Shown here: positions 1 to 64,000 of the stretch, one piece after another
How positions within the stretch are numbered: the first letter of the stretch is position 1
How the letters are laid out: the number at the start of each line of letters is the position of its first letter
Program-made: the position numbers and the translations under genes
Source: Thermosipho melanesiensis BI429
GTDB taxonomy: Bacteria > Thermotogota > Thermotogae > Thermotogales > Fervidobacteriaceae
NCBI RefSeq assembly: GCF_000016905.1
Contig: NC_009616.1
Coordinates: 372,001 to 436,000, forward strand
Direction of reading: 5' to 3'
DNA: 64,000 nucleotides
The notes under the pieces: generated by a model
Seen by the model: the letters and a program-made list of their open reading frames with translations, nothing else
Told to the model about the DNA's origin: nothing
Databases searched by the model: none

Positions 1-993
1 TTTTGGGGATTTACCTATTTTGAAAATTTTGTTTTGAAAATTACAGATTCTCTAATTTTGCAAGGATTATTCTTTTTTGGCATTATCTGGATAATTTACA
101 AAATCCTTTCCTTACCTACGGAGATTTACAGAAATTTTGTAATAGAGGCTAGATACGGCTTTAATACTATGACACCAAAAATTTTCGTTTCAGACTTTCT
201 AAAAAGTTTGTTAGTTACAGCTATATTATTTATTCCATTAATAAGTTTTCTTCTTTGGATACTTGAAACTGATAACAACTGGTGGTGGAAGATATCTATA
301 TTTTTTGTTGGTTTTCAACTTTTGATGTTGTTAATTTACCCTTTGTATTTGGCACCACTTTTTAATAAATTTACACCACTTAAAGATGAAAAATTGAAGG
401 AAAAGATAAAAGATATTTTAAAGAAAGCTTCTATAAATATCAGTGAAATATACGTTATGGATGCATCTAAGAGAACTAAAAAGAAAAATGCGTTTTTAAC
501 TGGAATGGGAAAATCTCGAAGACTAGTTTTGTTTGATACAATATTGAACTATCCTGAGGAAGAAATTTTAGCGATAATAGCTCATGAATTAGGACATTAT
601 AAATACAAGCACATCCCAAAATTGCTAGGATTAAATTTGATATTCTATACCTTTGTGTTTTACCTTGTAAATTTGGTTTATAACTATCTGGCAAAAGGAA
701 ATATTTTTAACGTTTCACAGCCATACTCTTTGTTTGTTTATTCTTTTTTATTTATAGAATCACTAATATTTTTCATGCTTCCATTATTAAACTACTTACA
801 AAGAAAATTTGAATATCAAGCAGATGAATTTTCCGCAAAAGTTATTGGGAGTAAATACATGATATCTAGCTTAAAGAGGATAATAAAGGAAAATTTGATT
901 AACCTAAATCCCTTACCGTTATATAAAATATGGCATTTCAATCATCCCTCACCTGAAGAAAGAATAAAAAAGTTATTACAATTTTCGGAGTGA
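1..993 (+). CDS. M48 family (Ste24/HtpX-like) membrane metallopeptidase, 5' truncated by window edge
   Basis: Zinc-dependent integral-membrane endopeptidase. The reading frame is open from base 1, so the gene starts outside the window; the TTG at 34 is only the first in-window start codon. The zinc site HELGH lies at about nt 583-597. The third ligand is likely in the FEYQADEFSAK stretch near nt 811, which fits the M48 ExxxD motif. Hydrophobic segments lie around residues 7-27, 58-76, 90-107, 195-215 and 232-250. The sequence before HELGH (YGFN, then a hydrophobic stretch) resembles the middle of Ste24-type proteases, so roughly 80-100 N-terminal residues are probably missing. The substrate cannot be inferred. 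It lies directly upstream of a polysaccharide locus but has no obvious functional link to it. Confidence 0.85.
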   Translation, partial: FWGFTYFENFVLKITDSLILQGLFFFGIIWIIYKILSLPTEIYRNFVIEARYGFNTMTPKIFVSDFLKSLLVTAILFIPLISFLLWILETDNNWWWKISIFFVGFQLLMLLIYPLYLAPLFNKFTPLKDEKLKEKIKDILKKASINISEIYVMDASKRTKKKNAFLTGMGKSRRLVLFDTILNYPEEEILAIIAHELGHYKYKHIPKLLGLNLIFYTFVFYLVNLVYNYLAKGNIFNVSQPYSLFVYSFLFIESLIFFMLPLLNYLQRKFEYQADEFSAKVIGSKYMISSLKRIIKENLINLNPLPLYKIWHFNHPSPEERIKKLLQFSE

Positions 994-997
994 TAAA

Positions 998-1382
998 ATG
1001 AGAAATATATTAAAACGTATTTTTGTTCTAATTTCAATGATTTGAATAATTTTCAAACCTTTGGGAATTATTTTCAGTCAGGCTATGGAAGAATAGTTAT
1101 TGGTAGTGGCACATGGATAGCACCAAATGTAGCTATAATAACACAAATCACAATCTAAGCAATTTAGATGAACATCCACCGGAAGAGGATGTAATAATTG
1201 GTAAAAATTGTTGGCTAGGCATTAACTCCGTTATATTGCCTGGTGTTATTTTGCGGCCAAGAACTATAGTAGGTGCAGGAAGTGTTGTAACAAAAAGCTT
1301 TCCTGAGGGAAACTGTATAATAGCTGGAAATCCCGCAAAATTAATTAAAAAGTTAAATTGTAAAGATTATGGAGGAAAATAG
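998..1382 (+). pseudogene. Hexapeptide-repeat acetyltransferase (WbbJ/serine-acetyltransferase-like), frameshifted
   Basis: Two overlapping frames together encode the C-terminal left-handed beta-helix of an O-acetyltransferase. From about 1003 one frame reads through GYGRIVIGSGTWIAPNVAI and then hits a stop near 1156. The next frame takes over at about 1148 with NHNLSNLDEHPPEEDVIIG and runs to 1382 through PGVILRPRTIVGAGSVVTKS and GNPAKLIKKL. One missing A in the run at about 1145-1150 would join the two. The N-terminal part also changes frame near 1000-1040, and no start codon exists in the helix frame. It sits 4 bp after the protease and ends with an SD that serves the flippase. Such enzymes acetylate sugars of surface glycans. 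It is either a dead gene or a homopolymer sequencing error. Confidence 0.7.
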
Positions 1383-2831
1383 GTGTCCATAAAAAAATCT
1401 AGTACTATATTATTAGTTTCTAGGTTTGTAAAAACGTTAATAGATATAATTTCTGTAATGATTTTGTCAAGATACTTAGAGATTGCAGATTATGGGATAT
1501 ACAGACAAATAGTAATATCCCAACAATTGGTAGTTAGTGTACTTACACTTGGAATTCCAAATGCCGCTTTGTACTATCTATCTTCAAAAAAAGAGAAAGA
1601 ATATTTGATAAATTTGTATACAATGTTATTTTCAATATCTTTTCTAGTATTGTTAATATCACCAATATTAACAAACTTGTTTTATTTGAATTTTAAAGTG
1701 ATTTTTTTTAGAAAAAATGAACTAATTATAGGCCTGATATATAGTCTTAGTATATTTTCTTCAGTAGCAGAAAATGTATTAGTTGCATTAAATAAGATTA
1801 AAAATGTTGCAGTTTATGCGTTAATACCTACAACATTCTGGCTTGTAGGTTTATTGGTATTATATACATCCAAATATACGGTACAAAACATATTAACATT
1901 GATGATTTTGAGATATCTTGTGGGGATAATACTGCTAGTAATGTTTACATATAAAGAAATAAATTTTCGATTTTTAAATATAAAAAAAATAAGAGATATC
2001 CTAGTGTTTGGAATACCAATAGGACTGTCTTCGATGTTAGGAATATTGAATAAAAACGTAGATAAACTAATAGTGGGATATTTTGTAAATAATACAGATT
2101 TTGCAGTATTTTCAAATGGAGCATACGAAATACCATTTTTGTCATTAATAACTTCATCTTTATATACAGTATTAATACCACAGATGGCAAAATTAAATGA
2201 AATAAAAGATACAAAAAACATAAAAAAACTTTGGTTACGCGCGGGAAACATAATGATAACAATAATGATTCCGCTAGCAAGTACGTTTATCTTTTTTTCA
2301 AAACCATTTATATTGTTTATGTTTTCAAATAAATATTTAGATTCAGTTGAATATTTTAGAATATACCAAATAATGTTGTATTTTAGAATATACGTCTATG
2401 GTTCAGTATTTGTAGCAACAAAAAATAGCAAACTTTATTTAACCAATGCACTTTATTCGCTAGTTTTTAATTTTGTTTTGGATATTTTATTAGTAATAAA
2501 ATTTGGTCCCTTAGGAGCAGTAGCAGCAACGGTTATGACAACTGTATTTTCAATATTCTTACAATTAAAATATATAAAAGACATATTAAAGATAAAGTTT
2601 GTAGAAGTATTTCCATGGAAGAATTGGATATTAGCAATAGCTTTAACAATCTTAATCAACTCAGTTTTATATACAATATACCATTTAATTTCTAATAACG
2701 TATATATGGGACTTTTATTTATGATGATGTCATTTATTTTATCATTTTATGTGTTATCAAAAAAAGTTAATGGGGAGATTTTAGATTATTCCGTTTCAAT
2801 CCTAAAGAAGATGTTTAAAAATAAGGAGTGA
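1383..2831 (+). CDS. Wzx-type oligosaccharide flippase (polysaccharide biosynthesis protein)
   Basis: A 482-residue polytopic membrane protein with about 12-14 hydrophobic segments, the size expected of the MATE/Wzx (PST) family. Members move undecaprenyl-linked glycan units across the inner membrane. The N-terminal segment with VSRFVKTLIDIISVMILSRY and the following YGIYRQ are typical of the family. The GTG start at 1383 directly follows the previous stop and is preceded by a GGAGG-type SD at about 1371. The next glycosyltransferase begins at its end. Glycosyltransferases lie on both sides and no polymerase was recognised. The assignment to exopolysaccharide or O-antigen-like export is inference from family and neighbours. 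Confidence 0.85.
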   Translation: MSIKKSSTILLVSRFVKTLIDIISVMILSRYLEIADYGIYRQIVISQQLVVSVLTLGIPNAALYYLSSKKEKEYLINLYTMLFSISFLVLLISPILTNLFYLNFKVIFFRKNELIIGLIYSLSIFSSVAENVLVALNKIKNVAVYALIPTTFWLVGLLVLYTSKYTVQNILTLMILRYLVGIILLVMFTYKEINFRFLNIKKIRDILVFGIPIGLSSMLGILNKNVDKLIVGYFVNNTDFAVFSNGAYEIPFLSLITSSLYTVLIPQMAKLNEIKDTKNIKKLWLRAGNIMITIMIPLASTFIFFSKPFILFMFSNKYLDSVEYFRIYQIMLYFRIYVYGSVFVATKNSKLYLTNALYSLVFNFVLDILLVIKFGPLGAVAATVMTTVFSIFLQLKYIKDILKIKFVEVFPWKNWILAIALTILINSVLYTIYHLISNNVYMGLLFMMMSFILSFYVLSKKVNGEILDYSVSILKKMFKNKE

Positions 2832-2836
2832 ATTTT

Positions 2837-3943
2837 TTGAAAATATTTATTGTAGGATACACACATTCAAAGTACGATAAGAGAGTATTTAAAACAGTAA
2901 AGCTTTTGTCAAAAAGCAATCAAGTTATATACCAATACCTCACCTTTGATGACGAAAAAGTTCACAAAAACGGAAATATAATCTTTGTTCCAGTGACTTA
3001 TAAAGCTAAAACAAAAAAGTATTTTGGAAAAACTAGTACTTTAATCAATAATTTTTCATCTATTAAAAAATTTGATAGAAAGATTTTTGATATGATAAAA
3101 ACATTTGATTATGACATAATATATTTCCATTATTTTTTAGTTTCTATGCCGGTAAAGGCTTTTAAAGTCGCAAAAAATAAGGGGAAAAAAGTTGTGTATG
3201 ATTTACACGAATACCACCCTGAAAATCATTTTAAAAATTTAAAAGGTTTGGCAAAAAAGGTTAAAGAAAAACTAATGTGGAAGGTTATAAAAAACCAATT
3301 TTTCTTTTCAGATAAATTGATTTTTGTGTCAGAAGAGGCAAGAAATGATATGTTAAATATTTTAAAAACACATAAAGATAGTATTGTAATACCAAATTAT
3401 GCAAATATTAAATTAAAATCTCCTGAAAAAATAAAGGAGATTGTAATTGTTGGAAAAACCCCACGGAATATTCAAAATGAAAGAGAGATATTAAAAAATT
3501 TAAACAAAGAAGGCTTTAGTATTAAGATTGTGGGTATAAAAACAAACATACTTAATGATATACCATGTAAATATACAGATGTTCTACCATACGATAAAAT
3601 GATGGTAGAAGTTTCAAAATCCGCCTTTTCACTTATTTCATATAAATCGTTTGGTCAAGAATATAAAAACTATATTTATTCTTTTCCTCATAAGTTTTTT
3701 GATTCAATTGCAGCAGGGACACCTGTTATTGTAAACAGGAGTTTTGTTTCTATGAAGAATGAAGTAGAAAAGTATGGAATTGGTATAGTTATTGAACCTC
3801 AAAACGTAAAAGAATCCGTTCGGAAAATATTAGAAGCATATAAAAATTACGAAAAATTTCTTGAAAATATAGAAACATACAAAGATAGATATGTTTGGAA
3901 CAAAGAAAAAGAAGAAAAATTCATAAAATTTATTTTAGATTAA
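2837..3943 (+). CDS. Family 4-like glycosyltransferase
   Basis: A 368-residue GT-B type glycosyltransferase, weakly conserved. The N-terminal Rossmann half begins KIFIVGYTHSKYDKRVFKT. The C-terminal half carries KFFDSIAAGTPVIVNRSF near residue 290, matching the donor-nucleotide EAxAxGxPVI region. A GTG at 2828 is possible, but the AAGGAG SD at 2823-2828 would touch it; the TTG at 2837 has proper spacing and gives a normal MKIF start. It is coupled to the flippase stop. It probably transfers a sugar in assembly of the glycan unit exported by the flippase; donor and acceptor are unknown. Confidence 0.75.
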   Translation: MKIFIVGYTHSKYDKRVFKTVKLLSKSNQVIYQYLTFDDEKVHKNGNIIFVPVTYKAKTKKYFGKTSTLINNFSSIKKFDRKIFDMIKTFDYDIIYFHYFLVSMPVKAFKVAKNKGKKVVYDLHEYHPENHFKNLKGLAKKVKEKLMWKVIKNQFFFSDKLIFVSEEARNDMLNILKTHKDSIVIPNYANIKLKSPEKIKEIVIVGKTPRNIQNEREILKNLNKEGFSIKIVGIKTNILNDIPCKYTDVLPYDKMMVEVSKSAFSLISYKSFGQEYKNYIYSFPHKFFDSIAAGTPVIVNRSFVSMKNEVEKYGIGIVIEPQNVKESVRKILEAYKNYEKFLENIETYKDRYVWNKEKEEKFIKFILD

Positions 3944-3958
3944 TATTGGAGGAATAGC

Positions 3959-5110
3959 ATGAAATTGATATTTGTAGCTTTAGATTTGAGAGATCATCCA
4001 AGTTCAATTGGACCATCTTTGAAAATAAAACAGCAGTGTAATGCTTTTGAAGAACATGGTTTTGATGTTTACGAACTTATGGTTGAAAATAGATTTTTGT
4101 ATATTAGAAGAAAAGACCATAAAGAAAAAATATACAGCTTTAAAAAGAAATGCTTGCTAAAACAAAGTGACAATCCCATTTTAAGACGGTTTAAATTTCT
4201 ATTGAGGATGTCTAAAATATTAGATATCTTAGTTGATTTCATTAAAAAAGAAGATATAAATATTACATATGTAAGAAATCTTTTGCCGTGGAATCCCATA
4301 TCTCTTAGGTTTATAAAACAAGTTAAAAAATTAAAGAATGTTCTAGTATTAGACGTTCCTACATATCCATACAAAGATGAACTATCTAACATTAACAGAT
4401 TTGTAGATGAAATGTTTAATAGATTTGTGGGAAAGTATGTAGACATCATTGTAACCCCTTCAGATGAAAAAGAGATATACGGTGTAAAAAGCTTAAAAGT
4501 GACTAACGGAATAGAGGTCAATAGATTTAAAGTAAAAAATTCTATAAAAAAGGTAGAACGTTTAGATTTAATTGGTGTGGCAAACGTATCTAGATGGCAT
4601 GGATATGATAGAGTAATAAGAGGAATATACGAGTATAATAAAAACTTTCCCAAGTCAAAAGTTTATTTTCATATTGTTGGCAATGGAAAAGAACTTTATA
4701 ATTTGAAGAAATTAACAGTTGATTTGAAACTTGAAGATTTTGTAAAATTTCATGGTTTCAAGGTTGGAGACAAATTAGATAGGCTGTTTGATTTATGCGA
4801 CATTGCAATTGGTTCTTTGGGAATGCATAGAATTGGATTGAGAAAATCTAGTGTTCTCAAAGTTAGAGAATATTGTGCACGTGGAATTCCATTTGTATTA
4901 TCTTCAGATGATGAAGATTTTGAAAATTTTGAATTTATGTTGAAAGTTCCAGCTAATGAATCTCCAATAGACATAGATGAAATTTTAAATTTTTACAAAG
5001 AAATAAAAGAAAAAGATTACGTTAAACTTATGAGAAATTATGCCATGAAAAATTTAAGTTGGAAGAGTAAATTAAAAAGACTGGTAGATGAAATAAAAAA
5101 TCTAATGTAA
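3959..5110 (+). CDS. Glycosyltransferase (GT-B, GT4-like)
   Basis: A 383-residue cytosolic glycosyltransferase of the same operon, preceded by a clear GGAGG SD at about 3948. The C-terminal half shows VYFHIVGNGKELYNLKK and later REYCARGIPFVLSSDDEDF, where conserved glutamate and glycine positions of the donor-binding site are expected. The N-terminal half carries a DxxxHPSSIG segment near residues 10-17 that may line the acceptor pocket. The gene ends head-on against the next glycosyltransferase, overlapping it by 9 bp at the 3' ends. This marks the meeting point of the two converging polysaccharide operons. Substrate is not predictable. Confidence 0.75.
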   Translation: MKLIFVALDLRDHPSSIGPSLKIKQQCNAFEEHGFDVYELMVENRFLYIRRKDHKEKIYSFKKKCLLKQSDNPILRRFKFLLRMSKILDILVDFIKKEDINITYVRNLLPWNPISLRFIKQVKKLKNVLVLDVPTYPYKDELSNINRFVDEMFNRFVGKYVDIIVTPSDEKEIYGVKSLKVTNGIEVNRFKVKNSIKKVERLDLIGVANVSRWHGYDRVIRGIYEYNKNFPKSKVYFHIVGNGKELYNLKKLTVDLKLEDFVKFHGFKVGDKLDRLFDLCDIAIGSLGMHRIGLRKSSVLKVREYCARGIPFVLSSDDEDFENFEFMLKVPANESPIDIDEILNFYKEIKEKDYVKLMRNYAMKNLSWKSKLKRLVDEIKNLM

Positions 5111-6277
5111 TTTTTGGATAAAATCATATTTTTCTTTAAGATTATTTTCTAATATGTATTCTTTTAGGTAAATTTTTTCTGAAGTTTTCTTCATGTTATC
5201 TATTTTTTCCTTATCCAAAGATAAAAATTTTTCAATTGCAAGAGATATAGTTTCTGGAGATAATTTATCTACTAGTATAGCATTTTCTTTTGCAATTTCA
5301 CTTATTCCCCCCACATCCGTTGCAATAATGGGAAGTTTCGCAGCACAAGCTTCCATCAATACTACAGGTAAACCTTCACTGCGACTTGTTAATATAAAAC
5401 AATCACTGTTTTTAAGCTCTTTAGCTAATTGCTCTTTATTTATCCATGAATTTAAAGCTATATAATTTTCCAATCTTTTTTTCTTTACGTATCTTTTTAA
5501 TTTTTTGTATAGTTTTCCCTTACCAAAAATTTTAAAGTGTATATTTTTAATGTTTTTTTCGTAAACTAAATATTCTATTGATTTTAATAGCAAATCAACT
5601 CCTTTAACCTTTATATATCCTGAAACAGATATAAATTCAGTTTTATTGTTAGCTTTTTCTATGTTTTTATTTTTCAATTTATTGTAGAAATCAATACTTA
5701 CTCCTAGCCTAAATACCTTTATTTTATCAGATGGCACTTTAAATCTCTCAACTAAATATTCTTTGTTTTTCTCTGAAATTGTTAAGACATACTTGCATTT
5801 CTTAATTATTTCTTCCAAGTTTTTCGGCGGATGAATATAAATATCAGAACCATGTCCTTGACAAATGAATTTTGTATCGGTGATTTGGTTTAAGATATAC
5901 GCAATTACCGTAGCTCTTGAAAGCCAATATGAGAAAATAATATCTTCATTTTTTAATTCAATATTTCGTACAATACTGAGAGCTATAAGATATGAATATA
6001 TGTTTCTCAAAAAATCCTTTAAATTTTTAGAAAAAACAAGCTTTAGGGTAGTAAAGTACCTTTTAAAAAACTTTCTTTTTTTAGGAAATAATAATTCAAG
6101 TACACCTGAAAAAATACTAAGATTTGTTATCTTTTTATCTTTTTTCTTGATTTTTGAAAAACTTAAAATCTTAATATTATCATAGTTTTTTAATGCGAAA
6201 TTTATTTCGCTTGAGTTAAATGTTTCAAATTTTTCTGGGTAAGAGTTTGTCAATATGTAGATTGTTTTTTTTAACAC
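5102..6277 (-). CDS. GT4 family glycosyltransferase
   Basis: A 391-residue retaining glycosyltransferase of CAZy family GT4. The C-terminal domain has the classic sequence SRSEGLPVVLMEACAAKLPI followed by IATDVGG, which contains the EX7E-type donor-binding motif. The N-terminal half has CQGHGSDIYIHPP, the usual acceptor-side GxD region. The GTG start at 6277 is preceded by an AGGAGG SD. It is the last gene of a minus-strand operon (wecB, glycosyltransferase, this gene), separated by one base from the upstream gene. It probably adds a hexose or N-acetylhexosamine to the lipid-linked glycan; exact linkage is unknown. Confidence 0.88.
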   Translation of the reverse strand: MLKKTIYILTNSYPEKFETFNSSEINFALKNYDNIKILSFSKIKKKDKKITNLSIFSGVLELLFPKKRKFFKRYFTTLKLVFSKNLKDFLRNIYSYLIALSIVRNIELKNEDIIFSYWLSRATVIAYILNQITDTKFICQGHGSDIYIHPPKNLEEIIKKCKYVLTISEKNKEYLVERFKVPSDKIKVFRLGVSIDFYNKLKNKNIEKANNKTEFISVSGYIKVKGVDLLLKSIEYLVYEKNIKNIHFKIFGKGKLYKKLKRYVKKKRLENYIALNSWINKEQLAKELKNSDCFILTSRSEGLPVVLMEACAAKLPIIATDVGGISEIAKENAILVDKLSPETISLAIEKFLSLDKEKIDNMKKTSEKIYLKEYILENNLKEKYDFIQKLH

Positions 6278-6278
6278 C

Positions 6279-7493
6279 TTATCCTCCTAATACATTAATT
6301 AAAAATTCTTCAAATTGTTCCGATAAAACATCCCAATCTCTGTGCTTTTTTATGTATTCTACGTTATTCTTTCCCATTTTTTCAATCTTATCTTTGTCTA
6401 AAATCTTTTTTAATGCAAGGGACAACGAAGTACAATCTTTGGGAGTGAAAAAAATAGCCCCATTTGTATTTTTTAGTATAAGATTTTTTTGATCCACGCT
6501 TAATATAGGCTTACCACTTGCCATGTAGTCCAAGAGTTTGTAAGAACTAAAAGCAGGGTATTCAGTATTTTTAAAATATTTCAATGAGAAAAGTAAAACA
6601 TCGGATTTTTCCTTAAGAAGATAAGGTATACAACTTTTAGAAATAGGATTAAGAAAATATACATTTTTTTCATTTTTTGCCATGTTTATTAGCTTTTGTT
6701 TTTCAGTCCCACTTCCAATAAATATAAAGGTAAATCTATTTTTTAAGTTTTCTTCAAGTTTTACAATACACTTTAACACATCTTCAAGACCATTGGATGG
6801 ATTATGAGAACCAGTATATACGATTTTAATTGTCTTATTTTTGAAACATGGGATTTCATCCAAATTTTTACAAGGATAAGGTTGAAAGAAGTTTGCTAGT
6901 GAAACACCATTAGGTATTATCTTCATCGGTATTTTTTTCGAGGTTATTGATTTAAGGTGTTTTTCTATTGATGGAACCAAAGATATAACACCTGATGATC
7001 TAGTATAATATTTTTTAGACATGTATTTAAAAAAAGGTACTATAGGATGGTTTCGAGATATCAATCCAGCTTCTATTAAATCATCTGGCCATACATCTCT
7101 AAGTTCAATTAGAAGTGGTATATTTTGTTTTTTTGAAATATAGTTTCCCAGTTTCCATGAAAATGGATGAGGTGAAGATGCAACAACAATATCAAATTTT
7201 TCATTTTTTAGCTTTTTACCATTTTTGTAAAAATCATAGGAAGAAAGAAACCTACTCAAACCATTTCCTCTATATTTCCTTGTTTTTATTATTTTAAAGA
7301 TTACACCTTCTTTTTCAAAATCATTTTCAACTAAACTATTCCAATCCTTTTTCAAAAGATGGGAATAATTACCTACTGCTATTGTTATTTTATGGCCTTT
7401 TTTTACAAGTCTTTTACCGATCTCAAAATGTCTTGTTTCTGCACTGCTTAACTCTGGAATACTTGCATAATGATTTAATATTAAAATTTTCAT
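6279..7493 (-). CDS. GT4 family glycosyltransferase (WcaI/WbuB-like)
   Basis: A 404-residue GT-B glycosyltransferase. It begins ILILNHYASIPELSSAETRH, a start typical of the WcaI/WbuB subgroup, which transfers N-acetyl amino sugars in O-antigen or colanic-acid pathways. The C-terminal half contains IKIVYTGSHNPSNGLEDVL and later SSYKLLDYMASGKPILSVD, the donor-site region. It overlaps the wecB stop by 4 bp, so the two are translationally coupled. That coupling to a UDP-GlcNAc 2-epimerase suggests ManNAc or a derivative as donor sugar, which is inference from context. Confidence 0.85.
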   Translation of the reverse strand: MKILILNHYASIPELSSAETRHFEIGKRLVKKGHKITIAVGNYSHLLKKDWNSLVENDFEKEGVIFKIIKTRKYRGNGLSRFLSSYDFYKNGKKLKNEKFDIVVASSPHPFSWKLGNYISKKQNIPLLIELRDVWPDDLIEAGLISRNHPIVPFFKYMSKKYYTRSSGVISLVPSIEKHLKSITSKKIPMKIIPNGVSLANFFQPYPCKNLDEIPCFKNKTIKIVYTGSHNPSNGLEDVLKCIVKLEENLKNRFTFIFIGSGTEKQKLINMAKNEKNVYFLNPISKSCIPYLLKEKSDVLLFSLKYFKNTEYPAFSSYKLLDYMASGKPILSVDQKNLILKNTNGAIFFTPKDCTSLSLALKKILDKDKIEKMGKNNVEYIKKHRDWDVLSEQFEEFLINVLGG

Positions 7494-8551
7494 AACTTTT
7501 CCTCCAAAATCTTTCCAATTTTTTCTCCCGCATTGCCATTTCCATATAGATTTTCTGGATAATTTATGGGAGTTTTATTGAATACTTTTTCGTATAGGTC
7601 CTCTTCTGTTGCAAGTATATTCCATTTAGCTTCTATTAATTCTCTCCAGCCTGTATCTGGCATTAATACTACTGCTTGCCTTCTTGCAAAATAACTTTCT
7701 TTTTGCAAGCCCCCACTGTCCGTTATTATCTTCCATGATTTTTTAACAAGTCCCATTAGATTTAAATAATCAATTGGATCTATAACAATTAAATTTTTAA
7801 GATACTTTTTCAAGCTGAATTCACTTATTCTTTTTCTTGTTCTCGGATGGATAGGAAAAACTATTTTCTTTTCCTTTGAAATTTTATTTAACTCTTTTAG
7901 TATTTTTTCAAGTTTTTCCTTCCTATCTACATTAAAATCCCTATGTAATGTTAATAGTATATATTCGTTTTCTCTTAACTTTAATTCTTCATACACATCA
8001 TATCTAAATCTTTCTTCCATTAAAAGATACAAATCATACATAACATCTCCTACAAAATACACTCCATCTATTATGTTTTCTTTTTCCAAATTCTCCACAG
8101 CTATTTTTGTCGGACAAAATAAATAGGTTGATATATGGTCCGTTAGTACTCTATTAATCTCTTCAGGCATATCTTTCGGTTTTTGCCTTATCCCAGCTTC
8201 TATATGTGCAACTGGTATTTTTAGTTTGGCTCCAACAATTGCACCAGCAAGTGTTGTATTGGTATCTCCATATACCAATATTAAGTCTGGTTTTTCTTTC
8301 ATCACTACTTTCTCAAATTCCATCATTATCTTACCTGTCATTTCTCCATGTAACCCCGAACCAACGTTTAAAAAATATTCAGGTTTTTTAATATCAAGTA
8401 CCTGAAAAAACACATCTGACATGTTAAAGTCATAGTGCTGTCCTGAATGTATCAAAACTTCTTTTATGTTTTCATATTTTTTCAATTCATTGTGTATAAC
8501 TGCTTCTTTAATAAACTGTGGCCTTGCTCCTACTAGTGATACTATTTTCAT
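7490..8551 (-). CDS. wecB: UDP-N-acetylglucosamine 2-epimerase (non-hydrolysing)
   Basis: Interconverts UDP-GlcNAc and UDP-ManNAc in the cytosol, feeding ManNAc-type sugars into surface glycans. The 353 residues match the non-hydrolysing WecB/MnaA family. The N-terminus has VGARPQFIKEAVI, the middle has VYGDTNTTLAGAI and HIEAGIR, and the C-terminal half has LTLHRDFNVDRKEKL, the HPRT-type segment and TDSGGLQKESYF. These are the family's UDP-binding and catalytic stretches. The start is an ATG at 8551 with a GGAGTGG SD upstream. It is the first gene of the three-gene minus operon, with a TATAAT just upstream at 8585-8590. Confidence 0.93.
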   Translation of the reverse strand: MKIVSLVGARPQFIKEAVIHNELKKYENIKEVLIHSGQHYDFNMSDVFFQVLDIKKPEYFLNVGSGLHGEMTGKIMMEFEKVVMKEKPDLILVYGDTNTTLAGAIVGAKLKIPVAHIEAGIRQKPKDMPEEINRVLTDHISTYLFCPTKIAVENLEKENIIDGVYFVGDVMYDLYLLMEERFRYDVYEELKLRENEYILLTLHRDFNVDRKEKLEKILKELNKISKEKKIVFPIHPRTRKRISEFSLKKYLKNLIVIDPIDYLNLMGLVKKSWKIITDSGGLQKESYFARRQAVVLMPDTGWRELIEAKWNILATEEDLYEKVFNKTPINYPENLYGNGNAGEKIGKILEEKL

Positions 8552-8584
8552 CCTTCCACTCCTTGTTAGATTTTTTCACAGAAA

Positions 8585-8590
8585 ATTATA
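8585..8590 (-). promoter_or_regulatory. Probable -10 box of the wecB operon
   Basis: The minus strand reads TATAAT here, about 34 bp upstream of the wecB start codon, in a short gap after the helicase gene. No good -35 match is seen at the right distance. Confidence 0.45.
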
Positions 8591-8602
8591 TCATAAACAC
8601 TT

Positions 8603-11600
8603 TTAAAGTATTCTTTTGGAAAAATATCTTGTTTCATCTATAAATTGAAATTTTTCTACAAATTTTTTAGAGTTTGTTTTTTCGAAAATGAGGTAAAAAA
8701 TTTCATTTTTTAAAGTCCTTTGATGAGTAATTTCTAAAAATCTTTCGAAAATGAATATCAATTCATTTTCATATTTTTTGAAATTAAAGTTTCTCAAAAA
8801 GTTTTCCCAATCTTTTTTTATACTTTCTACATCCGTTGCGATCATTTCTTCTTCTCTGTCTTGACTATATATTAATCTGGTTCGAATAAAGGCTGTTAAT
8901 AGGTAAAAACTTGGATTGTCTGGGGCACTTTCAAGAAACCTTAATATGTTTCCATATAGATTTTTAATTTTTTCTACTTTTTTTGTTTGAATTACCGTTA
9001 AAAGTTTAAACAAAGTTTCAAAATCAAGTTCTTTATACAGTTTCCAAAGCTCTCTTGAAAATGTGGTTTCTTCAAAATAATTTAGTATATATTTTTTTAT
9101 TTCATTCTCGCCTTTTGCATGCCTTGCCATTTCAATTAAGGCAAAAAGTGCTCTTCGTCTTTGTTTTTCAATCTCTGAATAGATGAACTTTACAAGTGTT
9201 TTTATGTAAAACTTATACGATGACTTTAAATCACTATATGGACTTTTTTGCACTTTAAACTCATTTTCACCTAATGAGTATCTTGTAACGTAATTAAATA
9301 AATTTTTGTATACGTTATTTTCGGATAAAAGTTCCATTTTTATTTCAAATGTTATTTGGGTATCGTACTTTACCGTATAGTCCTTAACAACACCAAGAAT
9401 GCTTAACCTATGTAATATTTTTTCAAATATGATTTTACTCCTTCCTTCTAGTGAAACTGTTATGTACACATTTTTATATTTTTGCAATGTGGGAAAAACT
9501 TTTTCCAAAAAATTAATCACTTTCTCTGATTCTTCATTTTCACCAACAAATGAAGATTTGTGAAAAAATACTTGCGTTGTTACATCATCTTTTATATCTT
9601 TCATTTGTTCATTATATAATTTAATAGCATAGTCTGCACTTTTGCTAATATCCAATACAGCATTTGTTATATTTTCATCTTTTTCTGTGAATATAAGGTA
9701 GCAAAATGCTGGGTTTCTATCTCTTCCTGCGCGTCCTGCTTCCTGATAAAATGCTTCAAGTGACGAAGGTAGTGTATAGTGTATGGTGTATCTTATATTT
9801 GGTTTGTCAATACCCATTCCAAAAGCCTTTGTCGCAACAAGTAAAGAAACCTTATTTTCTTTAAACTTCTTTTGAGTTTTTAAATTCTTTTGGGCATGTT
9901 CTTTTTCACTTAACCTTGATTTTTTTGGCACTTTTCCAGAATATGTTAAATGGTGAATGCCAAGACTTTTTAAAATTGTGGATATATGTTCCGTTCCGTT
10001 TTCACCATCTACAGTTGATGAAAAGATAATTCCTGCTATATTATTTTTCCCAAATTTTTTTGGAAGGTTTGTTAAGAGAATTTTTTTTAGTATTTTTTCT
10101 TTATTAGATGTTTTGTAGATTATAAAATGAAGTTCTTTTCTATCAAATGACTTGGGATATATTTTTGCACTATTAGAGAAGATTTCCAATTCCTTTTGAA
10201 TATCGTTTAATACCGCATATGATGCGGTCCCAGTTAGAGCTAAGATTTTTGGTTTGTAATTATTTTTTTGTGTAATAAGTCTGATATTTTTAGAAATGTT
10301 TAAATATGAAGGCCTAAAATCATGACCCCATTCTGAAACACAATGCGCTTCATCTATTACAATAAAAGGAATAGTAGTTTTTTCGGAAAGTGCACTTAGA
10401 CTTTTTCTGAAATCCTTTATTTGTAATCTTTCAGGAGCAATAAATAAGAATTTATAATTTCCATCTTCAAGCTTTTTTAGTATCTTATCTCTTTTTGAAC
10501 GTTCAAGATCACTATTTAGATATGCACAAGAATTAATTCCCAATTTTTCAAGATTGTCTACTTGATCAACCATAAGTGATTTGATAGGGTCTATTACAAT
10601 TATTATTCCAGGTTGTAAAAGTCCGCTCAATTGATAGCAAAGAGACTTCCCACCACCTGTAGGTAAAAGTCCAATAGTATCGTTTAGAGAAAGAATTCTT
10701 TTTATAATCTTAAGTTGGCCTTCTCTAAATTCTTCTTTAAAAAATACGTTTTGAAGAATAAATTTTAGGGCATTTTCTTTTTCTTTGTTGCTTTCATTTG
10801 CTTTGAAAAATTTTATCGGTTTAAAGTTGTAAAATCTTGGAAGTGTATTATCCATTTCAGTTTGTTGGATGAATATGTATGGTGCTCCTATTGTCAATGG
10901 TTGCCTTTTTTTAAAGCCTATATCAATAACTAAGTCAAAGTTATTGAATTTGTTTTCTGGATTATTAAAAATTTTAACATTGAATTTAGGAAATGTATAT
11001 TCAAGAAGTTTTGATATATTTTCCATGTATAAGTATAAATCCTTTATTGCAATATGAGAAAAGGATATATCTCTTTCAATAATCGCAATATTAAGGTTTT
11101 CTTCGGTTAGTATACCGTTTACTATGGAAAATATAATTACCCTGTGCAACCATGCAGAAAGAATGGCTTTATAATTATCTTTGGTGTTTTCAAAAAGATA
11201 TTTTGAGGCAAATGTGGGAATTCCTCTCATTATTATGTTATTAACTATCTTTGCCGTGAGTATAAAATTATTATCCACAACTTTATTTTTTGATATATTA
11301 AACGTTTTTATTTCATATGAAAAACCTGTTATTTTCATACTTTCATCAAAAATATAGGCTGCTTTATCATAATAGGTATTTTTTTGTATTTTTTTCTTAG
11401 TTTGAAAGTCGTATGTTTTTCCTAAAAATACACCAATAACATTTTCTGCTCCAAATTCAACAAGCTTATTTGCTATGGTAATAAAACTATTTCCAGTTGT
11501 TATGATATCATCAAAAAGTAGTATAGTTTTGCCTTTTATTTTTTTCTTGTTGATGGATATGTATTCTATAATATTTCCTTGGAATTTTTCAAAGTGTTTG

Positions 11601-12010
11601 TTTCTTCTATTTTTTTTATTTTGGATGTAGGAAAAGCCATTTTCAAAATTTAGTTTTTTTGAAAGAGTTTTTGTAAAATATTTAAACCTTTTTTCTGTAT
11701 CAACAAAATTAGATGCTGGAATAGCACATATCACAGGTTTTTTTACATTCACATTCTTTAAAAGTTTTACAAACACAGATGCCATTTTTTCAGAGATTTC
11801 TTTATTTCCTTTTTTGAACTCATATACAATATTTCTAAAAACCCTATCCTCAAACTCTATGTCTTCATCGCGAAATTTATTTCTTGGAAAGTAGGTCTTT
11901 AATGCAAAGAATTTAAAGTTATCTATTGCACTACTGTATTCAAAATTATCAAAGACAATATTGTTTAAATTTGTGGAGTTATCAAAATAACATTGTTCTA
12001 TTTTAAACAC
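8603..12010 (-). CDS. Phosphoribosyltransferase-RecQ helicase fusion
   Basis: A 1,135-residue two-part protein. Residues about 90-200 form a type I phosphoribosyltransferase fold like ComFC: the PRPP loop is LLFDDIITTGNS (about 164-175). Residues about 425-770 are a RecQ-family SF2 helicase: Walker A TGGGKS (about 452), DEAHCVSEWGHDFRPSY (about 553-569, the RecQ-specific aromatic loop follows the DEAH box), ALTGTA, FGMGIDKP and QEAGRAGRD (about 756). A 200-residue linker and about 350 C-terminal residues are unassigned; I see no clear RQC zinc cysteines or HRDC domain. The reading frame extends to 12109, but the GTG at 12010 has a GGGGG SD and leaves a normal promoter gap to the divergent dprA. 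In competence systems ComFA helicase and ComFC PRTase are partner genes, so a joint role in processing incoming single-stranded DNA is a reasonable guess. Confidence 0.85.
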   Translation of the reverse strand: MFKIEQCYFDNSTNLNNIVFDNFEYSSAIDNFKFFALKTYFPRNKFRDEDIEFEDRVFRNIVYEFKKGNKEISEKMASVFVKLLKNVNVKKPVICAIPASNFVDTEKRFKYFTKTLSKKLNFENGFSYIQNKKNRRNKHFEKFQGNIIEYISINKKKIKGKTILLFDDIITTGNSFITIANKLVEFGAENVIGVFLGKTYDFQTKKKIQKNTYYDKAAYIFDESMKITGFSYEIKTFNISKNKVVDNNFILTAKIVNNIIMRGIPTFASKYLFENTKDNYKAILSAWLHRVIIFSIVNGILTEENLNIAIIERDISFSHIAIKDLYLYMENISKLLEYTFPKFNVKIFNNPENKFNNFDLVIDIGFKKRQPLTIGAPYIFIQQTEMDNTLPRFYNFKPIKFFKANESNKEKENALKFILQNVFFKEEFREGQLKIIKRILSLNDTIGLLPTGGGKSLCYQLSGLLQPGIIIVIDPIKSLMVDQVDNLEKLGINSCAYLNSDLERSKRDKILKKLEDGNYKFLFIAPERLQIKDFRKSLSALSEKTTIPFIVIDEAHCVSEWGHDFRPSYLNISKNIRLITQKNNYKPKILALTGTASYAVLNDIQKELEIFSNSAKIYPKSFDRKELHFIIYKTSNKEKILKKILLTNLPKKFGKNNIAGIIFSSTVDGENGTEHISTILKSLGIHHLTYSGKVPKKSRLSEKEHAQKNLKTQKKFKENKVSLLVATKAFGMGIDKPNIRYTIHYTLPSSLEAFYQEAGRAGRDRNPAFCYLIFTEKDENITNAVLDISKSADYAIKLYNEQMKDIKDDVTTQVFFHKSSFVGENEESEKVINFLEKVFPTLQKYKNVYITVSLEGRSKIIFEKILHRLSILGVVKDYTVKYDTQITFEIKMELLSENNVYKNLFNYVTRYSLGENEFKVQKSPYSDLKSSYKFYIKTLVKFIYSEIEKQRRRALFALIEMARHAKGENEIKKYILNYFEETTFSRELWKLYKELDFETLFKLLTVIQTKKVEKIKNLYGNILRFLESAPDNPSFYLLTAFIRTRLIYSQDREEEMIATDVESIKKDWENFLRNFNFKKYENELIFIFERFLEITHQRTLKNEIFYLIFEKTNSKKFVEKFQFIDETRYFSKRIL

Positions 12011-12034
12011 AAAATCCCCCCATATAGCATAATA

Positions 12035-12047
12035 ATATAGTATAATA
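12035..12047 (+). promoter_or_regulatory. -10-like TATAAT in the dprA / helicase divergent spacer
   Basis: The 78-bp spacer between the divergent dprA and helicase-fusion genes is nearly pure AT and contains TATAAT on the + strand about 45 bp upstream of the dprA start. On the - strand the same AT-rich stretch could serve the fusion gene. No clear -35 box is visible. Confidence 0.35.
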
Positions 12048-12088
12048 TTAAGTGTTGTATTTTTATTATACATTATTGGGGGAAAAAT

Positions 12089-13060
12089 ATGTTGTACAGT
12101 GATATTCATTACATAGCCTTTAGTATTATTAGTTCAAAAGTAAACAATTATCCCGTTTTCAACCATAAAAATCTTTCGAGATTATTTTTTTTAAGTTTGA
12201 AAAATAACATAAATCTATTCATGTTATCTGAAAAACAACTACGAGAATTTTTGTATACACACAAAGAAAAAATATTTTCAAAAAGACAAAAGGATGTAGA
12301 AAAGTTAATAGAAAGATTTATATTGATTTTTGAAGATAAAAACCTTCTTAAACAGGCAGAAAGCGAAAAAAAGCTCTGTTTTGAAGAGGAAATTCAATAT
12401 GTGGTGTATGAAAATGCTACATATCCAAAAAAATTACATGCTCTAAGAAAACTAGATCATCCTGTTTATGTTTTGTTTTACAAAGGTTATTGGAAAGATT
12501 TCGATAAATTAAAAATAGCTGCGATAATAGGCTCAAGAAATACCAGTAGTGAAGGTTTGGTTTTGGCTAAAAGTTTAGGAAAAGAGCTTTCAATGAACAA
12601 GATATACAACATCAGTGGATTAGCTTTAGGTGCAGATGCCGCAGGACATGAAGGAAGTATGGGATTTACAGGGGCTGTTTTAGGACAAGGGTTAAGTAAA
12701 ATAGAGAAAAGGTTGTATCCAAAGGAGAATATAAAATTACTCTTCGACATATTAAATAAAGGGATTGTTTTATCAGAAATTCCACCAAGTAAAAAGCCTA
12801 TAAAATATTATTTTTTATGCCGAGATAGAATAATATCAGCTTTGGCAGATAGTGTAATTGTGATTGAGTCTAGAAAAAAAGGTGGTACGATGAAAACATT
12901 TCAATATGCAGCAAGTCTTAACAAAAAAATTATTGTCTGGAAAAAAAACATTGACGGTAATTTATTCTTATTGAAAAAATACAATGCACATTCCTTTAAA
13001 CAATACTTTGAAGTACCTAAAATAATAAATAGCCCCATAAATGGGGCTATGTTGTTTTAG
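12089..13060 (+). CDS. dprA: DprA/Smf-like DNA-processing protein
   Basis: DprA binds incoming single-stranded DNA and loads RecA during natural transformation. The 323-residue protein carries the Rossmann-type DprA core from about residue 140: AAIIGSRNTSSEG, then NISGLALGADAAGHEG, VLGQGLSKIEKRLYPKEN, GIVLSEIPPSKKPIKYYF, CRDRIISALADSVIVIESRK and GGTMKTFQYAASLNKKII. These match the family's consensus order, although GADAAGHEG replaces the usual GID..AH and the RN of the RNRII motif is CRDRII. The N-terminal 130 residues are divergent, and the C-terminal winged helix of longer DprA proteins is missing. The ATG at 12089 has a GGGGG SD. It is divergent from the PRTase-RecQ fusion. Confidence 0.82.
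   Translation: MLYSDIHYIAFSIISSKVNNYPVFNHKNLSRLFFLSLKNNINLFMLSEKQLREFLYTHKEKIFSKRQKDVEKLIERFILIFEDKNLLKQAESEKKLCFEEEIQYVVYENATYPKKLHALRKLDHPVYVLFYKGYWKDFDKLKIAAIIGSRNTSSEGLVLAKSLGKELSMNKIYNISGLALGADAAGHEGSMGFTGAVLGQGLSKIEKRLYPKENIKLLFDILNKGIVLSEIPPSKKPIKYYFLCRDRIISALADSVIVIESRKKGGTMKTFQYAASLNKKIIVWKKNIDGNLFLLKKYNAHSFKQYFEVPKIINSPINGAMLF
13031..13048. terminator. Bidirectional hairpin inside the overlapping 3' ends of dprA and the MFS gene
   Basis: An 8-bp stem, AGCCCCAT with a 2-base AA loop and ATGGGGCT, lies within the dprA coding end and includes the MFS stop. The genes overlap tail to tail by 14 bp (13047-13060). The hairpin is symmetrical, so it can stop transcripts from either side, though T-runs are weak. 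Confidence 0.6.
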
Positions 13061-14303
13061 GCTCATACACCTCTTTGGGGGCGATAAGTAAAAACACAAA
13101 TGTTATTAGAGAAGTTAATATTGTCGCAAAAAGAAAGATAAAGTGTGCAGCAATATGGTCCAATAAAAAGCCGTATATCACTGCACCTAAAGGAACCATA
13201 ATTTGTGAAAATACCTCCAATGTGGAAAATACTCTTGACCTTATATCAGAGGGGGTCATGAGTTGTAAATTTGTCGATATTGGAACGTTAACCTGTACAT
13301 TGAAAAAACCAAATGTAAAGTATATTGCAGCTGTCAACCAGAAAAATTGTAAAGTTGAAAATCTTGTTAAAACATCTGGGAAAATAAAGTATGTAAAAAT
13401 AAAAAGTAAGGCAATTTCTACCGCAAGGCCTTGAATCATTAGTGGTTTATTTTTCATTTTACTAAAAAACGATATAAGCGCAATATTTCCCAACAGCATA
13501 CCAATAGTAAAAAATGTTTGTACAAGACCGTATTGTTGTGCACTCATCTTAACAATCTGTCTTAATATATATGGTTCAACAACTTGAAGTAAAGGTGCAA
13601 TTAGAAAATTTGTAAACATGGCAAATGTAAACAATATTTTTAAACTTCTCTTTTTCACAATAAAAACTAATCCCTCTTTAAATTCTATAAAAAAGGATTT
13701 GGCAGAAAGTTTTTCTTTTGTTTTAAATAAAGTGTTATATTCAATAAACATTTCACTAATTGCAGATAAGATAAAGGAAATACCGTTGAATAGAAAAACT
13801 AGAGAAATACCGAAGAATCCATATATTACCCCACCAAGAATAGGTCCAATTATCATTGAAAATGAATTTACCGTACCTAAAATGGAATTTGCCCTTCTAA
13901 GTTGTTCTTCTGAAACAATATCTGGTAGCATAGCACTAGTTGCAGCTCCGAAAAAGCCATCCAATACAGATACAATAGCCTGTATAATGAATAATATAAT
14001 TAATTGTAGCATATTTCTAAAAGATAATATGTATAAAAGTATAATTAAGATACCTCTAATAAAATCAGTTAATACCATTATGTTTTTTCTATTGAATCTA
14101 TCACCAATTACTCCTGAAAAAGGTGCAGCAAGGAGCCGTGGAAGAATCCCAAGAAGCGTAAATATTCCCATGGCTGTACCTGAGCCCGTTTTGTCTAGAA
14201 TATACAATGGAATTGCAATCATTTGTATACCGGAACCAATTAGTGAAACAAGCCTTCCTAAAATAAAAAGCGTGAAATTTTTATTTAAGGTTATTTTCCT
14301 CAC
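13047..14303 (-). CDS. MFS transporter (MFS_3 / drug-exporter type)
   Basis: A 418-residue secondary transporter with 12 predicted membrane segments. The segment after helix 2, FSGVIGDRFNRKNIMVLTD, is the MFS motif A. The N-terminus (FILGRLVSLIGSGIQMIAIP) and the arrangement resemble EntS-like and macrolide-type exporters of the MFS_3 group. The start is a GTG at 14303 that overlaps the end of the upstream bactofilin-like gene by 23 bp, so it is the distal gene of a DUF2089-bactofilin-MFS operon. Substrate is unknown. Confidence 0.85.
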   Translation of the reverse strand: MRKITLNKNFTLFILGRLVSLIGSGIQMIAIPLYILDKTGSGTAMGIFTLLGILPRLLAAPFSGVIGDRFNRKNIMVLTDFIRGILIILLYILSFRNMLQLIILFIIQAIVSVLDGFFGAATSAMLPDIVSEEQLRRANSILGTVNSFSMIIGPILGGVIYGFFGISLVFLFNGISFILSAISEMFIEYNTLFKTKEKLSAKSFFIEFKEGLVFIVKKRSLKILFTFAMFTNFLIAPLLQVVEPYILRQIVKMSAQQYGLVQTFFTIGMLLGNIALISFFSKMKNKPLMIQGLAVEIALLFIFTYFIFPDVLTRFSTLQFFWLTAAIYFTFGFFNVQVNVPISTNLQLMTPSDIRSRVFSTLEVFSQIMVPLGAVIYGFLLDHIAAHFIFLFATILTSLITFVFLLIAPKEVYEPKTT

Positions 14304-15309
14304 AAGACAACCCCCCGGTATTTAATTTTCCATTGCCGGAAATGGTTTCACAATGGACAAATCCAGCGTTTAGCGTTCCGTTTAGGATTATATCTTCTGC
14401 TGTTACATTACCTGTACTAATTGCGGCGTTTTCATCCACTTCTATATCTTCTGCATTTATGTTTCTACATTTTAATGTTCCGGAGACCTTCAATGTTTCA
14501 ACATTTACATCGTCACAAGATACTCCACCTTTTATTTCCATATTTTCTGCAGATATATTTTTCCCGTGCAGTGCACCTAATACAGTAATTTCTTCTGATG
14601 AGATATTGTTACAATTTACTTTTCCCATTACTTTAATGTTGTTGACTCTTAAATCTGAACAATTTGCTTTCCCAAGCACTTCCAAATGTTCTGCGGTTAT
14701 ACTGTTTCCCTCAAAAAATCCATTAACTATCACTTTTTCTGCCTCAATATCATCATCTGTTTTAAATATATCATCTACAATTAAAACATCGTGTTTTTTC
14801 TTTTTTCTAAAATTTCCTTTTTTTACTTCAAATCCAGACATAAATGGTTTTATTATTTTAAATATCCCCTTTAAAAATAAGTTGTTTACCCTTGTAAGGC
14901 CTCCATACACTTTTGGAGGTGTCCCTTTTTCTTTACATGAAACCACATTTAATCCACCATGTATTACACCACCCTCCCAATTTACTTTTGAACCAACTAC
15001 ATTAAGATCACCGTCTATTTCACCTGAAAATGTTAGTTCCCCAAATACCACGGAACAATCTCCAAGAACTTTTCCACGTATAATTGCTTCTCCATTTACT
15101 ATGTTTAGATCTCCTTTAAATTCCTCTCCTTCTTCTATTACCGTAACATCTCCCATTATTGGTTCTTCTGAATTATTCGTTTCGTAAAAATCATAGCCAC
15201 GTTTTTCTTCGTTTTCTTTTTCCTTTATAGCTTTAATCAATGCTTCCGCATCTTCAACAGATATTTCCCCCTTTTTTAACGATTCAAGTACTTTTTTTAT
15301 TTCATCCAT
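14281..15309 (-). CDS. Bactofilin-like polymer-forming protein with N-terminal SHOCT-like helix pair
   Basis: A 342-residue cytosolic protein. Residues 1-30 form a short helical module with LKKGEISVEDAEALIKAIKE, like the SHOCT-type start of YvlB relatives. The rest is a repeating right-handed beta-helix rich in short beta turns (for example GEAIIRGKVLGDCSVVFGEL, and many near-repeats from about residue 190 on). Bactofilins polymerise without nucleotide and scaffold cell-wall or surface processes. It overlaps the DUF2089 gene by 8 bp and the MFS gene by 23 bp, so all three are translated together. The middle (about 150-190) is lysine-rich and less repetitive. Confidence 0.7.
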   Translation of the reverse strand: MDEIKKVLESLKKGEISVEDAEALIKAIKEKENEEKRGYDFYETNNSEEPIMGDVTVIEEGEEFKGDLNIVNGEAIIRGKVLGDCSVVFGELTFSGEIDGDLNVVGSKVNWEGGVIHGGLNVVSCKEKGTPPKVYGGLTRVNNLFLKGIFKIIKPFMSGFEVKKGNFRKKKKHDVLIVDDIFKTDDDIEAEKVIVNGFFEGNSITAEHLEVLGKANCSDLRVNNIKVMGKVNCNNISSEEITVLGALHGKNISAENMEIKGGVSCDDVNVETLKVSGTLKCRNINAEDIEVDENAAISTGNVTAEDIILNGTLNAGFVHCETISGNGKLNTGGLSCEENNLK

Positions 15310-15673
15310 TCTTTTCCCCTCCCTTTTTCTTTAAAATATTTAAAGCATCTTCTACAGAAATTATTCCTTTTTTGAGTTTCGAAAATATATCATCCGTTTC
15401 TTCCGAAGATTCTTCAAGAGGAGTAAGGCCCATCTTGTTAAGTAATTTGTCTAGTTTTCCCCTGAGGGTAAAATAACCTATTCCTGTAATTCTTTCCATT
15501 TCTTTAAGATTTCCTTTACTCCTTAAAAACAAAATAATGAATTTCATATCCTCTTCTTCTAAAAATGCAAGGGGAGAAACAGTAAACTTTCCAGAAACAA
15601 TTACATCGTCATTTTGACACTTTAGTTGTGTTACTATCATTGTTTTTCCGCAAACAGGACATTTCGGTAACAA
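15302..15673 (-). CDS. DUF2089 family protein (zinc ribbon plus HTH)
   Basis: A 123-residue protein of the DUF2089 family. The N-terminus has CPVCGKTMIVTQLKC, a zinc-ribbon half with CxxC and a later cysteine. Residues 40-95 look like a helix-turn-helix (GNLKEMERITGIGYFTLRGK). The C-terminus repeats the neighbour's SHOCT-like sequence (LKKGIISVEDALNILKKKGG). It probably regulates its own operon, as expected for a DNA-binding protein encoded first. The SD lies immediately upstream of 15673. Confidence 0.75.
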   Translation of the reverse strand: MLPKCPVCGKTMIVTQLKCQNDDVIVSGKFTVSPLAFLEEEDMKFIILFLRSKGNLKEMERITGIGYFTLRGKLDKLLNKMGLTPLEESSEETDDIFSKLKKGIISVEDALNILKKKGGEKNG

Positions 15674-15819
15674 TTTTTCACTCCTTTCAAATATTTTTTG
15701 ATGTTGTTTAAAAAATTTTTGTGCAACTTCCGGAAAAAGGATAATTTTTTATCCGTATTACAAAAATTATTATACTCTTCTCAAAAAAATAAGTCAAGTA
15801 CTTCAAAAATTTTGTTTTA

Positions 15820-15847
15820 TTGACAACAAATTTATTTTTGATAAAAT
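15820..15847 (+). promoter_or_regulatory. Promoter of tRNA-Thr
   Basis: TTGACA at 15820-15825 and TAAAAT at 15842-15847 are 16 bp apart, a strong housekeeping-type promoter. The tRNA begins 19 bp after the -10 box. Confidence 0.75.
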
Positions 15848-15865
15848 TACACTAGGAGAGATAGT

Positions 15866-15941
15866 GCCAATGTAGCTCAATCGGTAGAGCGGCGCATTCG
15901 TAATGCGTAGGTTGCGGGTTCGAGTCCCGCCGTTGGCTCCA
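15866..15941 (+). tRNA. tRNA-Thr (anticodon CGT)
   Basis: A 76-nt cloverleaf with an encoded CCA end. The acceptor stem GCCAATG pairs with CGTTGGC. The D-stem is GCTC/GAGC, the anticodon stem GCGCA/TGCGT encloses loop TTCGTAA with anticodon CGT, and the T-stem is GCGGG/CCCGC with loop TTCGAGT. Confidence 0.95.
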
Positions 15942-15967
15942 TTCCCCCTATTTTAGGGGGAATTTTT
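15942..15967 (+). terminator. Intrinsic terminator of tRNA-Thr
   Basis: A 9-bp perfect stem, TTCCCCCTA/TAGGGGGAA with a 3-base loop, is followed by TTTTT immediately after the tRNA CCA. Confidence 0.85.
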
Positions 15968-15999
15968 GTTTTGGTAAAATAATATGTGAGGTGATATAT

Positions 16000-17304
16000 A
16001 TGGAAAGAAGTGATTTTGTTGACAGGGTTATTATTTACGTAAAAGGCGGAAAAGGCGGAGATGGCTCTGCAAGTTTTAGACACGAAAAGTATGTCCCAAA
16101 AGGTGGACCAGATGGAGGTGATGGTGGTAATGGAGGTTATGTTTTTTTAAGAGCTAATAGCAATTTATCAACCCTTTTAACAGTTGCTGAAAAGAAAAAA
16201 TATATTGCAGAAAATGGCGAAAATGGTAAGGGGAAAAAAATGCATGGTAGAAATGGAAAAGACATAATTATTGATGTTCCCCTTGGAACTGTTGTAAAAG
16301 ATTTTGAAACTGGTGAAATAATAGCAGATTTGGATAAAAATGGAATGGTTGTTTGTGTCGCAAGAGGTGGAAAAGGTGGTAGAGGAAATGTTCATTTCAA
16401 ATCTTCTACAATGAGAACCCCAAAGATTTCCGAGAGAGGAGCAGAAGGTGAGGAAAGAAAATTAATTTTAGAATTAAAACTTCTTGCTGATGTTGGGTTA
16501 GTTGGTTATCCAAACGTAGGAAAAAGTTCTTTTATATCTAAAATAAGTAATGCAAAACCTAAAATTGCAAATTATCCATTTACCACACTAATTCCAAACC
16601 TCGGAGTAGTCCAAGTTGATGATTTACAATTTGTAGTTGCGGATATTCCGGGGTTAATAAAAGGTGCAAGTAAAGGCGTGGGATTGGGAAACGTATTTTT
16701 AAGGCATGTTGAAAGATGTAGTGTAATCGTTCATATTGTTGATATTTCAGGTTTTGAGGGTCGAGACCCCGTAAATGACTATTTTGATATTAGAAGAGAA
16801 TTGGAATATTTTAGTGAAGACCTTGCAAAAAAAGAAGAGATTATTGTAGCTAACAAGATAGATTTATTAAGTAAAGAAGAGTTAGAAGAAAGGATTCAAA
16901 AATTAAAAAATGCAACGGGAAAAGAGACTTTTCCAACAAGTGTGCTTACAGGTAAGGGAATAAGGGAAGTAATTTACAAAATGGCAGAAATGGTAAAGGA
17001 AAGTAAAAAGTTAAATGTTGAGGGTGAAATTGTAAACGAAAGGGTAAAACGACCCAAACCCATATGGAAAGAGTTACCTGAAAAGTTTGTTATTGAGATT
17101 AAAAGAGACGGTGATGACTTTGTGGTGGCAGGACCTTATGTAGAAGAGTGGGCAAAGAGGTTGAATTTAACCCAAAGAGATGGATACAACAAGTTCATGG
17201 AGTTGCTTGAAAAAAATGGCCTTGATAATAAATTGAGAGAGGCGGGTGCGAAAGATGGCGATACAGTTTGGATTGCCGGAAGAGCTTTTGAGTTTAAAGA
17301 ATAG
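16000..17304 (+). CDS. obgE: Obg family GTPase
   Basis: Essential GTPase that acts in 50S ribosome assembly and stress control. The 434-residue protein has the glycine-rich Obg fold first ([20 protein letters not shown] near residue 16), then the G domain with G1 GYPNVGKSS, the G2 region [10 protein letters not shown]3 [10 protein letters not shown] and G4 NKIDLL. The C-terminal OCT domain contains [20 protein letters not shown]. The frame opens at a GTG at 15991, but the ATG at 16000 has a GAGGTGAT SD at a better distance. It is followed by the overlapping nadD, a common pairing. Confidence 0.96.
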
Positions 17305-17881
17305 CTTAGTTATATACGGAGGCTCATTTAATCCGCCTCATAACGGACATATAATTATTGCGCAACTTGTAAGGGAAATGTTTAGGTTTGCGGATTTCCA
17401 CGTGGTTACAAGTTCCACCCCACCTCATAAGAAGGTTGATGTGTCATTTAAAGAAAGATTTTTTTTAACAAAAAAGGCTTTTGAAAAAGTCGAGGGTATT
17501 ACGGTAAGTGATATAGAACATAGGTTAGGCGGTGTAAGTTACGCAATTAACACTATTGAGTATTATGAAAAAAAATACTCACATATTTTCTTCCTCGTAG
17601 GAGAAGATGCACTATATTCAATTGAAAAGTGGTATAGGTATGAAGATATATTAAAAAAAGCACATATGCTTGTATATCCAAGGTTTAAAGATGAATTAGT
17701 ATATAAAAAAGTAGAGAGAGTTTTGGAAAGTTTGTCAAATTCTATATACATCTTGAAGCTTCCGTTGATACAGATTTCTTCTACTGTTGTAAGAGAGAGA
17801 GCGATTAAAGGGTTAAGTTTGTATGGATTTGTTCCACAGCATATAATTTCATATGTGGAGGAGATATATGGTAATAGGTAA
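17255..17881 (+). CDS. nadD: Nicotinate-nucleotide adenylyltransferase
   Basis: Transfers AMP from ATP to nicotinate mononucleotide in NAD biosynthesis. About 208 residues with the nucleotidyltransferase signature [12 protein letters not shown], then STPPHKK and [15 protein letters not shown], and C-terminal [13 protein letters not shown], the ISSTxIR motif. The start is uncertain: GTG 17246, ATG 17255 or TTG 17288 all lie inside the end of obgE, and no clean SD decides. I chose the ATG. Overlap with obgE at the 5' end and with dus at the 3' end suggests translational coupling. Confidence 0.92.
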
Positions 17882-18755
17882 AGTAGGACTTGCTCCAATG
17901 GCCGGTATATCAAATTGGAGTTTTAGAACTTTATGTTTTAAATTTGGAGCTGAATTTGCATACACTGAAATGATTAGTGCAGAAAGCATAGTACGAAATT
18001 TAAAAATTAATGAAAAGTACTTTCCGAAGGATATAGAAAAAAAAAGGGTTGCAGTACAGATATTTGGTTCAGAGCCATACATAATGTCACAAGCAGCAAG
18101 TATGGTAGATGGAAAAGGCGCATGGATAGATATTAACGCGGGATGCCCTGTGAAAAAGGTGATAAAAAAAGGTGCAGGCAGTGCTCTTTTGAAAGACTTA
18201 AAAAAATTAAAAAAGATAATAGAAGGTGTTAAAAATAATGTGAAATCTAAGGTGTCTGTGAAGGTTAGATTGGGGTTTGACGAAGACAACTTTGAGAGGA
18301 TTTACGATGCTGCAGTAGAAGCTGGTGCCGATATGATAGCAGTTCACGGTAGAACGGCCAAACAGATGTATTCAGGCCGTGCAAAGTGGCAGATAAAAAA
18401 TAAAGGCTATATTCCTTTATATATTAATGGTGATATCTACAATAGTGATAATATAAAAATAGCAATGGAATTATCTGGAGCAGATGGAGTGTTAATAGCC
18501 CGTGGTGCAATTGGCAACCCTTGGATTTTTTCAAATATAACTCCTTCTATTTTTGAAAGAAAAAATGTGGTATTACAACACATCGATTTATTATATCTTG
18601 AGGTTGGTGATATTCGTGAGTTTAGAAAGTTTGTTGCCGGATATACAAAAGGGTTACCAGGAGCAAGGCAGTTTAGAGCAAAAGTGATGAAGATTGAAGA
18701 AATTGATGAATTAAAGATGGCATTTGAAGAATATTTTTTATCTATATCTAATTAA
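17868..18755 (+). CDS. dus: tRNA-dihydrouridine synthase (Dus family)
   Basis: FMN enzyme that reduces uridines of the tRNA D-loop with NADPH. The 295-residue protein begins VGLAPMAGISNWSFRTLCFK, the FMN-phosphate segment. INAGCPVKKV contains the catalytic cysteine, and MIAVHGRTAKQMYSGRAKW and ADGVLIARGAIGNPWIF follow. The ATG at 17868 has a GGAGGAG SD inside nadD. The C-terminal region is somewhat shorter than in DusB proteins. Subfamily (DusB versus others) is not decided. Confidence 0.92.
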   Translation: MVIGKVGLAPMAGISNWSFRTLCFKFGAEFAYTEMISAESIVRNLKINEKYFPKDIEKKRVAVQIFGSEPYIMSQAASMVDGKGAWIDINAGCPVKKVIKKGAGSALLKDLKKLKKIIEGVKNNVKSKVSVKVRLGFDEDNFERIYDAAVEAGADMIAVHGRTAKQMYSGRAKWQIKNKGYIPLYINGDIYNSDNIKIAMELSGADGVLIARGAIGNPWIFSNITPSIFERKNVVLQHIDLLYLEVGDIREFRKFVAGYTKGLPGARQFRAKVMKIEEIDELKMAFEEYFLSISN

Positions 18756-18843
18756 ATTTTGCTTTATTTTTTGCAGGTTTATTTGTACAATTTTTAATGG
18801 TAATTTTTTTGTTATGGAATAAAATATAAATAGAGGTGATATT

Positions 18844-19815
18844 GTGAAAAAATGGATTTTGCTTTTTTTATTAATTTCCTATATTTCGTTTTCCAACATA
18901 GTAATATTTATATACCACAGGTTTGACGATGAAAGATATCTCTCCACAAACACTTGGACAAGTGAACTTGAAATGCATATAAAACTTGTAAAAAAATTGG
19001 GGTATAGTATCTGGACATTAAAAGATTTGGAAGACTATATATATGGTAATAAAAAAGAGGAAAATGCGGTTATCTTTACAATAGATGATGGATATATAAC
19101 TACATACACAAAGGCATTTCCCATTTTTAAAAAGTACAATGTTCCATTTTCAGTATTTTTGTATTTTGGTGGGGTAGGCCACTCAAAAGAATATTTAAGT
19201 TGGGATATGGTAAAGAAAATGGCAGATTACGGCGTGGAATTTGGTCATCATTCAGTTTCACATGATAAGTTTCCATTTAAAAACATTGATTATTTTGAAA
19301 AAGATCTAGTTGAGGGTTTAAAAATTTGGAAAGAACATATGGGGACAAGTTTAAAGTATTATGCATATCCTTATGGATATTACAACCAAGAGATGATTGA
19401 AGTATTAAAAAAGCATGGTTTCAAACTTGCATTTATACAGCTTTCAGGAGCGTACAGCAAAGAAATTTCTCCATATGAAATACCACGTGAACCTTTACTT
19501 CAAGATTGGGCCACAGAATCACATGTAAGGTATATTCTTTCCAGAAAACCTTTGGTATTAAAGGAAAAACCGTATTACTGGAAAAATGGAAAACTTTATA
19601 TAAAAGCACACCTTGAGGGGTTTAAAAATCCTGTTGTGTATATAAGGGAAAAAGGTATAGTAAAAAGTGAATTTAAGAATGGAGTATTAACTGCAGGACC
19701 TTTTGAAATAGAAAATGAAATTAACAGTTTAATGTTAAGTGTTAGGGGAGAAAATAAAAAGGAATATGTGCGATATTATTTGATAATAAGGAGGTCTTTT
19801 GATGAACATCATTGA
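18844..19815 (+). CDS. Exported polysaccharide deacetylase
   Basis: A 323-residue CE4-type deacetylase with a signal peptide (KKWILLFLLISYISFS). The NodB fold is seen in order: IYHRFDD, FTIDDGYITTYTKAFPIF (catalytic DD), GHHSVSHDKFP (zinc histidines) and YYAYPYGYYNQEMIEVLKKH. It probably deacetylates cell-wall or surface glycan outside the membrane. The GTG start at 18844 has a GAGGTGAT SD. The end overlaps the aminotransferase start by 14 bp. C-terminal residues from about 250 form a small beta-rich extension. Confidence 0.85.
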   Translation: MKKWILLFLLISYISFSNIVIFIYHRFDDERYLSTNTWTSELEMHIKLVKKLGYSIWTLKDLEDYIYGNKKEENAVIFTIDDGYITTYTKAFPIFKKYNVPFSVFLYFGGVGHSKEYLSWDMVKKMADYGVEFGHHSVSHDKFPFKNIDYFEKDLVEGLKIWKEHMGTSLKYYAYPYGYYNQEMIEVLKKHGFKLAFIQLSGAYSKEISPYEIPREPLLQDWATESHVRYILSRKPLVLKEKPYYWKNGKLYIKAHLEGFKNPVVYIREKGIVKSEFKNGVLTAGPFEIENEINSLMLSVRGENKKEYVRYYLIIRRSFDEHH

Positions 19816-20923
19816 TGAAATTCCCCAATCAAAAACCTTGGAAATAAATGCTCTTGCAAGAAAACTAAAAATGGAAGGAAAAGATGTTATCAACCTTACA
19901 ACCGGTGAGCCAGATTTTCCTACACCTGATCGAATAAAGAAAAAAGCCATCGAAGCATTGGAGGTAGATTTTACAAAATATACGGATAGTAAAGGAATTC
20001 CAGAGCTTAGAAAAACTATATCAAAATTTTTGGAGAAAAAAGGGATACATTTTACAAGCGAAGAGATAATAGTAACAAACGGTGGAAAACAAGCTCTATT
20101 TAATTCGATTCTTTCAATTGTAGAAAAAGACGATGAAGTTATTTTAATATCACCATATTGGGTAAGTTACCCTCCAATGGTTATGTTATCGGGGGCAAAT
20201 ATTAAAATTTTGGAGACAAAACTTGAAGAAAATTTCTATCCAAATTTAGAAAAACTTGAAAGTTTAATTACTGAAAATACAAAGGCAATAATCGTAAATT
20301 CTCCAAATAACCCAACAAGCACAGTGTATCCCAGAAAGATTATAGAAGGACTTTCGAGAATATCAAAGAAATATGATATGTTCGTAATAGCAGACGAAGT
20401 ATATGACGTGCTTGTTTATGATGATGAATATACATCGCTTACCGAATTTGTAGAACCACAAAAGCTTATATATATAAACGCATTTTCAAAATCATTTTCA
20501 ATGACGGGCTGGAGAATAGGTTTTGTGGCCACAAAAAATAGAGAGGTGTTAAAAAGAATAGCAAAGGTACAAGCACACAGTACTTCAGGTATAAATTCAA
20601 TTGCGCAATATGCAGCACTTGAGATTCTTAAGGTGGATAACTCATATATGATAGAAGAGTTTAGAAAGAGAAGGGATTTTGTTGTTAAAAAAGCAAAAAG
20701 TATTGGGCTTGATTTTGTAAAACCAAGTGGTGCGTTTTATCTTTTTTTCAAAGTCAATACGGACGATGAAAAATTTTGCAAAAAACTCTTAGAAGAAAAA
20801 ATGGTGGCTTTGGTTCCAGGAAGTGCGTTCAATGCCAAGGGTTTTGTGAGACTATCATTTGCAAATTCCATTGAAAATATTGAAAAGGCATTTGAAAGGA
20901 TAAAAGAATTTTTGGGGGCATAA
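19802..20923 (+). CDS. Class I/II aminotransferase (aspartate aminotransferase-like)
   Basis: PLP enzyme of about 373 residues, fold type I. It has NLTTGEPDFPTPDRIKKKA near the N-terminus, TKYTDSKGIPELR, NSPNNPTSTVY, DEVYDVLVY and the lysine motif AFSKSFSMTGWRIGFV (PLP-binding K near residue 230), with a C-terminal FVRLSFANS arginine. These match the AspC/AspAT-Ib group that makes aspartate and glutamate from keto acids. The ATG at 19802 follows a GGAGG SD; a TTG three bases upstream is less likely. Confidence 0.9.
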   Translation: MNIIDEIPQSKTLEINALARKLKMEGKDVINLTTGEPDFPTPDRIKKKAIEALEVDFTKYTDSKGIPELRKTISKFLEKKGIHFTSEEIIVTNGGKQALFNSILSIVEKDDEVILISPYWVSYPPMVMLSGANIKILETKLEENFYPNLEKLESLITENTKAIIVNSPNNPTSTVYPRKIIEGLSRISKKYDMFVIADEVYDVLVYDDEYTSLTEFVEPQKLIYINAFSKSFSMTGWRIGFVATKNREVLKRIAKVQAHSTSGINSIAQYAALEILKVDNSYMIEEFRKRRDFVVKKAKSIGLDFVKPSGAFYLFFKVNTDDEKFCKKLLEEKMVALVPGSAFNAKGFVRLSFANSIENIEKAFERIKEFLGA

Positions 20924-20953
20924 GCCTCCAATTTTTTTAAAAGGTGATATGAT

Positions 20954-24396
<3,443 letters not shown>

Positions 24397-24397
<1 letters not shown>

Positions 24398-24930
24398 TGA
24401 AGTTTTTTTACAATTTGGAGAGAACAGATTTTGGAGAGTATATAACAATTGAGATTACAGATAATAAAAACAGCGGGATAGGAGCTATAGTCCCTGAAAG
24501 GTACAAGGGAGAAAATTACAAGGTAATAATGGGTGCAATTGAAGAGTATAGATATGTGGTGGAAAAAGCAACGATAAAAGACACTTTTAGTATACCTTAC
24601 ATGTTGGAAGAACATTTTCCAAATCATCCAAAGGTTATTTTTGCAATTGATGCGGCTTTTAAAGAATTATATTCAAAAACGTATAATATTCCTTTACAAA
24701 AGCTTTTGGGAAGAGAAAATATTCAAGAATGTAAAGTAGAAAACGGAGAAAAGATTTTTCCAGAAGAGTATGGGATTATAGATTTAGTAAAAGTTCTTCC
24801 CTTGTTTGATGATTACGTTTTTATGCTCACCAAATATCCAAAGGGAGAAATGCACGAGGTGCTCAGGGCACTGTCTACAAATTTCAAACACGTGGAGGTG
24901 TTTTCATGGAAAGAACGTTTGTTTATTTAA
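24397..24930 (+). CDS. Stand-alone enolase-superfamily N-terminal (cap) domain protein
   Basis: About 177 residues. Residues 1-110 follow the capping domain of mandelate-racemase/dipeptide-epimerase enzymes: an ITIEITDNKNSGIGAIVPE strand pair, RYKGENYKVIMGAIEEY, then a hydrophobic loop, HPKVIFAIDAAFKELYSKTY and IPLQKLLG. In full enzymes a (beta/alpha)7 barrel with acid/base lysines and metal-binding acids follows; here only about 65 unlike residues remain, so the protein cannot be a normal epimerase. The ATG at 24397 overlaps the PBP stop. L-Ala-D/L-Glu epimerases act on peptidoglycan peptides, so the PBP neighbour fits the family. Confidence 0.6.
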
Positions 24931-25349
24931 AACCAAATGCAGTAAGAAGGGGACTAGTTGGAGAAATAATAAAAAGATTTGAGCAAAGGGGAATAAAAAT
25001 TGTCGCTTTAAAATTGTTTTGGATGACTAGAGAACAAGCAGAAAGGTTATATGAAATGCACAAAGGAAAGAATTTTTACAACGAACTAATAGAATTTGTA
25101 ACAGGTGGTCCAGTTGTAGCAATGGTGGTTGAGGCTCCAAGGGTGATAGAGATGGTAAGACATATTATTGGAAACACAGACCCTTTAAAAGCAGGAACGG
25201 GAACAATTAGAGGAGAATTTGCATTGACTGTGACAAAAAATCTCATTCATGCAAGTGATTCAAAAGAAAATTTTGAACGTGAATACAAAATCTTCTTTTC
25301 AGAAAACGAAATAGTAGATTATTATTTAGATGTTCAGGATGATATTTAA
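24906..25349 (+). CDS. ndk: Nucleoside diphosphate kinase
   Basis: Transfers gamma-phosphate between nucleoside triphosphates and diphosphates. The 147 residues contain FVYLKPNAVRRGLVGEII (conserved Lys), GGPVVAMVVE, NTDPLKAGTGTIRGEFA and the active-site histidine in KNLIHASDSKENFEREYKIF. Length and motifs are standard. It overlaps the cap-domain gene by 25 bp with a GGAGG SD and ends one base before the convergent permease gene. Confidence 0.96.
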   Translation: MERTFVYLKPNAVRRGLVGEIIKRFEQRGIKIVALKLFWMTREQAERLYEMHKGKNFYNELIEFVTGGPVVAMVVEAPRVIEMVRHIIGNTDPLKAGTGTIRGEFALTVTKNLIHASDSKENFEREYKIFFSENEIVDYYLDVQDDI

Positions 25350-25373
25350 TTATTTCATCCTGAACTCTTTTTT
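25332..25373 (+). terminator. Intrinsic terminator of the ndk operon
   Basis: An 11-bp stem, GTTCAGGATGA/TCATCCTGAAC with a 12-base loop, spans the ndk stop and is followed by CTCTTTTTTT. It also covers the last codons of the convergent permease gene. Confidence 0.8.
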
Positions 25374-26447
25374 TATAGTAAGCATCATTACCAAAAAAGA
25401 AACTACGGATATTAGAGTTAGGTATAAAAGTTCAGAGTTTATTGGTATGCCGTTTAGTTGGTAGTTCCTTAGTGCATATGTAAGTTTATACGAAGGAGTA
25501 TAGGAAGCAACCTTGAACATAAGTTTTGGAAGTGTTGTAACAGGTGTAATACTTCCACTTGCAAAGAAAAAGAACATAGATAATGAAATACCAATTATAT
25601 TTGCCATTGCTTTATTTGGAGAAATACTAGAAATAAGCAATGCCAAAGAGCTATGAAAAATTATTGCAGTTAAAGACAATGGAAAAAATATGGAAAAAGG
25701 TATTTTTATATTTAACGTGATACCTGCCACATAGACACCTATTGAAACCACAATCCCAAGAAAAAATAATGCGAGAAATTTTACTACTGTGTATTTATAC
25801 CACTTTTCATTGTTAACCTTAAATATATTTATTAAACCCAATTCTCTATCATTTATTATTGTTAATACACCAATTGCGATGATCAGGAAAATAACAGATA
25901 AGAATAATATAGCGGGGGAAAAAAGCGTTCCAAAATCAGTTTTGAAATTTTTTGTTTTTGGAACAAATCTTGGTGCGGGAGTTTCTTGACTTACAAATAA
26001 ATATCTTAAAACTTGAGGATTAAAAAAAGGTGAACCACTTAAATCGTTAAATATGGAATTTAAAACGTTGTAAATTCCAACGGAAAGTTGTAAATCTACT
26101 GGACTAGGTATAAAATCAATATCTACTCTTTGGCCGTTATATAAGGCATCAGTAAAGTTTTCTGGGATAATCATCACGGCATTTAATTCACCACTTTGTA
26201 ACTTTTCTGTGTAATTTTTATCTACATAGGTTAGTGTTCCACCGTTGAAAAATGACATAACAAGCTTTATTGTAAATTGAGAAAGAGGAGAGTCATCAAG
26301 GTTATATACCCCAAGTTTTACATTAGTCACCCCAAATCCATTGAAGAATATTATGCTGGCAATTGTAAGAACAACTGGTAGGAGGATTATGAGAATGATA
26401 TTTAGAGGCTTGCCTATTAGTCTTTTAAATTCATACCATATTCTCAT
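25350..26447 (-). CDS. ABC-2 type transporter permease (no ATPase gene adjacent)
   Basis: A 365-residue membrane protein with one N-terminal helix (residues about 14-34), a large extracytoplasmic domain of about 130 residues, and five helices after residue 175. This is the ABC-2 family layout used for export. The extracytoplasmic part has VKLGVYNLDDSPLSQ and VMIIPENFTDALYNGQ, typical of the family. No ABC ATPase is adjacent, so it must pair with one encoded elsewhere. It is the last gene of a three-gene minus operon with the two genes upstream. Confidence 0.8.
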   Translation of the reverse strand: MRIWYEFKRLIGKPLNIILIILLPVVLTIASIIFFNGFGVTNVKLGVYNLDDSPLSQFTIKLVMSFFNGGTLTYVDKNYTEKLQSGELNAVMIIPENFTDALYNGQRVDIDFIPSPVDLQLSVGIYNVLNSIFNDLSGSPFFNPQVLRYLFVSQETPAPRFVPKTKNFKTDFGTLFSPAILFLSVIFLIIAIGVLTIINDRELGLINIFKVNNEKWYKYTVVKFLALFFLGIVVSIGVYVAGITLNIKIPFSIFFPLSLTAIIFHSSLALLISSISPNKAMANIIGISLSMFFFFASGSITPVTTLPKLMFKVASYTPSYKLTYALRNYQLNGIPINSELLYLTLISVVSFLVMMLTIKKEFRMK

Positions 26448-26451
26448 AATT

Positions 26452-27621
26452 TCATCCTTTCCATTTCAAAAATACGACGGAGTTTTTCCCGTATATCCTT
26501 ATGGCATCTTCAACAAATTCAGCGTTATGTTTTGATGAAAGTACAAATAAAACTCTTCTTTTTACTACAGGAACATCTACATGTCCATCGGTAAATATTA
26601 TTATTCCCTCCACATGTCTTTTTGATTGAGCAAGGTCTACTGCTGGTTGTAAGTTCGTTTCTCCACCACCATATATTTCTAAATCTTTCCACTTTCCAGA
26701 TTTGTACTCAGTTACCATAGTTACCGTTTCATCTACTTGGATTAGTGTAAGCTGAGTATCTAATTTTGAAAGTTTTTCGATCTCAGTTAGAAATTGATTC
26801 ATTTCCTCTTCGATAATACTTGCACTTGTGTCTAAAATAACTGCAAGCTTTGATTTGTATTCATACTTCCATCCAGGTTGATCTTCGTATCTTCTGTTTG
26901 GTCTTAATGGAGTTCTGTATTTATCTCCTTTAATTGTAGCATTTGAAAATCTTCTAAGGATTGTTTCCCAATTAAGTGTGGATTTTTGTAATATCAAATC
27001 TATATTTTGTTTTATATTTGACTCCAAGCTTTTTCCAAACATGTTAAATGCCTTTCCTACTTTATCTTTTGTTATTTCCACAATCATCTCAACGGGTATT
27101 TCAGATTGGAAATTGTGATCATCTATTGAATCGGGAATTGCTTCTATATCAAAATCACCTTTTTTTTCAAATTCTTTCACTATCCATTCAAAATATTCTT
27201 CAGCTGTTTTGTTTATCATAAATGCCGGTGGAGCAACAAACATAACCTCATTGTCTACTCCATGCCCTTCTTCTATCAGAACATTTAAAGGAATACTTCT
27301 GCCATCAAGTTCTGGTATATATTGATTGATTGCTGCATCCATAGCAAGATCCCAAATCTTCTTCTCCCTTTTGTTTTTTGGTTTGATTCTAAAATGCTGA
27401 TTTATTATATGCATAAGTTCGTGTAGTATCAAAGCTTCTACAAACCAAATTGGTTTTTTGTTTATAGAGGGGTTATACAAAAAAACAATTTCACCATGTT
27501 TGGTGAATTTTATGGAAATGTTTTTTATTCTATTATCACTTTGCAAGGAAATTCCTAATAAAAGATATGCATAAAAAGGACTTTTTTTAATTAAGTTTTC
27601 AAACGCTTTATTTATTACCAT
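26452..27621 (-). CDS. DUF2201 / VWA-like putative metallopeptidase
   Basis: A 389-residue cytosolic protein. The N-terminal half has HELMHIINQHF (HExxH, possible zinc site, near residue 68), the DUF2201_N domain. The C-terminal half is a von Willebrand A-like fold with LDTSASIIEEEMN (MIDAS-type DxSxS, near residue 267) and IIFTDGHVDVP (last MIDAS acidic residue). In many bacteria such proteins stand next to a MoxR AAA ATPase; none is here. It overlaps the upstream gene by 14 bp. Confidence 0.82.
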   Translation of the reverse strand: MVINKAFENLIKKSPFYAYLLLGISLQSDNRIKNISIKFTKHGEIVFLYNPSINKKPIWFVEALILHELMHIINQHFRIKPKNKREKKIWDLAMDAAINQYIPELDGRSIPLNVLIEEGHGVDNEVMFVAPPAFMINKTAEEYFEWIVKEFEKKGDFDIEAIPDSIDDHNFQSEIPVEMIVEITKDKVGKAFNMFGKSLESNIKQNIDLILQKSTLNWETILRRFSNATIKGDKYRTPLRPNRRYEDQPGWKYEYKSKLAVILDTSASIIEEEMNQFLTEIEKLSKLDTQLTLIQVDETVTMVTEYKSGKWKDLEIYGGGETNLQPAVDLAQSKRHVEGIIIFTDGHVDVPVVKRRVLFVLSSKHNAEFVEDAIRIYGKNSVVFLKWKG

Positions 27622-28243
27622 ATGTTTCTACCTCTACACCAAAACTTACAAATTGATCGCTAAAAAGAGGAATGGAAAGATAAGAAATCCATTTATACTT
27701 TGTTGAAATATCCAAAAACACTTTGAGATTTTCTGAAATCATATACGTAACATTTATGGAAAAACTATACCTTAATATATCTTCGGGGTTAATAACGGAA
27801 AGAAAAGCTGCCTTTATTCCGGGATCATAGTAGATATATAACCAAGAAAATTCAAAATTAAAGCCAAATGTTAGATTTTCAATGCCATACTTTGGGAAAA
27901 TACCAATATAGATTCTTCCCGTTTCTGTAGAAGAATCCGTAACAAATTCCCTGTGAAACGTCATTTTTAAATAGCTCGAAAAAGAAAAATTATTAATTTC
28001 CGTATTTAGAGAAAAATCAACTAATGACGTGTCGTTATTGAATATGTAACCTGCAAGTATTTTGTAATCAAATATATCATTTCCGAAAGAAAATGAAACA
28101 TTAGAAACCGGATAACCTATTTTATATTCAAAATTATCTATCTTACTCCTGAACCAAATACCTTCTTGGGTTGAAAATCCAAGCTTTATAGAAAAAGACA
28201 ATATACTCGACAAAAGCAGTAAAAAAATAAAAACTTTTTTCAA
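27608..28243 (-). CDS. Exported beta-rich protein of unknown function
   Basis: 211 residues with a signal peptide (KKVFIFLLLLSSILSFS) followed by alternating amphipathic strands rich in aromatic residues (for example FEYKIGYPVSNVSFSFG and FGFNFEFSWLYIYYD). The pattern resembles a small outer-membrane beta-barrel, which would fit a toga-bearing cell, but no family was recognised. A TTG start at 28243 has a GGAAAGG SD. It overlaps the DUF2201 gene and starts just after the purine-operon terminator. Confidence 0.55.
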   Translation of the reverse strand: MKKVFIFLLLLSSILSFSIKLGFSTQEGIWFRSKIDNFEYKIGYPVSNVSFSFGNDIFDYKILAGYIFNNDTSLVDFSLNTEINNFSFSSYLKMTFHREFVTDSSTETGRIYIGIFPKYGIENLTFGFNFEFSWLYIYYDPGIKAAFLSVINPEDILRYSFSINVTYMISENLKVFLDISTKYKWISYLSIPLFSDQFVSFGVEVETYGNK

Positions 28244-28284
28244 AACCTTTCCCCCTTTCCAAAAGGAATTATATCATATTTTGC

Positions 28285-28311
28285 AAAAATATACCCCCAA
28301 CTGGGGGGTTA
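28285..28311 (-). terminator. Intrinsic terminator of the purine operon
   Basis: On the minus strand ACCCCCC pairs with GGGGGT around a 4-base loop, followed by ATATTTTTGC. The hairpin includes the purM stop at 28309-28311. Confidence 0.75.
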
Positions 28312-29217
28312 TATTTTAATTTCTATATCACTTTCATTAACTTTTCCAATTATTTTTCCGGGAAGTGAATTGGGTTTTTCGGTTACAAACAAAAGACCAT
28401 ATCCCATATTAAAAGTTAAAATTGCTTCACCAAAATCTACAAATTTTAAAATCCATTCCACAAAATCCTTCTTTTCAAGTTGTATTTTACACCCAAAACC
28501 GCCTAACAGCCTTTTTAAAGCCCTTAAAATACCACCGCCTGTAACATGGGCAATTGCTTTGATATCATCAAAGTATTTAATCATCTCTGAATATATCTTT
28601 GTTCCCTCAAGTAAGTTAAAAGGCAGTTCTTCGATGTTTATTTCTTCTTCCTTTATGATTTTTCTGATCAAACTCCATCCGTTTGAGTGAAATCCAGACG
28701 AATCAAGTGCCATTATATAATCACCAGATTTTATATTTTTATGATCAAAGAGTTTGATTATTTTACCAATCGCAAATCCAGCTGCATCCATATGGTTTTC
28801 CATGTATAAATCTGGCATTTCCGCAGTTTCACCTGCAATAAGGTACATATCATGTCTTTCAAGTTCCTTTATCAGAGAAGTAATAAATTTTTTTGTGTTT
28901 TCGTCTATTTTGTGAAGACCAAGGTAATCTAAAAATGCAAGTGGTTTTGCACCAACGCATATTAAATCGTTGTAATTCATTGCAATTAAATCTCTTGCAG
29001 CATCATCCCACGTTTCGTGCTCTATATGGAGAAGTATTTTTGTACCGATGCCGTCTGCGGTAACTGCTATCATGGGTGTTGTAAAGTTTATGATAGTCGC
29101 ATATCCTGTTGGTTCTTTCACAATCCAAGAGGGTATATTTGCAGTATTCTTTATATTGTTTGCAAATTCATCCCCCCTTGCTACATCAACCCCGGCAGCT
29201 TTGTAAGTGTATTTCAT
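28309..29217 (-). CDS. purM: Phosphoribosylformylglycinamidine cyclo-ligase
   Basis: Closes the imidazole ring of AIR in step five of purine synthesis, using ATP. 302 residues, somewhat short for the family. It starts KYTYKAAGVDVARGDEFA and carries MIAVTADGIGTKILLH, AMNYNDLICVGAKPLAFLDY, AGETAEMPDLY, GFHSNGWSLIRKI and HVTGGGILRALKR, the family's standard blocks. Last gene of the pur operon; overlaps purD by 4 bp. Confidence 0.95.
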   Translation of the reverse strand: MKYTYKAAGVDVARGDEFANNIKNTANIPSWIVKEPTGYATIINFTTPMIAVTADGIGTKILLHIEHETWDDAARDLIAMNYNDLICVGAKPLAFLDYLGLHKIDENTKKFITSLIKELERHDMYLIAGETAEMPDLYMENHMDAAGFAIGKIIKLFDHKNIKSGDYIMALDSSGFHSNGWSLIRKIIKEEEINIEELPFNLLEGTKIYSEMIKYFDDIKAIAHVTGGGILRALKRLLGGFGCKIQLEKKDFVEWILKFVDFGEAILTFNMGYGLLFVTEKPNSLPGKIIGKVNESDIEIKI

Positions 29218-30401
29218 GCATAGATCACCCCAATGTCCGTTCTAAATTGCTTTCCTTCAAAATCTATTTTTTCGGCAATTTTGTATGCAATGTTTTTTGC
29301 TTCATCTTTTGTTTTTCCAATTCCTACACAATGTAAAACTCTTCCTCCGTTTGTGTAGAGTAAATTATTTTTTCTTTTCACTCCTGCTCCAAATATTACA
29401 AAACTTTCTCCTTCCGTTTCTTCCAGATTTTTAATTTCCTTTCCTTTTTCATATTTTCCAGGGTACCCTTTACTTGCAAGTACAACATCCAAAGCGTAAT
29501 TTTTGGGATGAAATTGCGGTATGCTTTCATTTTGTATAGCTTTAAGTAATGTTTCCACAAAATTTCCCGGATTGGTTGCAACAATTACTTCCGTTTCTGG
29601 ATCACCTAGTCTTACGTTGTATTCCAATATATATGGTGTTTTTTCAAAAATCATAAGTCCAATGTAGATAAAACCTTTATATGTTATCCCTTCTTTTTTT
29701 AATCCATATAGCGTTTTTTCAAATAACTCTTCTATCTTTCCTTTTAACTCACTGTCGATTTCTATTGGCCCAAAACTACCCATTCCTCCTGTGTTTGGCC
29801 CTATGTTTCCAGTATTTAACTTTTTGTAATCTTGTATAAATGGAAATAAAGAGAAACCTTTTTCATTTACTATAGCCATTGCGGAAAGTTCTCTGCCTGG
29901 AATAAACTCGTCTATTATGATTGGACCGGAAACATCTGATATAAGCTCACCACTTATAAGCTTTCTTCCTATTTTAATAGCTTCTTCTTTTGTGTCAACT
30001 ATTACCACACCTTTTCCCTTAGCAAGACCGTCTGCCTTTAAAACATATGGAGGATAGAATTTTTCAATTTTATTTTTAAGGTCTATTTCACTTTCCACAA
30101 TTTCAAACCTTGGAGTTGGCAAATTGTAAGTATTCATAAATATCTTTGCATATATTTTCGAACTTTCCAATTTTGCACCTTTTGATGTTGGGCCAAAAAC
30201 ATTATCGTATTTTTCAGCTATACCTTTTGCCAAATATTCTTCAGAACCTGGTATGATTATACCTTTAAAATCACCTACGTTTTGTAAATTATTCCTTGTA
30301 AGTCCATTCCCTGGAGAGTAATAAACTTTGAACCCTGCCTTTTCAAATGCATAACCTATTGCATGTTCTCTTCCACCAGAACCTAATATACAAATTTCCA
30401 T
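29214..30401 (-). CDS. purD: Phosphoribosylamine-glycine ligase
   Basis: ATP-grasp enzyme that joins phosphoribosylamine and glycine. 395 residues: N-terminal LGSGGREHAIGYAFEKAGF, then PEEYLAKGIA-like region, VLKADGLAKGKGVVIVDT (ATP-grasp), IIDEFIPGRELSAMAIV, GNIGPNTGGMGSFGPIE and EYNVRLGDPETEVIV. Order and length are standard. It lies between purH and purM in the purine operon. Confidence 0.95.
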   Translation of the reverse strand: MEICILGSGGREHAIGYAFEKAGFKVYYSPGNGLTRNNLQNVGDFKGIIIPGSEEYLAKGIAEKYDNVFGPTSKGAKLESSKIYAKIFMNTYNLPTPRFEIVESEIDLKNKIEKFYPPYVLKADGLAKGKGVVIVDTKEEAIKIGRKLISGELISDVSGPIIIDEFIPGRELSAMAIVNEKGFSLFPFIQDYKKLNTGNIGPNTGGMGSFGPIEIDSELKGKIEELFEKTLYGLKKEGITYKGFIYIGLMIFEKTPYILEYNVRLGDPETEVIVATNPGNFVETLLKAIQNESIPQFHPKNYALDVVLASKGYPGKYEKGKEIKNLEETEGESFVIFGAGVKRKNNLLYTNGGRVLHCVGIGKTKDEAKNIAYKIAEKIDFEGKQFRTDIGVIYA

Positions 30402-30410
30402 TTTCTCACC

Positions 30411-31304
30411 TCAATGTCTAAATACTCTTCCACTAGCTTTGTAAAAAGATATACCAAATCTATTTGCACTTTCTATAATTTGCTCATCTCTTATTGAACC
30501 CATAGGTGCTATTACTGCTTTAACTTTTGCGTTTGCAAGTATTTCAAGACCATCTGGGAATGGGAAAAATGCATCTGATGCAGCAAACGCTCCTTCTGCT
30601 TCTTTTTCTGCTAATGAAGTTGCTATCCAGGCAGCTCTTTTTCGTGAAGGTTGACCAGTTCCAATTCCAACTGTTGTTAGGTTTTTGGAGATAAGTATAG
30701 CATTTGATTTTACACCTTCTATTACTATGTATGCAAAAGTCAATTCCTTCATTTCTTCTACTGAAAGTTTTGGACCTGCAACGTGTTCAAATTTTAAATT
30801 TGGTAACTTTCTTTCTCCGATTAAATATGCACCAAACGCAGGTTTTCCTACTTTAGGTTCATAATTATTAACTTTTAATATTCTTATCTTCTTAGACTTA
30901 AGTATTTCAATAGCATTTTCCGTAAATTTTTCCGCTATTACCACTTCTAGATATTTTTTCTTTATGGCAAGAGCACATTCTTCATCAAATTTAAAATTAA
31001 CAGATAAAATTCCTCCAAAACTTGATTCTTCATCTGCTGATATTGCCGAAATGATAGATTCAATTTTATTTTTCTTTATAGATGCACCGCAAGGAGTTTG
31101 ATGCTTTACCACAACACTACCATATCCATCAATATATTTTAGATGTTTTGCAACTACATATGCTGCTTCTGCATCTAAAATGTTGTTAAATGAAATCTGT
31201 TTTCCTTCATGTAAGATTTCAAAGGAAGGTTTCCCAAAGATTTGGGCATTTTCATGGGAATTTTCCCCATATCTTAGTTCAAGGTTATATTTTTCGAGAT
31301 ACAC
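30411..31304 (-). CDS. purH: AICAR transformylase domain-only PurH
   Basis: Formylates AICAR with 10-formyltetrahydrofolate. Only 297 residues: it begins at the AICARFT domain (LRYGENSHENAQIFG) and has VVVKHQTPCGASI (catalytic KHxxPCG), GIGTGQPSRKRAAWIA, FPFPDGLEILANA and VIAPMGSIRDEQII to a C-terminal VFRH. Ordinary PurH proteins also have about 200 N-terminal residues of IMP cyclohydrolase (MGS-like fold) with their own active site; those are absent and the upstream purN ends only 15 bp away, so no missing piece is hidden. The start is a GTG at 31304 with a GGGGG SD. Confidence 0.9.
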   Translation of the reverse strand: MYLEKYNLELRYGENSHENAQIFGKPSFEILHEGKQISFNNILDAEAAYVVAKHLKYIDGYGSVVVKHQTPCGASIKKNKIESIISAISADEESSFGGILSVNFKFDEECALAIKKKYLEVVIAEKFTENAIEILKSKKIRILKVNNYEPKVGKPAFGAYLIGERKLPNLKFEHVAGPKLSVEEMKELTFAYIVIEGVKSNAILISKNLTTVGIGTGQPSRKRAAWIATSLAEKEAEGAFAASDAFFPFPDGLEILANAKVKAVIAPMGSIRDEQIIESANRFGISFYKASGRVFRH

Positions 31305-31319
31305 CCCCGCTCACTCCTT

Positions 31320-31877
31320 TCAAGAGTTTAATATTTTTTGAATTACTTTAGGATAATATTCGTGCTCTAACTTGTGTATATTTGTTTCTATTTCATCCAA
31401 AGTTAGTCCATCTATTTCCAAAGCTTTTTGGAAAATTATAGGACCTGTATCTACACCTTCATCTACATAATGGATTGTAATTCCGGTAACTTTTACTCCA
31501 TAATCATATGCTTGTTTTATAGCATCTTTTCCTGGAAATGCTGGTAAAAGTGATGGATGAATGTTGATAATTTTAAAGCTATTTACGATATTTGGTGGAA
31601 GGATTTTCATAAATCCTGCAAGAACAACTAAATCTGGATTGAGTTTTTTTAAAAGGTCGTACAAATCTTTAGACCAATTTTTTCCAAGCCTTGTAATTGG
31701 TATATTTAAGCATTTAGCTCTTTCTTCGGCAAAACATTTTTTATTTGTAATTAACATAAGAATATTGGCATTTAATATACCATTTTTTGTTGCTTTGACA
31801 ATTGTTTCAAAATTAGAACCATTTCCCGATGCTAGAATTACTATATTGGGTAGTTTAGGTTTAGACAACCTAGACAT
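31320..31877 (-). CDS. purN: Phosphoribosylglycinamide formyltransferase (GAR transformylase)
   Basis: Transfers formyl from 10-formyltetrahydrofolate to GAR. 185 residues with ILASGNGSNFETI, LVVLAGFMKILPPNIV, INIHPSLLPAFPGKDAI (His and Asp active-site region) and VTGITIHYVDEGVDTGPIIF. The ATG at 31877 overlaps purF by 37 bp; a TTG at 31868 is an alternative. Confidence 0.95.
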   Translation of the reverse strand: MSRLSKPKLPNIVILASGNGSNFETIVKATKNGILNANILMLITNKKCFAEERAKCLNIPITRLGKNWSKDLYDLLKKLNPDLVVLAGFMKILPPNIVNSFKIINIHPSLLPAFPGKDAIKQAYDYGVKVTGITIHYVDEGVDTGPIIFQKALEIDGLTLDEIETNIHKLEHEYYPKVIQKILNS

Positions 31878-33136
31878 AAATTATCTCCCCCAATGGCTTT
31901 TTTTAATCCATCGATTGATAAGTAATGTAGTTCATCTGCATTTATTTCTTTGATTATTTCATCTAATTTTTTTTGGCTTGCAATTAATTCGTTCTTTCTA
32001 GATGTATCTATTCCATAAGGACAAGGGCCAATTACAGGTGGAGAGTGTATCCCCACTTTTACTTTTTTTGCTCCATTTTCTCTTAGCATTTTTACTATTT
32101 GTTTCATGGTTGTTCCTCTAACAATTGAGTCATCTATTAATACAACTTCTTTGTCTTTTATTACTTGTGGTATAGGGATTAATTTTCTTTTTACTATTTC
32201 TTCTCTTTTTTCCGGCATAATAAAACTTCTTCCTAGATATCTATTTCGCATTAATCCTAATTCAATAGGGATTTTAGATGCAGCGGAAAATCCCAAAGCA
32301 CCTGAAAACCCAGAATCTAAAATAGGTATTACTACATCTCCTTTCATATTGCTTTCTTTGAAAAGAATTTCACCCATTTTAAATCTTACTTTGTGTACAT
32401 TTCCGTAGAAAAAATTACTATCTGGTCTTGAAAAGTATATATATTCAAATGCGCAAAAATGCATTTTTGTAGTTGCAAATTTTGTTTTTTCCATACCATT
32501 TTCTGAGAAAATAACCATTTCACCTGGGATAATTTCTGTTATATCTTTGGCTCCTATAGAGATAAGTGGAGCATCTTCAGATGAGATTACATAGCCATCT
32601 CTATATTTCCCATAAAAAAGCGGTCTAAACCCAAAACTGTCTCTTGCTGCAATTAACATTTTTTCAGTTAGTATTAGGACAGAAAAAGCTCCTGGAATTC
32701 TCGAAAGCGTCCATTGAACGGAAAGTTTTGGATCAGCATATGGTGCAAGGGAAATGTAATGTAAAAATATCTCTGTGTCAATTGTAGTGTTAAATACAGC
32801 TCCCTTTTCAATTAACGATTTCATTCTTTGCATTGCATCGGGAATGTTTCCATTATGCGCAATGGCAAATTTTCCTTTTGAAGTTAACCCCATAAGTGGT
32901 TGAATTTCAGTATTTTCACCAAATGTTGAATATCTTACATGACCTATCCCTATTTTTCCGGGTATGTAATTTTTTTGTGTTAAGACCTGCGAAACAAGCC
33001 CTTTTTCTTTTACAATTCTAAAATTTTCCAGAATAATCCCCGTACTTTCTTGCCCCCTATGTTGAAGCCCTAACAAGATATCGTGTAAAATGTTGTATGA
33101 GGCATCCACGTTCCAAACACCTGCTATCCCGCACAT
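31841..33136 (-). CDS. purF: Amidophosphoribosyltransferase
   Basis: First committed step of purine synthesis: PRPP plus glutamine to phosphoribosylamine. 431 residues. The start is set at the ATG at 33136 because Cys2 (MCGIAGVW) is the N-terminal nucleophile of the glutaminase half, exposed after Met removal. LLGLQHRGQESTGII follows. The PRTase half has VVLIDDSIVRGTTMKQIV (PRPP loop). C-terminal SRKNELIASQKK and LCLGCLNLNYP match family members that bind an Fe-S cluster. A GGAGGGG SD lies upstream. First gene of the pur operon. Confidence 0.96.
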   Translation of the reverse strand: MCGIAGVWNVDASYNILHDILLGLQHRGQESTGIILENFRIVKEKGLVSQVLTQKNYIPGKIGIGHVRYSTFGENTEIQPLMGLTSKGKFAIAHNGNIPDAMQRMKSLIEKGAVFNTTIDTEIFLHYISLAPYADPKLSVQWTLSRIPGAFSVLILTEKMLIAARDSFGFRPLFYGKYRDGYVISSEDAPLISIGAKDITEIIPGEMVIFSENGMEKTKFATTKMHFCAFEYIYFSRPDSNFFYGNVHKVRFKMGEILFKESNMKGDVVIPILDSGFSGALGFSAASKIPIELGLMRNRYLGRSFIMPEKREEIVKRKLIPIPQVIKDKEVVLIDDSIVRGTTMKQIVKMLRENGAKKVKVGIHSPPVIGPCPYGIDTSRKNELIASQKKLDEIIKEINADELHYLSIDGLKKAIGGDNLCLGCLNLNYPI

Positions 33137-33171
33137 AACACCCCTCCACATTTTTGAATATAATGAAAATG

Positions 33172-33189
33172 AGGAGCAAATGCTCCTCA
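33172..33189 (-). terminator. Hairpin between the leader ORF and purF (possible attenuator)
   Basis: A 7-bp perfect stem GAGGAGC/GCTCCTC with a 4-base loop. On the minus strand it is followed by ATTTTCATT, a weak U-tract. It lies 18 bp after the leader stop and 36 bp before the purF start. Confidence 0.55.
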
Positions 33190-33206
33190 TATATCGACAA
33201 AATATA

Positions 33207-33269
33207 TTACTCCCTTACTGGGAAAAAGTAATTGTATTCAATTTTTTGTATTTTTGGTGAACTTTTCAT
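33207..33269 (-). CDS. 20-residue leader peptide ORF upstream of purF
   Basis: A short ORF with an excellent AGGAGGGGG SD seven bases before its ATG. The peptide starts MKSSPKIQKIEY and ends FFPVRE. It lies 20-48 bp after a consensus promoter and just before the purF hairpin. It has no signal-peptide core and no codon run obvious for attenuation. It could be a leader that controls ribosome position at the hairpin, or an independently functional small peptide. I recognise no family. Confidence 0.55.
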   Translation of the reverse strand: MKSSPKIQKIEYNYFFPVRE

Positions 33270-33288
33270 TTTACCCCCTCCTGAATTT

Positions 33289-33317
33289 ATTTTAAATCCA
33301 TTTCCAAGTGTAGTCAA
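33289..33317 (-). promoter_or_regulatory. Promoter of the purine operon
   Basis: TTGACT (33312-33317) and TAAAAT (33289-33294) on the minus strand with 17-bp spacing, just upstream of the leader ORF's SD. Confidence 0.75.
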
Positions 33318-33377
33318 CAAAGATTTTTATTCTAAAAGAAATCTTATTTATTTTGTAAAAAATTAAAAGTAAACATA

Positions 33378-33406
33378 TTGACGGAATTTTAGAAATATGG
33401 TATATT
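33378..33406 (+). promoter_or_regulatory. Promoter of tRNA-Asn
   Basis: TTGACG at 33378-33383 and TATATT at 33401-33406, spacing 17 bp; the tRNA starts 17 bp later. Confidence 0.75.
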
Positions 33407-33422
33407 ATTTTTCGGAAAAGAT

Positions 33423-33498
33423 TCCGGCGTAGCTCAATAGGCAGAGCGGGTGGCTGTTAACCACTAGGTTGGGGGTTCGAGTCCCTCCGCCGGAGCCA
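33423..33498 (+). tRNA. tRNA-Asn (anticodon GTT), likely integration target
   Basis: A complete 76-nt cloverleaf with CCA. The acceptor stem TCCGGCG pairs with CGCCGGA, the D-stem is GCTC/GAGC, the anticodon stem GGTGG/CCACT encloses CTGTTAA with anticodon GTT, and the T-stem GGGGG/CCCTC has loop TTCGAGT. Its 3' end is repeated at 55431 and, with one mismatch, near 62098. Confidence 0.95.
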
Positions 33499-33502
33499 GT
33501 GA
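33485..33502 (+). repeat. att-like 18-bp repeat, copy 1 (tRNA-Asn 3' end)
   Basis: CTCCGCCGGAGCCAGTGA occurs here across the tRNA 3' end and exactly again at 55431-55448, 21,946 bp away. The copy near 62098 differs at one base. It is a likely attL/attR pair. Confidence 0.7.
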
Positions 33503-33539
33503 GAGAAACTGTTTAGGGGTTACAGCTTGATATACTAAA

Positions 33540-33564
33540 CGGAGCCAAAAAGGCTCTGTTTTTT
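33540..33564 (+). terminator. Intrinsic terminator of tRNA-Asn
   Basis: CGGAGCC/GGCTCTG stem around AAAAA with a following TTTTTTGTTTT. The layout (tRNA end, short spacer, hairpin) recurs in altered form after both downstream tRNA remnants. Confidence 0.75.
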
Positions 33565-33600
33565 GTTTTGTGACTTTCAGTTTTCCTGAAATATTTTAAA

Positions 33601-34080
33601 TCACTGCTGTTCAGTTATCTTTATTGATAATGGAGGATTAAAATTATAAATTCTTTCTAGTTTCCTTGTTCTATAAGTCTCATCTGCATAATCATAATAT
33701 GTATAACTTGTACGAACTAATAAATTTGTTATTCTAACTTCTGTAACTGTAGCATCAGTTAGCCAATTATAACGAAATTGTATGGGCATTTTTATTCCGG
33801 GGAGTATCGGTATTTCACTGCTAGGAAAGCTTGATTTTCTTAAACCAGTATGAGTTGCACCATTGCTAAAAATCACTTCGAAATTAAACGCAAAATAATC
33901 TATTTTTTCCAAACCTAGATTTTCTATAGAAGTATAGCCAATCAAATACTTGCTATTCCCAATATAAACATCGGTAAAATACATAGCGGCACTTAGTATT
34001 TCTTTGGTTGTGGTTTCTCCAATACAACCAAAAATAAATAATATAACGAACCCAAGCAACATCAGAATTTTTTTACTCAT
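33601..34080 (-). CDS. Small lipoprotein of unknown function
   Basis: 159 residues from the ATG at 34080 (GGAGGTAGG SD); the frame is open further upstream. The signal sequence ends in a lipobox (LFIFGC), so the mature protein is probably lipid-anchored. The rest is beta-rich with TTTKEILSAAMYFTDVYIGN and a tyrosine-rich C-terminal part. I do not recognise the family. It is the first gene after the tRNA-Asn and lies beside another lipoprotein gene on the same strand. Confidence 0.6.
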   Translation of the reverse strand: MSKKILMLLGFVILFIFGCIGETTTKEILSAAMYFTDVYIGNSKYLIGYTSIENLGLEKIDYFAFNFEVIFSNGATHTGLRKSSFPSSEIPILPGIKMPIQFRYNWLTDATVTEVRITNLLVRTSYTYYDYADETYRTRKLERIYNFNPPLSIKITEQQ

Positions 34081-34191
34081 ATTCCTACCTCCAACCAAGG
34101 CCTTAGCTTTTATCTTTAAAATTCTCAAAAAATGTTTATCTTTATCATTTTTTCAAGAATTAAACAAATTAAAATTTTTTACTTAATTTGA

Positions 34192-35652
34192 TTATTGCCC
34201 ATCATTATAATTACCAGTGTTTCTATTATTCTTTTGAAATTTTGGCCAAGGTGAATTTGCTAGCCCTGGACTATCAGTTTCAATAGCGTATAAATTATCA
34301 TCCCAACATGAAGCATACAAAGTACCGTCAGTTGATAAAGATAAATGTGATTCAACAAGCGATCTTGAAACACCTTTGAAATTACTAAATTTCCACAGCA
34401 ATGTGCCATCTTTATTCACTGCATATAAATAGTAATATGTACTCACATAAATTATCCCATCAGAACCAATAACAGGGCTACTATAAATCAAAGAACTCAC
34501 ATTAAATTTCCATTTTAGCGTGCCATCTGGATTTAATGCATACAGATTATCATCCCAACTTCCAACATAAATAGTCCCATCTTCACCAATTACTGGACTT
34601 GTTGTAATATCATCACCTGTTTCAAATTTCCATTTTAAAGTACCATCTGGGTTTATAGCATAAAGATTATCATCATTTGAACCAACATAAATTGTTCCAT
34701 CTTCACCTATTGCAGGGGACGACTTTATAACATAATTTGCTTCAAATTTCCATTTTAAAGTACCATCTGGATTTATCGCATAAAAATAATTTGTATCAGA
34801 TGAACCAACATAAATTGTCCCATCTGGGCCTATAGCTGGACTTGAACCTCTGAAACTTACATTATCATCAAATACCCATTTAATACTTCCATCTGGATTT
34901 ATTGCTTTAAAATCATAAGAACCTCCTGCATAAATTGTTCCATCATCTCCAATTGCTGGGCTTACTGGTTCACCAATATCATAATCTTTTTCCCATTTTA
35001 AAGTACCATCTGGGTTTATTGCATAGATTTTATACCAACTTACCACATAAATTGTTCCATCAAAAGAAATGGATGGTGAAGAATATATAGGCGATCCTAA
35101 ATTATATTTCCACTTTAAGCTACCATCAGGATTAATCGCATAAAGATTGTTATCGTTAGATCCAATGTAAATTGTCCCGTCAGAAGCTATTGCTGGTCCA
35201 GGAGTTATAGTATTATACGTTTCAAACTTCCATTTTAATCTTGCTGGTTTACTAGTAGTAAAACTCCAAATGGGGCTTGGCGTTACTCCTCCTTTGCTAT
35301 CTTTTGCAACTACCATCCAATAATATGTTGTTTCGTTTTGTAATTCCTTATATCCTGATATTGTTTCAAGAACTAAACTTGTTGAAGGATGGTCATCTTT
35401 TATCACAGGAAGTTTGTTAGGATCAGTACCAAAGTAAATATCGTAAGATAAAGAATCGCCATCTGGATCTGAACATTCCCACGAAAGTGTAGGAGTAATA
35501 TTTACATTTGTTGCTCCATCTAAAGGAAACGGAATAGAAGGAGCCAAAGGTGGATTATTCAATAACACTGAAGGCTGAGAACACCCATACAATACTATCA
35601 TAATTACAATAAGTACTAAAATATAAAAAAAGCTTGAAAAATTTTTCCTCAT
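34192..35652 (-). CDS. Lipoprotein with fibronectin-like domain and PQQ-type beta-propeller
   Basis: 486 residues. The signal ends in the lipobox VLYGC. Residues about 32-130 form a fibronectin type III-like domain (NVNITPTLSWECSDPDGDSL; YYWMVVAKDSKGG). From about 135 on there are 8-9 near-identical repeats of about 37 residues, each around SPAIGEDGTIYVGSNDDNLY and AINPDGTLKWKF, the PQQ-like propeller blade pattern. Such proteins are cell-surface binding scaffolds; no catalytic site is seen. The repeats are unusually alike, which suggests recent expansion or gene conversion. Confidence 0.8.
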   Translation of the reverse strand: MRKNFSSFFYILVLIVIMIVLYGCSQPSVLLNNPPLAPSIPFPLDGATNVNITPTLSWECSDPDGDSLSYDIYFGTDPNKLPVIKDDHPSTSLVLETISGYKELQNETTYYWMVVAKDSKGGVTPSPIWSFTTSKPARLKWKFETYNTITPGPAIASDGTIYIGSNDNNLYAINPDGSLKWKYNLGSPIYSSPSISFDGTIYVVSWYKIYAINPDGTLKWEKDYDIGEPVSPAIGDDGTIYAGGSYDFKAINPDGSIKWVFDDNVSFRGSSPAIGPDGTIYVGSSDTNYFYAINPDGTLKWKFEANYVIKSSPAIGEDGTIYVGSNDDNLYAINPDGTLKWKFETGDDITTSPVIGEDGTIYVGSWDDNLYALNPDGTLKWKFNVSSLIYSSPVIGSDGIIYVSTYYYLYAVNKDGTLLWKFSNFKGVSRSLVESHLSLSTDGTLYASCWDDNLYAIETDSPGLANSPWPKFQKNNRNTGNYNDGQ

Positions 35653-35845
35653 TTTCTCCCCCCTTATTTAATTAGAATTTATTTGTAAGTTTTACGTTTT
35701 TCTTACAAGTCATTATACAAAATTTTAAATTTAAAAGTCAAATTTTATTTTTATCCAATTTTCTTTATTCTTTACTTATCTTAGTAATTACCCGCCGATA
35801 AAGTTCTTTAAAAAGGTATCATCAAAAAATTTTTATAATAAAAAG

Positions 35846-35862
35846 GAGGGATTATCCCCCTC
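35846..35862 (-). terminator. Hairpin downstream of the 69-residue ORF
   Basis: On the minus strand GAGGG pairs with CCCTC around a 7-base loop and is followed by CTTTTTATTAT, at the right place to end the gene 35895-36104. Confidence 0.5.
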
Positions 35863-35894
35863 TTGTTTTTTAATTCTTCGAACAACTATTTTTC

Positions 35895-36104
35895 TCATCT
35901 TTCTCTTGCTATTTCTTCCTTATATGTTAAATTCCAAAGATCATCTGGGGCGTAAATGCGGACTAAGGTTGTTCTTTTTGAATCGTTCCATTCCATTCCA
36001 ATAAACTGAGTTTCTTCAGACAGATCAATAATTGATTCATTTAAATATGCTTTTACATCTTCATCGTTGATATAATCTGGAATGTCGACTTTAATAGTAA
36101 ACAT
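35895..36104 (-). CDS. Small acidic protein of unknown function
   Basis: 69 residues from the ATG at 36104, which has an AGGAGG SD; the longer frame to 36140 lacks one. FTIKVDIPDYINDEDVKAYL is an amphipathic helical start, and the C-terminal half holds conserved-looking tryptophans (GMEWNDSK, PDDLWNL). No family was recognised. It may be an antitoxin-like or regulatory protein, but nothing shows this directly. Confidence 0.5.
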   Translation of the reverse strand: MFTIKVDIPDYINDEDVKAYLNESIIDLSEETQFIGMEWNDSKRTTLVRIYAPDDLWNLTYKEEIARER

Positions 36105-36149
36105 AGCCCACACCTCCTTAATAAGATTGGTACAGTACATATTTCGTCA

Positions 36150-36256
36150 AGATATATGTAAGGAGGGGGTGGGGCAAAAATCTCACCCCTTGGTGCCCGA
36201 AAGACTGGAGGGAGGGAGTATACCTATGCTCTGTGGGCATGTAATTCAGGTTCAGG
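36150..36256 (+). other. GC-rich structured stretch resembling an IS200/IS605 right end
   Basis: About 100 bp of G-rich sequence in an AT-rich gap can fold: GGGGTG with CACCCC, GGGCA with TGCCC, and a terminal hairpin ATGCTC/GGGCAT around TGT. Terminal imperfect hairpins of this kind mark IS200/IS605 ends and omega-RNA-like transcripts. No tnpA or tnpB is nearby, so it would be a remnant. This is pattern recognition only. Confidence 0.25.
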
Positions 36257-36652
36257 TTATAGATATACTTTCGGTTTGGAATGATTAAAACTACTGTCTT
36301 CTGCGTGATTATTTTAATATAAAACATAAACGTTAAACTTTAGCCTTTTGTACGTATTAAAAATAAAAACTTTATATAAATCTGCTAAACATTGAATAAA
36401 CTAATGTAAGATTTTTGCAGTATCTTAAAGCCTCAAATTCTTGATATTGTAGATTTACAATAATACAACAAAACCCCAAGAAAAATCTCTCCTTGCCATG
36501 TGGATTAATAGTTTAAAGCCCGGAGAATACTCCGGGACATAATAAGTGGAATAAATGATAAGAAGTAAAGCGGTATTATCATTTGCTTACCACTGAAAAA
36601 TTACTTTATACCTTCCCAAACTTGTTTGCTGTTAAATTTAAGCCTGTAAATG
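36257..36652. other. Gap without a clear gene; one strong hairpin
   Basis: This stretch is AT-rich with no convincing ORF. At 36519-36536 a 7-bp stem CCCGGAG/CTCCGGG with an AATA loop stands out and could end transcription from the right on the minus strand (CTTTAAA follows). I see nothing else. Confidence 0.5.
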
Positions 36653-36834
36653 TTATTTTCGTTTTTTCTTCATTCTCATATAATCTCCCAAAAACACTCC
36701 GAAAACTATTACGAAGAGTAATATAAACGTTATAAATCCAGAATATTTTTCTGGATTATATATTACTATTAAGATGTAGGTTAAAAGTACAGTAAGCAAT
36801 AAAATTCCAGTAATAAGATTTTGATGTTGTGCAT
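36653..36834 (-). pseudogene. Small two-helix membrane protein, frameshifted
   Basis: An AGGAGG SD lies before the ATG at 36834, whose frame stops early. The next frame is a clean two-transmembrane protein: LITGILLLTVLLTYILIVIY, a short turn, then FITFILLFVIVFGVFLG and a basic tail RMKKKRK. Adding one A to the AAAA run eight codons in joins both parts into about 60 residues. Function is unknown; it could be a small phage or plasmid membrane protein. Either a real frameshift or a homopolymer error. Confidence 0.55.
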
Positions 36835-36913
36835 TTTGATGATGCCTCCTGATAAGGTGGTAACAAAGTATACCTCACAAGCGTTATTTATTTCGTTATA
36901 TCCTCTAACTTCA

Positions 36914-39472
36914 TTATGCTTGTTGGCTTAAGTTGTTCTGCCATGGTAAAACCTCCTTAATTTCGAATTCGTAAATACGATGTTCTTTTGGTAGATCTAA
37001 TTCCTCAGTCTCGCCGTACATGTATGCGATGATTGAGTTTACTATCTTGTAGCCGTGCCATTTAAGATAAGTAGGACTATAATCATCTTTAAACATATCT
37101 ATGACCCCGATAAAGAAGTCTGCATCCGCCGCAATGACTTTGTCTACGTATTCCATTAACGTGTTTTCCCAAATACGCGCACCTATTTTGTGCTTTGTTT
37201 CAAAAATTGGATCTATCGTTTCTACTGAACCTGATATTTCAAATATCTTCTGGATTACTTTCTTAATAGTGCCACGTTTATCTTTATACTTTTCATCTCT
37301 GGAAATAAGATAATCAAATAATTCGTCCGCCAATTCTGTGTATGCTATACTTAGGCCAGAATGATATTTCTTTATTTTTGAAGTAATAACATTGGTAATT
37401 TTATACATCTTTTTCAGGTTTTCTTTAATACTAAATGTTGCAAGATCTGATAGCGTGAGCTTAATAATCTCTGGTCTATTTTGGAAATATTCATATAATT
37501 TTTTAAGCATTGGTAATAAACTAATACCGAAAGAAAAAGGATTCACCCGGTTATCAAGCAAGGAATACAATGTATAATGATATATGATGTTATCCTTTGT
37601 AATTGCTAAAAGTTCGTTTTTTTTAACTACTTTCTTAAGCTTAAACTGTTTTGGATCAACAGCAAAAGCATTTAAAGACATCTTATAACCAGGATATTTA
37701 TCTAACAGTTTTTCGTAAGCATTAACAAACCTTAGTTCTGATTTTGTATACGATTTTTTCCAATTGTTTTCTACTTGTTTTAATATGCGCCTTGCAACGC
37801 TGGATTGTCCTTTTGAGATGTGTTCCCATAATCTAACAACGTAATAGAAGATTCTATCGTATGCTTCAAATCGAGTATCAAGATTAAACAATCTTGTGTA
37901 AAGTCTTCTATATGCATTTTGATCTTTAATGAAGTGTTTCAAACCGCGCAAGTACAAAACGGTTTGTGCCGTTCCAACGGCATAAGGGACATAACCATAT
38001 ACGAGTGCGGCAATTGCCGCTTTAATATACGGCTTGTCTTGTCTAGGTGTTTGTAGGTTTGCAAAAGTGTGTATTATTTGATCAATTTCTTTTATTGTTT
38101 CTGGATTTACTATTGTTTTCAAACTTTCTTTATCGGACATGTCTTTATTAAATATTTCTTTCATCATTTCCTTATACAGGTCAATAGCTATTTCCCTTTT
38201 TTCTTCCAAGGTAAATAGATGATTCAATAACATCGCTTTTTGAGTTAAAAGAGAATATAGTTTTGAATACGACTCTGGAGTTTTCGGTGATCCTATTTTA
38301 ACTGCGGGGCAATATCTAATACTTTCAGTTTTTTTCACATCGACAAGACGATCATATTCGGCGGGCAATTCCATCTTAGTCAGTTGTTTAGCATGTTCTA
38401 CGCTTTGAATAGCATTATATAACTTGTCCAGGTCTATATATTCGTTAATAAACTCTGTAATATAACGCAAGCTATAATAGCTACACTCGTATGTATACAT
38501 CTTATTATTTCGTTTGTCATGGTAACGTATGACTACACCTTTCTCCTTCATTTGTACATCATAAGTTTCATTCGCTACCATAACGCTAAACGCAGAAGGC
38601 ACACCTGAAGGAAAGTGACCATTATTTTTATTTGGCAAATTAATACGCAAGGCGCTATTATATGTTTCGTAGGAAACGAACGATTGTTTGTCAACTAACG
38701 TTTGTGTGTTGACTAACGTTTCATAAGACAACGTCTTAGTATTACAAGTATATGTCTCCTCTTCGAAAGGATAATCGCCAAGCGAATTGTCATTCAATGA
38801 AGGAAAGTTATTACTTTCAGGACTGGTTTCACGTTTGAAGGTTAACATTCGTTTGTCATTTGAGAAGCTAATAGGCTCAAAATGAAGGGTTGACTCATCA
38901 AGAAACAACACGTTTCCGTTTAAATCTTTGAACTCAAAGTACTTTGTGTTGTTTAGATTTTCAAAATACTCTGAAAGCTTATTTTTGAAAAAACTAACAT
39001 CATACAAAACTAAGTCATATTTTATCGTTTCGTTATTTATGACAGGTTTGTTTTTTGTTAAAAAATTCATATATATATAATATATTACGTAGTAATATAT
39101 ACCAATTATACTAAATAATATATTAGGCATGAGCGAACCATTTTTACCTGATTGGACAAAAAGCTTTTCTTTGTAATTGTTCTTATAAACCGTGTATGCC
39201 ACGGCGGCGAGATCAATCTCGCTTTGTTTTGGTTTATATTTTATATTCATGATTTTTATTGATGTTGTTCCTTGTGCAAATGAATTTTGAAGTTTTATAT
39301 ACCCAGCAATTTCAAGGTAATTCAAAATTGGATCAAGTGATTTGTCGGATACACCCGTTTCTTCGGATAATGTCTTTTTTGTAATGTGCACTTCATGATT
39401 TTTTATAAGTTTGTCAAGTTGTACTAGGAAGTCATAAACCTTTATGGCTTTCGTGCGCCCTAATAATTTCAA
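36914..39472 (-). CDS. Large protein of unknown function with N-terminal winged helix
   Basis: 852 residues, not recognised. Residues 1-75 look like a winged helix-turn-helix (ITKKTLSEETGVSDKSLDPI followed by a wing-like pair). Residues about 115-145 are hydrophobic and aromatic (IIGIYYYVIYYIYMNFL), possibly a membrane segment. The middle is low-complexity, and the C-terminal 450 residues are helical with several YK/LK-rich stretches. It is the largest gene of the mobile region after hsdR and has no partner with a known role. Possible roles are replication initiation or host takeover; the sequence does not decide. Confidence 0.55.
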   Translation of the reverse strand: MKLLGRTKAIKVYDFLVQLDKLIKNHEVHITKKTLSEETGVSDKSLDPILNYLEIAGYIKLQNSFAQGTTSIKIMNIKYKPKQSEIDLAAVAYTVYKNNYKEKLFVQSGKNGSLMPNILFSIIGIYYYVIYYIYMNFLTKNKPVINNETIKYDLVLYDVSFFKNKLSEYFENLNNTKYFEFKDLNGNVLFLDESTLHFEPISFSNDKRMLTFKRETSPESNNFPSLNDNSLGDYPFEEETYTCNTKTLSYETLVNTQTLVDKQSFVSYETYNSALRINLPNKNNGHFPSGVPSAFSVMVANETYDVQMKEKGVVIRYHDKRNNKMYTYECSYYSLRYITEFINEYIDLDKLYNAIQSVEHAKQLTKMELPAEYDRLVDVKKTESIRYCPAVKIGSPKTPESYSKLYSLLTQKAMLLNHLFTLEEKREIAIDLYKEMMKEIFNKDMSDKESLKTIVNPETIKEIDQIIHTFANLQTPRQDKPYIKAAIAALVYGYVPYAVGTAQTVLYLRGLKHFIKDQNAYRRLYTRLFNLDTRFEAYDRIFYYVVRLWEHISKGQSSVARRILKQVENNWKKSYTKSELRFVNAYEKLLDKYPGYKMSLNAFAVDPKQFKLKKVVKKNELLAITKDNIIYHYTLYSLLDNRVNPFSFGISLLPMLKKLYEYFQNRPEIIKLTLSDLATFSIKENLKKMYKITNVITSKIKKYHSGLSIAYTELADELFDYLISRDEKYKDKRGTIKKVIQKIFEISGSVETIDPIFETKHKIGARIWENTLMEYVDKVIAADADFFIGVIDMFKDDYSPTYLKWHGYKIVNSIIAYMYGETEELDLPKEHRIYEFEIKEVLPWQNNLSQQA

Positions 39473-39573
39473 TTATTCGTTTCCCCTTTTGGGTAGAATA
39501 TTTTTTTCAAATGCTGTTTATCGTTCTAGACATATTGTAAATTAACATGCCAATGATAACTTGAATTGAAAAC

Positions 39574-39603
39574 TTGTCAAAAAACTCAACAAAGCGTTAT
39601 AAT
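39574..39603 (+). promoter_or_regulatory. Promoter of the degenerate recombinase gene
   Basis: TTGTCA at 39574-39579 and TATAAT at 39598-39603 with 18-bp spacing. Confidence 0.65.
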
Positions 39604-39635
39604 AAAATATGTTAAGAAAAAATTTTTGGAGTGAT

Positions 39636-40364
39636 ATGCATTTGAAAAATAGAACTGCTGTGGCTTATATTAATAAAACAGTAGAAGAAATTACGGCACA
39701 AGAACAGAAACAAATAATTGAAGATTATTGTAAAAAGAAAGGAATTGAAATTAAAGGTATCTTTCACTATTCATTTAACGAAGTAATCAGCTTCGTTAGT
39801 AAACACAAAATTGACTGTGTTATTGTTGTAAAATACAAGTATATTAATAAAGATCCTCAAACAAGCTCTTTCAACATTTACGAACTTGAAAGACAAGGGA
39901 TAAAAGTTTTGAATATTGTAAAAGAAAATACTGATAAGAAATATAATAACAAAAGGAGTATACAAAAAATCCACGAAGAATTTCAAGAAGATGTAAAAAG
40001 ATCAAAATTAAATTACGTTCTTTTGAATAAAAAGAAACCTTCAGGATATTACCCTTTAGGTTACAATGCAGACGGCACCGTCAATGACAATGAAGCTGAT
40101 TTAGTGAAAAAAATTTATGAAATGTATTTGAAAGGATATTCATCATATAAAATAGCAAAATGGTTAAACGAAACGGGATTAAAAACAAAATTAGGCAACA
40201 AATATAGTGGACAAACTGTTCAATACATACTTAAAAATGTATTTTATACTGGAAAGGTTAAGTACGAGGATATAATTATCAACGGCAGGCACAATGCAAT
40301 AATTGATGAAAAAACTTTCAAAAAAGTTCAGAAAAAACTAAGAAAAAACCAAAAACGAAAATAA
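39636..40364 (+). CDS. Serine recombinase-family protein lacking the catalytic residues
   Basis: About 242 residues. The C-terminal part is a clear Recombinase (pfam07508-type) domain: KKPSGYYPLGYNADGTVND, KKIYEMYLKGYSSYKIAKWL, YSGQTVQYILKNVFYTGK and IIDEKTFKKVQKKL. In the N-terminal resolvase domain the usual YARVS (catalytic Ser, Arg) is YINKT, and the usual LDRxxR is VVKYKYINKD, so both active serine and key arginines are gone. There is no zinc ribbon or coiled coil. The ATG at 39636 has a GGAG SD. The protein could still bind att-like DNA. It has its own strong promoter, which argues for function. Confidence 0.7.
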   Translation: MHLKNRTAVAYINKTVEEITAQEQKQIIEDYCKKKGIEIKGIFHYSFNEVISFVSKHKIDCVIVVKYKYINKDPQTSSFNIYELERQGIKVLNIVKENTDKKYNNKRSIQKIHEEFQEDVKRSKLNYVLLNKKKPSGYYPLGYNADGTVNDNEADLVKKIYEMYLKGYSSYKIAKWLNETGLKTKLGNKYSGQTVQYILKNVFYTGKVKYEDIIINGRHNAIIDEKTFKKVQKKLRKNQKRK

Positions 40365-40467
40365 ATTCGAAAAAGAAAACAGAAGTAGGTTCTATTCATC
40401 TTATTAAACAAAAAATTTGCATTTTAAGTTTTTCTACTTACCAAGAAGAATATATAAATTATTATTT

Positions 40468-40584
40468 TTACTTATTCTCCCCTTTTTTACTTTTAAAAGC
40501 GGCGCACGGAATTTCTGATAACTCGTTTATATACGCATTGCGATTATACCCCACATTTGGAATAATATCCGCAATATTACACAT
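40468..40584 (-). CDS. 38-residue ORF of unknown function
   Basis: An ATG at 40584 with an AGAAGGA SD six bases upstream gives a 38-residue product (start MCNIADIIPNVGYN, end KSKKGENK). Frame and SD are good, composition is ordinary and no family was recognised. It may be real or a remnant. Confidence 0.35.
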   Translation of the reverse strand: MCNIADIIPNVGYNRNAYINELSEIPCAAFKSKKGENK

Positions 40585-41031
40585 ATATATCCTTCTAAAT
40601 GAAATCATACTCCTTTATCAGTGTATCAAGAGGATTCTCAATCTTTTTAAGGGTTGCTTTACTTACATAGGTATAAATCTTTGTGGTACGATATTATGTT
40701 TTATTTCCTAAATGTACATTATATAAGTGTCATATACTTCTCTTAATAACAATTCTATTTTATTTCTGGTTTTTGTAAGATATTCAAATATTTTATCGCG
40801 TAATTGTAGTTTTTGAATATTCTTATAATCTTTGATTGAAAATTCAATCTATTTAATTTGTAATATATCTGTTGTGTGTTAAGATCATAAAGCTTTTCTT
40901 TGTAAGATATATTCTCTATATCATTAAGATTTCCAGTACACATCTTCACAGACACTTAATATTTTCTTGTGATAGTGTATGGAAGCTAATTGAGCTGTTG
41001 TTTATATAACCTGATCAACTGATTGAATAAA
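40585..41031. other. AT-rich gap with no supported gene
   Basis: Only a weak minus-strand frame (40755-40955, no SD) is present. I see no RNA gene and no terminator-like hairpin of note. Confidence 0.5.
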
Positions 41032-42216
41032 TTATTCAAATGGCATTATATTCTTTAATTGTGAGTATCTTTTGTACAGTGCATCAATCAATAAATTGAA
41101 CCTGTTGCCTGTTGCAACCATTGGAATACCTAATTCACTGCTTATTTTTTTTAACGCATTGGCTACAGTATTTGTTGATATATTCAAGCGTTTGCCCAAT
41201 CGTCGTTGGCCCAAAGCATTTGCGGACGAACCTTCTAACACAAAATAAGCTAACAGACGCGTTTCTATGGCTCTAAACTGTGTATCTTCAGTTATTAATT
41301 TTATTAACTGTAATTTTAAAGCATTCTGTGTTGGCTGGTTTGTTGTGGCTGGATTGTTACAGTTTTGTGTTTTTTGAATCTTTGTATTGTTAATATCTAA
41401 GATATTTATATCATGCCTATCATGAAATACTTTTTTAAGTAATTCGTCCATTACTTCTATAAGATCTTGTATATTTTCAATAGCTTTCGGTTCCACATTA
41501 TTTGTTTTAAGAATGTTGTAGAAATTGATTTTGTTGTTAAGTATACTGTTGTATAAATTGTGTTTACCAATATGTTTGGTTATAATGCCTTCAAACCATA
41601 GTGAGAAGAACGACAACAAATGTTTGTGTAATTTATATCTCATATCAATCAAATTAGGAACTAAAGCTGCTATTTTCAGATCAAGGTTATGTTCTATTGC
41701 CATTGATAAAAAGTCGTGTAATAACTGTAAATTGTAAGTTATAACTTTGGCTGGAACAATAGGAATGATAACACTATCTGACGCCAATAAGCTATTTCTA
41801 GTAAAAATGTTTAACGATGGCGAATTATCAATTAAGATTAAATCATACTGATCTTTTATTGGCTCAAGGAGTCGTTTTAGTTTTGTATCTGATTCCATAT
41901 CCCAGCCTTTATAAACATCGTATTTTGCAAGTTCAAGTGTTGAAGGGATAATTTTTAGGTTAGGAATATTTGTATCAAAAATGATTGAATAAATATTGCG
42001 AGCTTTACTTTCATCCGCAAAAAGCATAGATATATTACCAGGAATCTTAAACTCTAATATTTGCGGAAATAAATACTCAGTTAAATTAGGTTGATAATTT
42101 AAATCTATAGCAAGCACTTTATACCCCTTAAAAGCCGCATATGTTGATAAACAGTAAGTAATAAATGTTTTTCCAACACCTTTTTTGATGTTATAAACTG
42201 AAATCACTTTTGCCAT
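41032..42216 (-). CDS. ParA/Soj-type ATPase with added C-terminal DNA-binding region
   Basis: 394 residues. It has the deviant Walker A of ParA/MinD proteins, KKGVGKTFITYCLS near residue 12 (second lysine before the loop), a Walker A' region (KVLAIDLNYQPNLTEYL) and Walker B LILIDNSPS near residue 133. The region after about 285 is Asn/Gln-rich and is followed by a winged-helix-like segment: LGQRRLGKRLNISTNTVANA, then LKKISSELGIPMVATG. ParA proteins usually work with a separate ParB; here DNA binding may be fused. The element partner gene upstream is broken. Suggests plasmid-like maintenance of the element. Confidence 0.78.
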   Translation of the reverse strand: MAKVISVYNIKKGVGKTFITYCLSTYAAFKGYKVLAIDLNYQPNLTEYLFPQILEFKIPGNISMLFADESKARNIYSIIFDTNIPNLKIIPSTLELAKYDVYKGWDMESDTKLKRLLEPIKDQYDLILIDNSPSLNIFTRNSLLASDSVIIPIVPAKVITYNLQLLHDFLSMAIEHNLDLKIAALVPNLIDMRYKLHKHLLSFFSLWFEGIITKHIGKHNLYNSILNNKINFYNILKTNNVEPKAIENIQDLIEVMDELLKKVFHDRHDINILDINNTKIQKTQNCNNPATTNQPTQNALKLQLIKLITEDTQFRAIETRLLAYFVLEGSSANALGQRRLGKRLNISTNTVANALKKISSELGIPMVATGNRFNLLIDALYKRYSQLKNIMPFE

Positions 42217-42284
42217 AAATAATCGCCTCCTTAGATCAAATTATCAGTTAACTAACAAACGAATCTGTTTTTTCAATTCTTGAA

Positions 42285-42848
42285 TTAATCTAGTACTTGT
42301 TGGCACAATTTAGCTTTTGGTACTATTTTATATGTATTTTTTGGCATATTTAATTTATCTAATTGTTCATGTATTTGTGTTATGCTTAATTCATGTATTG
42401 CATCTTCATTGTTAAGAGTTTTGATGCTTTTAATAAGAACGTCAAGTTATTTTTTGCTCGGCGGTTAAATTATCGTATATTTTATCATTGAATTTTTCAA
42501 TGGGTACTTCCACGGGTGCTTTATGTTTTATTGTGAGAGCGTATAGTAAATCGATGACAATAAATTTTGTTTCGTTCCTAGTACATACATTTGTATTTTC
42601 CAACTCTTGTTACCTGTTTGCGCATTGTCAAAACATTGCTTTATTTCTTTCAGCACATTAGTTGACAACCTGTTTAGATTCATGCTAAGTAATGTATTTT
42701 TGAAGATGAAATCCGCAATTGCTTCTTCCAAGAAACTGTCTTTTTGTCTTGTTGAGATTGAGTTTAATTGTTTCACCATCGTATGTATGTTTTTTATATT
42801 ATCACTAATTGATTGATATATTTTTCACTTTGTTCCTTATTTTCCATG
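42285..42848 (-). pseudogene. Decayed gene between ParA ATPase and serine recombinase (possible partition partner)
   Basis: From the ATG at 42848 (MENKEQSEKYIN) the coding sense jumps frame at least three times. Consecutive pieces are SISDNIKNIHTMVKQLNSIS, then an 83-codon frame to 42528, then NFIVIDLLYALTIKHKAPVE, and finally LIKSIKTLNNEDAIHELSIT, which ends at 42285. Joined, this gives about 185 residues, mostly helical. It lies where a ParB-like or adaptor gene would be, directly upstream of the ParA gene, but no family is recognisable. Confidence 0.55.
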
Positions 42849-42878
42849 TCATATCACTCTTTCCAATTTTCAGAGTTT

Positions 42879-44363
42879 TTACAAAAATTTTCTTGGTTTA
42901 ATTTCAACATATCCACCTGGATAAACTATAACCTTCTCTATTAATCTCTTTATTACTTTCTCAATAACTAAAAGATTGTCACTATTTAATTGCTCCATGA
43001 ATTCAATGTAGATTTCTCTTACTTGTTCTTCAGTATACTTATTAATAGTCTTGTTGTGTAAATTTTTAATTTCCTGGTTTACTTTGTTTAATTCAATTTC
43101 CAAATCTTTGGCTTCCTTTTCCAGCTTTTCTATTAAAATACCTTTTTCTATGGCTCGAACTAAATTATTTATTTTATTTTCTAAATCTGATTTTTTCATT
43201 TGTAGTTCTTTGAATTGTTTTTCGTATAGTTGTTCTCTTTTTGCTTCCGTTTTGTTTAGCTCTTTTGTGAGTTTGCTAAAATCAATTTTATCAATGGAGA
43301 GCAGTAAATTTTTTATATAAGATATAACCTGCTTTTCTAGTTTAGTTTTTCCAATACTAACAAGTTTTGTTGATTTTTTGTTTTTCCAGTCTTGACAAAT
43401 ATATTTCGGATATTTTCCTCCTGATCCTGTAAGTCTGCTTCCGCACGCCCCGCAGTATGCTATGTTTAAAAGTAAATAATGATGTTTTTTTTGAATATTT
43501 CTCCTTCTTTTGCTCAGTTTTTCCTGTACTTTATCAAATAAGTCCCTATCAATAATGGTCGGAACAGCTCCTTCAACTTTTATAACATCATCATGCTCAG
43601 ATCTTATACGTGTTCCATGCTTGCTTTGATTATAGATATAAATGCCTCCATACTTTTTATTGCGTAGAATTTCTGAAATTGAAGAAGCCTTGAACTTTCC
43701 ACCATTTTTTGTCTTGTATCCTTTTTGGTTAAGAGACTCGGCGATTTTTTTGAAACTTAAACCTTCAGCGTATAATCTGAAAATTTCTTTAACAATTATT
43801 GCTTCTGCATGATTTACAGCATAACGTTTTCTAGTTTTACCATATTCATCAATTACTTCTTTGAGATCATATCCTAAAGGGGGCATTCCCCCTAAAAAAT
43901 ATCCTTTCATAGCTGCATACTTTGTCTTCGTTTTTACTTCATTTCTTAAGTTATTAATGTACCATTCATTAACTGATTCAATTATTGATTTTACTAATTC
44001 ACCTGCAGGGTCATCCGAGAATTGTTCTGTAATAGAAATTAATTTAACATTCGAGTTCTCTAGTAAATGAGAGTAGGTTAGTGAATCATATCTGTTCCTT
44101 GAGAACCTATCTAATTTGTGTACTAAAATAACATCGAATTTATGTTTTTTTGCATCGGATATCATCCTTTGGAATTCAGGCCTATCGGCGGATTTTGCAC
44201 TTTTTGCCTTATCTACATATGTTTCTACAATAACTATGTTATTATTTTTTGCGTACTCTTTAATTTCTGATAGTTGTGCTTCAATGGATAGTTCAGATTG
44301 GTTGTTAGAAGAATATCTCGCATATGCGGCTGCTTTCAACGGAAGCGAGTGTTTGTTATACAT
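42879..44363 (-). CDS. Large serine recombinase (integrase)
   Basis: 494 residues, complete. The resolvase domain has AAAYARYSSNNQ with the catalytic serine, followed by ILVHKLDRFSRNRYDSL with the active-site arginines. The Recombinase domain has GGMPPLGYDLKEV and KKYGGIYIYNQSKHGTRIRS. A zinc ribbon follows (YCGACGSRLTGSGGKYPKYIC), then a long coiled coil of about 120 residues and a C-terminal beta tail. This is the layout of phiC31/Bxb1-like integrases. The start at 44363 has an AGGGGGG SD, inside the end of a small upstream gene. The promoter and operators lie at 44561-44639. Confidence 0.93.
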   Translation of the reverse strand: MYNKHSLPLKAAAYARYSSNNQSELSIEAQLSEIKEYAKNNNIVIVETYVDKAKSAKSADRPEFQRMISDAKKHKFDVILVHKLDRFSRNRYDSLTYSHLLENSNVKLISITEQFSDDPAGELVKSIIESVNEWYINNLRNEVKTKTKYAAMKGYFLGGMPPLGYDLKEVIDEYGKTRKRYAVNHAEAIIVKEIFRLYAEGLSFKKIAESLNQKGYKTKNGGKFKASSISEILRNKKYGGIYIYNQSKHGTRIRSEHDDVIKVEGAVPTIIDRDLFDKVQEKLSKRRRNIQKKHHYLLLNIAYCGACGSRLTGSGGKYPKYICQDWKNKKSTKLVSIGKTKLEKQVISYIKNLLLSIDKIDFSKLTKELNKTEAKREQLYEKQFKELQMKKSDLENKINNLVRAIEKGILIEKLEKEAKDLEIELNKVNQEIKNLHNKTINKYTEEQVREIYIEFMEQLNSDNLLVIEKVIKRLIEKVIVYPGGYVEIKPRKFL

Positions 44364-44529
44364 AGATATTCCCCCCTGAATTTTCAAATACAAAACCTGT
44401 TCCATTTTCGGAAAGCACTTCTTCAATTTTTGAGGAAGATTTTTCGGAGTGTTTAAGGCCTTTTTGAGGGGTTTCAATGATGCTTTCCTGAATTAATTCA
44501 TAAAGTAATTCTGCTAATTCCTAAAGCAT
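44356..44529 (-). pseudogene. Small gene upstream of the integrase, broken by an amber codon
   Basis: A strong AAAGGAGG SD precedes ATG 44529, and then TAG comes as codon 3. The frame is open for 54 more codons afterwards (ELAELLYELIQESIIETPQK onward) and overlaps the integrase start by 8 bp. CAG to TAG in one step would explain it. Product unknown; it may be a helical accessory protein of the integrase. Confidence 0.6.
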
Positions 44530-44560
44530 GTTAAAACCTCCTTTCATAATATGAACATAT

Positions 44561-44583
44561 TAATGTTAATTACACTAACATTA
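44561..44583. promoter_or_regulatory. Operator O1 (palindrome over the integrase -10)
   Basis: TAATGTTA-N7-TAACATTA, 23 bp, overlapping the integrase-direction -10 box. It shares the ATGTTA half-site with the second operator. Confidence 0.65.
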
Positions 44584-44608
44584 TAATACATGATTATGTT
44601 CTTGTCAA
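44580..44608 (-). promoter_or_regulatory. Promoter toward the integrase
   Basis: Minus strand TTGACA (44603-44608) and TATAAT (44580-44585) with 17-bp spacing, a near-perfect consensus promoter. Operator O1 covers the -10 and O2 lies upstream of the -35. Confidence 0.75.
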
Positions 44609-44616
44609 TACCCTGC

Positions 44617-44639
44617 TTATGTTAAAATTATTAACATAA
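44617..44639. promoter_or_regulatory. Operator O2 (palindrome between divergent promoters)
   Basis: TTATGTTAA-N5-TTAACATAA, 23 bp, perfect 9-bp arms. It lies just upstream of the -35 of both the integrase and repressor promoters. Confidence 0.65.
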
Positions 44640-44652
44640 TATTATTAAGATT

Positions 44653-44680
44653 TTGAAAACACACACTTATGGGATATAAT
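44653..44680 (+). promoter_or_regulatory. Promoter of the repressor gene
   Basis: TTGAAA at 44653-44658 and TATAAT at 44675-44680, spacing 16 bp, followed by the GAGGAG SD of the repressor. Confidence 0.65.
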
Positions 44681-44710
44681 ATATTTGAAATTACTTGAGG
44701 AGTGAACTTT

Positions 44711-45445
44711 ATGGATTTAGGAGAGAAAATAAAGCAATTAAGATTGGAGCGTGATATAAGTCAAGAGCAGCTTGCAAAAAGGCTAGGTATTTCAAGAGAA
44801 TCGATTTCTCATTATGAAAATAACAGAATAGTTCCACCTGTACATATTCTCAGAGAAATTGCCAAAATTTTCAATGTTTCTGTAAATTATTTTTTTGAAG
44901 AAGAACATTACGATAAGAATGTAAAAGGAGAAAGTGAGCTTGTTGATTATAATATTCCGCAAAACTTTATGGGATTTATGGTAGTTGGCTCCCATTCTAG
45001 AGGCAAGTTATTAAATAATAAAATTTCAAAAAAACAAAAAGGTATACCTGTTTTAAGATTTCCTAATCCTAGTGAAGGAGAACCTGAAAATCAACTAATA
45101 AAAGTGAGATATATTGATTATTTACAAAAAAAAGATATAGATTATGCACTTAGATTAAACTCTGATATTATAGAACCCTTAATTCCTAAAGGTGCTCTTC
45201 TATTAGTTAGTACTAGAAATAATAGACTTCCTCAAAATGGTGAGTTAATTGTTTATTACTTGAATGGTAAATTTGGAGTCAGATGGTATTTTCAAAAGGG
45301 TGATAATGTAATTTTAATTGCTGAAAACAGCAAGTATTTACCTATAATAACTACTCGGGTTGATTTTAAGTTTGCTGGAATTGTAAAGGATGTAATATTT
45401 GATTTTAAACCTCAGAAAACGACTTTTCCTGAAGATAGAGATTAA
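44711..45445 (+). CDS. Phage-type repressor: XRE helix-turn-helix with S24-like C-terminal domain
   Basis: 244 residues. The N-terminal HTH (LRLERDISQEQLAKRLGISR and ESISHYENNRIVPP) is of the XRE/Cro-CI family. The C-terminal half is S24 peptidase-like (IEPLIPKGALLLVSTRNNRL; NGELIVYYLNGKFGVRWYF), but the usual GDSM serine motif and catalytic lysine are not evident, so self-cleavage is doubtful. The ATG at 44711 has a GAGGAG SD with 9-bp spacing; the GTG at 44702 is unlikely. It probably binds O1 and O2 and controls the divergent integrase and itself. Confidence 0.8.
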   Translation: MDLGEKIKQLRLERDISQEQLAKRLGISRESISHYENNRIVPPVHILREIAKIFNVSVNYFFEEEHYDKNVKGESELVDYNIPQNFMGFMVVGSHSRGKLLNNKISKKQKGIPVLRFPNPSEGEPENQLIKVRYIDYLQKKDIDYALRLNSDIIEPLIPKGALLLVSTRNNRLPQNGELIVYYLNGKFGVRWYFQKGDNVILIAENSKYLPIITTRVDFKFAGIVKDVIFDFKPQKTTFPEDRD

Positions 45446-45557
45446 AACATCCAGGAATCCAATAATTATTAAGGAACTGATAATTAATTTATTTGGCTAT
45501 ATCTTCCAAACTGAAATGTTTCTTATTAGACAATTTTCTATCAAGTATAAAAATATA

Positions 45558-45586
45558 AGCTCCAGTAGAGTTCTGGGGCTTTTTTG
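45558..45586 (+). terminator. Intrinsic terminator after the repressor gene
   Basis: AGCTCCAG/CTGGGGCT stem, 8 bp with one G-T pair, 7-base loop, followed by TTTTT. Confidence 0.75.
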
Positions 45587-45589
45587 AGA

Positions 45590-45740
45590 TATTAACATAG
45601 TGTCTTTCGATAGTTTATCCAACAAATACTTGATTATTTCTTCTTTATTACCAACTAATTCTAAAATTTTTTGGAATGTAAAATAGCTGAGAGAATTATC
45701 TTTTCTAATTAAACCCGATAAAAATAAATCAATTCATCTT
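45590..45740 (-). pseudogene. Fragment of a decayed gene
   Basis: A minus-strand frame reads IDLFLSGLIRKDNSLSYFTF and on through LVGNKEEIIKYLLDKLSKDT, protein-like but without a start and with a frame break upstream (LIYFYRV in the next frame). No family recognised. Confidence 0.3.
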
Positions 45741-45897
45741 CATTAATCTATTGTTCTATTGTATGTTTTTCTACTTTTATATTACACAGGATTTTAAGTA
45801 AAAAGATGTAAACCCTAATAAAGAGTTATAAATTGTATTATCAAAAGCTAAAGAACGAATGTGAATATTTGATGATGCTGATGATCTATTTAACCTA

Positions 45898-46233
45898 ATG
45901 ACTTTATTAAGCAAACGACCGGCAATTATAGCAAAAAATAAAATTAAAAACATTAAATTACAAGCAGAAAATGCATCAGAACTTGGCGGGCATATATTTG
46001 AACCTATGTTTCAGATATTAACAAACCAATATGGTGCGGAAACACTTAAACAAAACTTCGCTTTATTTGCCAATGATACCAAAGTAAAGCAAGTAAAGTT
46101 CTTACATACTATTAAAATTACTGGAATATCAAAGCATAACACAAAAACAACCATAACAAACCATATTAACCAAAAACCTATTAGTAAAATGTTTGACATA
46201 AGTAATAACTACTTTGGAATCTTTAGTAAATAA
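45898..46233 (+). CDS. Conserved-looking small protein, possibly lacking its start codon
   Basis: 111 residues, with 11 extra in-frame codons upstream to a stop at 45862. Those extra codons (FDDADDLFNL) look coding, but no start codon or SD precedes them, so the N-terminus may be damaged. The product is helical with KNKIKNIKLQAENASELGGH and FEPMFQILTNQYGAETLKQN. No family was recognised. Confidence 0.4.
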   Translation: MTLLSKRPAIIAKNKIKNIKLQAENASELGGHIFEPMFQILTNQYGAETLKQNFALFANDTKVKQVKFLHTIKITGISKHNTKTTITNHINQKPISKMFDISNNYFGIFSK

Positions 46234-46273
46234 TTTGTCTACATATTTCAAATAAAAAGGAGAAAGGAAAGAA

Positions 46274-46579
46274 ATTGAATACGAAATAAATTCTCTTAGT
46301 GGAGAAACATGCATTTTGTTAATTGAACTTCGATCAAAACAAATTGTATTGTTAGACGACTATTATGAAAAATTTATAATAACCCCAGAAGACATTGATA
46401 TCAGTGCTTGCGATGAAGATGAAATTACATTATATGGAGATAGATCACTTGGGAGTTTTACAATTAGACTTTCTGACGGAGAATTAATTGGAATAGATGG
46501 TTACAAACTTTAGCCTTCTGAAAGAGAATGCATTGAAATTAATGGATACAAGATTTTTAGAATTGGTCATCCAATTTAA
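46274..46579 (+). pseudogene. Small acidic protein gene interrupted by an amber codon
   Basis: The frame runs from an ATT at 46274 (with AAGGAG upstream) or TTG near 46316. After GELIGIDGYKL there is a TAG at 46511-46513, and the same frame continues for 21 sense codons (PSERECIEINGYKIFRIGHP) to TAA at 46577. A single CAG-to-TAG change would explain it. Product of about 100 residues, acidic (ITPEDIDISACDEDE), unknown role. Confidence 0.5.
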
Positions 46580-46793
46580 ATAAAAGAAAGAGTTTTTTAT
46601 TAAGTATTTTACATTTTTCCTGAATTTCATTATACTTTAATAACTCTTAACTCTTAATTTTACTTCAACTCTAAAATATTTCTAAGATTTTAATAAATCT
46701 TTAAATTATTTCTTGTTAGCAAACCCGAAAAGTGAATTTGCGAAAGCAGGAAAGGAGTTTTGTACACTGCCAAAATTGAACATATTTTTGATT

Positions 46794-47495
46794 CTACAGG
46801 ATAAATTCGTTTAATTGCCTCCGGTATATTTTCCATTTTGGCAAATATTTGCTCATTAATTCTTTAAATCGTCCGTTGTGTTTTTTCTCCAATAAGTGTA
46901 TAAGTTCGTGAACAATCACATATTCCAGGTACTCTGTTGGTTTTTTTATGAGTTCTAAATTCAGCCATAATCTTTTAGCATCTGGGTTACAGCTTCCCCA
47001 CTTAGTTTTCATTTTTTTTATTCTTATTTCGTTTATTTTCACCCCAATTATTTTTTCCCATTTTGGTACCAGAATCTCCAACTCTTTTTTCAGCTCTTTT
47101 CTTAACCATTTTTCGTAATAGTTTTGCCGTTGTTGAATCGTATAATGAGCTGGCACATAAAAATAGATGTACTTTTTGTTTTTTACTTCTATTTTTGGTC
47201 TTTTAGCGAATTCTATTCTCAGGATATATCTCCTTCCTTTAAAATAATGGCTCTCACCCGAAACATATTCTCTTTTAGTCTGTCTTTCTTGCTCTTGGAA
47301 AGACTTGATGTGTTTTTTTATCCAATGATACTTTTTAATGACCAGTAACTTCACTACCTCATCCGAGACACCTTCTGGAACGGAAACCCTCACTTTTCCA
47401 TCAGGTGGTAGAACATTCAGATGGAGATTTTTAATTCGTTTCTTATAAACCGTAACCTCAATGTCTTTAACTCTTATAATTTTCCCTTTCTCCAT
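46794..47495 (-). CDS. YgjP/DUF45 family metal-dependent hydrolase
   Basis: 233 residues of the YgjP-like (SprT-related) group. VIVHELIHLLEKKHNGRF near residue 195 is the HExxH zinc site with the third histidine at HNGRF, and KKMKTKWGSCNPDAKRLWLN is the conserved block before it. It overlaps the hsdR end by one base, so it belongs to the restriction-modification operon. YgjP-type proteins are common next to type I hsdR genes; the role there is not established. Confidence 0.9.
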   Translation of the reverse strand: MEKGKIIRVKDIEVTVYKKRIKNLHLNVLPPDGKVRVSVPEGVSDEVVKLLVIKKYHWIKKHIKSFQEQERQTKREYVSGESHYFKGRRYILRIEFAKRPKIEVKNKKYIYFYVPAHYTIQQRQNYYEKWLRKELKKELEILVPKWEKIIGVKINEIRIKKMKTKWGSCNPDAKRLWLNLELIKKPTEYLEYVIVHELIHLLEKKHNGRFKELMSKYLPKWKIYRRQLNEFIL

Positions 47496-50400
47496 TAATA
47501 CTCACCCTGTTTTAACACTATCTGAAAGATTTTTTCAGTGAGTTCCTCGAGACCCTCATCTTCTAGGATTTTCTTAATGGCATTTCTTACCTGTCGCTCT
47601 TTTATCTTATGCCCTCTCCAGTCATCTTTTTTGGTTTTTCTTACAGCTTCATCAATAGCATTTGTAAGTTTCTCTCTATTTTCAATGCCTTCTAAGTTGT
47701 CATAAATAGCCTTTTTCGCCATACTGCTTCTTATGCTTGGGGGGTAAGGTTCTTCATTAAATTCCCTATTTATGAGCATCTTGGTTAATTTTTCAACTTC
47801 CTTTAGGTACTCCTCGTAACTGATAACTTCTTTTTTCCTTTTTTCTACCAGTTCCTTAAGTATTTTGGACATTTTGTCGTAATAAGCCGGATTAATATCT
47901 CTCTTGTCTACTATCAACTTCCTTATATTGTTCTCTATTGTTTCAGCAAGTGCTTCCTTGTTCTTTCCGATGGCACTTGGTAATGTTTCTAAAGCCTTCT
48001 GAAGACCATTAAGTGCTATTATTTCCAGCAATGATGTTTCTTCGAACGATGCTAATGTTCTGCTTTCCTCCGCTTGGATGTAAGAGTCTATAAGATACCT
48101 CATTGCAGGATCAAACACCTTTAAATCTAAGTAATCGCCGCTCATCAGTTTTAGCTCGTCTCTTATTGCTGCGTAATGCCTGACTTTTTCCTTGATTTCT
48201 TTTTGTTCCCTCTCGGAATATCCTGCTTCGGTTAATTCGTTAGCTATATTCGTGTAAGCTCTCACAAGGGAAGATACTCGCTTGTAAAATTCTAACCTGA
48301 GCTGTTGCTTTTCCTCAGAGTTATCTCCAACAAAATATTCCCTATACTCATTTATGCCCTTTGGTGGCTTTACGCCCTCCACCAATAGTTCAACTTTCTC
48401 AAGAACTTCGTCAAGTCTCTTTTTCGCATCGGTTAATCTATCCTTTAACAATCCTTCAACATCTTCCTTATCAAACTCTGCGAATGCTCCTGATGTGTAA
48501 TCTTTAATGGCTTTTTCCATACTGTTGAATAGATCCCTATAATCCACAATGTAACCATAATCCTTGTCCAACTCATCTCCTTTGTCTTTATTATCCAACC
48601 TGTTTACCCTACAGATTGCCTGAAATAAGCCATGGTCCCTCATGGGCTTGTCTATGTAAAGATAAGTAGCGCTTGGCGCATCGAATCCTGTTAAAAGTTT
48701 ATCTACCACGATTAACAATTTCATCTGTCCGGGCTCTTCAATAAATTTCTTTTTAACATCCTTCTCAAATTTCTCTATCCGGTAATCTTTTACTGCTTCT
48801 TCTTCAGAGATGTTATAATAATCGGCTATCATCTTTTTGTAAATTTCGTACTTCTTTATGTTTTCCGCCTCTCCTTCCTCTCCGGTCTCTTCCCCTTTTA
48901 TGCTCACAATACTTGGACGATAGGATGTTACAATGGCAACTTTGTCAAATCCTCTCGACTTAAAAAGTTCATAGTACTTACACGCTTCGTATATGCTACC
49001 TGCCACAAGCATGGCGTTGCCCCTGCCAGTTGCCAATCTTGGTTTTGTTTCAAAATCGAAGATTATGTCCGCAACGATCTTCTCCATCCTACTTCTCGAA
49101 CTGTAAAGTTTCTTCAATGTCCCCCATCTCTCTTTAAGTTGAGCCTTGGCAATATCTGACAAGCCTTTTGTTTTTACTTCAAACCACTTATCTATTTTAT
49201 CCTCTGACACGACTTTGATATCCACATCCCTCGCTTCATACCTCAAATCAAGGATTACACCGTCTTGGACACCTTCATCAAACTTGTATGTATGGATATA
49301 CTTACCAAATGTTTCCAAGGTTGTAGGTTTATCTTTTTTGAGGAGTGGCGTTCCTGTAAATCCAATAAAAACAGCATTGGGTAAAATTTCTTTCATGGCT
49401 TTATGTAGCTTACCTGATTGAGTTCTATGGCATTCATCCACAAAAACAAATATGTTACCCTTAGGCTTAAAATCACGTGGGAGTGTTACCTTTAGTTCAT
49501 GGATATATTCATCATAATCCTTGTCCGTTGCCTCTGCTTTTCCGAATTTATGTATTAATGAACACATAAGATTCTCATCTTTTCTGTTTAGTTGTTCAAT
49601 TAAATCCCTTGCTGATTTTGTTCTATATATATTTTCCCCTACACCCTTGAATACTTTTTCAATCTGCTCGTCTAACTCTATTCTATCGGTAACAATCAAA
49701 ACTCTACTGTCTGAAATATTCTCTATAATCCATTTTGCAAGCCACACCATTATGAGCGATTTCCCGCTTCCTTGAGTATGCCAAATTATGCCACCTTCTC
49801 TCTTTTTTATGCTTTTCTGGGCTGCCTTTACAGCAAAATACTGGTTGTGTCTTGGAACCTTTTTGATACCAGCATCAAAAATTATAAAATCGTGTATAAT
49901 TTCCAAGAGCCTATTTTTATTTAAAAGCCTGTAAATATCGCAGTCAAGGATATTATCGGATACTTCGCATTTATCCCTCGGTAGTGCTCTGGGTATGGTT
50001 GTTTTTTTGTTATGATCATACTCCGGATTCTCCTCTTTCCATTCAAGATAGTACCTTTCCGGTGTTTCTATCGTTCCATATCTTAAACCCTGCGTATCGT
50101 TTCCAGCTATGATTAACTGTACGGTGGTGAAGAAATCTTGAATGAACTCCTTCTTCTGGTTGTCAAGGTTCTGCCGTATTCCCTCGCTTATGGAAATACT
50201 TGACCTTTTCAGTTCCAAAACTCCGATGGCGATCCCGTTTAGATATAGAACTATGTCAGGTCTCTTGGTATGTCTTCCCCTTATTGTTACCTCCTCGGCT
50301 ATTGTAAAATGATTATTCTCTGGATTCTCCCAATCTATGAAATTGACATGTATGGATGGCTCGGAAGGATGAATTTTTACATCTGTTCCATATCTTAAAA

Positions 50401-50662
50401 GTTCGTAAATTTCTTTATTTCTATCATAGAGCAATTTTTGCTGGTTCTCGGATATTTTCTTCAGCTTTTCAATTGCTTTTTTTATAACTTCATCATTGTA
50501 TCCCTGCTTTCTTAGAAAATTGATAAGATATTCCTTCTCAATATTTGAGTTTCCTTCCCTCTTCTCCCAGTTCCCAAGATAATCATAACCAAGAACCTCA
50601 ACAAAGAAGTTTATAACTCTCTCCTGAGTCTTTTTCTCTAATTCGTTTACGCCGATGCTCAT
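47495..50662 (-). CDS. hsdR: Type I restriction enzyme R subunit (HsdR)
   Basis: 1,055-residue motor and nuclease subunit of a type I restriction complex. The N-terminal nuclease has RPDIVLYLNGIAIGVLELKR, the PD-(D/E)XK core with ELKR. The SF2 translocase follows with Walker A WHTQGSGKSLIMVW near residue 290, VFVDECHRTQSGKLH (DEAD-like DECH), GFTGTPLLKKDKPT and LLIVVDKLLTGFDAPSATYL, then a helical C-terminal region. Start overlaps hsdS by 4 bp. Needs HsdM and HsdS for target recognition. Confidence 0.95.
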   Translation of the reverse strand: MSIGVNELEKKTQERVINFFVEVLGYDYLGNWEKREGNSNIEKEYLINFLRKQGYNDEVIKKAIEKLKKISENQQKLLYDRNKEIYELLRYGTDVKIHPSEPSIHVNFIDWENPENNHFTIAEEVTIRGRHTKRPDIVLYLNGIAIGVLELKRSSISISEGIRQNLDNQKKEFIQDFFTTVQLIIAGNDTQGLRYGTIETPERYYLEWKEENPEYDHNKKTTIPRALPRDKCEVSDNILDCDIYRLLNKNRLLEIIHDFIIFDAGIKKVPRHNQYFAVKAAQKSIKKREGGIIWHTQGSGKSLIMVWLAKWIIENISDSRVLIVTDRIELDEQIEKVFKGVGENIYRTKSARDLIEQLNRKDENLMCSLIHKFGKAEATDKDYDEYIHELKVTLPRDFKPKGNIFVFVDECHRTQSGKLHKAMKEILPNAVFIGFTGTPLLKKDKPTTLETFGKYIHTYKFDEGVQDGVILDLRYEARDVDIKVVSEDKIDKWFEVKTKGLSDIAKAQLKERWGTLKKLYSSRSRMEKIVADIIFDFETKPRLATGRGNAMLVAGSIYEACKYYELFKSRGFDKVAIVTSYRPSIVSIKGEETGEEGEAENIKKYEIYKKMIADYYNISEEEAVKDYRIEKFEKDVKKKFIEEPGQMKLLIVVDKLLTGFDAPSATYLYIDKPMRDHGLFQAICRVNRLDNKDKGDELDKDYGYIVDYRDLFNSMEKAIKDYTSGAFAEFDKEDVEGLLKDRLTDAKKRLDEVLEKVELLVEGVKPPKGINEYREYFVGDNSEEKQQLRLEFYKRVSSLVRAYTNIANELTEAGYSEREQKEIKEKVRHYAAIRDELKLMSGDYLDLKVFDPAMRYLIDSYIQAEESRTLASFEETSLLEIIALNGLQKALETLPSAIGKNKEALAETIENNIRKLIVDKRDINPAYYDKMSKILKELVEKRKKEVISYEEYLKEVEKLTKMLINREFNEEPYPPSIRSSMAKKAIYDNLEGIENREKLTNAIDEAVRKTKKDDWRGHKIKERQVRNAIKKILEDEGLEELTEKIFQIVLKQGEY

Positions 50663-51867
50663 TTTAACACCTCTTTTATTCTATCTTTAAGTCTAACTTT
50701 TCCTGTCAAAAGCAATTGCATCATTCCCTTTTTTATCATTTCATACTTTGCCTTTTTCTTCTCCAGCGCCTCAATCTCTGCATCCATATCACTGAGGATT
50801 TGGGCGATGGCGCGTTGTTCTTCAATGTCAGAAGGATAATGAATTATAAATTCAACTAGTGGTTTTCTAATAATTTGAGGCTGCCCTGAACCAGTAATTA
50901 ATTTAGTAAAATCCTGAAATTTTAATAAGTAAAACATAAATAACTTGTCTATAGATTTATTTTTATCAACATTTATAACCATTGCATTTCCTGTTATCCA
51001 ACATTTATCAGTAGTTCTATTGACCATTCCACAAGTAGAACCTCTACAAGTTATTATATTTTGCCAAAATTCGTGATTATATTTATGATATTTCCCAATT
51101 ATTCCATTAGCACCATAAACATTGTAACCAACATTAGACAGTTGACTTTGTGAAATAGTTTCAGGCTGGTAGATTTCCGCAACCTCCCCCAACTTCTTCC
51201 TCACCCACTCGCCTTTAAATCCAGGCAGGCGTTTTTTGCCTGTTAGAAGCTCCTGCATCGCGCCCTTTTTGATGAGTTTTTTCTTCTCTATTAGCTTGTC
51301 AAGGCTTTCTATTAGCTTGTCCACATCAGAGAGAACACGGGCAATGGCGCGTTGTTCTTCAATGGTTGGAGGGTAAGGTATTTTCGATTTTCTTAGTACA
51401 ATCATTCCTACAGATGACCTAGTTGAGCCAGTCATAATTTTATTGAATTGCTCAATTACGTATTTAGATTGTAATATATAATAAAGATATCTCCATTCTA
51501 TGTAATTACTTTTAATTATCCCCATCGTCGGGGAAACGGCATATTTGCCTTCCTTTAATTTAACAACTTTCCCTATTGAAGCAACACGTCCAAGACCTAT
51601 CAAATTATCATACAAATTATATCTTTTCTTGTGCTCTTCCAATATTTTTGGATGGACAATTCTAACATTATCATTTATTATATTTCCATTTTCATCTAAA
51701 TCACCAATTCCTACAAAAGGAATCCCTCTTGAAACTTCAGGAGGAGCACGATGACTGGGATGAGGATCTATTACCTCAGCAATTTCTTCAAGTTCACCAA
51801 TTTTCCAATCTTCCGGAATTATCCCAATTTCCGTTTTCTTGTAGCCGGGCGGGATGCGATCGGCCAT
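50659..51867 (-). CDS. hsdS: Type I restriction-modification specificity subunit (HsdS)
   Basis: 402 residues with two target-recognition domains and the two spacer repeats: EEQRAIARVLSDVDKLIESL near residue 187 and EEQRAIAQILSDMDAEIEAL near residue 355, each followed by KKG.MQ.LLTGK. The N-terminal PEDWKIGELEEIAEVIDPHP begins TRD1 and EWVRKKLGEVAEIYQPETIS begins TRD2. It sets the DNA sequence that HsdM methylates. The target cannot be read by eye. It follows the PD-(D/E)XK gene by one base. Confidence 0.93.
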   Translation of the reverse strand: MADRIPPGYKKTEIGIIPEDWKIGELEEIAEVIDPHPSHRAPPEVSRGIPFVGIGDLDENGNIINDNVRIVHPKILEEHKKRYNLYDNLIGLGRVASIGKVVKLKEGKYAVSPTMGIIKSNYIEWRYLYYILQSKYVIEQFNKIMTGSTRSSVGMIVLRKSKIPYPPTIEEQRAIARVLSDVDKLIESLDKLIEKKKLIKKGAMQELLTGKKRLPGFKGEWVRKKLGEVAEIYQPETISQSQLSNVGYNVYGANGIIGKYHKYNHEFWQNIITCRGSTCGMVNRTTDKCWITGNAMVINVDKNKSIDKLFMFYLLKFQDFTKLITGSGQPQIIRKPLVEFIIHYPSDIEEQRAIAQILSDMDAEIEALEKKKAKYEMIKKGMMQLLLTGKVRLKDRIKEVLK

Positions 51868-51868
51868 G

Positions 51869-52324
51869 CTACAACTCCTCCCATTCTTCTTTAAATCGAT
51901 CTCCGTTCTTCTCTATCCAACAGATATCAATCTTACTTTTAAGCACACCAATGAAAACTCCTAATTTGTAATCTAAGGTGTCGTAGAAATACGTCTTCAA
52001 CTTCTTCACATCTGCTTTTGCCTTCTTGCTGTTTTTTCCAGCATGTTTAACTTCAATAACCACCAGATTATCTTTCTTGCCTCTCTTATGAACAATGATG
52101 TCCGGCCTTACTGTTTTTCCCTTTGAATTTCTTTTTGATTCTTCCCCCATCCTATTATATTCACAATCAACATTGTAATCCCCAAATTTCCCATCTAAAT
52201 AAACTGCTATCTTATGACTTATTGTAGGTTCGTAAATTCTCACTCTTAAAAGCTCATCTCTATCGTTGTCAGAAAATTCTTTAACAGCTGTTCTGATTAT
52301 TTCCTTTATCTTTTCTTTATTCAT
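51869..52324 (-). CDS. Small PD-(D/E)XK nuclease-like protein in the hsd operon
   Basis: 151 residues. VRPDIIVHKRGKKDNLVVIE ending with EVKHAGKNS has the spacing of PD-(D/E)XK: Asp in PD, then E and K in IEVK. The fold is short and all helix-strand, with no DNA-binding addition. It lies between hsdM and hsdS and overlaps hsdM by 4 bp. Its role could be accessory nuclease or a regulator; unlike HsdR it carries no helicase. Confidence 0.72.
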   Translation of the reverse strand: MNKEKIKEIIRTAVKEFSDNDRDELLRVRIYEPTISHKIAVYLDGKFGDYNVDCEYNRMGEESKRNSKGKTVRPDIIVHKRGKKDNLVVIEVKHAGKNSKKAKADVKKLKTYFYDTLDYKLGVFIGVLKSKIDICWIEKNGDRFKEEWEEL

Positions 52325-54720
52325 ATTTCAAACCCCATCACTTTCAAATGTTCCTTCACCTTTTTCTCGTATTCTTCTACCTCTTGCTCAATCTCTGGTA
52401 AAGTTTCAGCGTATCTTTCTGCGAGTTCTTTTATCCTATTGACCATCCCCAAAATTATATTATCCAGCTCGTCTTTTAAATCTTCCTCGAGACGCTTTAA
52501 CCACTTCTTTTCCACTACCAGGTACTTAACATCGTCTTCGGTAAGCTCTGCGTACTTTTTTAGAAGTTTCTCGTCGAGTTCTTTCTCTTTTTCTTTTATT
52601 TTTTTCTTTATTTTAGATTCTTCGTTCATGAGGTTTTGATATTTTATCAAGATTTCCAGCTCTTCTTTAAACTCTGAGGGATTCCATTTCAGTTCGTTGA
52701 TTTTTAATCGCAAATCTTTTTTTGTTATATTGCCCTTGTCATTTTTGACTTCTTCAAGAATACCTTCTTCTCCGCCATATTCCTCTTTCATTTCCTCCAT
52801 TTCTTGTTGTATCTCTTCCATTTTTTCTTCTAATTCTTCAATTTCTCTCATTTCCTCATTGAAGAACTCATTTACCACGATTTCCTTTGGTAGTATGTCG
52901 CATGTCCATCCCTTGTCCTTATTTTTCTCAATAGTCCTGCATGTTTTTGCGTTCCAACCGTTTTCAATTATCATGTAGACATCGTCCTTCATTTCCTCGT
53001 CCCAGTAATCCATTAGAGTTTGATAAACCGCATATTCGTCAACGAATGCGGCAGATTTGAACGCGTCGAGCAGGCTTTCAGACAATTCCTTTATGAAAGG
53101 TTTAACTCGTGTATTATTGTCTATCGACTTTAAAAACATGATTTTCTCTTCTTTCCAGTTTTTGAATATCATCAAAGCATTATTTTTGAACTTGTCTATT
53201 TCTTCATGGATCTCTATGAATTCTTGTAGGAGCTCTATTCCTACTTTTAGGCGATAGTAGCAGTCCTCCTTTTCCTCAAATAGTTCCTTTTTCAAACCTT
53301 TGAAAATTTTCAACTCTTCTATCTTGTCGATGTCTCTCTTCGGTATTCCTCCATGTAGGTGTGCATGTATGTCTTGAATATCTTCCTCTTCGGTACTATC
53401 TACGTATCTCGGAATGTTGAGGTTGTAATCGTTCTTTTCAATCTCTTCCAAGCTTACCATTCTGGAGTATCCGGGTATCTCTTCAAAGTTTACAAAAGTT
53501 GTAACTATCTTGTGAATATCCCTCTCTCTTAATCTGTTTTTAGGCCCATCTTTCCTAAATCCCTTTGAAGCGTCAATCATGAAAATCCCTTTTCTTGCAT
53601 GGGCATTTTCTTTGTCAATTACCATAATTATGGCAGGTATACCAGTGCCATAGAAAAGATTTGGAGGTAGCCCTATAATTCCCTTAATATAGCCTTTTTT
53701 TACGAGGTTTCTTCTTATCTCTGCTTCGGCATTACCTCTAAAAAGCACTCCATGGGGTAGGATTATTGCTCCTCTTCCCTTTCCAGGTTTCAGTGATTTT
53801 ATAAAATGGAGTAAAAAAGCATAATCTCCGTTTTTCGCTGGGGGAATACCATCATCAAATCTATGAAAAGAATCATTCTCTGGATCAACTCCGTTCATCC
53901 AATTTTTTTGAGAAAAAGGCGGATTCGCAACAGCAAAATCAAATGTTTTGAGTGAGCCGTCTTTATTTTTAAATTTTGGATCAGATAGTGTATTTCCTTG
54001 TTCTATAACCGCATCAGGTTTACCGTGTAGAATCATGTTCATTCTCGCCAAATTGGCAACATCAATATCAATCTCCTGCCCGTATAAACTGATTTCAACC
54101 GGTGCTTCATCGGCAACTTTTAAAAGAAGAGAACCTGAACCGCAGGTAGGATCATATGCAGTTTGATCGGGAGAATTTGCATTTTCTATACCAATAATCT
54201 TTGCCATGATTCTTGATACTTCGGCAGGAGTATAAAATTGTCCCTTGCTCTTACCTGCCTCTGTTGCAAACTTTTTCATAAAGTATTCATACACATCTCC
54301 GAGGATGTCATCCCCATCTGCTCGGTTTTTGGAAAAGTTAAGTTCGGGATTTTCAAAAATAGCTATGAGCTTGGTGAGTTTATCAACTTTGTCTTTTCCA
54401 TTTCCAAGTTTAGTACTATCATCAAAATCTACAAGATCAATAACTCCTTTAAGTTCATTCTCTTCTGCAAGTCTTGCTAAAACTTTGTTTATCCTTTCGC
54501 CAATATCCGGTTTACCTTTTGCCTCCACCAATGCATCAAAGCTTCCATCTTCAGGAACAACAAAATCAGCGTAGGGATCGTTTTTGTACCTGTCAGTTAC
54601 ATACTTAACAAATAAAATTGTAAGTACATAATTTTTGTACTGACTCGCGTCCATTCCGCCCCTGAGCTCATTTGCCGCTTCCCAAAGATGGGTGTAAAGT
54701 TGAGTTTTTCTCATTGCCAT
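52321..54720 (-). CDS. hsdM: Type I restriction-modification methylase subunit (HsdM)
   Basis: 799-residue N6-adenine methyltransferase. The N-terminal HsdM helical domain (YTHLWEAANELRGGMDASQY) is followed by the SAM site YDPTCGSGSLLLKVADEAP near residue 190 and the catalytic FAVANPPFSQKNWMNG (NPPF) near residue 260. FYTPAEVSRIMAKI precedes the SAM site. The C-terminal 330 residues (many EEK-rich coiled-coil-like stretches) are longer than usual. The start has a GGAGG SD upstream. First gene of the hsd operon. Confidence 0.95.
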   Translation of the reverse strand: MAMRKTQLYTHLWEAANELRGGMDASQYKNYVLTILFVKYVTDRYKNDPYADFVVPEDGSFDALVEAKGKPDIGERINKVLARLAEENELKGVIDLVDFDDSTKLGNGKDKVDKLTKLIAIFENPELNFSKNRADGDDILGDVYEYFMKKFATEAGKSKGQFYTPAEVSRIMAKIIGIENANSPDQTAYDPTCGSGSLLLKVADEAPVEISLYGQEIDIDVANLARMNMILHGKPDAVIEQGNTLSDPKFKNKDGSLKTFDFAVANPPFSQKNWMNGVDPENDSFHRFDDGIPPAKNGDYAFLLHFIKSLKPGKGRGAIILPHGVLFRGNAEAEIRRNLVKKGYIKGIIGLPPNLFYGTGIPAIIMVIDKENAHARKGIFMIDASKGFRKDGPKNRLRERDIHKIVTTFVNFEEIPGYSRMVSLEEIEKNDYNLNIPRYVDSTEEEDIQDIHAHLHGGIPKRDIDKIEELKIFKGLKKELFEEKEDCYYRLKVGIELLQEFIEIHEEIDKFKNNALMIFKNWKEEKIMFLKSIDNNTRVKPFIKELSESLLDAFKSAAFVDEYAVYQTLMDYWDEEMKDDVYMIIENGWNAKTCRTIEKNKDKGWTCDILPKEIVVNEFFNEEMREIEELEEKMEEIQQEMEEMKEEYGGEEGILEEVKNDKGNITKKDLRLKINELKWNPSEFKEELEILIKYQNLMNEESKIKKKIKEKEKELDEKLLKKYAELTEDDVKYLVVEKKWLKRLEEDLKDELDNIILGMVNRIKELAERYAETLPEIEQEVEEYEKKVKEHLKVMGFEI

Positions 54721-54790
54721 TGCTTATCATCCTCCAGATCGTTTATCCTTTCATTTTTACGAGACAATATGTCCAAAACTCAATTAGCTT

Positions 54791-54826
54791 AACTATAAAC
54801 TAACTTATATACGTAATATTATAGTT
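54791..54826. promoter_or_regulatory. Inverted repeat in the hsdM upstream region
   Basis: AACTATAA-N20-TTATAGTT lies in the AT-rich region upstream of hsdM and may mark a control site. It is weak evidence. Confidence 0.3.
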
Positions 54827-55410
54827 TAATATGTAAAGTATTGTGTAGATTCTTTTGCTTGTCATTCTTTGATATTATACATAAATAAAAAATTAAAAGT
54901 CAAATTCATTTGAGAGAGTTAGAAAAAATTTTTAACATAAAATCCCAAAACAAATAAAAAACTATTATCGTCAATTGTAGAATATCATCTTTGCCCATAT
55001 CATTTTCTTTGCTATTTCTATTCTCTTTGTCCTTTCGAAAATACAATACACGTTCTTCAGCTTTTCTATTACCTGTTCTATTATTTTTTTCTTTGTGTTT
55101 GTCTCTGTTATTTTTGTGCATTTTTTTACTTTTGTATCTGTATTATCTTTTTTCTTAACTAATGCGACTTTTCTTTCGCAATAAATACCTTTAGTACTCT
55201 ACAATTCTAATGTATGACGCATATTCCATTATACATTAATGATAAAACTCTCATAACACATTCTTGGCCTATCACGTTTTTCCTTTTTAAAGATTATTTC
55301 TTGAATTCGTAAATTTCCCATTCTTTAGCTAAGATTTTATGTCGAATATGGTTCGTTTTTGAATTTTTAAAACGTTCAAAAGCATAAACATATGTCTTTC
55401 ATCCATTAAT
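54827..55410. other. Gap with no supported gene before the tRNA remnant
   Basis: AT-rich, with a basic Lys/Asn/Arg-rich minus frame (54906-55121) that lacks an SD. No RNA gene or clear regulatory site was found. Confidence 0.45.
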
Positions 55411-55430
55411 TAGTGGTTAATCAGGCTACG

Positions 55431-55448
55431 CTCCGCCGGAGCCAGTGA
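55431..55448 (+). repeat. att-like repeat, copy 2 (right end of the integrated region)
   Basis: Exact 18-bp match to the tRNA-Asn 3' end at 33485-33502. Confidence 0.65.
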
Positions 55449-55472
55449 AAGGAATTTTTAGGAGATTAAAAC

Positions 55473-55497
55473 GGAACCATATGGTTCCACTTTTTAT
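55473..55497. terminator. Palindromic terminator after the ABC ATPase gene
   Basis: GGAACCAT/ATGGTTCC, an 8-bp self-complementary stem followed on + by ACTTTTTATG. It sits 18 bp past the minus-strand ATPase stop and may act in both directions. Confidence 0.6.
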
Positions 55498-55514
55498 GTT
55501 TTGTTAATTGATTT

Positions 55515-56210
55515 TTAAACATACTTCAAAAGTATAGTCTCTATTTCTTTATGCTCTCTAACATTTAGCTCGCCTATCTTTCTACCTTTTTGAAGTATTA
55601 CTATTTTATCTATCTTTTTCAACTCTTCTATTTCATGTGTTGCAAAAAGAACTATTTTCTTTTTTTGAACCAACTCTTCAATAAGTTCATATATCTTTTG
55701 TTGCGTTTTTATATCCACACCACTTGTTGTCTCATCAAATATATATACTTCTGCCTCTTTTAGTAATGCTCGCGCTATGTCTAGTCTTCTCTTTAATCCT
55801 TTTGACAATTCCATGTATTTTATGTTTGTATATTCTGAAAGTGCTGTTTCTTCAATTACCCTTTCTACGGTCATTTTTAAAGCTTTTCCAAGTAAGCCAT
55901 TAAGCATTCCAAAAAATTCTAAATTTTGTTTTACTGTTAACCTGTAATAAAAACTTCTTTCTATACCTGTTGATATTGTTATTTTTTCCTTAGCATATTT
56001 TTGATTTTTTAATAAGTCTACATTATTTAGTAAAATTTTCCCACTATCTGGTATCAAAAACGTTGCTATTATTTTTAAAAGGGTTGTCTTTCCTGCGCCG
56101 TTTTCTCCAAAAAACGACATTGTCTCCCCTTTTCCTATCTTTACACTTACACCTTTTAATGCTTCAATTTTATTTTTGTATCTCTTTCTTATTTCTTTAA
56201 TTTCAAGCAC
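55515..56210 (-). CDS. ABC transporter ATPase of the RiPP cassette
   Basis: 231 residues with Walker A GENGAGKTTLLKI near residue 35, a signature motif in ELSKGLKRRLDIARAL near 135 (LSKGxK rather than LSGGQ), Walker B VYIFDE near 155 and an H-loop ATHEIEEL near 195. It is the last gene of the cassette, 10 bp after the permease, so it probably powers export by the ABC-2 permease. A truncated duplicate of its 3' half lies at 62182. Confidence 0.9.
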   Translation of the reverse strand: MLEIKEIRKRYKNKIEALKGVSVKIGKGETMSFFGENGAGKTTLLKIIATFLIPDSGKILLNNVDLLKNQKYAKEKITISTGIERSFYYRLTVKQNLEFFGMLNGLLGKALKMTVERVIEETALSEYTNIKYMELSKGLKRRLDIARALLKEAEVYIFDETTSGVDIKTQQKIYELIEELVQKKKIVLFATHEIEELKKIDKIVILQKGRKIGELNVREHKEIETILLKYV

Positions 56211-56220
56211 AGTTTCCTCC

Positions 56221-57036
56221 CTAATACCAAGTAAGTGTACCTTCTTTTCTTGCTTTATTAAAATTTGTATTAAATAGCCATACTCCTAATGGGAAAATAA
56301 TTAATCCCATAGTCAGCATGATTAGCAAGCCCTTTTTTATTTCACCAATATTGTACCCTTTTAGCAAAGTATTTCTTAAAAGATCCATACCATACGTTGT
56401 TGGAAGAAAGTATGATATTTTTTTTAGAAAAGTTGGAAAGATTTCTATTGGATAATATATTCCTGAAAAAAGTCCAGAAAGAGTAAAATATATCCATCCA
56501 ACTGGATCTCCTCTCTTTGTCACTAGTATCATTGCAGCAGAAAGGAGTCCTATCCCTGAAAGTGAAAATGTCACCACTATTAACACTAAAAAAGTTGAAA
56601 AGACATTTACCTTTACTTCAACCGAAAAAAGAAAAACAAGAGCAAAAAATATAAATAAAATATTTAAAGTTGTAAACAAAAAACCACTTAAAAAATTAAA
56701 AATAAACAGTTGCCAGAATGATGTTCTTGAGAGTAATAAATATTCAAGTGTGCCCATGTTTTGTTCTCTTTGAATTGAAGTTTTGAAGGTAGATAAAGCA
56801 AGATTTGTATATGACATAAATACAGACCCTGTAATGAAGTATGCAAGGATATCTCCTCCATATTTTTCTATCAATGGAAAATAATTCCCACCTGCTATAA
56901 ATTTACCTATGAGACCAAATTGTATTATTCCTACAAATCCACTTAAAAGTCTCAATATAAATTGTGTTCGGTATGAAAACCATATAATTATATCTCGCTT
57001 TATAAAGATAAATAACTTTAGAAAGAACTCTATCAA
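56221..57036 (-). CDS. ABC-2 type permease of the RiPP cassette
   Basis: About 271 residues with six hydrophobic helices and an ABC-2-like C-terminus (SGLFSGIYYPIEIFPTFLKK; ISYFLPTTYGMDLLRNTLL). The frame extends upstream to 57147, but the TTG at 57036 follows a GGGGGG SD and gives a start IEFFLKLFIFIKRDIIIWF. It lies between the peptide gene and the ATPase, with 10 bp to the latter. It probably exports the matured peptide. Confidence 0.85.
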   Translation of the reverse strand: MIEFFLKLFIFIKRDIIIWFSYRTQFILRLLSGFVGIIQFGLIGKFIAGGNYFPLIEKYGGDILAYFITGSVFMSYTNLALSTFKTSIQREQNMGTLEYLLLSRTSFWQLFIFNFLSGFLFTTLNILFIFFALVFLFSVEVKVNVFSTFLVLIVVTFSLSGIGLLSAAMILVTKRGDPVGWIYFTLSGLFSGIYYPIEIFPTFLKKISYFLPTTYGMDLLRNTLLKGYNIGEIKKGLLIMLTMGLIIFPLGVWLFNTNFNKARKEGTLTWY

Positions 57037-57395
57037 ATCTTTCCCCCCTTTATCTCTACTTAACTCTTTACCGAAAGTCTCTATTTGAACCTTAGCAAAG
57101 AAAACAGTTAATTTTCCCATAGGCAACATTAACAACAAGTTAATCATCTTTATGGAAATATTTTGAACTTAAAAAATAAAATATTCCACACCATGAGTTT
57201 AAAATGACAAAAAGCTTGAAATAATATAAATTTGTGAATATAGTATTTTTACATAAATCACACAATATTAATTGGTTGTAAAAAAAATCACGTACCTGTA
57301 AATAACTTTGTGATTTATAGAATTATAATTAATAAATTTAATTTTATGAATAGGAAAGAAGGAAGGGGATTTAAAATTTTAAACACTACAAACAA
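57037..57395. promoter_or_regulatory. Gap before the permease with repeated AATCAC/GTGATT sites
   Basis: The AT-rich gap between peptide and permease genes holds AAATCAC at 57255-57261 and 57285-57291 (30 bp apart) and GTGATTT at 57310-57316. This could be an operator region for an internal promoter. No ORF is supported. Confidence 0.35.
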
Positions 57396-57572
57396 TTAAT
57401 ACGGAGCTGGTAAGATACCTACACCACAAATATCATAGGGGCATATTTTATCGCATATTATAAAATCGCATATGTCCTCTCCTCCACAAAATCCGTCACC
57501 GTCTCCGGGTGTAAGACATGCTTCTGGAGCTATTTCTTCTTCTGGATTATTATTTAACAATTTTAGTTTCAA
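57396..57572 (-). CDS. Six-cysteine RiPP precursor peptide candidate
   Basis: 58 residues from the TTG at 57572 (GGGGGG SD eight bases upstream; a GTG at 57581 would overlap that SD). A leader (KLKLLNNNPEEEIAPEA) precedes a core with cysteines at about 19, 29, 35, 40, 44 and 49, rich in Asp, Gly and Ile (GDGDGFCGGEDICDFIICDK), ending GILPAPY. Cysteine-rich peptides beside radical SAM/SPASM enzymes are typical precursors of sactipeptide- or ranthipeptide-type products. No transmembrane or secretion signal is seen. It lies between the S41 peptidase and the permease. Confidence 0.7.
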   Translation of the reverse strand: MKLKLLNNNPEEEIAPEACLTPGDGDGFCGGEDICDFIICDKICPYDICGVGILPAPY

Positions 57573-57645
57573 TTTTTTCACCCCCCTTTCTTTAATCCCC
57601 CTTCCTTCTTATAGAACAAAATTAATTTAAAAAATATTCAAGTTT

Positions 57646-59130
57646 TTACCTATTTTCAATAAGTTTTATTGCTTTTTCAAGCAATGGATCAGAATTGCTA
57701 GTTATCCATTCTAGCTTTTCTTTTTTTGTCATTGCAAATTCATAATCCAGTGTTATTTCGTGATATCTTGGAAAGTACTTATATGAACCAGGAATATAAA
57801 CGTAAAATCCTACTCTTGGTAGGTAATATATATTACCAGACATAGTACTATTTATTGAGTAAACAGGTCTTTGGCCAATTACCTTCCCAAGTTTATTATT
57901 TTGAACAATAGCTGTAAAGACTAACGCTGCAGATGCTATATTTCTATCTATAAGTATCCATACTTTTCCTTCAAAAGTTGGAACGTTTGGCTTTATTATA
58001 AGAGCAGAACTTTTCTCAATTAATTTCCCTAGTTTATTATTTTGAACAATAGCTGTAAAGACTAACGCTGCAGATGCTATATTTCTATCTATAAGTATCC
58101 ATACTTTTCCTTCAAAAGTTGGAACGTTTGGCTTTATTATAAGAGCAGAACTTTTCTCAATTAATTTCCCTTTTGTGTTTTCATCATAACGAATTCCTGC
58201 TGCTTCTAAAATCTTTATATTGTACTTAGAATTTTTAATACGTTCTTTGTATTTTACATAAAGCTCTTCTTTTACCAAATATCCCAGTACCTCTAATACA
58301 CTATTTAAAGATCCTCCTGAATTTCTTCTTATATCTATTACTAAATCTGACATATCCTTGTTTTTTTCAAAAATTTCTTTTAAAAATTCTTTGAAATCAC
58401 CAAACAATCTTCCTCCAAGTTTAAAAGTAGATATTCTCAATATTCCTATATTTCCTTTTCTTTCAAAATTATAAAGTGTTCTTGAGATTTTTTTATCCTT
58501 TTGAACTTTCTTTAATGCTTCTTCTCTTGTCATAGCATCTATCTTTATTTTTTTCTTTACTCCATTATATTCAAACTCTATTTTTACACTCTTTTTGCTC
58601 CAGAAAGTTGGTATATAAGTAAGATATCTGGACAAAAAACGTTCTTTGAGATCAGCATTGTTTTTTATGTAAAGATATTGTTCAAATTCTTTTATAATTT
58701 CTTTTGAAGAAATATCATCTATTTTCAAAATTTTAGATTTTACTGGTACATCATCAATTAAAGAGAAAGACACATAAATATCATTATCTATAACATAAAG
58801 TGTAAAAGGAAAAACCAGAATATCTGATGGTATTTCAATATCACAGTGGTAATCATTAAGATAACGAAAAAGTGGTACAACTGTTTTGTAAAACTCTAAT
58901 TTATCCATAGGTTTCTCAAGTTTTTTTCTTATATCTTCAACAACTTCCGTAAATTCCTGATTTTTAACCAGGCCATCTGGATCAATATATGCTTCTTTTA
59001 AGAGGAGAACTAAAAAATCAAAATCCTGTTGTAATTTTACCGACTCAATTTTAATTGCAAATGTTAATGACGAGAAAAAAATACTTATTAAAAAAATCAC
59101 AAATAGCAACCTTTTTTTATGTTTTTTCAC
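57646..59130 (-). CDS. S41 family (C-terminal processing-type) peptidase with internal tandem duplication
   Basis: About 494 residues from the GTG at 59130 (GGGGG SD), with an N-terminal signal/anchor (KKHKKRLLFVIFLISIFFSS). The S41 core shows SDLVIDIRRNSGGSLNSVLE and GKVWILIDRNIASAALVF, the segment with the catalytic serine. A 47-residue unit containing that segment occurs twice in a row, identical at DNA level (141 bp at 57891 and 58032), so one enzyme has two copies of the active-site strand. S41 enzymes often process RiPP leaders in radical SAM clusters. Confidence 0.85.
   Translation of the reverse strand: MKKHKKRLLFVIFLISIFFSSLTFAIKIESVKLQQDFDFLVLLLKEAYIDPDGLVKNQEFTEVVEDIRKKLEKPMDKLEFYKTVVPLFRYLNDYHCDIEIPSDILVFPFTLYVIDNDIYVSFSLIDDVPVKSKILKIDDISSKEIIKEFEQYLYIKNNADLKERFLSRYLTYIPTFWSKKSVKIEFEYNGVKKKIKIDAMTREEALKKVQKDKKISRTLYNFERKGNIGILRISTFKLGGRLFGDFKEFLKEIFEKNKDMSDLVIDIRRNSGGSLNSVLEVLGYLVKEELYVKYKERIKNSKYNIKILEAAGIRYDENTKGKLIEKSSALIIKPNVPTFEGKVWILIDRNIASAALVFTAIVQNNKLGKLIEKSSALIIKPNVPTFEGKVWILIDRNIASAALVFTAIVQNNKLGKVIGQRPVYSINSTMSGNIYYLPRVGFYVYIPGSYKYFPRYHEITLDYEFAMTKKEKLEWITSNSDPLLEKAIKLIENR
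57891..58172. repeat. Exact tandem duplication of 141 bp inside the S41 gene
   Basis: Two 141-bp units in tandem, apparently identical by eye, encode the same 47 residues including the catalytic-serine strand. In frame, so the gene stays open. Confidence 0.9.
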
Positions 59131-59260
59131 AAAATTCCCCCTTTTTAAAGAAATATTCTTGATAAGCCTCCTGATTTCCCACATATACTACTTACCAAAT
59201 CGTTTCTCAAACTAACCCTTTTCCAACTAGATCACTCTTTTTGAATGTTCCAACATTCCT

Positions 59261-60580
59261 TTAGTTAATTATTTTGTTGTTTTTTGAAAAGCTATTTCTT
59301 AGTTCATCAGGTAGATGCGCATATAATATTAGCCCTAATTCAATTAATTTCTTTCTGAAATGACAACTGTACTTATCAATGGAATTCCACTTATTAGTTT
59401 CAATCAGTGATTCATGATAACATCTTCCAGCACAAATGTACTTTGCCCAGCAGTTAACACAGTCTTGTAAATGATCCACTTCATGAATTTTATTAGAAAA
59501 CAATCTTTCTGCATTTTTAATAATTTCTTCACGAGTATTCTTAACTATATTTCCTACTTTGCCATTATCACTCCCATCCAATCTATGGCAAATATAAACG
59601 TCTCCTATTGGATTTACAACCAAAACTCTTCTACCACCACCGCATGGATAAAACCTTTTGCTTCTTCTTCGAAGAATATCCATAGTAAATTTTATCCAAC
59701 CAAATGTTTGAGTGAAAACTTTTTCATAGTCTTTTCTCTTCGCTAAATTTATAATATATTTTCCATACTTATCAATTGTCGAAGATAATTTATCAAGGTT
59801 AGGCCTTAATCCTAATTCTTTTTCTGTAACTAGTTGAATTGTGAAAAGTAAATTCATATTCACAAAATGTTTTACTAACTCAATTAAATCGTTATTTACC
59901 GAAGTTAAGGTAGCATGAACACTAATTCTCCTATTTATATCATGTGAAGTTAATGTTTTAATACCTTCTATAATACGAGTATACGTACCTTCATTATTTT
60001 TTGTGCGGCGCAATTTATCATTGTTCAATTTATTGCCATCCAAACTTACCATAATGTTAAAATCATTATTTTTCAAAAAACTTGCTATATCATCATTTAT
60101 TAAAGTTCCATTAGTTGTTATCCCAAATCTTACATTTTTCCCAAGATATTTTTTTGCAAATTTTACAACCTGTCTTATAACTTCAAAGTTAATTAGAGGT
60201 TCTCCACCAAAAAATGAAATTCCTACATTTGATTGTTCTTTGTCAAATAATTTTTCAATTGCCATTTTTGCAATTTTAAAGTCCATTATCCCAGCGTTGT
60301 TGTAAGTACCAGAGTTTCCATAACAATATTTACATTGTAAATTACATTCATGAGAAATTGTCAAAACAATTGCATCAATGTTGAAATTTTTTTCAGATTT
60401 TGCAAAATTATTTTTCTGATTATTTGGTATTTGTTTGTATATTTCTTCTTTAACAAAACTTGGCAAAGTATCTCTATGGTATAATAACGAAAATAACTCA
60501 TTATCAATTTCAAATAATAAAATTTCATTTGGCAAAAAGAGAAGTTTCTTTCCAAAACGATTTATAAGTTTAAATTCCAT
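59261..60580 (-). CDS. Radical SAM/SPASM peptide maturase
   Basis: 439 residues. The radical SAM motif CNLQCKYC (Cys about 79, 83, 86) binds the SAM [4Fe-4S] cluster, followed by FFGGEPLINF (GGEP). The SPASM domain carries seven cysteines (about 313, 331, 374, 377, 383, 387, 406), as in PCGGGRRVLVVNPIGDVYIC and QDCVNCWAKYICAGRCYHES, for two auxiliary clusters. The ATG at 60580 is spaced 9 bp from an AGGAGGG SD; two upstream ATGs are too close. It has an N-terminal region of about 70 residues, possibly a RiPP recognition element. First gene of the cassette. Confidence 0.92.
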   Translation of the reverse strand: MEFKLINRFGKKLLFLPNEILLFEIDNELFSLLYHRDTLPSFVKEEIYKQIPNNQKNNFAKSEKNFNIDAIVLTISHECNLQCKYCYGNSGTYNNAGIMDFKIAKMAIEKLFDKEQSNVGISFFGGEPLINFEVIRQVVKFAKKYLGKNVRFGITTNGTLINDDIASFLKNNDFNIMVSLDGNKLNNDKLRRTKNNEGTYTRIIEGIKTLTSHDINRRISVHATLTSVNNDLIELVKHFVNMNLLFTIQLVTEKELGLRPNLDKLSSTIDKYGKYIINLAKRKDYEKVFTQTFGWIKFTMDILRRRSKRFYPCGGGRRVLVVNPIGDVYICHRLDGSDNGKVGNIVKNTREEIIKNAERLFSNKIHEVDHLQDCVNCWAKYICAGRCYHESLIETNKWNSIDKYSCHFRKKLIELGLILYAHLPDELRNSFSKNNKIIN

Positions 60581-60607
60581 GATTCTCATCCCTCCTATCA
60601 TTTAATA

Positions 60608-60621
60608 AATAAACGTTTATT
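60608..60621. promoter_or_regulatory. Palindrome upstream of the maturase gene
   Basis: AATAAACGTTTATT, a perfect 14-bp palindrome 28 bp upstream of the maturase start. A likely repressor site for the cassette operon. Confidence 0.45.
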
Positions 60622-61019
60622 AAAGCATCACTAAAGTTATCTCGATAGATATATGAAAAATTTCGCTTGCAAAGTAAAATATTTGAAAATTTTTTCTACT
60701 TATTTTTTCAGCATTATTAGTACTTTAATCTTAAAATACATTTAAAATATCTGCAAACTCTATTAATATGAGTTATAAAAGATTATTTTTTTTTTTTTTG
60801 AAAAATATCGTATATTTTCTTTTAAATACTATAATTTTCTATATAAACTTATAGAATTTTTTGATTTTTATATATATATATTCAACATTATAAATATTAT
60901 TATTTTAATATTTATTTAATACTTAATACTTTTTCAATTTTTTAATTTATATATTAAATTTTTAATTTATATAATTAAATAATTTTTTACAAACTATTAA
61001 TATAACCCATTTCTATGCT
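60622..61019. other. Very AT-rich gap without a gene
   Basis: Almost entirely A and T, with a run of 14 T near 60786. No ORF or hairpin is supported. It is probably the promoter region of the maturase operon. Confidence 0.5.
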
Positions 61020-61650
61020 CCATATAAACAGCTACATCTCAACTTTAGAAAAAATGGGATTTTAATTAAAAGAAAAACCAAAAAATATGTCGGTGAATTC
61101 AAATTAGTTGAATATGTTTCAATAATTTTTCGAAGTATCGACATAAGAATTGTGGCTCGCTCTTATTTAATGGAAATTTTATTGCAAACAGGCCAAACTG
61201 TCCATATGGTTATAAAAGAAGGGTTTGAGGGAGTTTATATAGAAAAATTAGAAAGTTTTAGAAGTTTACCAATGATTTTAAGAACAGGAATGAGAGCACC
61301 TCTTTACTGCACGGCATTTGGTAAATCAATCTTAGCATATCTATCCCATGAAGAACTAAAAAAATACATATCAAGTGTAGCGGCCAAAAAAAAGACTCCT
61401 AATACCATTACAAACGGAAAAGTTTTAAAAATGGAATTACAAAAAGTCCGGAAACAGGGTTATGCAATTGACAACGAAGAAAATGAGCAAGAAGTAACAT
61501 GTATAGGAAATCTTATTTTAAATCATAAAGGATAGCTATCAGTATATCCGGAGTATCAAGAATACCAAACCTAGAACAAATGAATTCGGTAATTTAGTCA
61601 AGCAATGCGCTAAGAATGTTTCAAAAATTTTGAGGTATAAGCAAGATGCT
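61020..61650 (+). pseudogene. IclR family regulator remnant
   Basis: The C-terminal effector-binding domain of an IclR regulator is readable at 61152-61535: YLMEILLQTGQTVHMVIKEG, RSLPMILRTGMRAPLYCTAF and GKSILAYLSHEELKKYISS, with KTPNTITNGKVL and EEN.EVTCIGN. The N-terminal helix-turn-helix is missing; upstream frames show scattered fragments (YVGEFKLVEYVSIIFRSID). Downstream the family end (IAISISGVSRIPNLEQM, then FGNLVKQCAKNVSKIL) lies in two further frames. Decayed. Confidence 0.75.
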
Positions 61651-62077
61651 TAAAAAATAGAACTTTTTATCTATAATTGTTTAGCACAAAAATTCTTCAG
61701 TTTCTAGTTCTCAAAAACTCTCATTTTATTTTACTTATTACTCTATTTTGATACAACGTTTTATTAGTAAACTTAAACAATTCTTTATTTATATCAGATT
61801 TGTGAATATTCCCTAACTTTATATATTTAACTTTAACAACCTCATATAAAATCGGCCCTTAGTTTAAGGCTTAATGTTTTATCCTTATGTTCGCTTATAT
61901 CCTAACTTCTAGTAGTAAAGCCTCTTTGTAAATTTCAAATATTAATTTTAACATGAAAAATTCCTTCTTATCAACTAAACTTTTTCATTCTTAATGTCTA
62001 GACCTGAAAAAAACAACAATCAATACAAAAATACTAAATCAATTAAAATATATTAGTTGATTATATAAACAACCATT
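61651..62077. other. Gap without a gene
   Basis: AT-rich, no supported ORF, RNA or hairpin before the second repeat copy. Confidence 0.45.
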
Positions 62078-62467
62078 TAGTGGTTAATCAGTCTATGCTT
62101 CGCCGGAGCCAGTGAAAGGAATTTTTAGGAGATTAAAACGGAACCATATGGTTCCGCTTTTTATGTTTTGTTAATTGATTTTTAAACATACTTCAAAAGT
62201 ATAGTCTCTATTTCTTTATGCTCTCTAACATTTAGCTCGCCTATCTTTCTACCTTTTTGAAGTATTACTATTTTATCTATCTTTTTCAACTCTTCTATTT
62301 CATGTGTTGCAAAAAGAACTATTTTCTTTTTTTGAACCAACTCTTCAATAAGTTCATATATCTTTTGCCGCGTTTTTATATCCACACCACTTGTTGTTTC
62401 ATCAAATATATATACTGTTGATATTGTTATTTTTTCCTTAGCATATTTTTGATTTTTTAATAAGTCT
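62078..62467. repeat. Long direct repeat, copy B (with 219-bp internal deletion)
   Basis: Matches copy A 55411-55748 at 62078-62415 and then 55968-56019 at 62416-62467. A 219-bp segment (73 codons, in frame) is missing at an ATAC/TGTT junction. The tRNA end here reads CTTCGCCGGAGCCAGTGA, one mismatch to copy A. Confidence 0.8.
62182..62467 (-). pseudogene. Truncated ABC ATPase duplicate
   Basis: The last 67 codons equal those of the ATPase at 55515 apart from one Gln-to-Arg change (DIKTRQKIYEL). Upstream they are fused in frame to KNQKYAKEKITIST from near the N-terminus, so Walker A and signature motif are deleted and no start codon remains. Non-functional. Confidence 0.85.
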
Positions 62468-62503
62468 GGCCAATTTAATAGTTTTCATACAAAAAGCATT
62501 TTC

Positions 62504-63082
62504 CTAGTAATTTCCATTTTTAAAAAAAGGGTTTATTTTAAATAAATCTGAGATTTTACACACTTTTTCATGCCCTGGTAAAATAAACATATTTTTGTTA
62601 AGTTTTAAAAATACATCGTTTAATCTTTTAATTGCTTCATTCATCAATTTTTTTGACCCACCCAAATCGCTTCTCCCTACTGTATTGCAAAATACAGTGT
62701 CTCCTGTAAATATTAAATCTTCGAATATAATTATCCTAGACCCCAAAGTATGCCCAGGAACCTTTATTGTTTCAAAGAAAACATCAATATCTTCTGCATC
62801 TTTCTCATATATAAACGTTGTCCCAAAAAGATGAGAAAAATTCTCATTTGGATCATACAACATTTTCTTATCTTCTTTAGAAATATAAACTTTTTCCACA
62901 TTAAGTTCTGTAAGACCAGCAATATGATCATAGTGCCCGTGAGTTAAAAGCACACAAACGGGTATATCACCTAAATACCTACCTATTCCAAAACCTGGAT
63001 CCACAACATAAATTCTTTCTTTTTTGAAAACATAAGTATTCGTCCCTAAAAATCCAGATGTTTTGTACAATTTAAATTCCAT
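62504..63082 (-). CDS. Metallo-beta-lactamase-fold hydrolase (glyoxalase II-like)
   Basis: 192 residues. LLTHGHYDHIAGL is the HxHxDH metal motif, VPGHTLGS and FTGDTVFCNTVGRSDLGGS add the remaining ligands, and ILPGHE ends the site. The small size and GRSDLGG match YcbL/glyoxalase II-like hydrolases. Substrate is unknown. It ends right beside repeat copy B. Confidence 0.87.
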   Translation of the reverse strand: MEFKLYKTSGFLGTNTYVFKKERIYVVDPGFGIGRYLGDIPVCVLLTHGHYDHIAGLTELNVEKVYISKEDKKMLYDPNENFSHLFGTTFIYEKDAEDIDVFFETIKVPGHTLGSRIIIFEDLIFTGDTVFCNTVGRSDLGGSKKLMNEAIKRLNDVFLKLNKNMFILPGHEKVCKISDLFKINPFFKNGNY

Positions 63083-63208
63083 AACATCACCCAGAATAAT
63101 TTTATCATAGATAGAAAAGTTAGTATATACCTCAAAAAACTCCCAAAAATATTCTTTTACATGATTTTATCCAACTTGTAACATTTTAACACGAACCCGA
63201 AACATATG

Positions 63209-63235
63209 TTATCAGTCTATATATGTGACTGATAA
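63209..63235. promoter_or_regulatory. CIRCE-like operator of clpB
   Basis: TTATCAGTC-N9-GACTGATAA, perfect 9-bp arms and a 9-bp spacer, 29 bp upstream of the clpB start. CIRCE (HrcA site) is TTAGCACTC-N9-GAGTGCTAA, so spacing is identical and 7 of 9 arm bases agree. The plausible regulator is HrcA. Confidence 0.75.
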
Positions 63236-63263
63236 AACAAAAAATAATATTGGAGGTGGTTAG

Positions 63264-64000
63264 ATGAGATATTTAGATGAAAAGATGCAAGAGTTAGTTC
63301 AGCAAGCAGCTGAAAATCTGGAGAACAAAAGGCAAAACCTTCTAAAACCGGAACACGTATTATACGAAGTACTTCAAGAGGAAACCATTCAAAAAATTTT
63401 ATTAAAAGATAAAGGATTAAGTTTAGAAGAGATTTTTGATAGATTAGAAGAACTAATAGAAAGTCAATACGGGGTATACTATGGTTCCGGTTCAGGTGTT
63501 TACATATCAAACGAGTTATCTAGAATTTTTGAACTTTCAAGAAAAGAAGCAAAATTATTAGGTTCAAACAAAGTTTCTCCTGTACATTTTCTTTTAGCAC
63601 TGCTAAAAGACGGTTCCACACAAGCTGCATCAATACTATCTAGATATGGTATAACCTACGAAGAGATAATTAAGAAAGTAAAAGAATTATCTGAAAGTGG
63701 TGAATTAGATGGAGAAGGAAACGTACTTACAAAATATACAGTTGATTTAACTAAGCTTGCAAAAGAAGGAAAATTATCACCAGTTATTGGAAGAGAAAAA
63801 GAAATAGAAAGGGTTATAGAGATTCTCTCCAGAAAAACAAAAAACAACCCTGTATTAATTGGTGATCCCGGAGTTGGTAAAACTGCAATTGTGGAAGGTC
63901 TCGCACAGAGAATTGTCGAAGGAAAAGTACCAGACAAATTAAAAAACAAACGTATTTTAATGCTTGACTTGGGTAAAATGCTTGCAGGAAGTAAATATCG
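63264..64000 (+). CDS. clpB: ClpB/ClpA-type AAA+ chaperone, 3' end outside window
   Basis: At least 245 residues, open to the window end. The N-domain (EKMQELVQQAAENLENKRQN; NKVSPVHFLLALLKDGST) is followed by YTVDLTKLAKEGKLSPVIGR and the Walker A GDPGVGKTAIVEGLAQRIV of the first ATPase module. These are ClpB/ClpC hallmarks; the linker and later domains are needed to separate them. GGAGGTGG SD before ATG 63264. The CIRCE-like site suggests heat-shock control. Confidence 0.9.
   Translation, partial: MRYLDEKMQELVQQAAENLENKRQNLLKPEHVLYEVLQEETIQKILLKDKGLSLEEIFDRLEELIESQYGVYYGSGSGVYISNELSRIFELSRKEAKLLGSNKVSPVHFLLALLKDGSTQAASILSRYGITYEEIIKKVKELSESGELDGEGNVLTKYTVDLTKLAKEGKLSPVIGREKEIERVIEILSRKTKNNPVLIGDPGVGKTAIVEGLAQRIVEGKVPDKLKNKRILMLDLGKMLAGSKY

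Follow-up and report, generated by a model that had tools for sequence, protein, structure and literature searches.

The window, by which we mean the whole 64,000-nucleotide stretch analysed (Thermosipho melanesiensis BI429, contig NC_009616.1, positions 372,001 to 436,000), encodes on its minus strand a cassette with the gene order radical SAM/SPASM enzyme, S41 peptidase, short Cys-rich peptide, ABC-2 permease, and ABC ATPase. The features, in window coordinates, are these:

62077 to 62480, minus strand: decayed second copy of the ATPase gene (98% identity over 300 nt, 91% over 66 nt)
59261 to 60601, minus strand: radical SAM/SPASM maturase, its N-terminus RRE-like (PF04055 and PF13186 both exceed the gathering score)
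57646 to 59184, minus strand: S41 peptidase bearing a signal or anchor helix at its N-terminus (PF03572, 95.1 bits against 24)
57591 to 57610, minus strand: 5′ arm of an inverted repeat (AAGAAGGAAGGGGGATTAAA), ending just before the Shine-Dalgarno-like sequence
57579 to 57590, minus strand: Shine-Dalgarno-like sequence GAAAGGGGGGTG, about 7 nt before the TTG start
57396 to 57572, minus strand: precursor peptide gene, TTG to TAA, 58 aa, product (M)KLKLLNNNPEEEIAPEACLTPGDGDGFCGGEDICDFIICDKICPYDICGVGILPAPY
57572 to 57519, minus strand: probable leader, residues 1 to 18, its boundary inferred from the first conserved Cys and its cut site a prediction
57518 to 57399, minus strand: Cys-rich core, residues 19 to 58 (40 aa), with the boundary inferred in the same way
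57356 to 57375, minus strand: 3′ arm of the inverted repeat (TTTAAATCCCCTTCCTTCTT), beginning about 20 nt after the stop codon
56221 to 57147, minus strand: ABC-2 type permease of the exporter (PF01061), a family also found beside related precursors in loci L056, L057, and L058
55515 to 56210, minus strand: ABC ATPase of the exporter (PF00005)

The peptide has six Cys, at residues 19, 29, 35, 40, 44, and 49, and its core has a net charge of −6. An earlier note, made from the DNA alone, had picked out this ORF for its six-Cys acidic core, and the gene is borne out by homologues in two places, one in a second Thermosipho-like genome (locus L053; E = 6.6e-17) and one elsewhere in the same genome (locus L052; E = 5.2e-16), both beside homologous radical SAM and S41 genes. 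It is a real gene under purifying selection, with dN/dS values of 0.23 to 0.37 among the close trio of window, L052, and L053, values that are rough given the few sites. An in-frame GTG at 57581 lies upstream of the TTG in the window, but its counterpart in L053 is out of frame, which rules it out as the start, while the TTG is kept there with a Shine-Dalgarno about 7 nt before it. Because only the TTG is conserved in frame in that comparison, TTG 57572 is the supported start. The note had chosen this codon too, on the strength of a run of six G. The run is not kept, reading GGGGTG in L052 and GGAGTG in L053, and what is conserved at the same place in both is a Shine-Dalgarno. The peptide has no Pfam or NCBIfam match at E up to 1; plasmid records likewise gave no match. 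It has no Sec signal, and a dedicated exporter is present in the cassette.

The maturase, whose true start is probably ATG 60580 judged by comparison, carries the CxxxCxxC motif, the SPASM Cys, which are invariant among its homologues, and a candidate RRE. Its best curated NCBIfam models are PapB (NF047865, 238.2 bits against an equivalog cut-off of 340), the nif11 radical SAM enzyme (230 against 519), and the SCIFF maturase (TIGR03974, 228.9 against 425), so that it falls below the cut-off of each, and the curated models of sactipeptide maturases score far under all three (RumMC, 126 bits). The closest solved structure is CteB (PDB 5wgg and 5why; phmmer E = 8.8e-52). The AlphaFold2 model is modest (pLDDT 64), but it has three strands and then helices before the radical SAM core, as in an RRE, and it aligns to CteB with Z = 21.5 and rmsd 4.7 over 368 residues, spanning residues 16 to 431 and including the RRE region; SkfB comes well below that at Z = 14.1. 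Resting as it does on a modest model and a structural alignment, the N-terminus is called RRE-like here. Because the best models, though sub-cut-off, are PapB, nif11, and SCIFF, the closest structure is CteB, and the N-terminal fold is RRE-like, we place the enzyme near the ranthipeptide enzymes and claim no membership. Cassette members of its subfamily score E < 1e-100 and other proteins about 1e-73 or weaker. Outside the Thermotogota, a scan of genome contigs found only distant relatives, in one Prevotellaceae and one Anaerococcus contig.

The S41 peptidase has its probable catalytic Ser and the PF03572 domain, and the Ser and the D-x-H motif are invariant in six homologues. Its model (pLDDT 76) has a fold nearest to CPAF (E = 8.5e-19), followed by the Bacteroides uniformis structure 4ghn (E = 4.4e-17). 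The window copy contains an in-frame 141-nt tandem duplication at 57851 to 58132, 90% identical between copies, which repeats 47 residues including the probable catalytic Ser; homologues have a single copy, and much of the first duplicated copy is disordered in the model. Because the protein has an N-terminal signal or anchor helix, it is probably exported, and any trimming would follow export. Pfam finds ABC-2 membrane domains alone in the permease, with no peptidase domain, and the window cassette encodes no peptidase other than S41. A second copy of a 300-nt stretch that takes in the end of the ATPase gene occupies 62077 to 62376 (98% identity), and further traces reach 62480. This copy lies upstream of the radical SAM gene and is probably the leftover of a former tandem cassette. 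Also upstream of the cassette is a fragment of an IclR-type regulator, its C-terminal domain only, at 61152 to 61535.

Besides the decayed locus in the same genome, related loci are present twice in the second Thermosipho-like genome and in a further three genera of Thermotogota. The L052 locus in the same genome is decaying, since its radical SAM protein lacks roughly 165 N-terminal residues and the S41 frame breaks within a stretch of twelve T; that stretch (L052:9081-9120) lies in the S41 signal sequence and represents decay or possibly a slippage site. At L053 (genome G003, from the same genus) one cassette is close to that of the window, with a 62% identical radical SAM enzyme, and the other has a different core. 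Genome G080 (L057) has two precursors and two S41 genes with the same exporter, and G007 (L103) has two precursor-S41 pairs. In G081 and G072 (L056 and L058), precursors of the same leader type are accompanied, instead of by S41, by exported proteins roughly 850 aa long that combine an HExxH-like motif with a beta-propeller region (L056:9600-12152 and 12591-15140; L058:1192-3780). Throughout the S41-type lineage, the gene immediately ahead of each precursor is an S41 gene or, in one case (L057), the remnant of one.

A profile built from 12 precursors found 13 in 7 of 103 Thermotogota genomes. The 12 aligned precursors begin M-x-[hydrophobic]-[KR]-[hydrophobic]-[hydrophobic], followed by N, an invariant P, and the first core Cys, and their cores vary, with 3 to 6 Cys and charges of −5 to −8 (ten scored). 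This is a strongly acidic family that we found only in Thermotogota, with what is expected of RiPP precursors, a short conserved leader and a variable core beside a maturase in several genomes. The earlier note had proposed that fixed Cys and Asp positions in homologues would be the check, and that it would fail if no homologue lay near a SPASM gene and the six Cys were not conserved. Window and L053 can be aligned at all six Cys, the decayed L052 copy retains five, and ACLTPGDGDGxCGGED and C-x2-D-x-C, with their GDGD and CGGED, are fixed in the close trio. With these homologues adjoining the same enzyme, the idea that the peptide is a substrate of its SPASM neighbor fares well, as a reading of sequence conservation, and the refuting case named in the note does not arise. 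The exported protease, the inverted repeat around the gene, and the related precursors are additions to what the note described. Two other peptide types were seen along the way. One begins MEFLNEP... or MEFxNxP..., with CDGE/CDFG and Trp-rich tails, and lies beside paired radical SAM genes; in Thermosipho-like genomes and elsewhere in the Thermotogota it shares the ABC-2 exporter family of the precursors above (L053:776-976 and 4030-4227; L103:6359-6562; L060:13032-13193; L062:12259-12420). The other, of 34 to 35 aa and ending C-G-S-C-K-x-G-K-L-T-P, adjoins another radical SAM gene and a large ABC transporter (L053:5177-5284; L072:6641-6748; L104:17044-17148).

The arms of the inverted repeat enclose the precursor ORF as a stem, which is present in L052 and L053 too and shows two double compensatory changes, noted by eye. 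Just outside GAAGG, the window has an A-T pair where both of the others have T-A, and in L053 one of the G-C pairs within the stem is instead A-T. Perfect pairing runs to 13, 16, and 17 nt in the three loci. Of 300 shuffles for each, 1, 0, and 0 did as well, and around 47 other ORFs of the window such pairing never exceeds 11. Folding predicted for 70 °C includes the stem in each of the three homologues, with z-scores of −3.0, −3.3, and −3.1, compared with only −0.75, −2.8, and −1.3 at 37 °C. A function of the stem as RNA is likely on this comparison of three sequences, two of them close. Since the 5′ arm ends before the Shine-Dalgarno and the 3′ arm follows the stop, translation of the ORF could take place within a closed loop. 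Rfam has no match at gathering scores across 55000 to 62600, and precursors outside the trio are without the repeat. We discounted a strong flanking duplex at L056:9079, because its downstream arm is the region ahead of the duplicated precursor that comes next and because the perfect-match test gave it no support.

Putting these together, our preferred reading, to which we give a probability of roughly 65%, is that 57396 to 57572 encodes the precursor of a ranthipeptide-like RiPP. The radical SAM/SPASM enzyme would bind the short leader through its RRE-like N-terminus and use radical chemistry to join core Cys by thioethers, the most likely partners being side-chain carbons of neighboring Asp or Glu. 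The ABC-2 transporter would export the modified and presumably bioactive product, and the exported S41 peptidase would remove the leader outside the cytoplasm. In the mRNA, the stem of the two repeat arms would enclose the precursor ORF and probably stabilize the message or tune its expression. Several observations count against this reading: the enzyme is sub-cut-off for PapB, nif11, and SCIFF, and its model is modest; the core has a single strict C-x3-D, and acids after Cys are weakly enriched in the family; the pairs in G007 have no dedicated radical SAM gene nearby; and the stem is known from three sequences, with weaker z-scores at 37 °C. A more far-reaching version, which we regard as a long shot, would have these be Thermotogota-specific anionic thioether peptides whose evolving unit is the precursor with its own S41, serving both immunity and trimming, and whose dose is set by the closed RNA loop at 70 °C.

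On the chemistry, a ranthipeptide has a thioether from Cys to a carbon other than the alpha carbon, and a sactipeptide has one to the alpha carbon. The same enzyme might join Cys sulfur to the alpha position, as happens in subtilosin and thuricin CD, which is how the locus was assigned in the publication discussed below, and alpha links are inseparable from beta or gamma links by sequence alone. We consider that outcome improbable, though, with the RumMC model so far below PapB, nif11, and SCIFF, and with SkfB ranking so far below CteB as a structure. PapB makes Cys-Asp links and accepts spacings of C-X0-6-D (PMC9413430). Because the enzyme is nearest to PapB and the SCIFF maturases, thioethers to Asp, as the earlier note had suggested, are plausible; for its further suggestions of Ile as an acceptor and of metal binding, composition is the only support. 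Five of the six window Cys have an acid within five residues downstream, although across the family the tendency for acids to follow Cys is weak (p = 0.015 by permutation, with sequences that are not independent), and we do not adopt it as a family-wide rule. Very improbable is an acidic peptide that the radical SAM enzyme leaves alone, whether unmodified, disulfide-rich, or metal-binding. The acidic Cys-rich composition would suit it, but the family is linked to one radical SAM subfamily in most clusters and keeps its short leader, and the peptide has a dedicated exporter in place of a Sec signal.

The strongest competitor concerns the protease. S41 could instead confer immunity or resistance by destroying the peptide that the cell itself exports, with another enzyme removing the leader, and this is a serious rival to trimming because close S41 relatives occur in other genomes without a recognized precursor. 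S41 has also been duplicated together with precursors in L057 and L103 despite nearly alike leaders, although tandem duplication of the whole module would explain that pairing as well. With no other peptidase in the cassette or in the exporter, and with another exported putative peptidase standing in its place where S41 is absent (L056, L058), we think immunity alone rather unlikely, and leader removal by S41 is the role we retain. For the inverted repeat, one could imagine a role as DNA, either as the ends of a mobile precursor cassette or as a cruciform, given that it flanks one gene in three loci of a patchily distributed family. In the same genome, however, the pattern is confined to the two precursor loci except for one two-mismatch match elsewhere, which rules out an origin as a dispersed repeat, and reading the flanks showed no target-site duplication. 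Furthermore, S41 is upstream of the precursor in all three loci, and therefore the repeat-bounded segment has not moved alone. We accordingly hold a DNA role to be quite unlikely and keep to the RNA stem.

The cluster is not new, because its radical SAM gene, at 431 to 433 kb of the genome, is very probably Tmel_0409, which Letzel et al. (2014; PMC4289311) listed as the radical SAM gene of a putative sactipeptide cluster in this strain. The entry for Tmel_0409 in that paper gives the radical SAM gene alone, with the precursor, the protease pairing, the relatives, and the inverted repeat undescribed in its text. In the literature searched, mostly without subscription journals and preprints, no description turned up of the precursor family, the S41 pairing, the stem, or the substitution of S41 by another exported protein; the first three thus appear undescribed, though such coverage makes this weak evidence of novelty. 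The words "Family S41" do not occur in a text search of a review of RiPP leader proteases (PMC10885120). If the preferred reading is true, the Thermotogota, for which few RiPPs have been described, gain a distinct radical SAM peptide family whose heat-stable maturases may join Cys to acidic acceptors over a range of spacings. It would also suggest that an S41 protease can partner a radical SAM peptide in trimming or immunity, and that a precursor gene can lie within a structured mRNA.

Among known systems, freyrasin (PapA/PapB) likewise has a Cys-rich acidic core beside a radical SAM/SPASM enzyme, and PapB is the best-scoring curated model for the window enzyme. Freyrasin has six C-x3-D/E motifs, whereas the window core has mixed spacings and a single strict C-x3-D (C29-D33), and the window locus has in addition an S41 partner and a flanking inverted repeat, a comparison that leaves the PapA locus itself aside. 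The SCIFF peptides (CteA/CteB, Tte1186) share about six Cys in a short peptide, with CteB as the closest structure, RRE region included, but the window peptide lacks an NCBIfam match and has a strongly acidic core, and its maturase scores 229 against 425. S41 peptidases of the CPAF/tricorn type have the fold, the D-x-H motif, and the Ser in common with the window protein, which differs from them in that its type sits directly before RiPP precursor genes.
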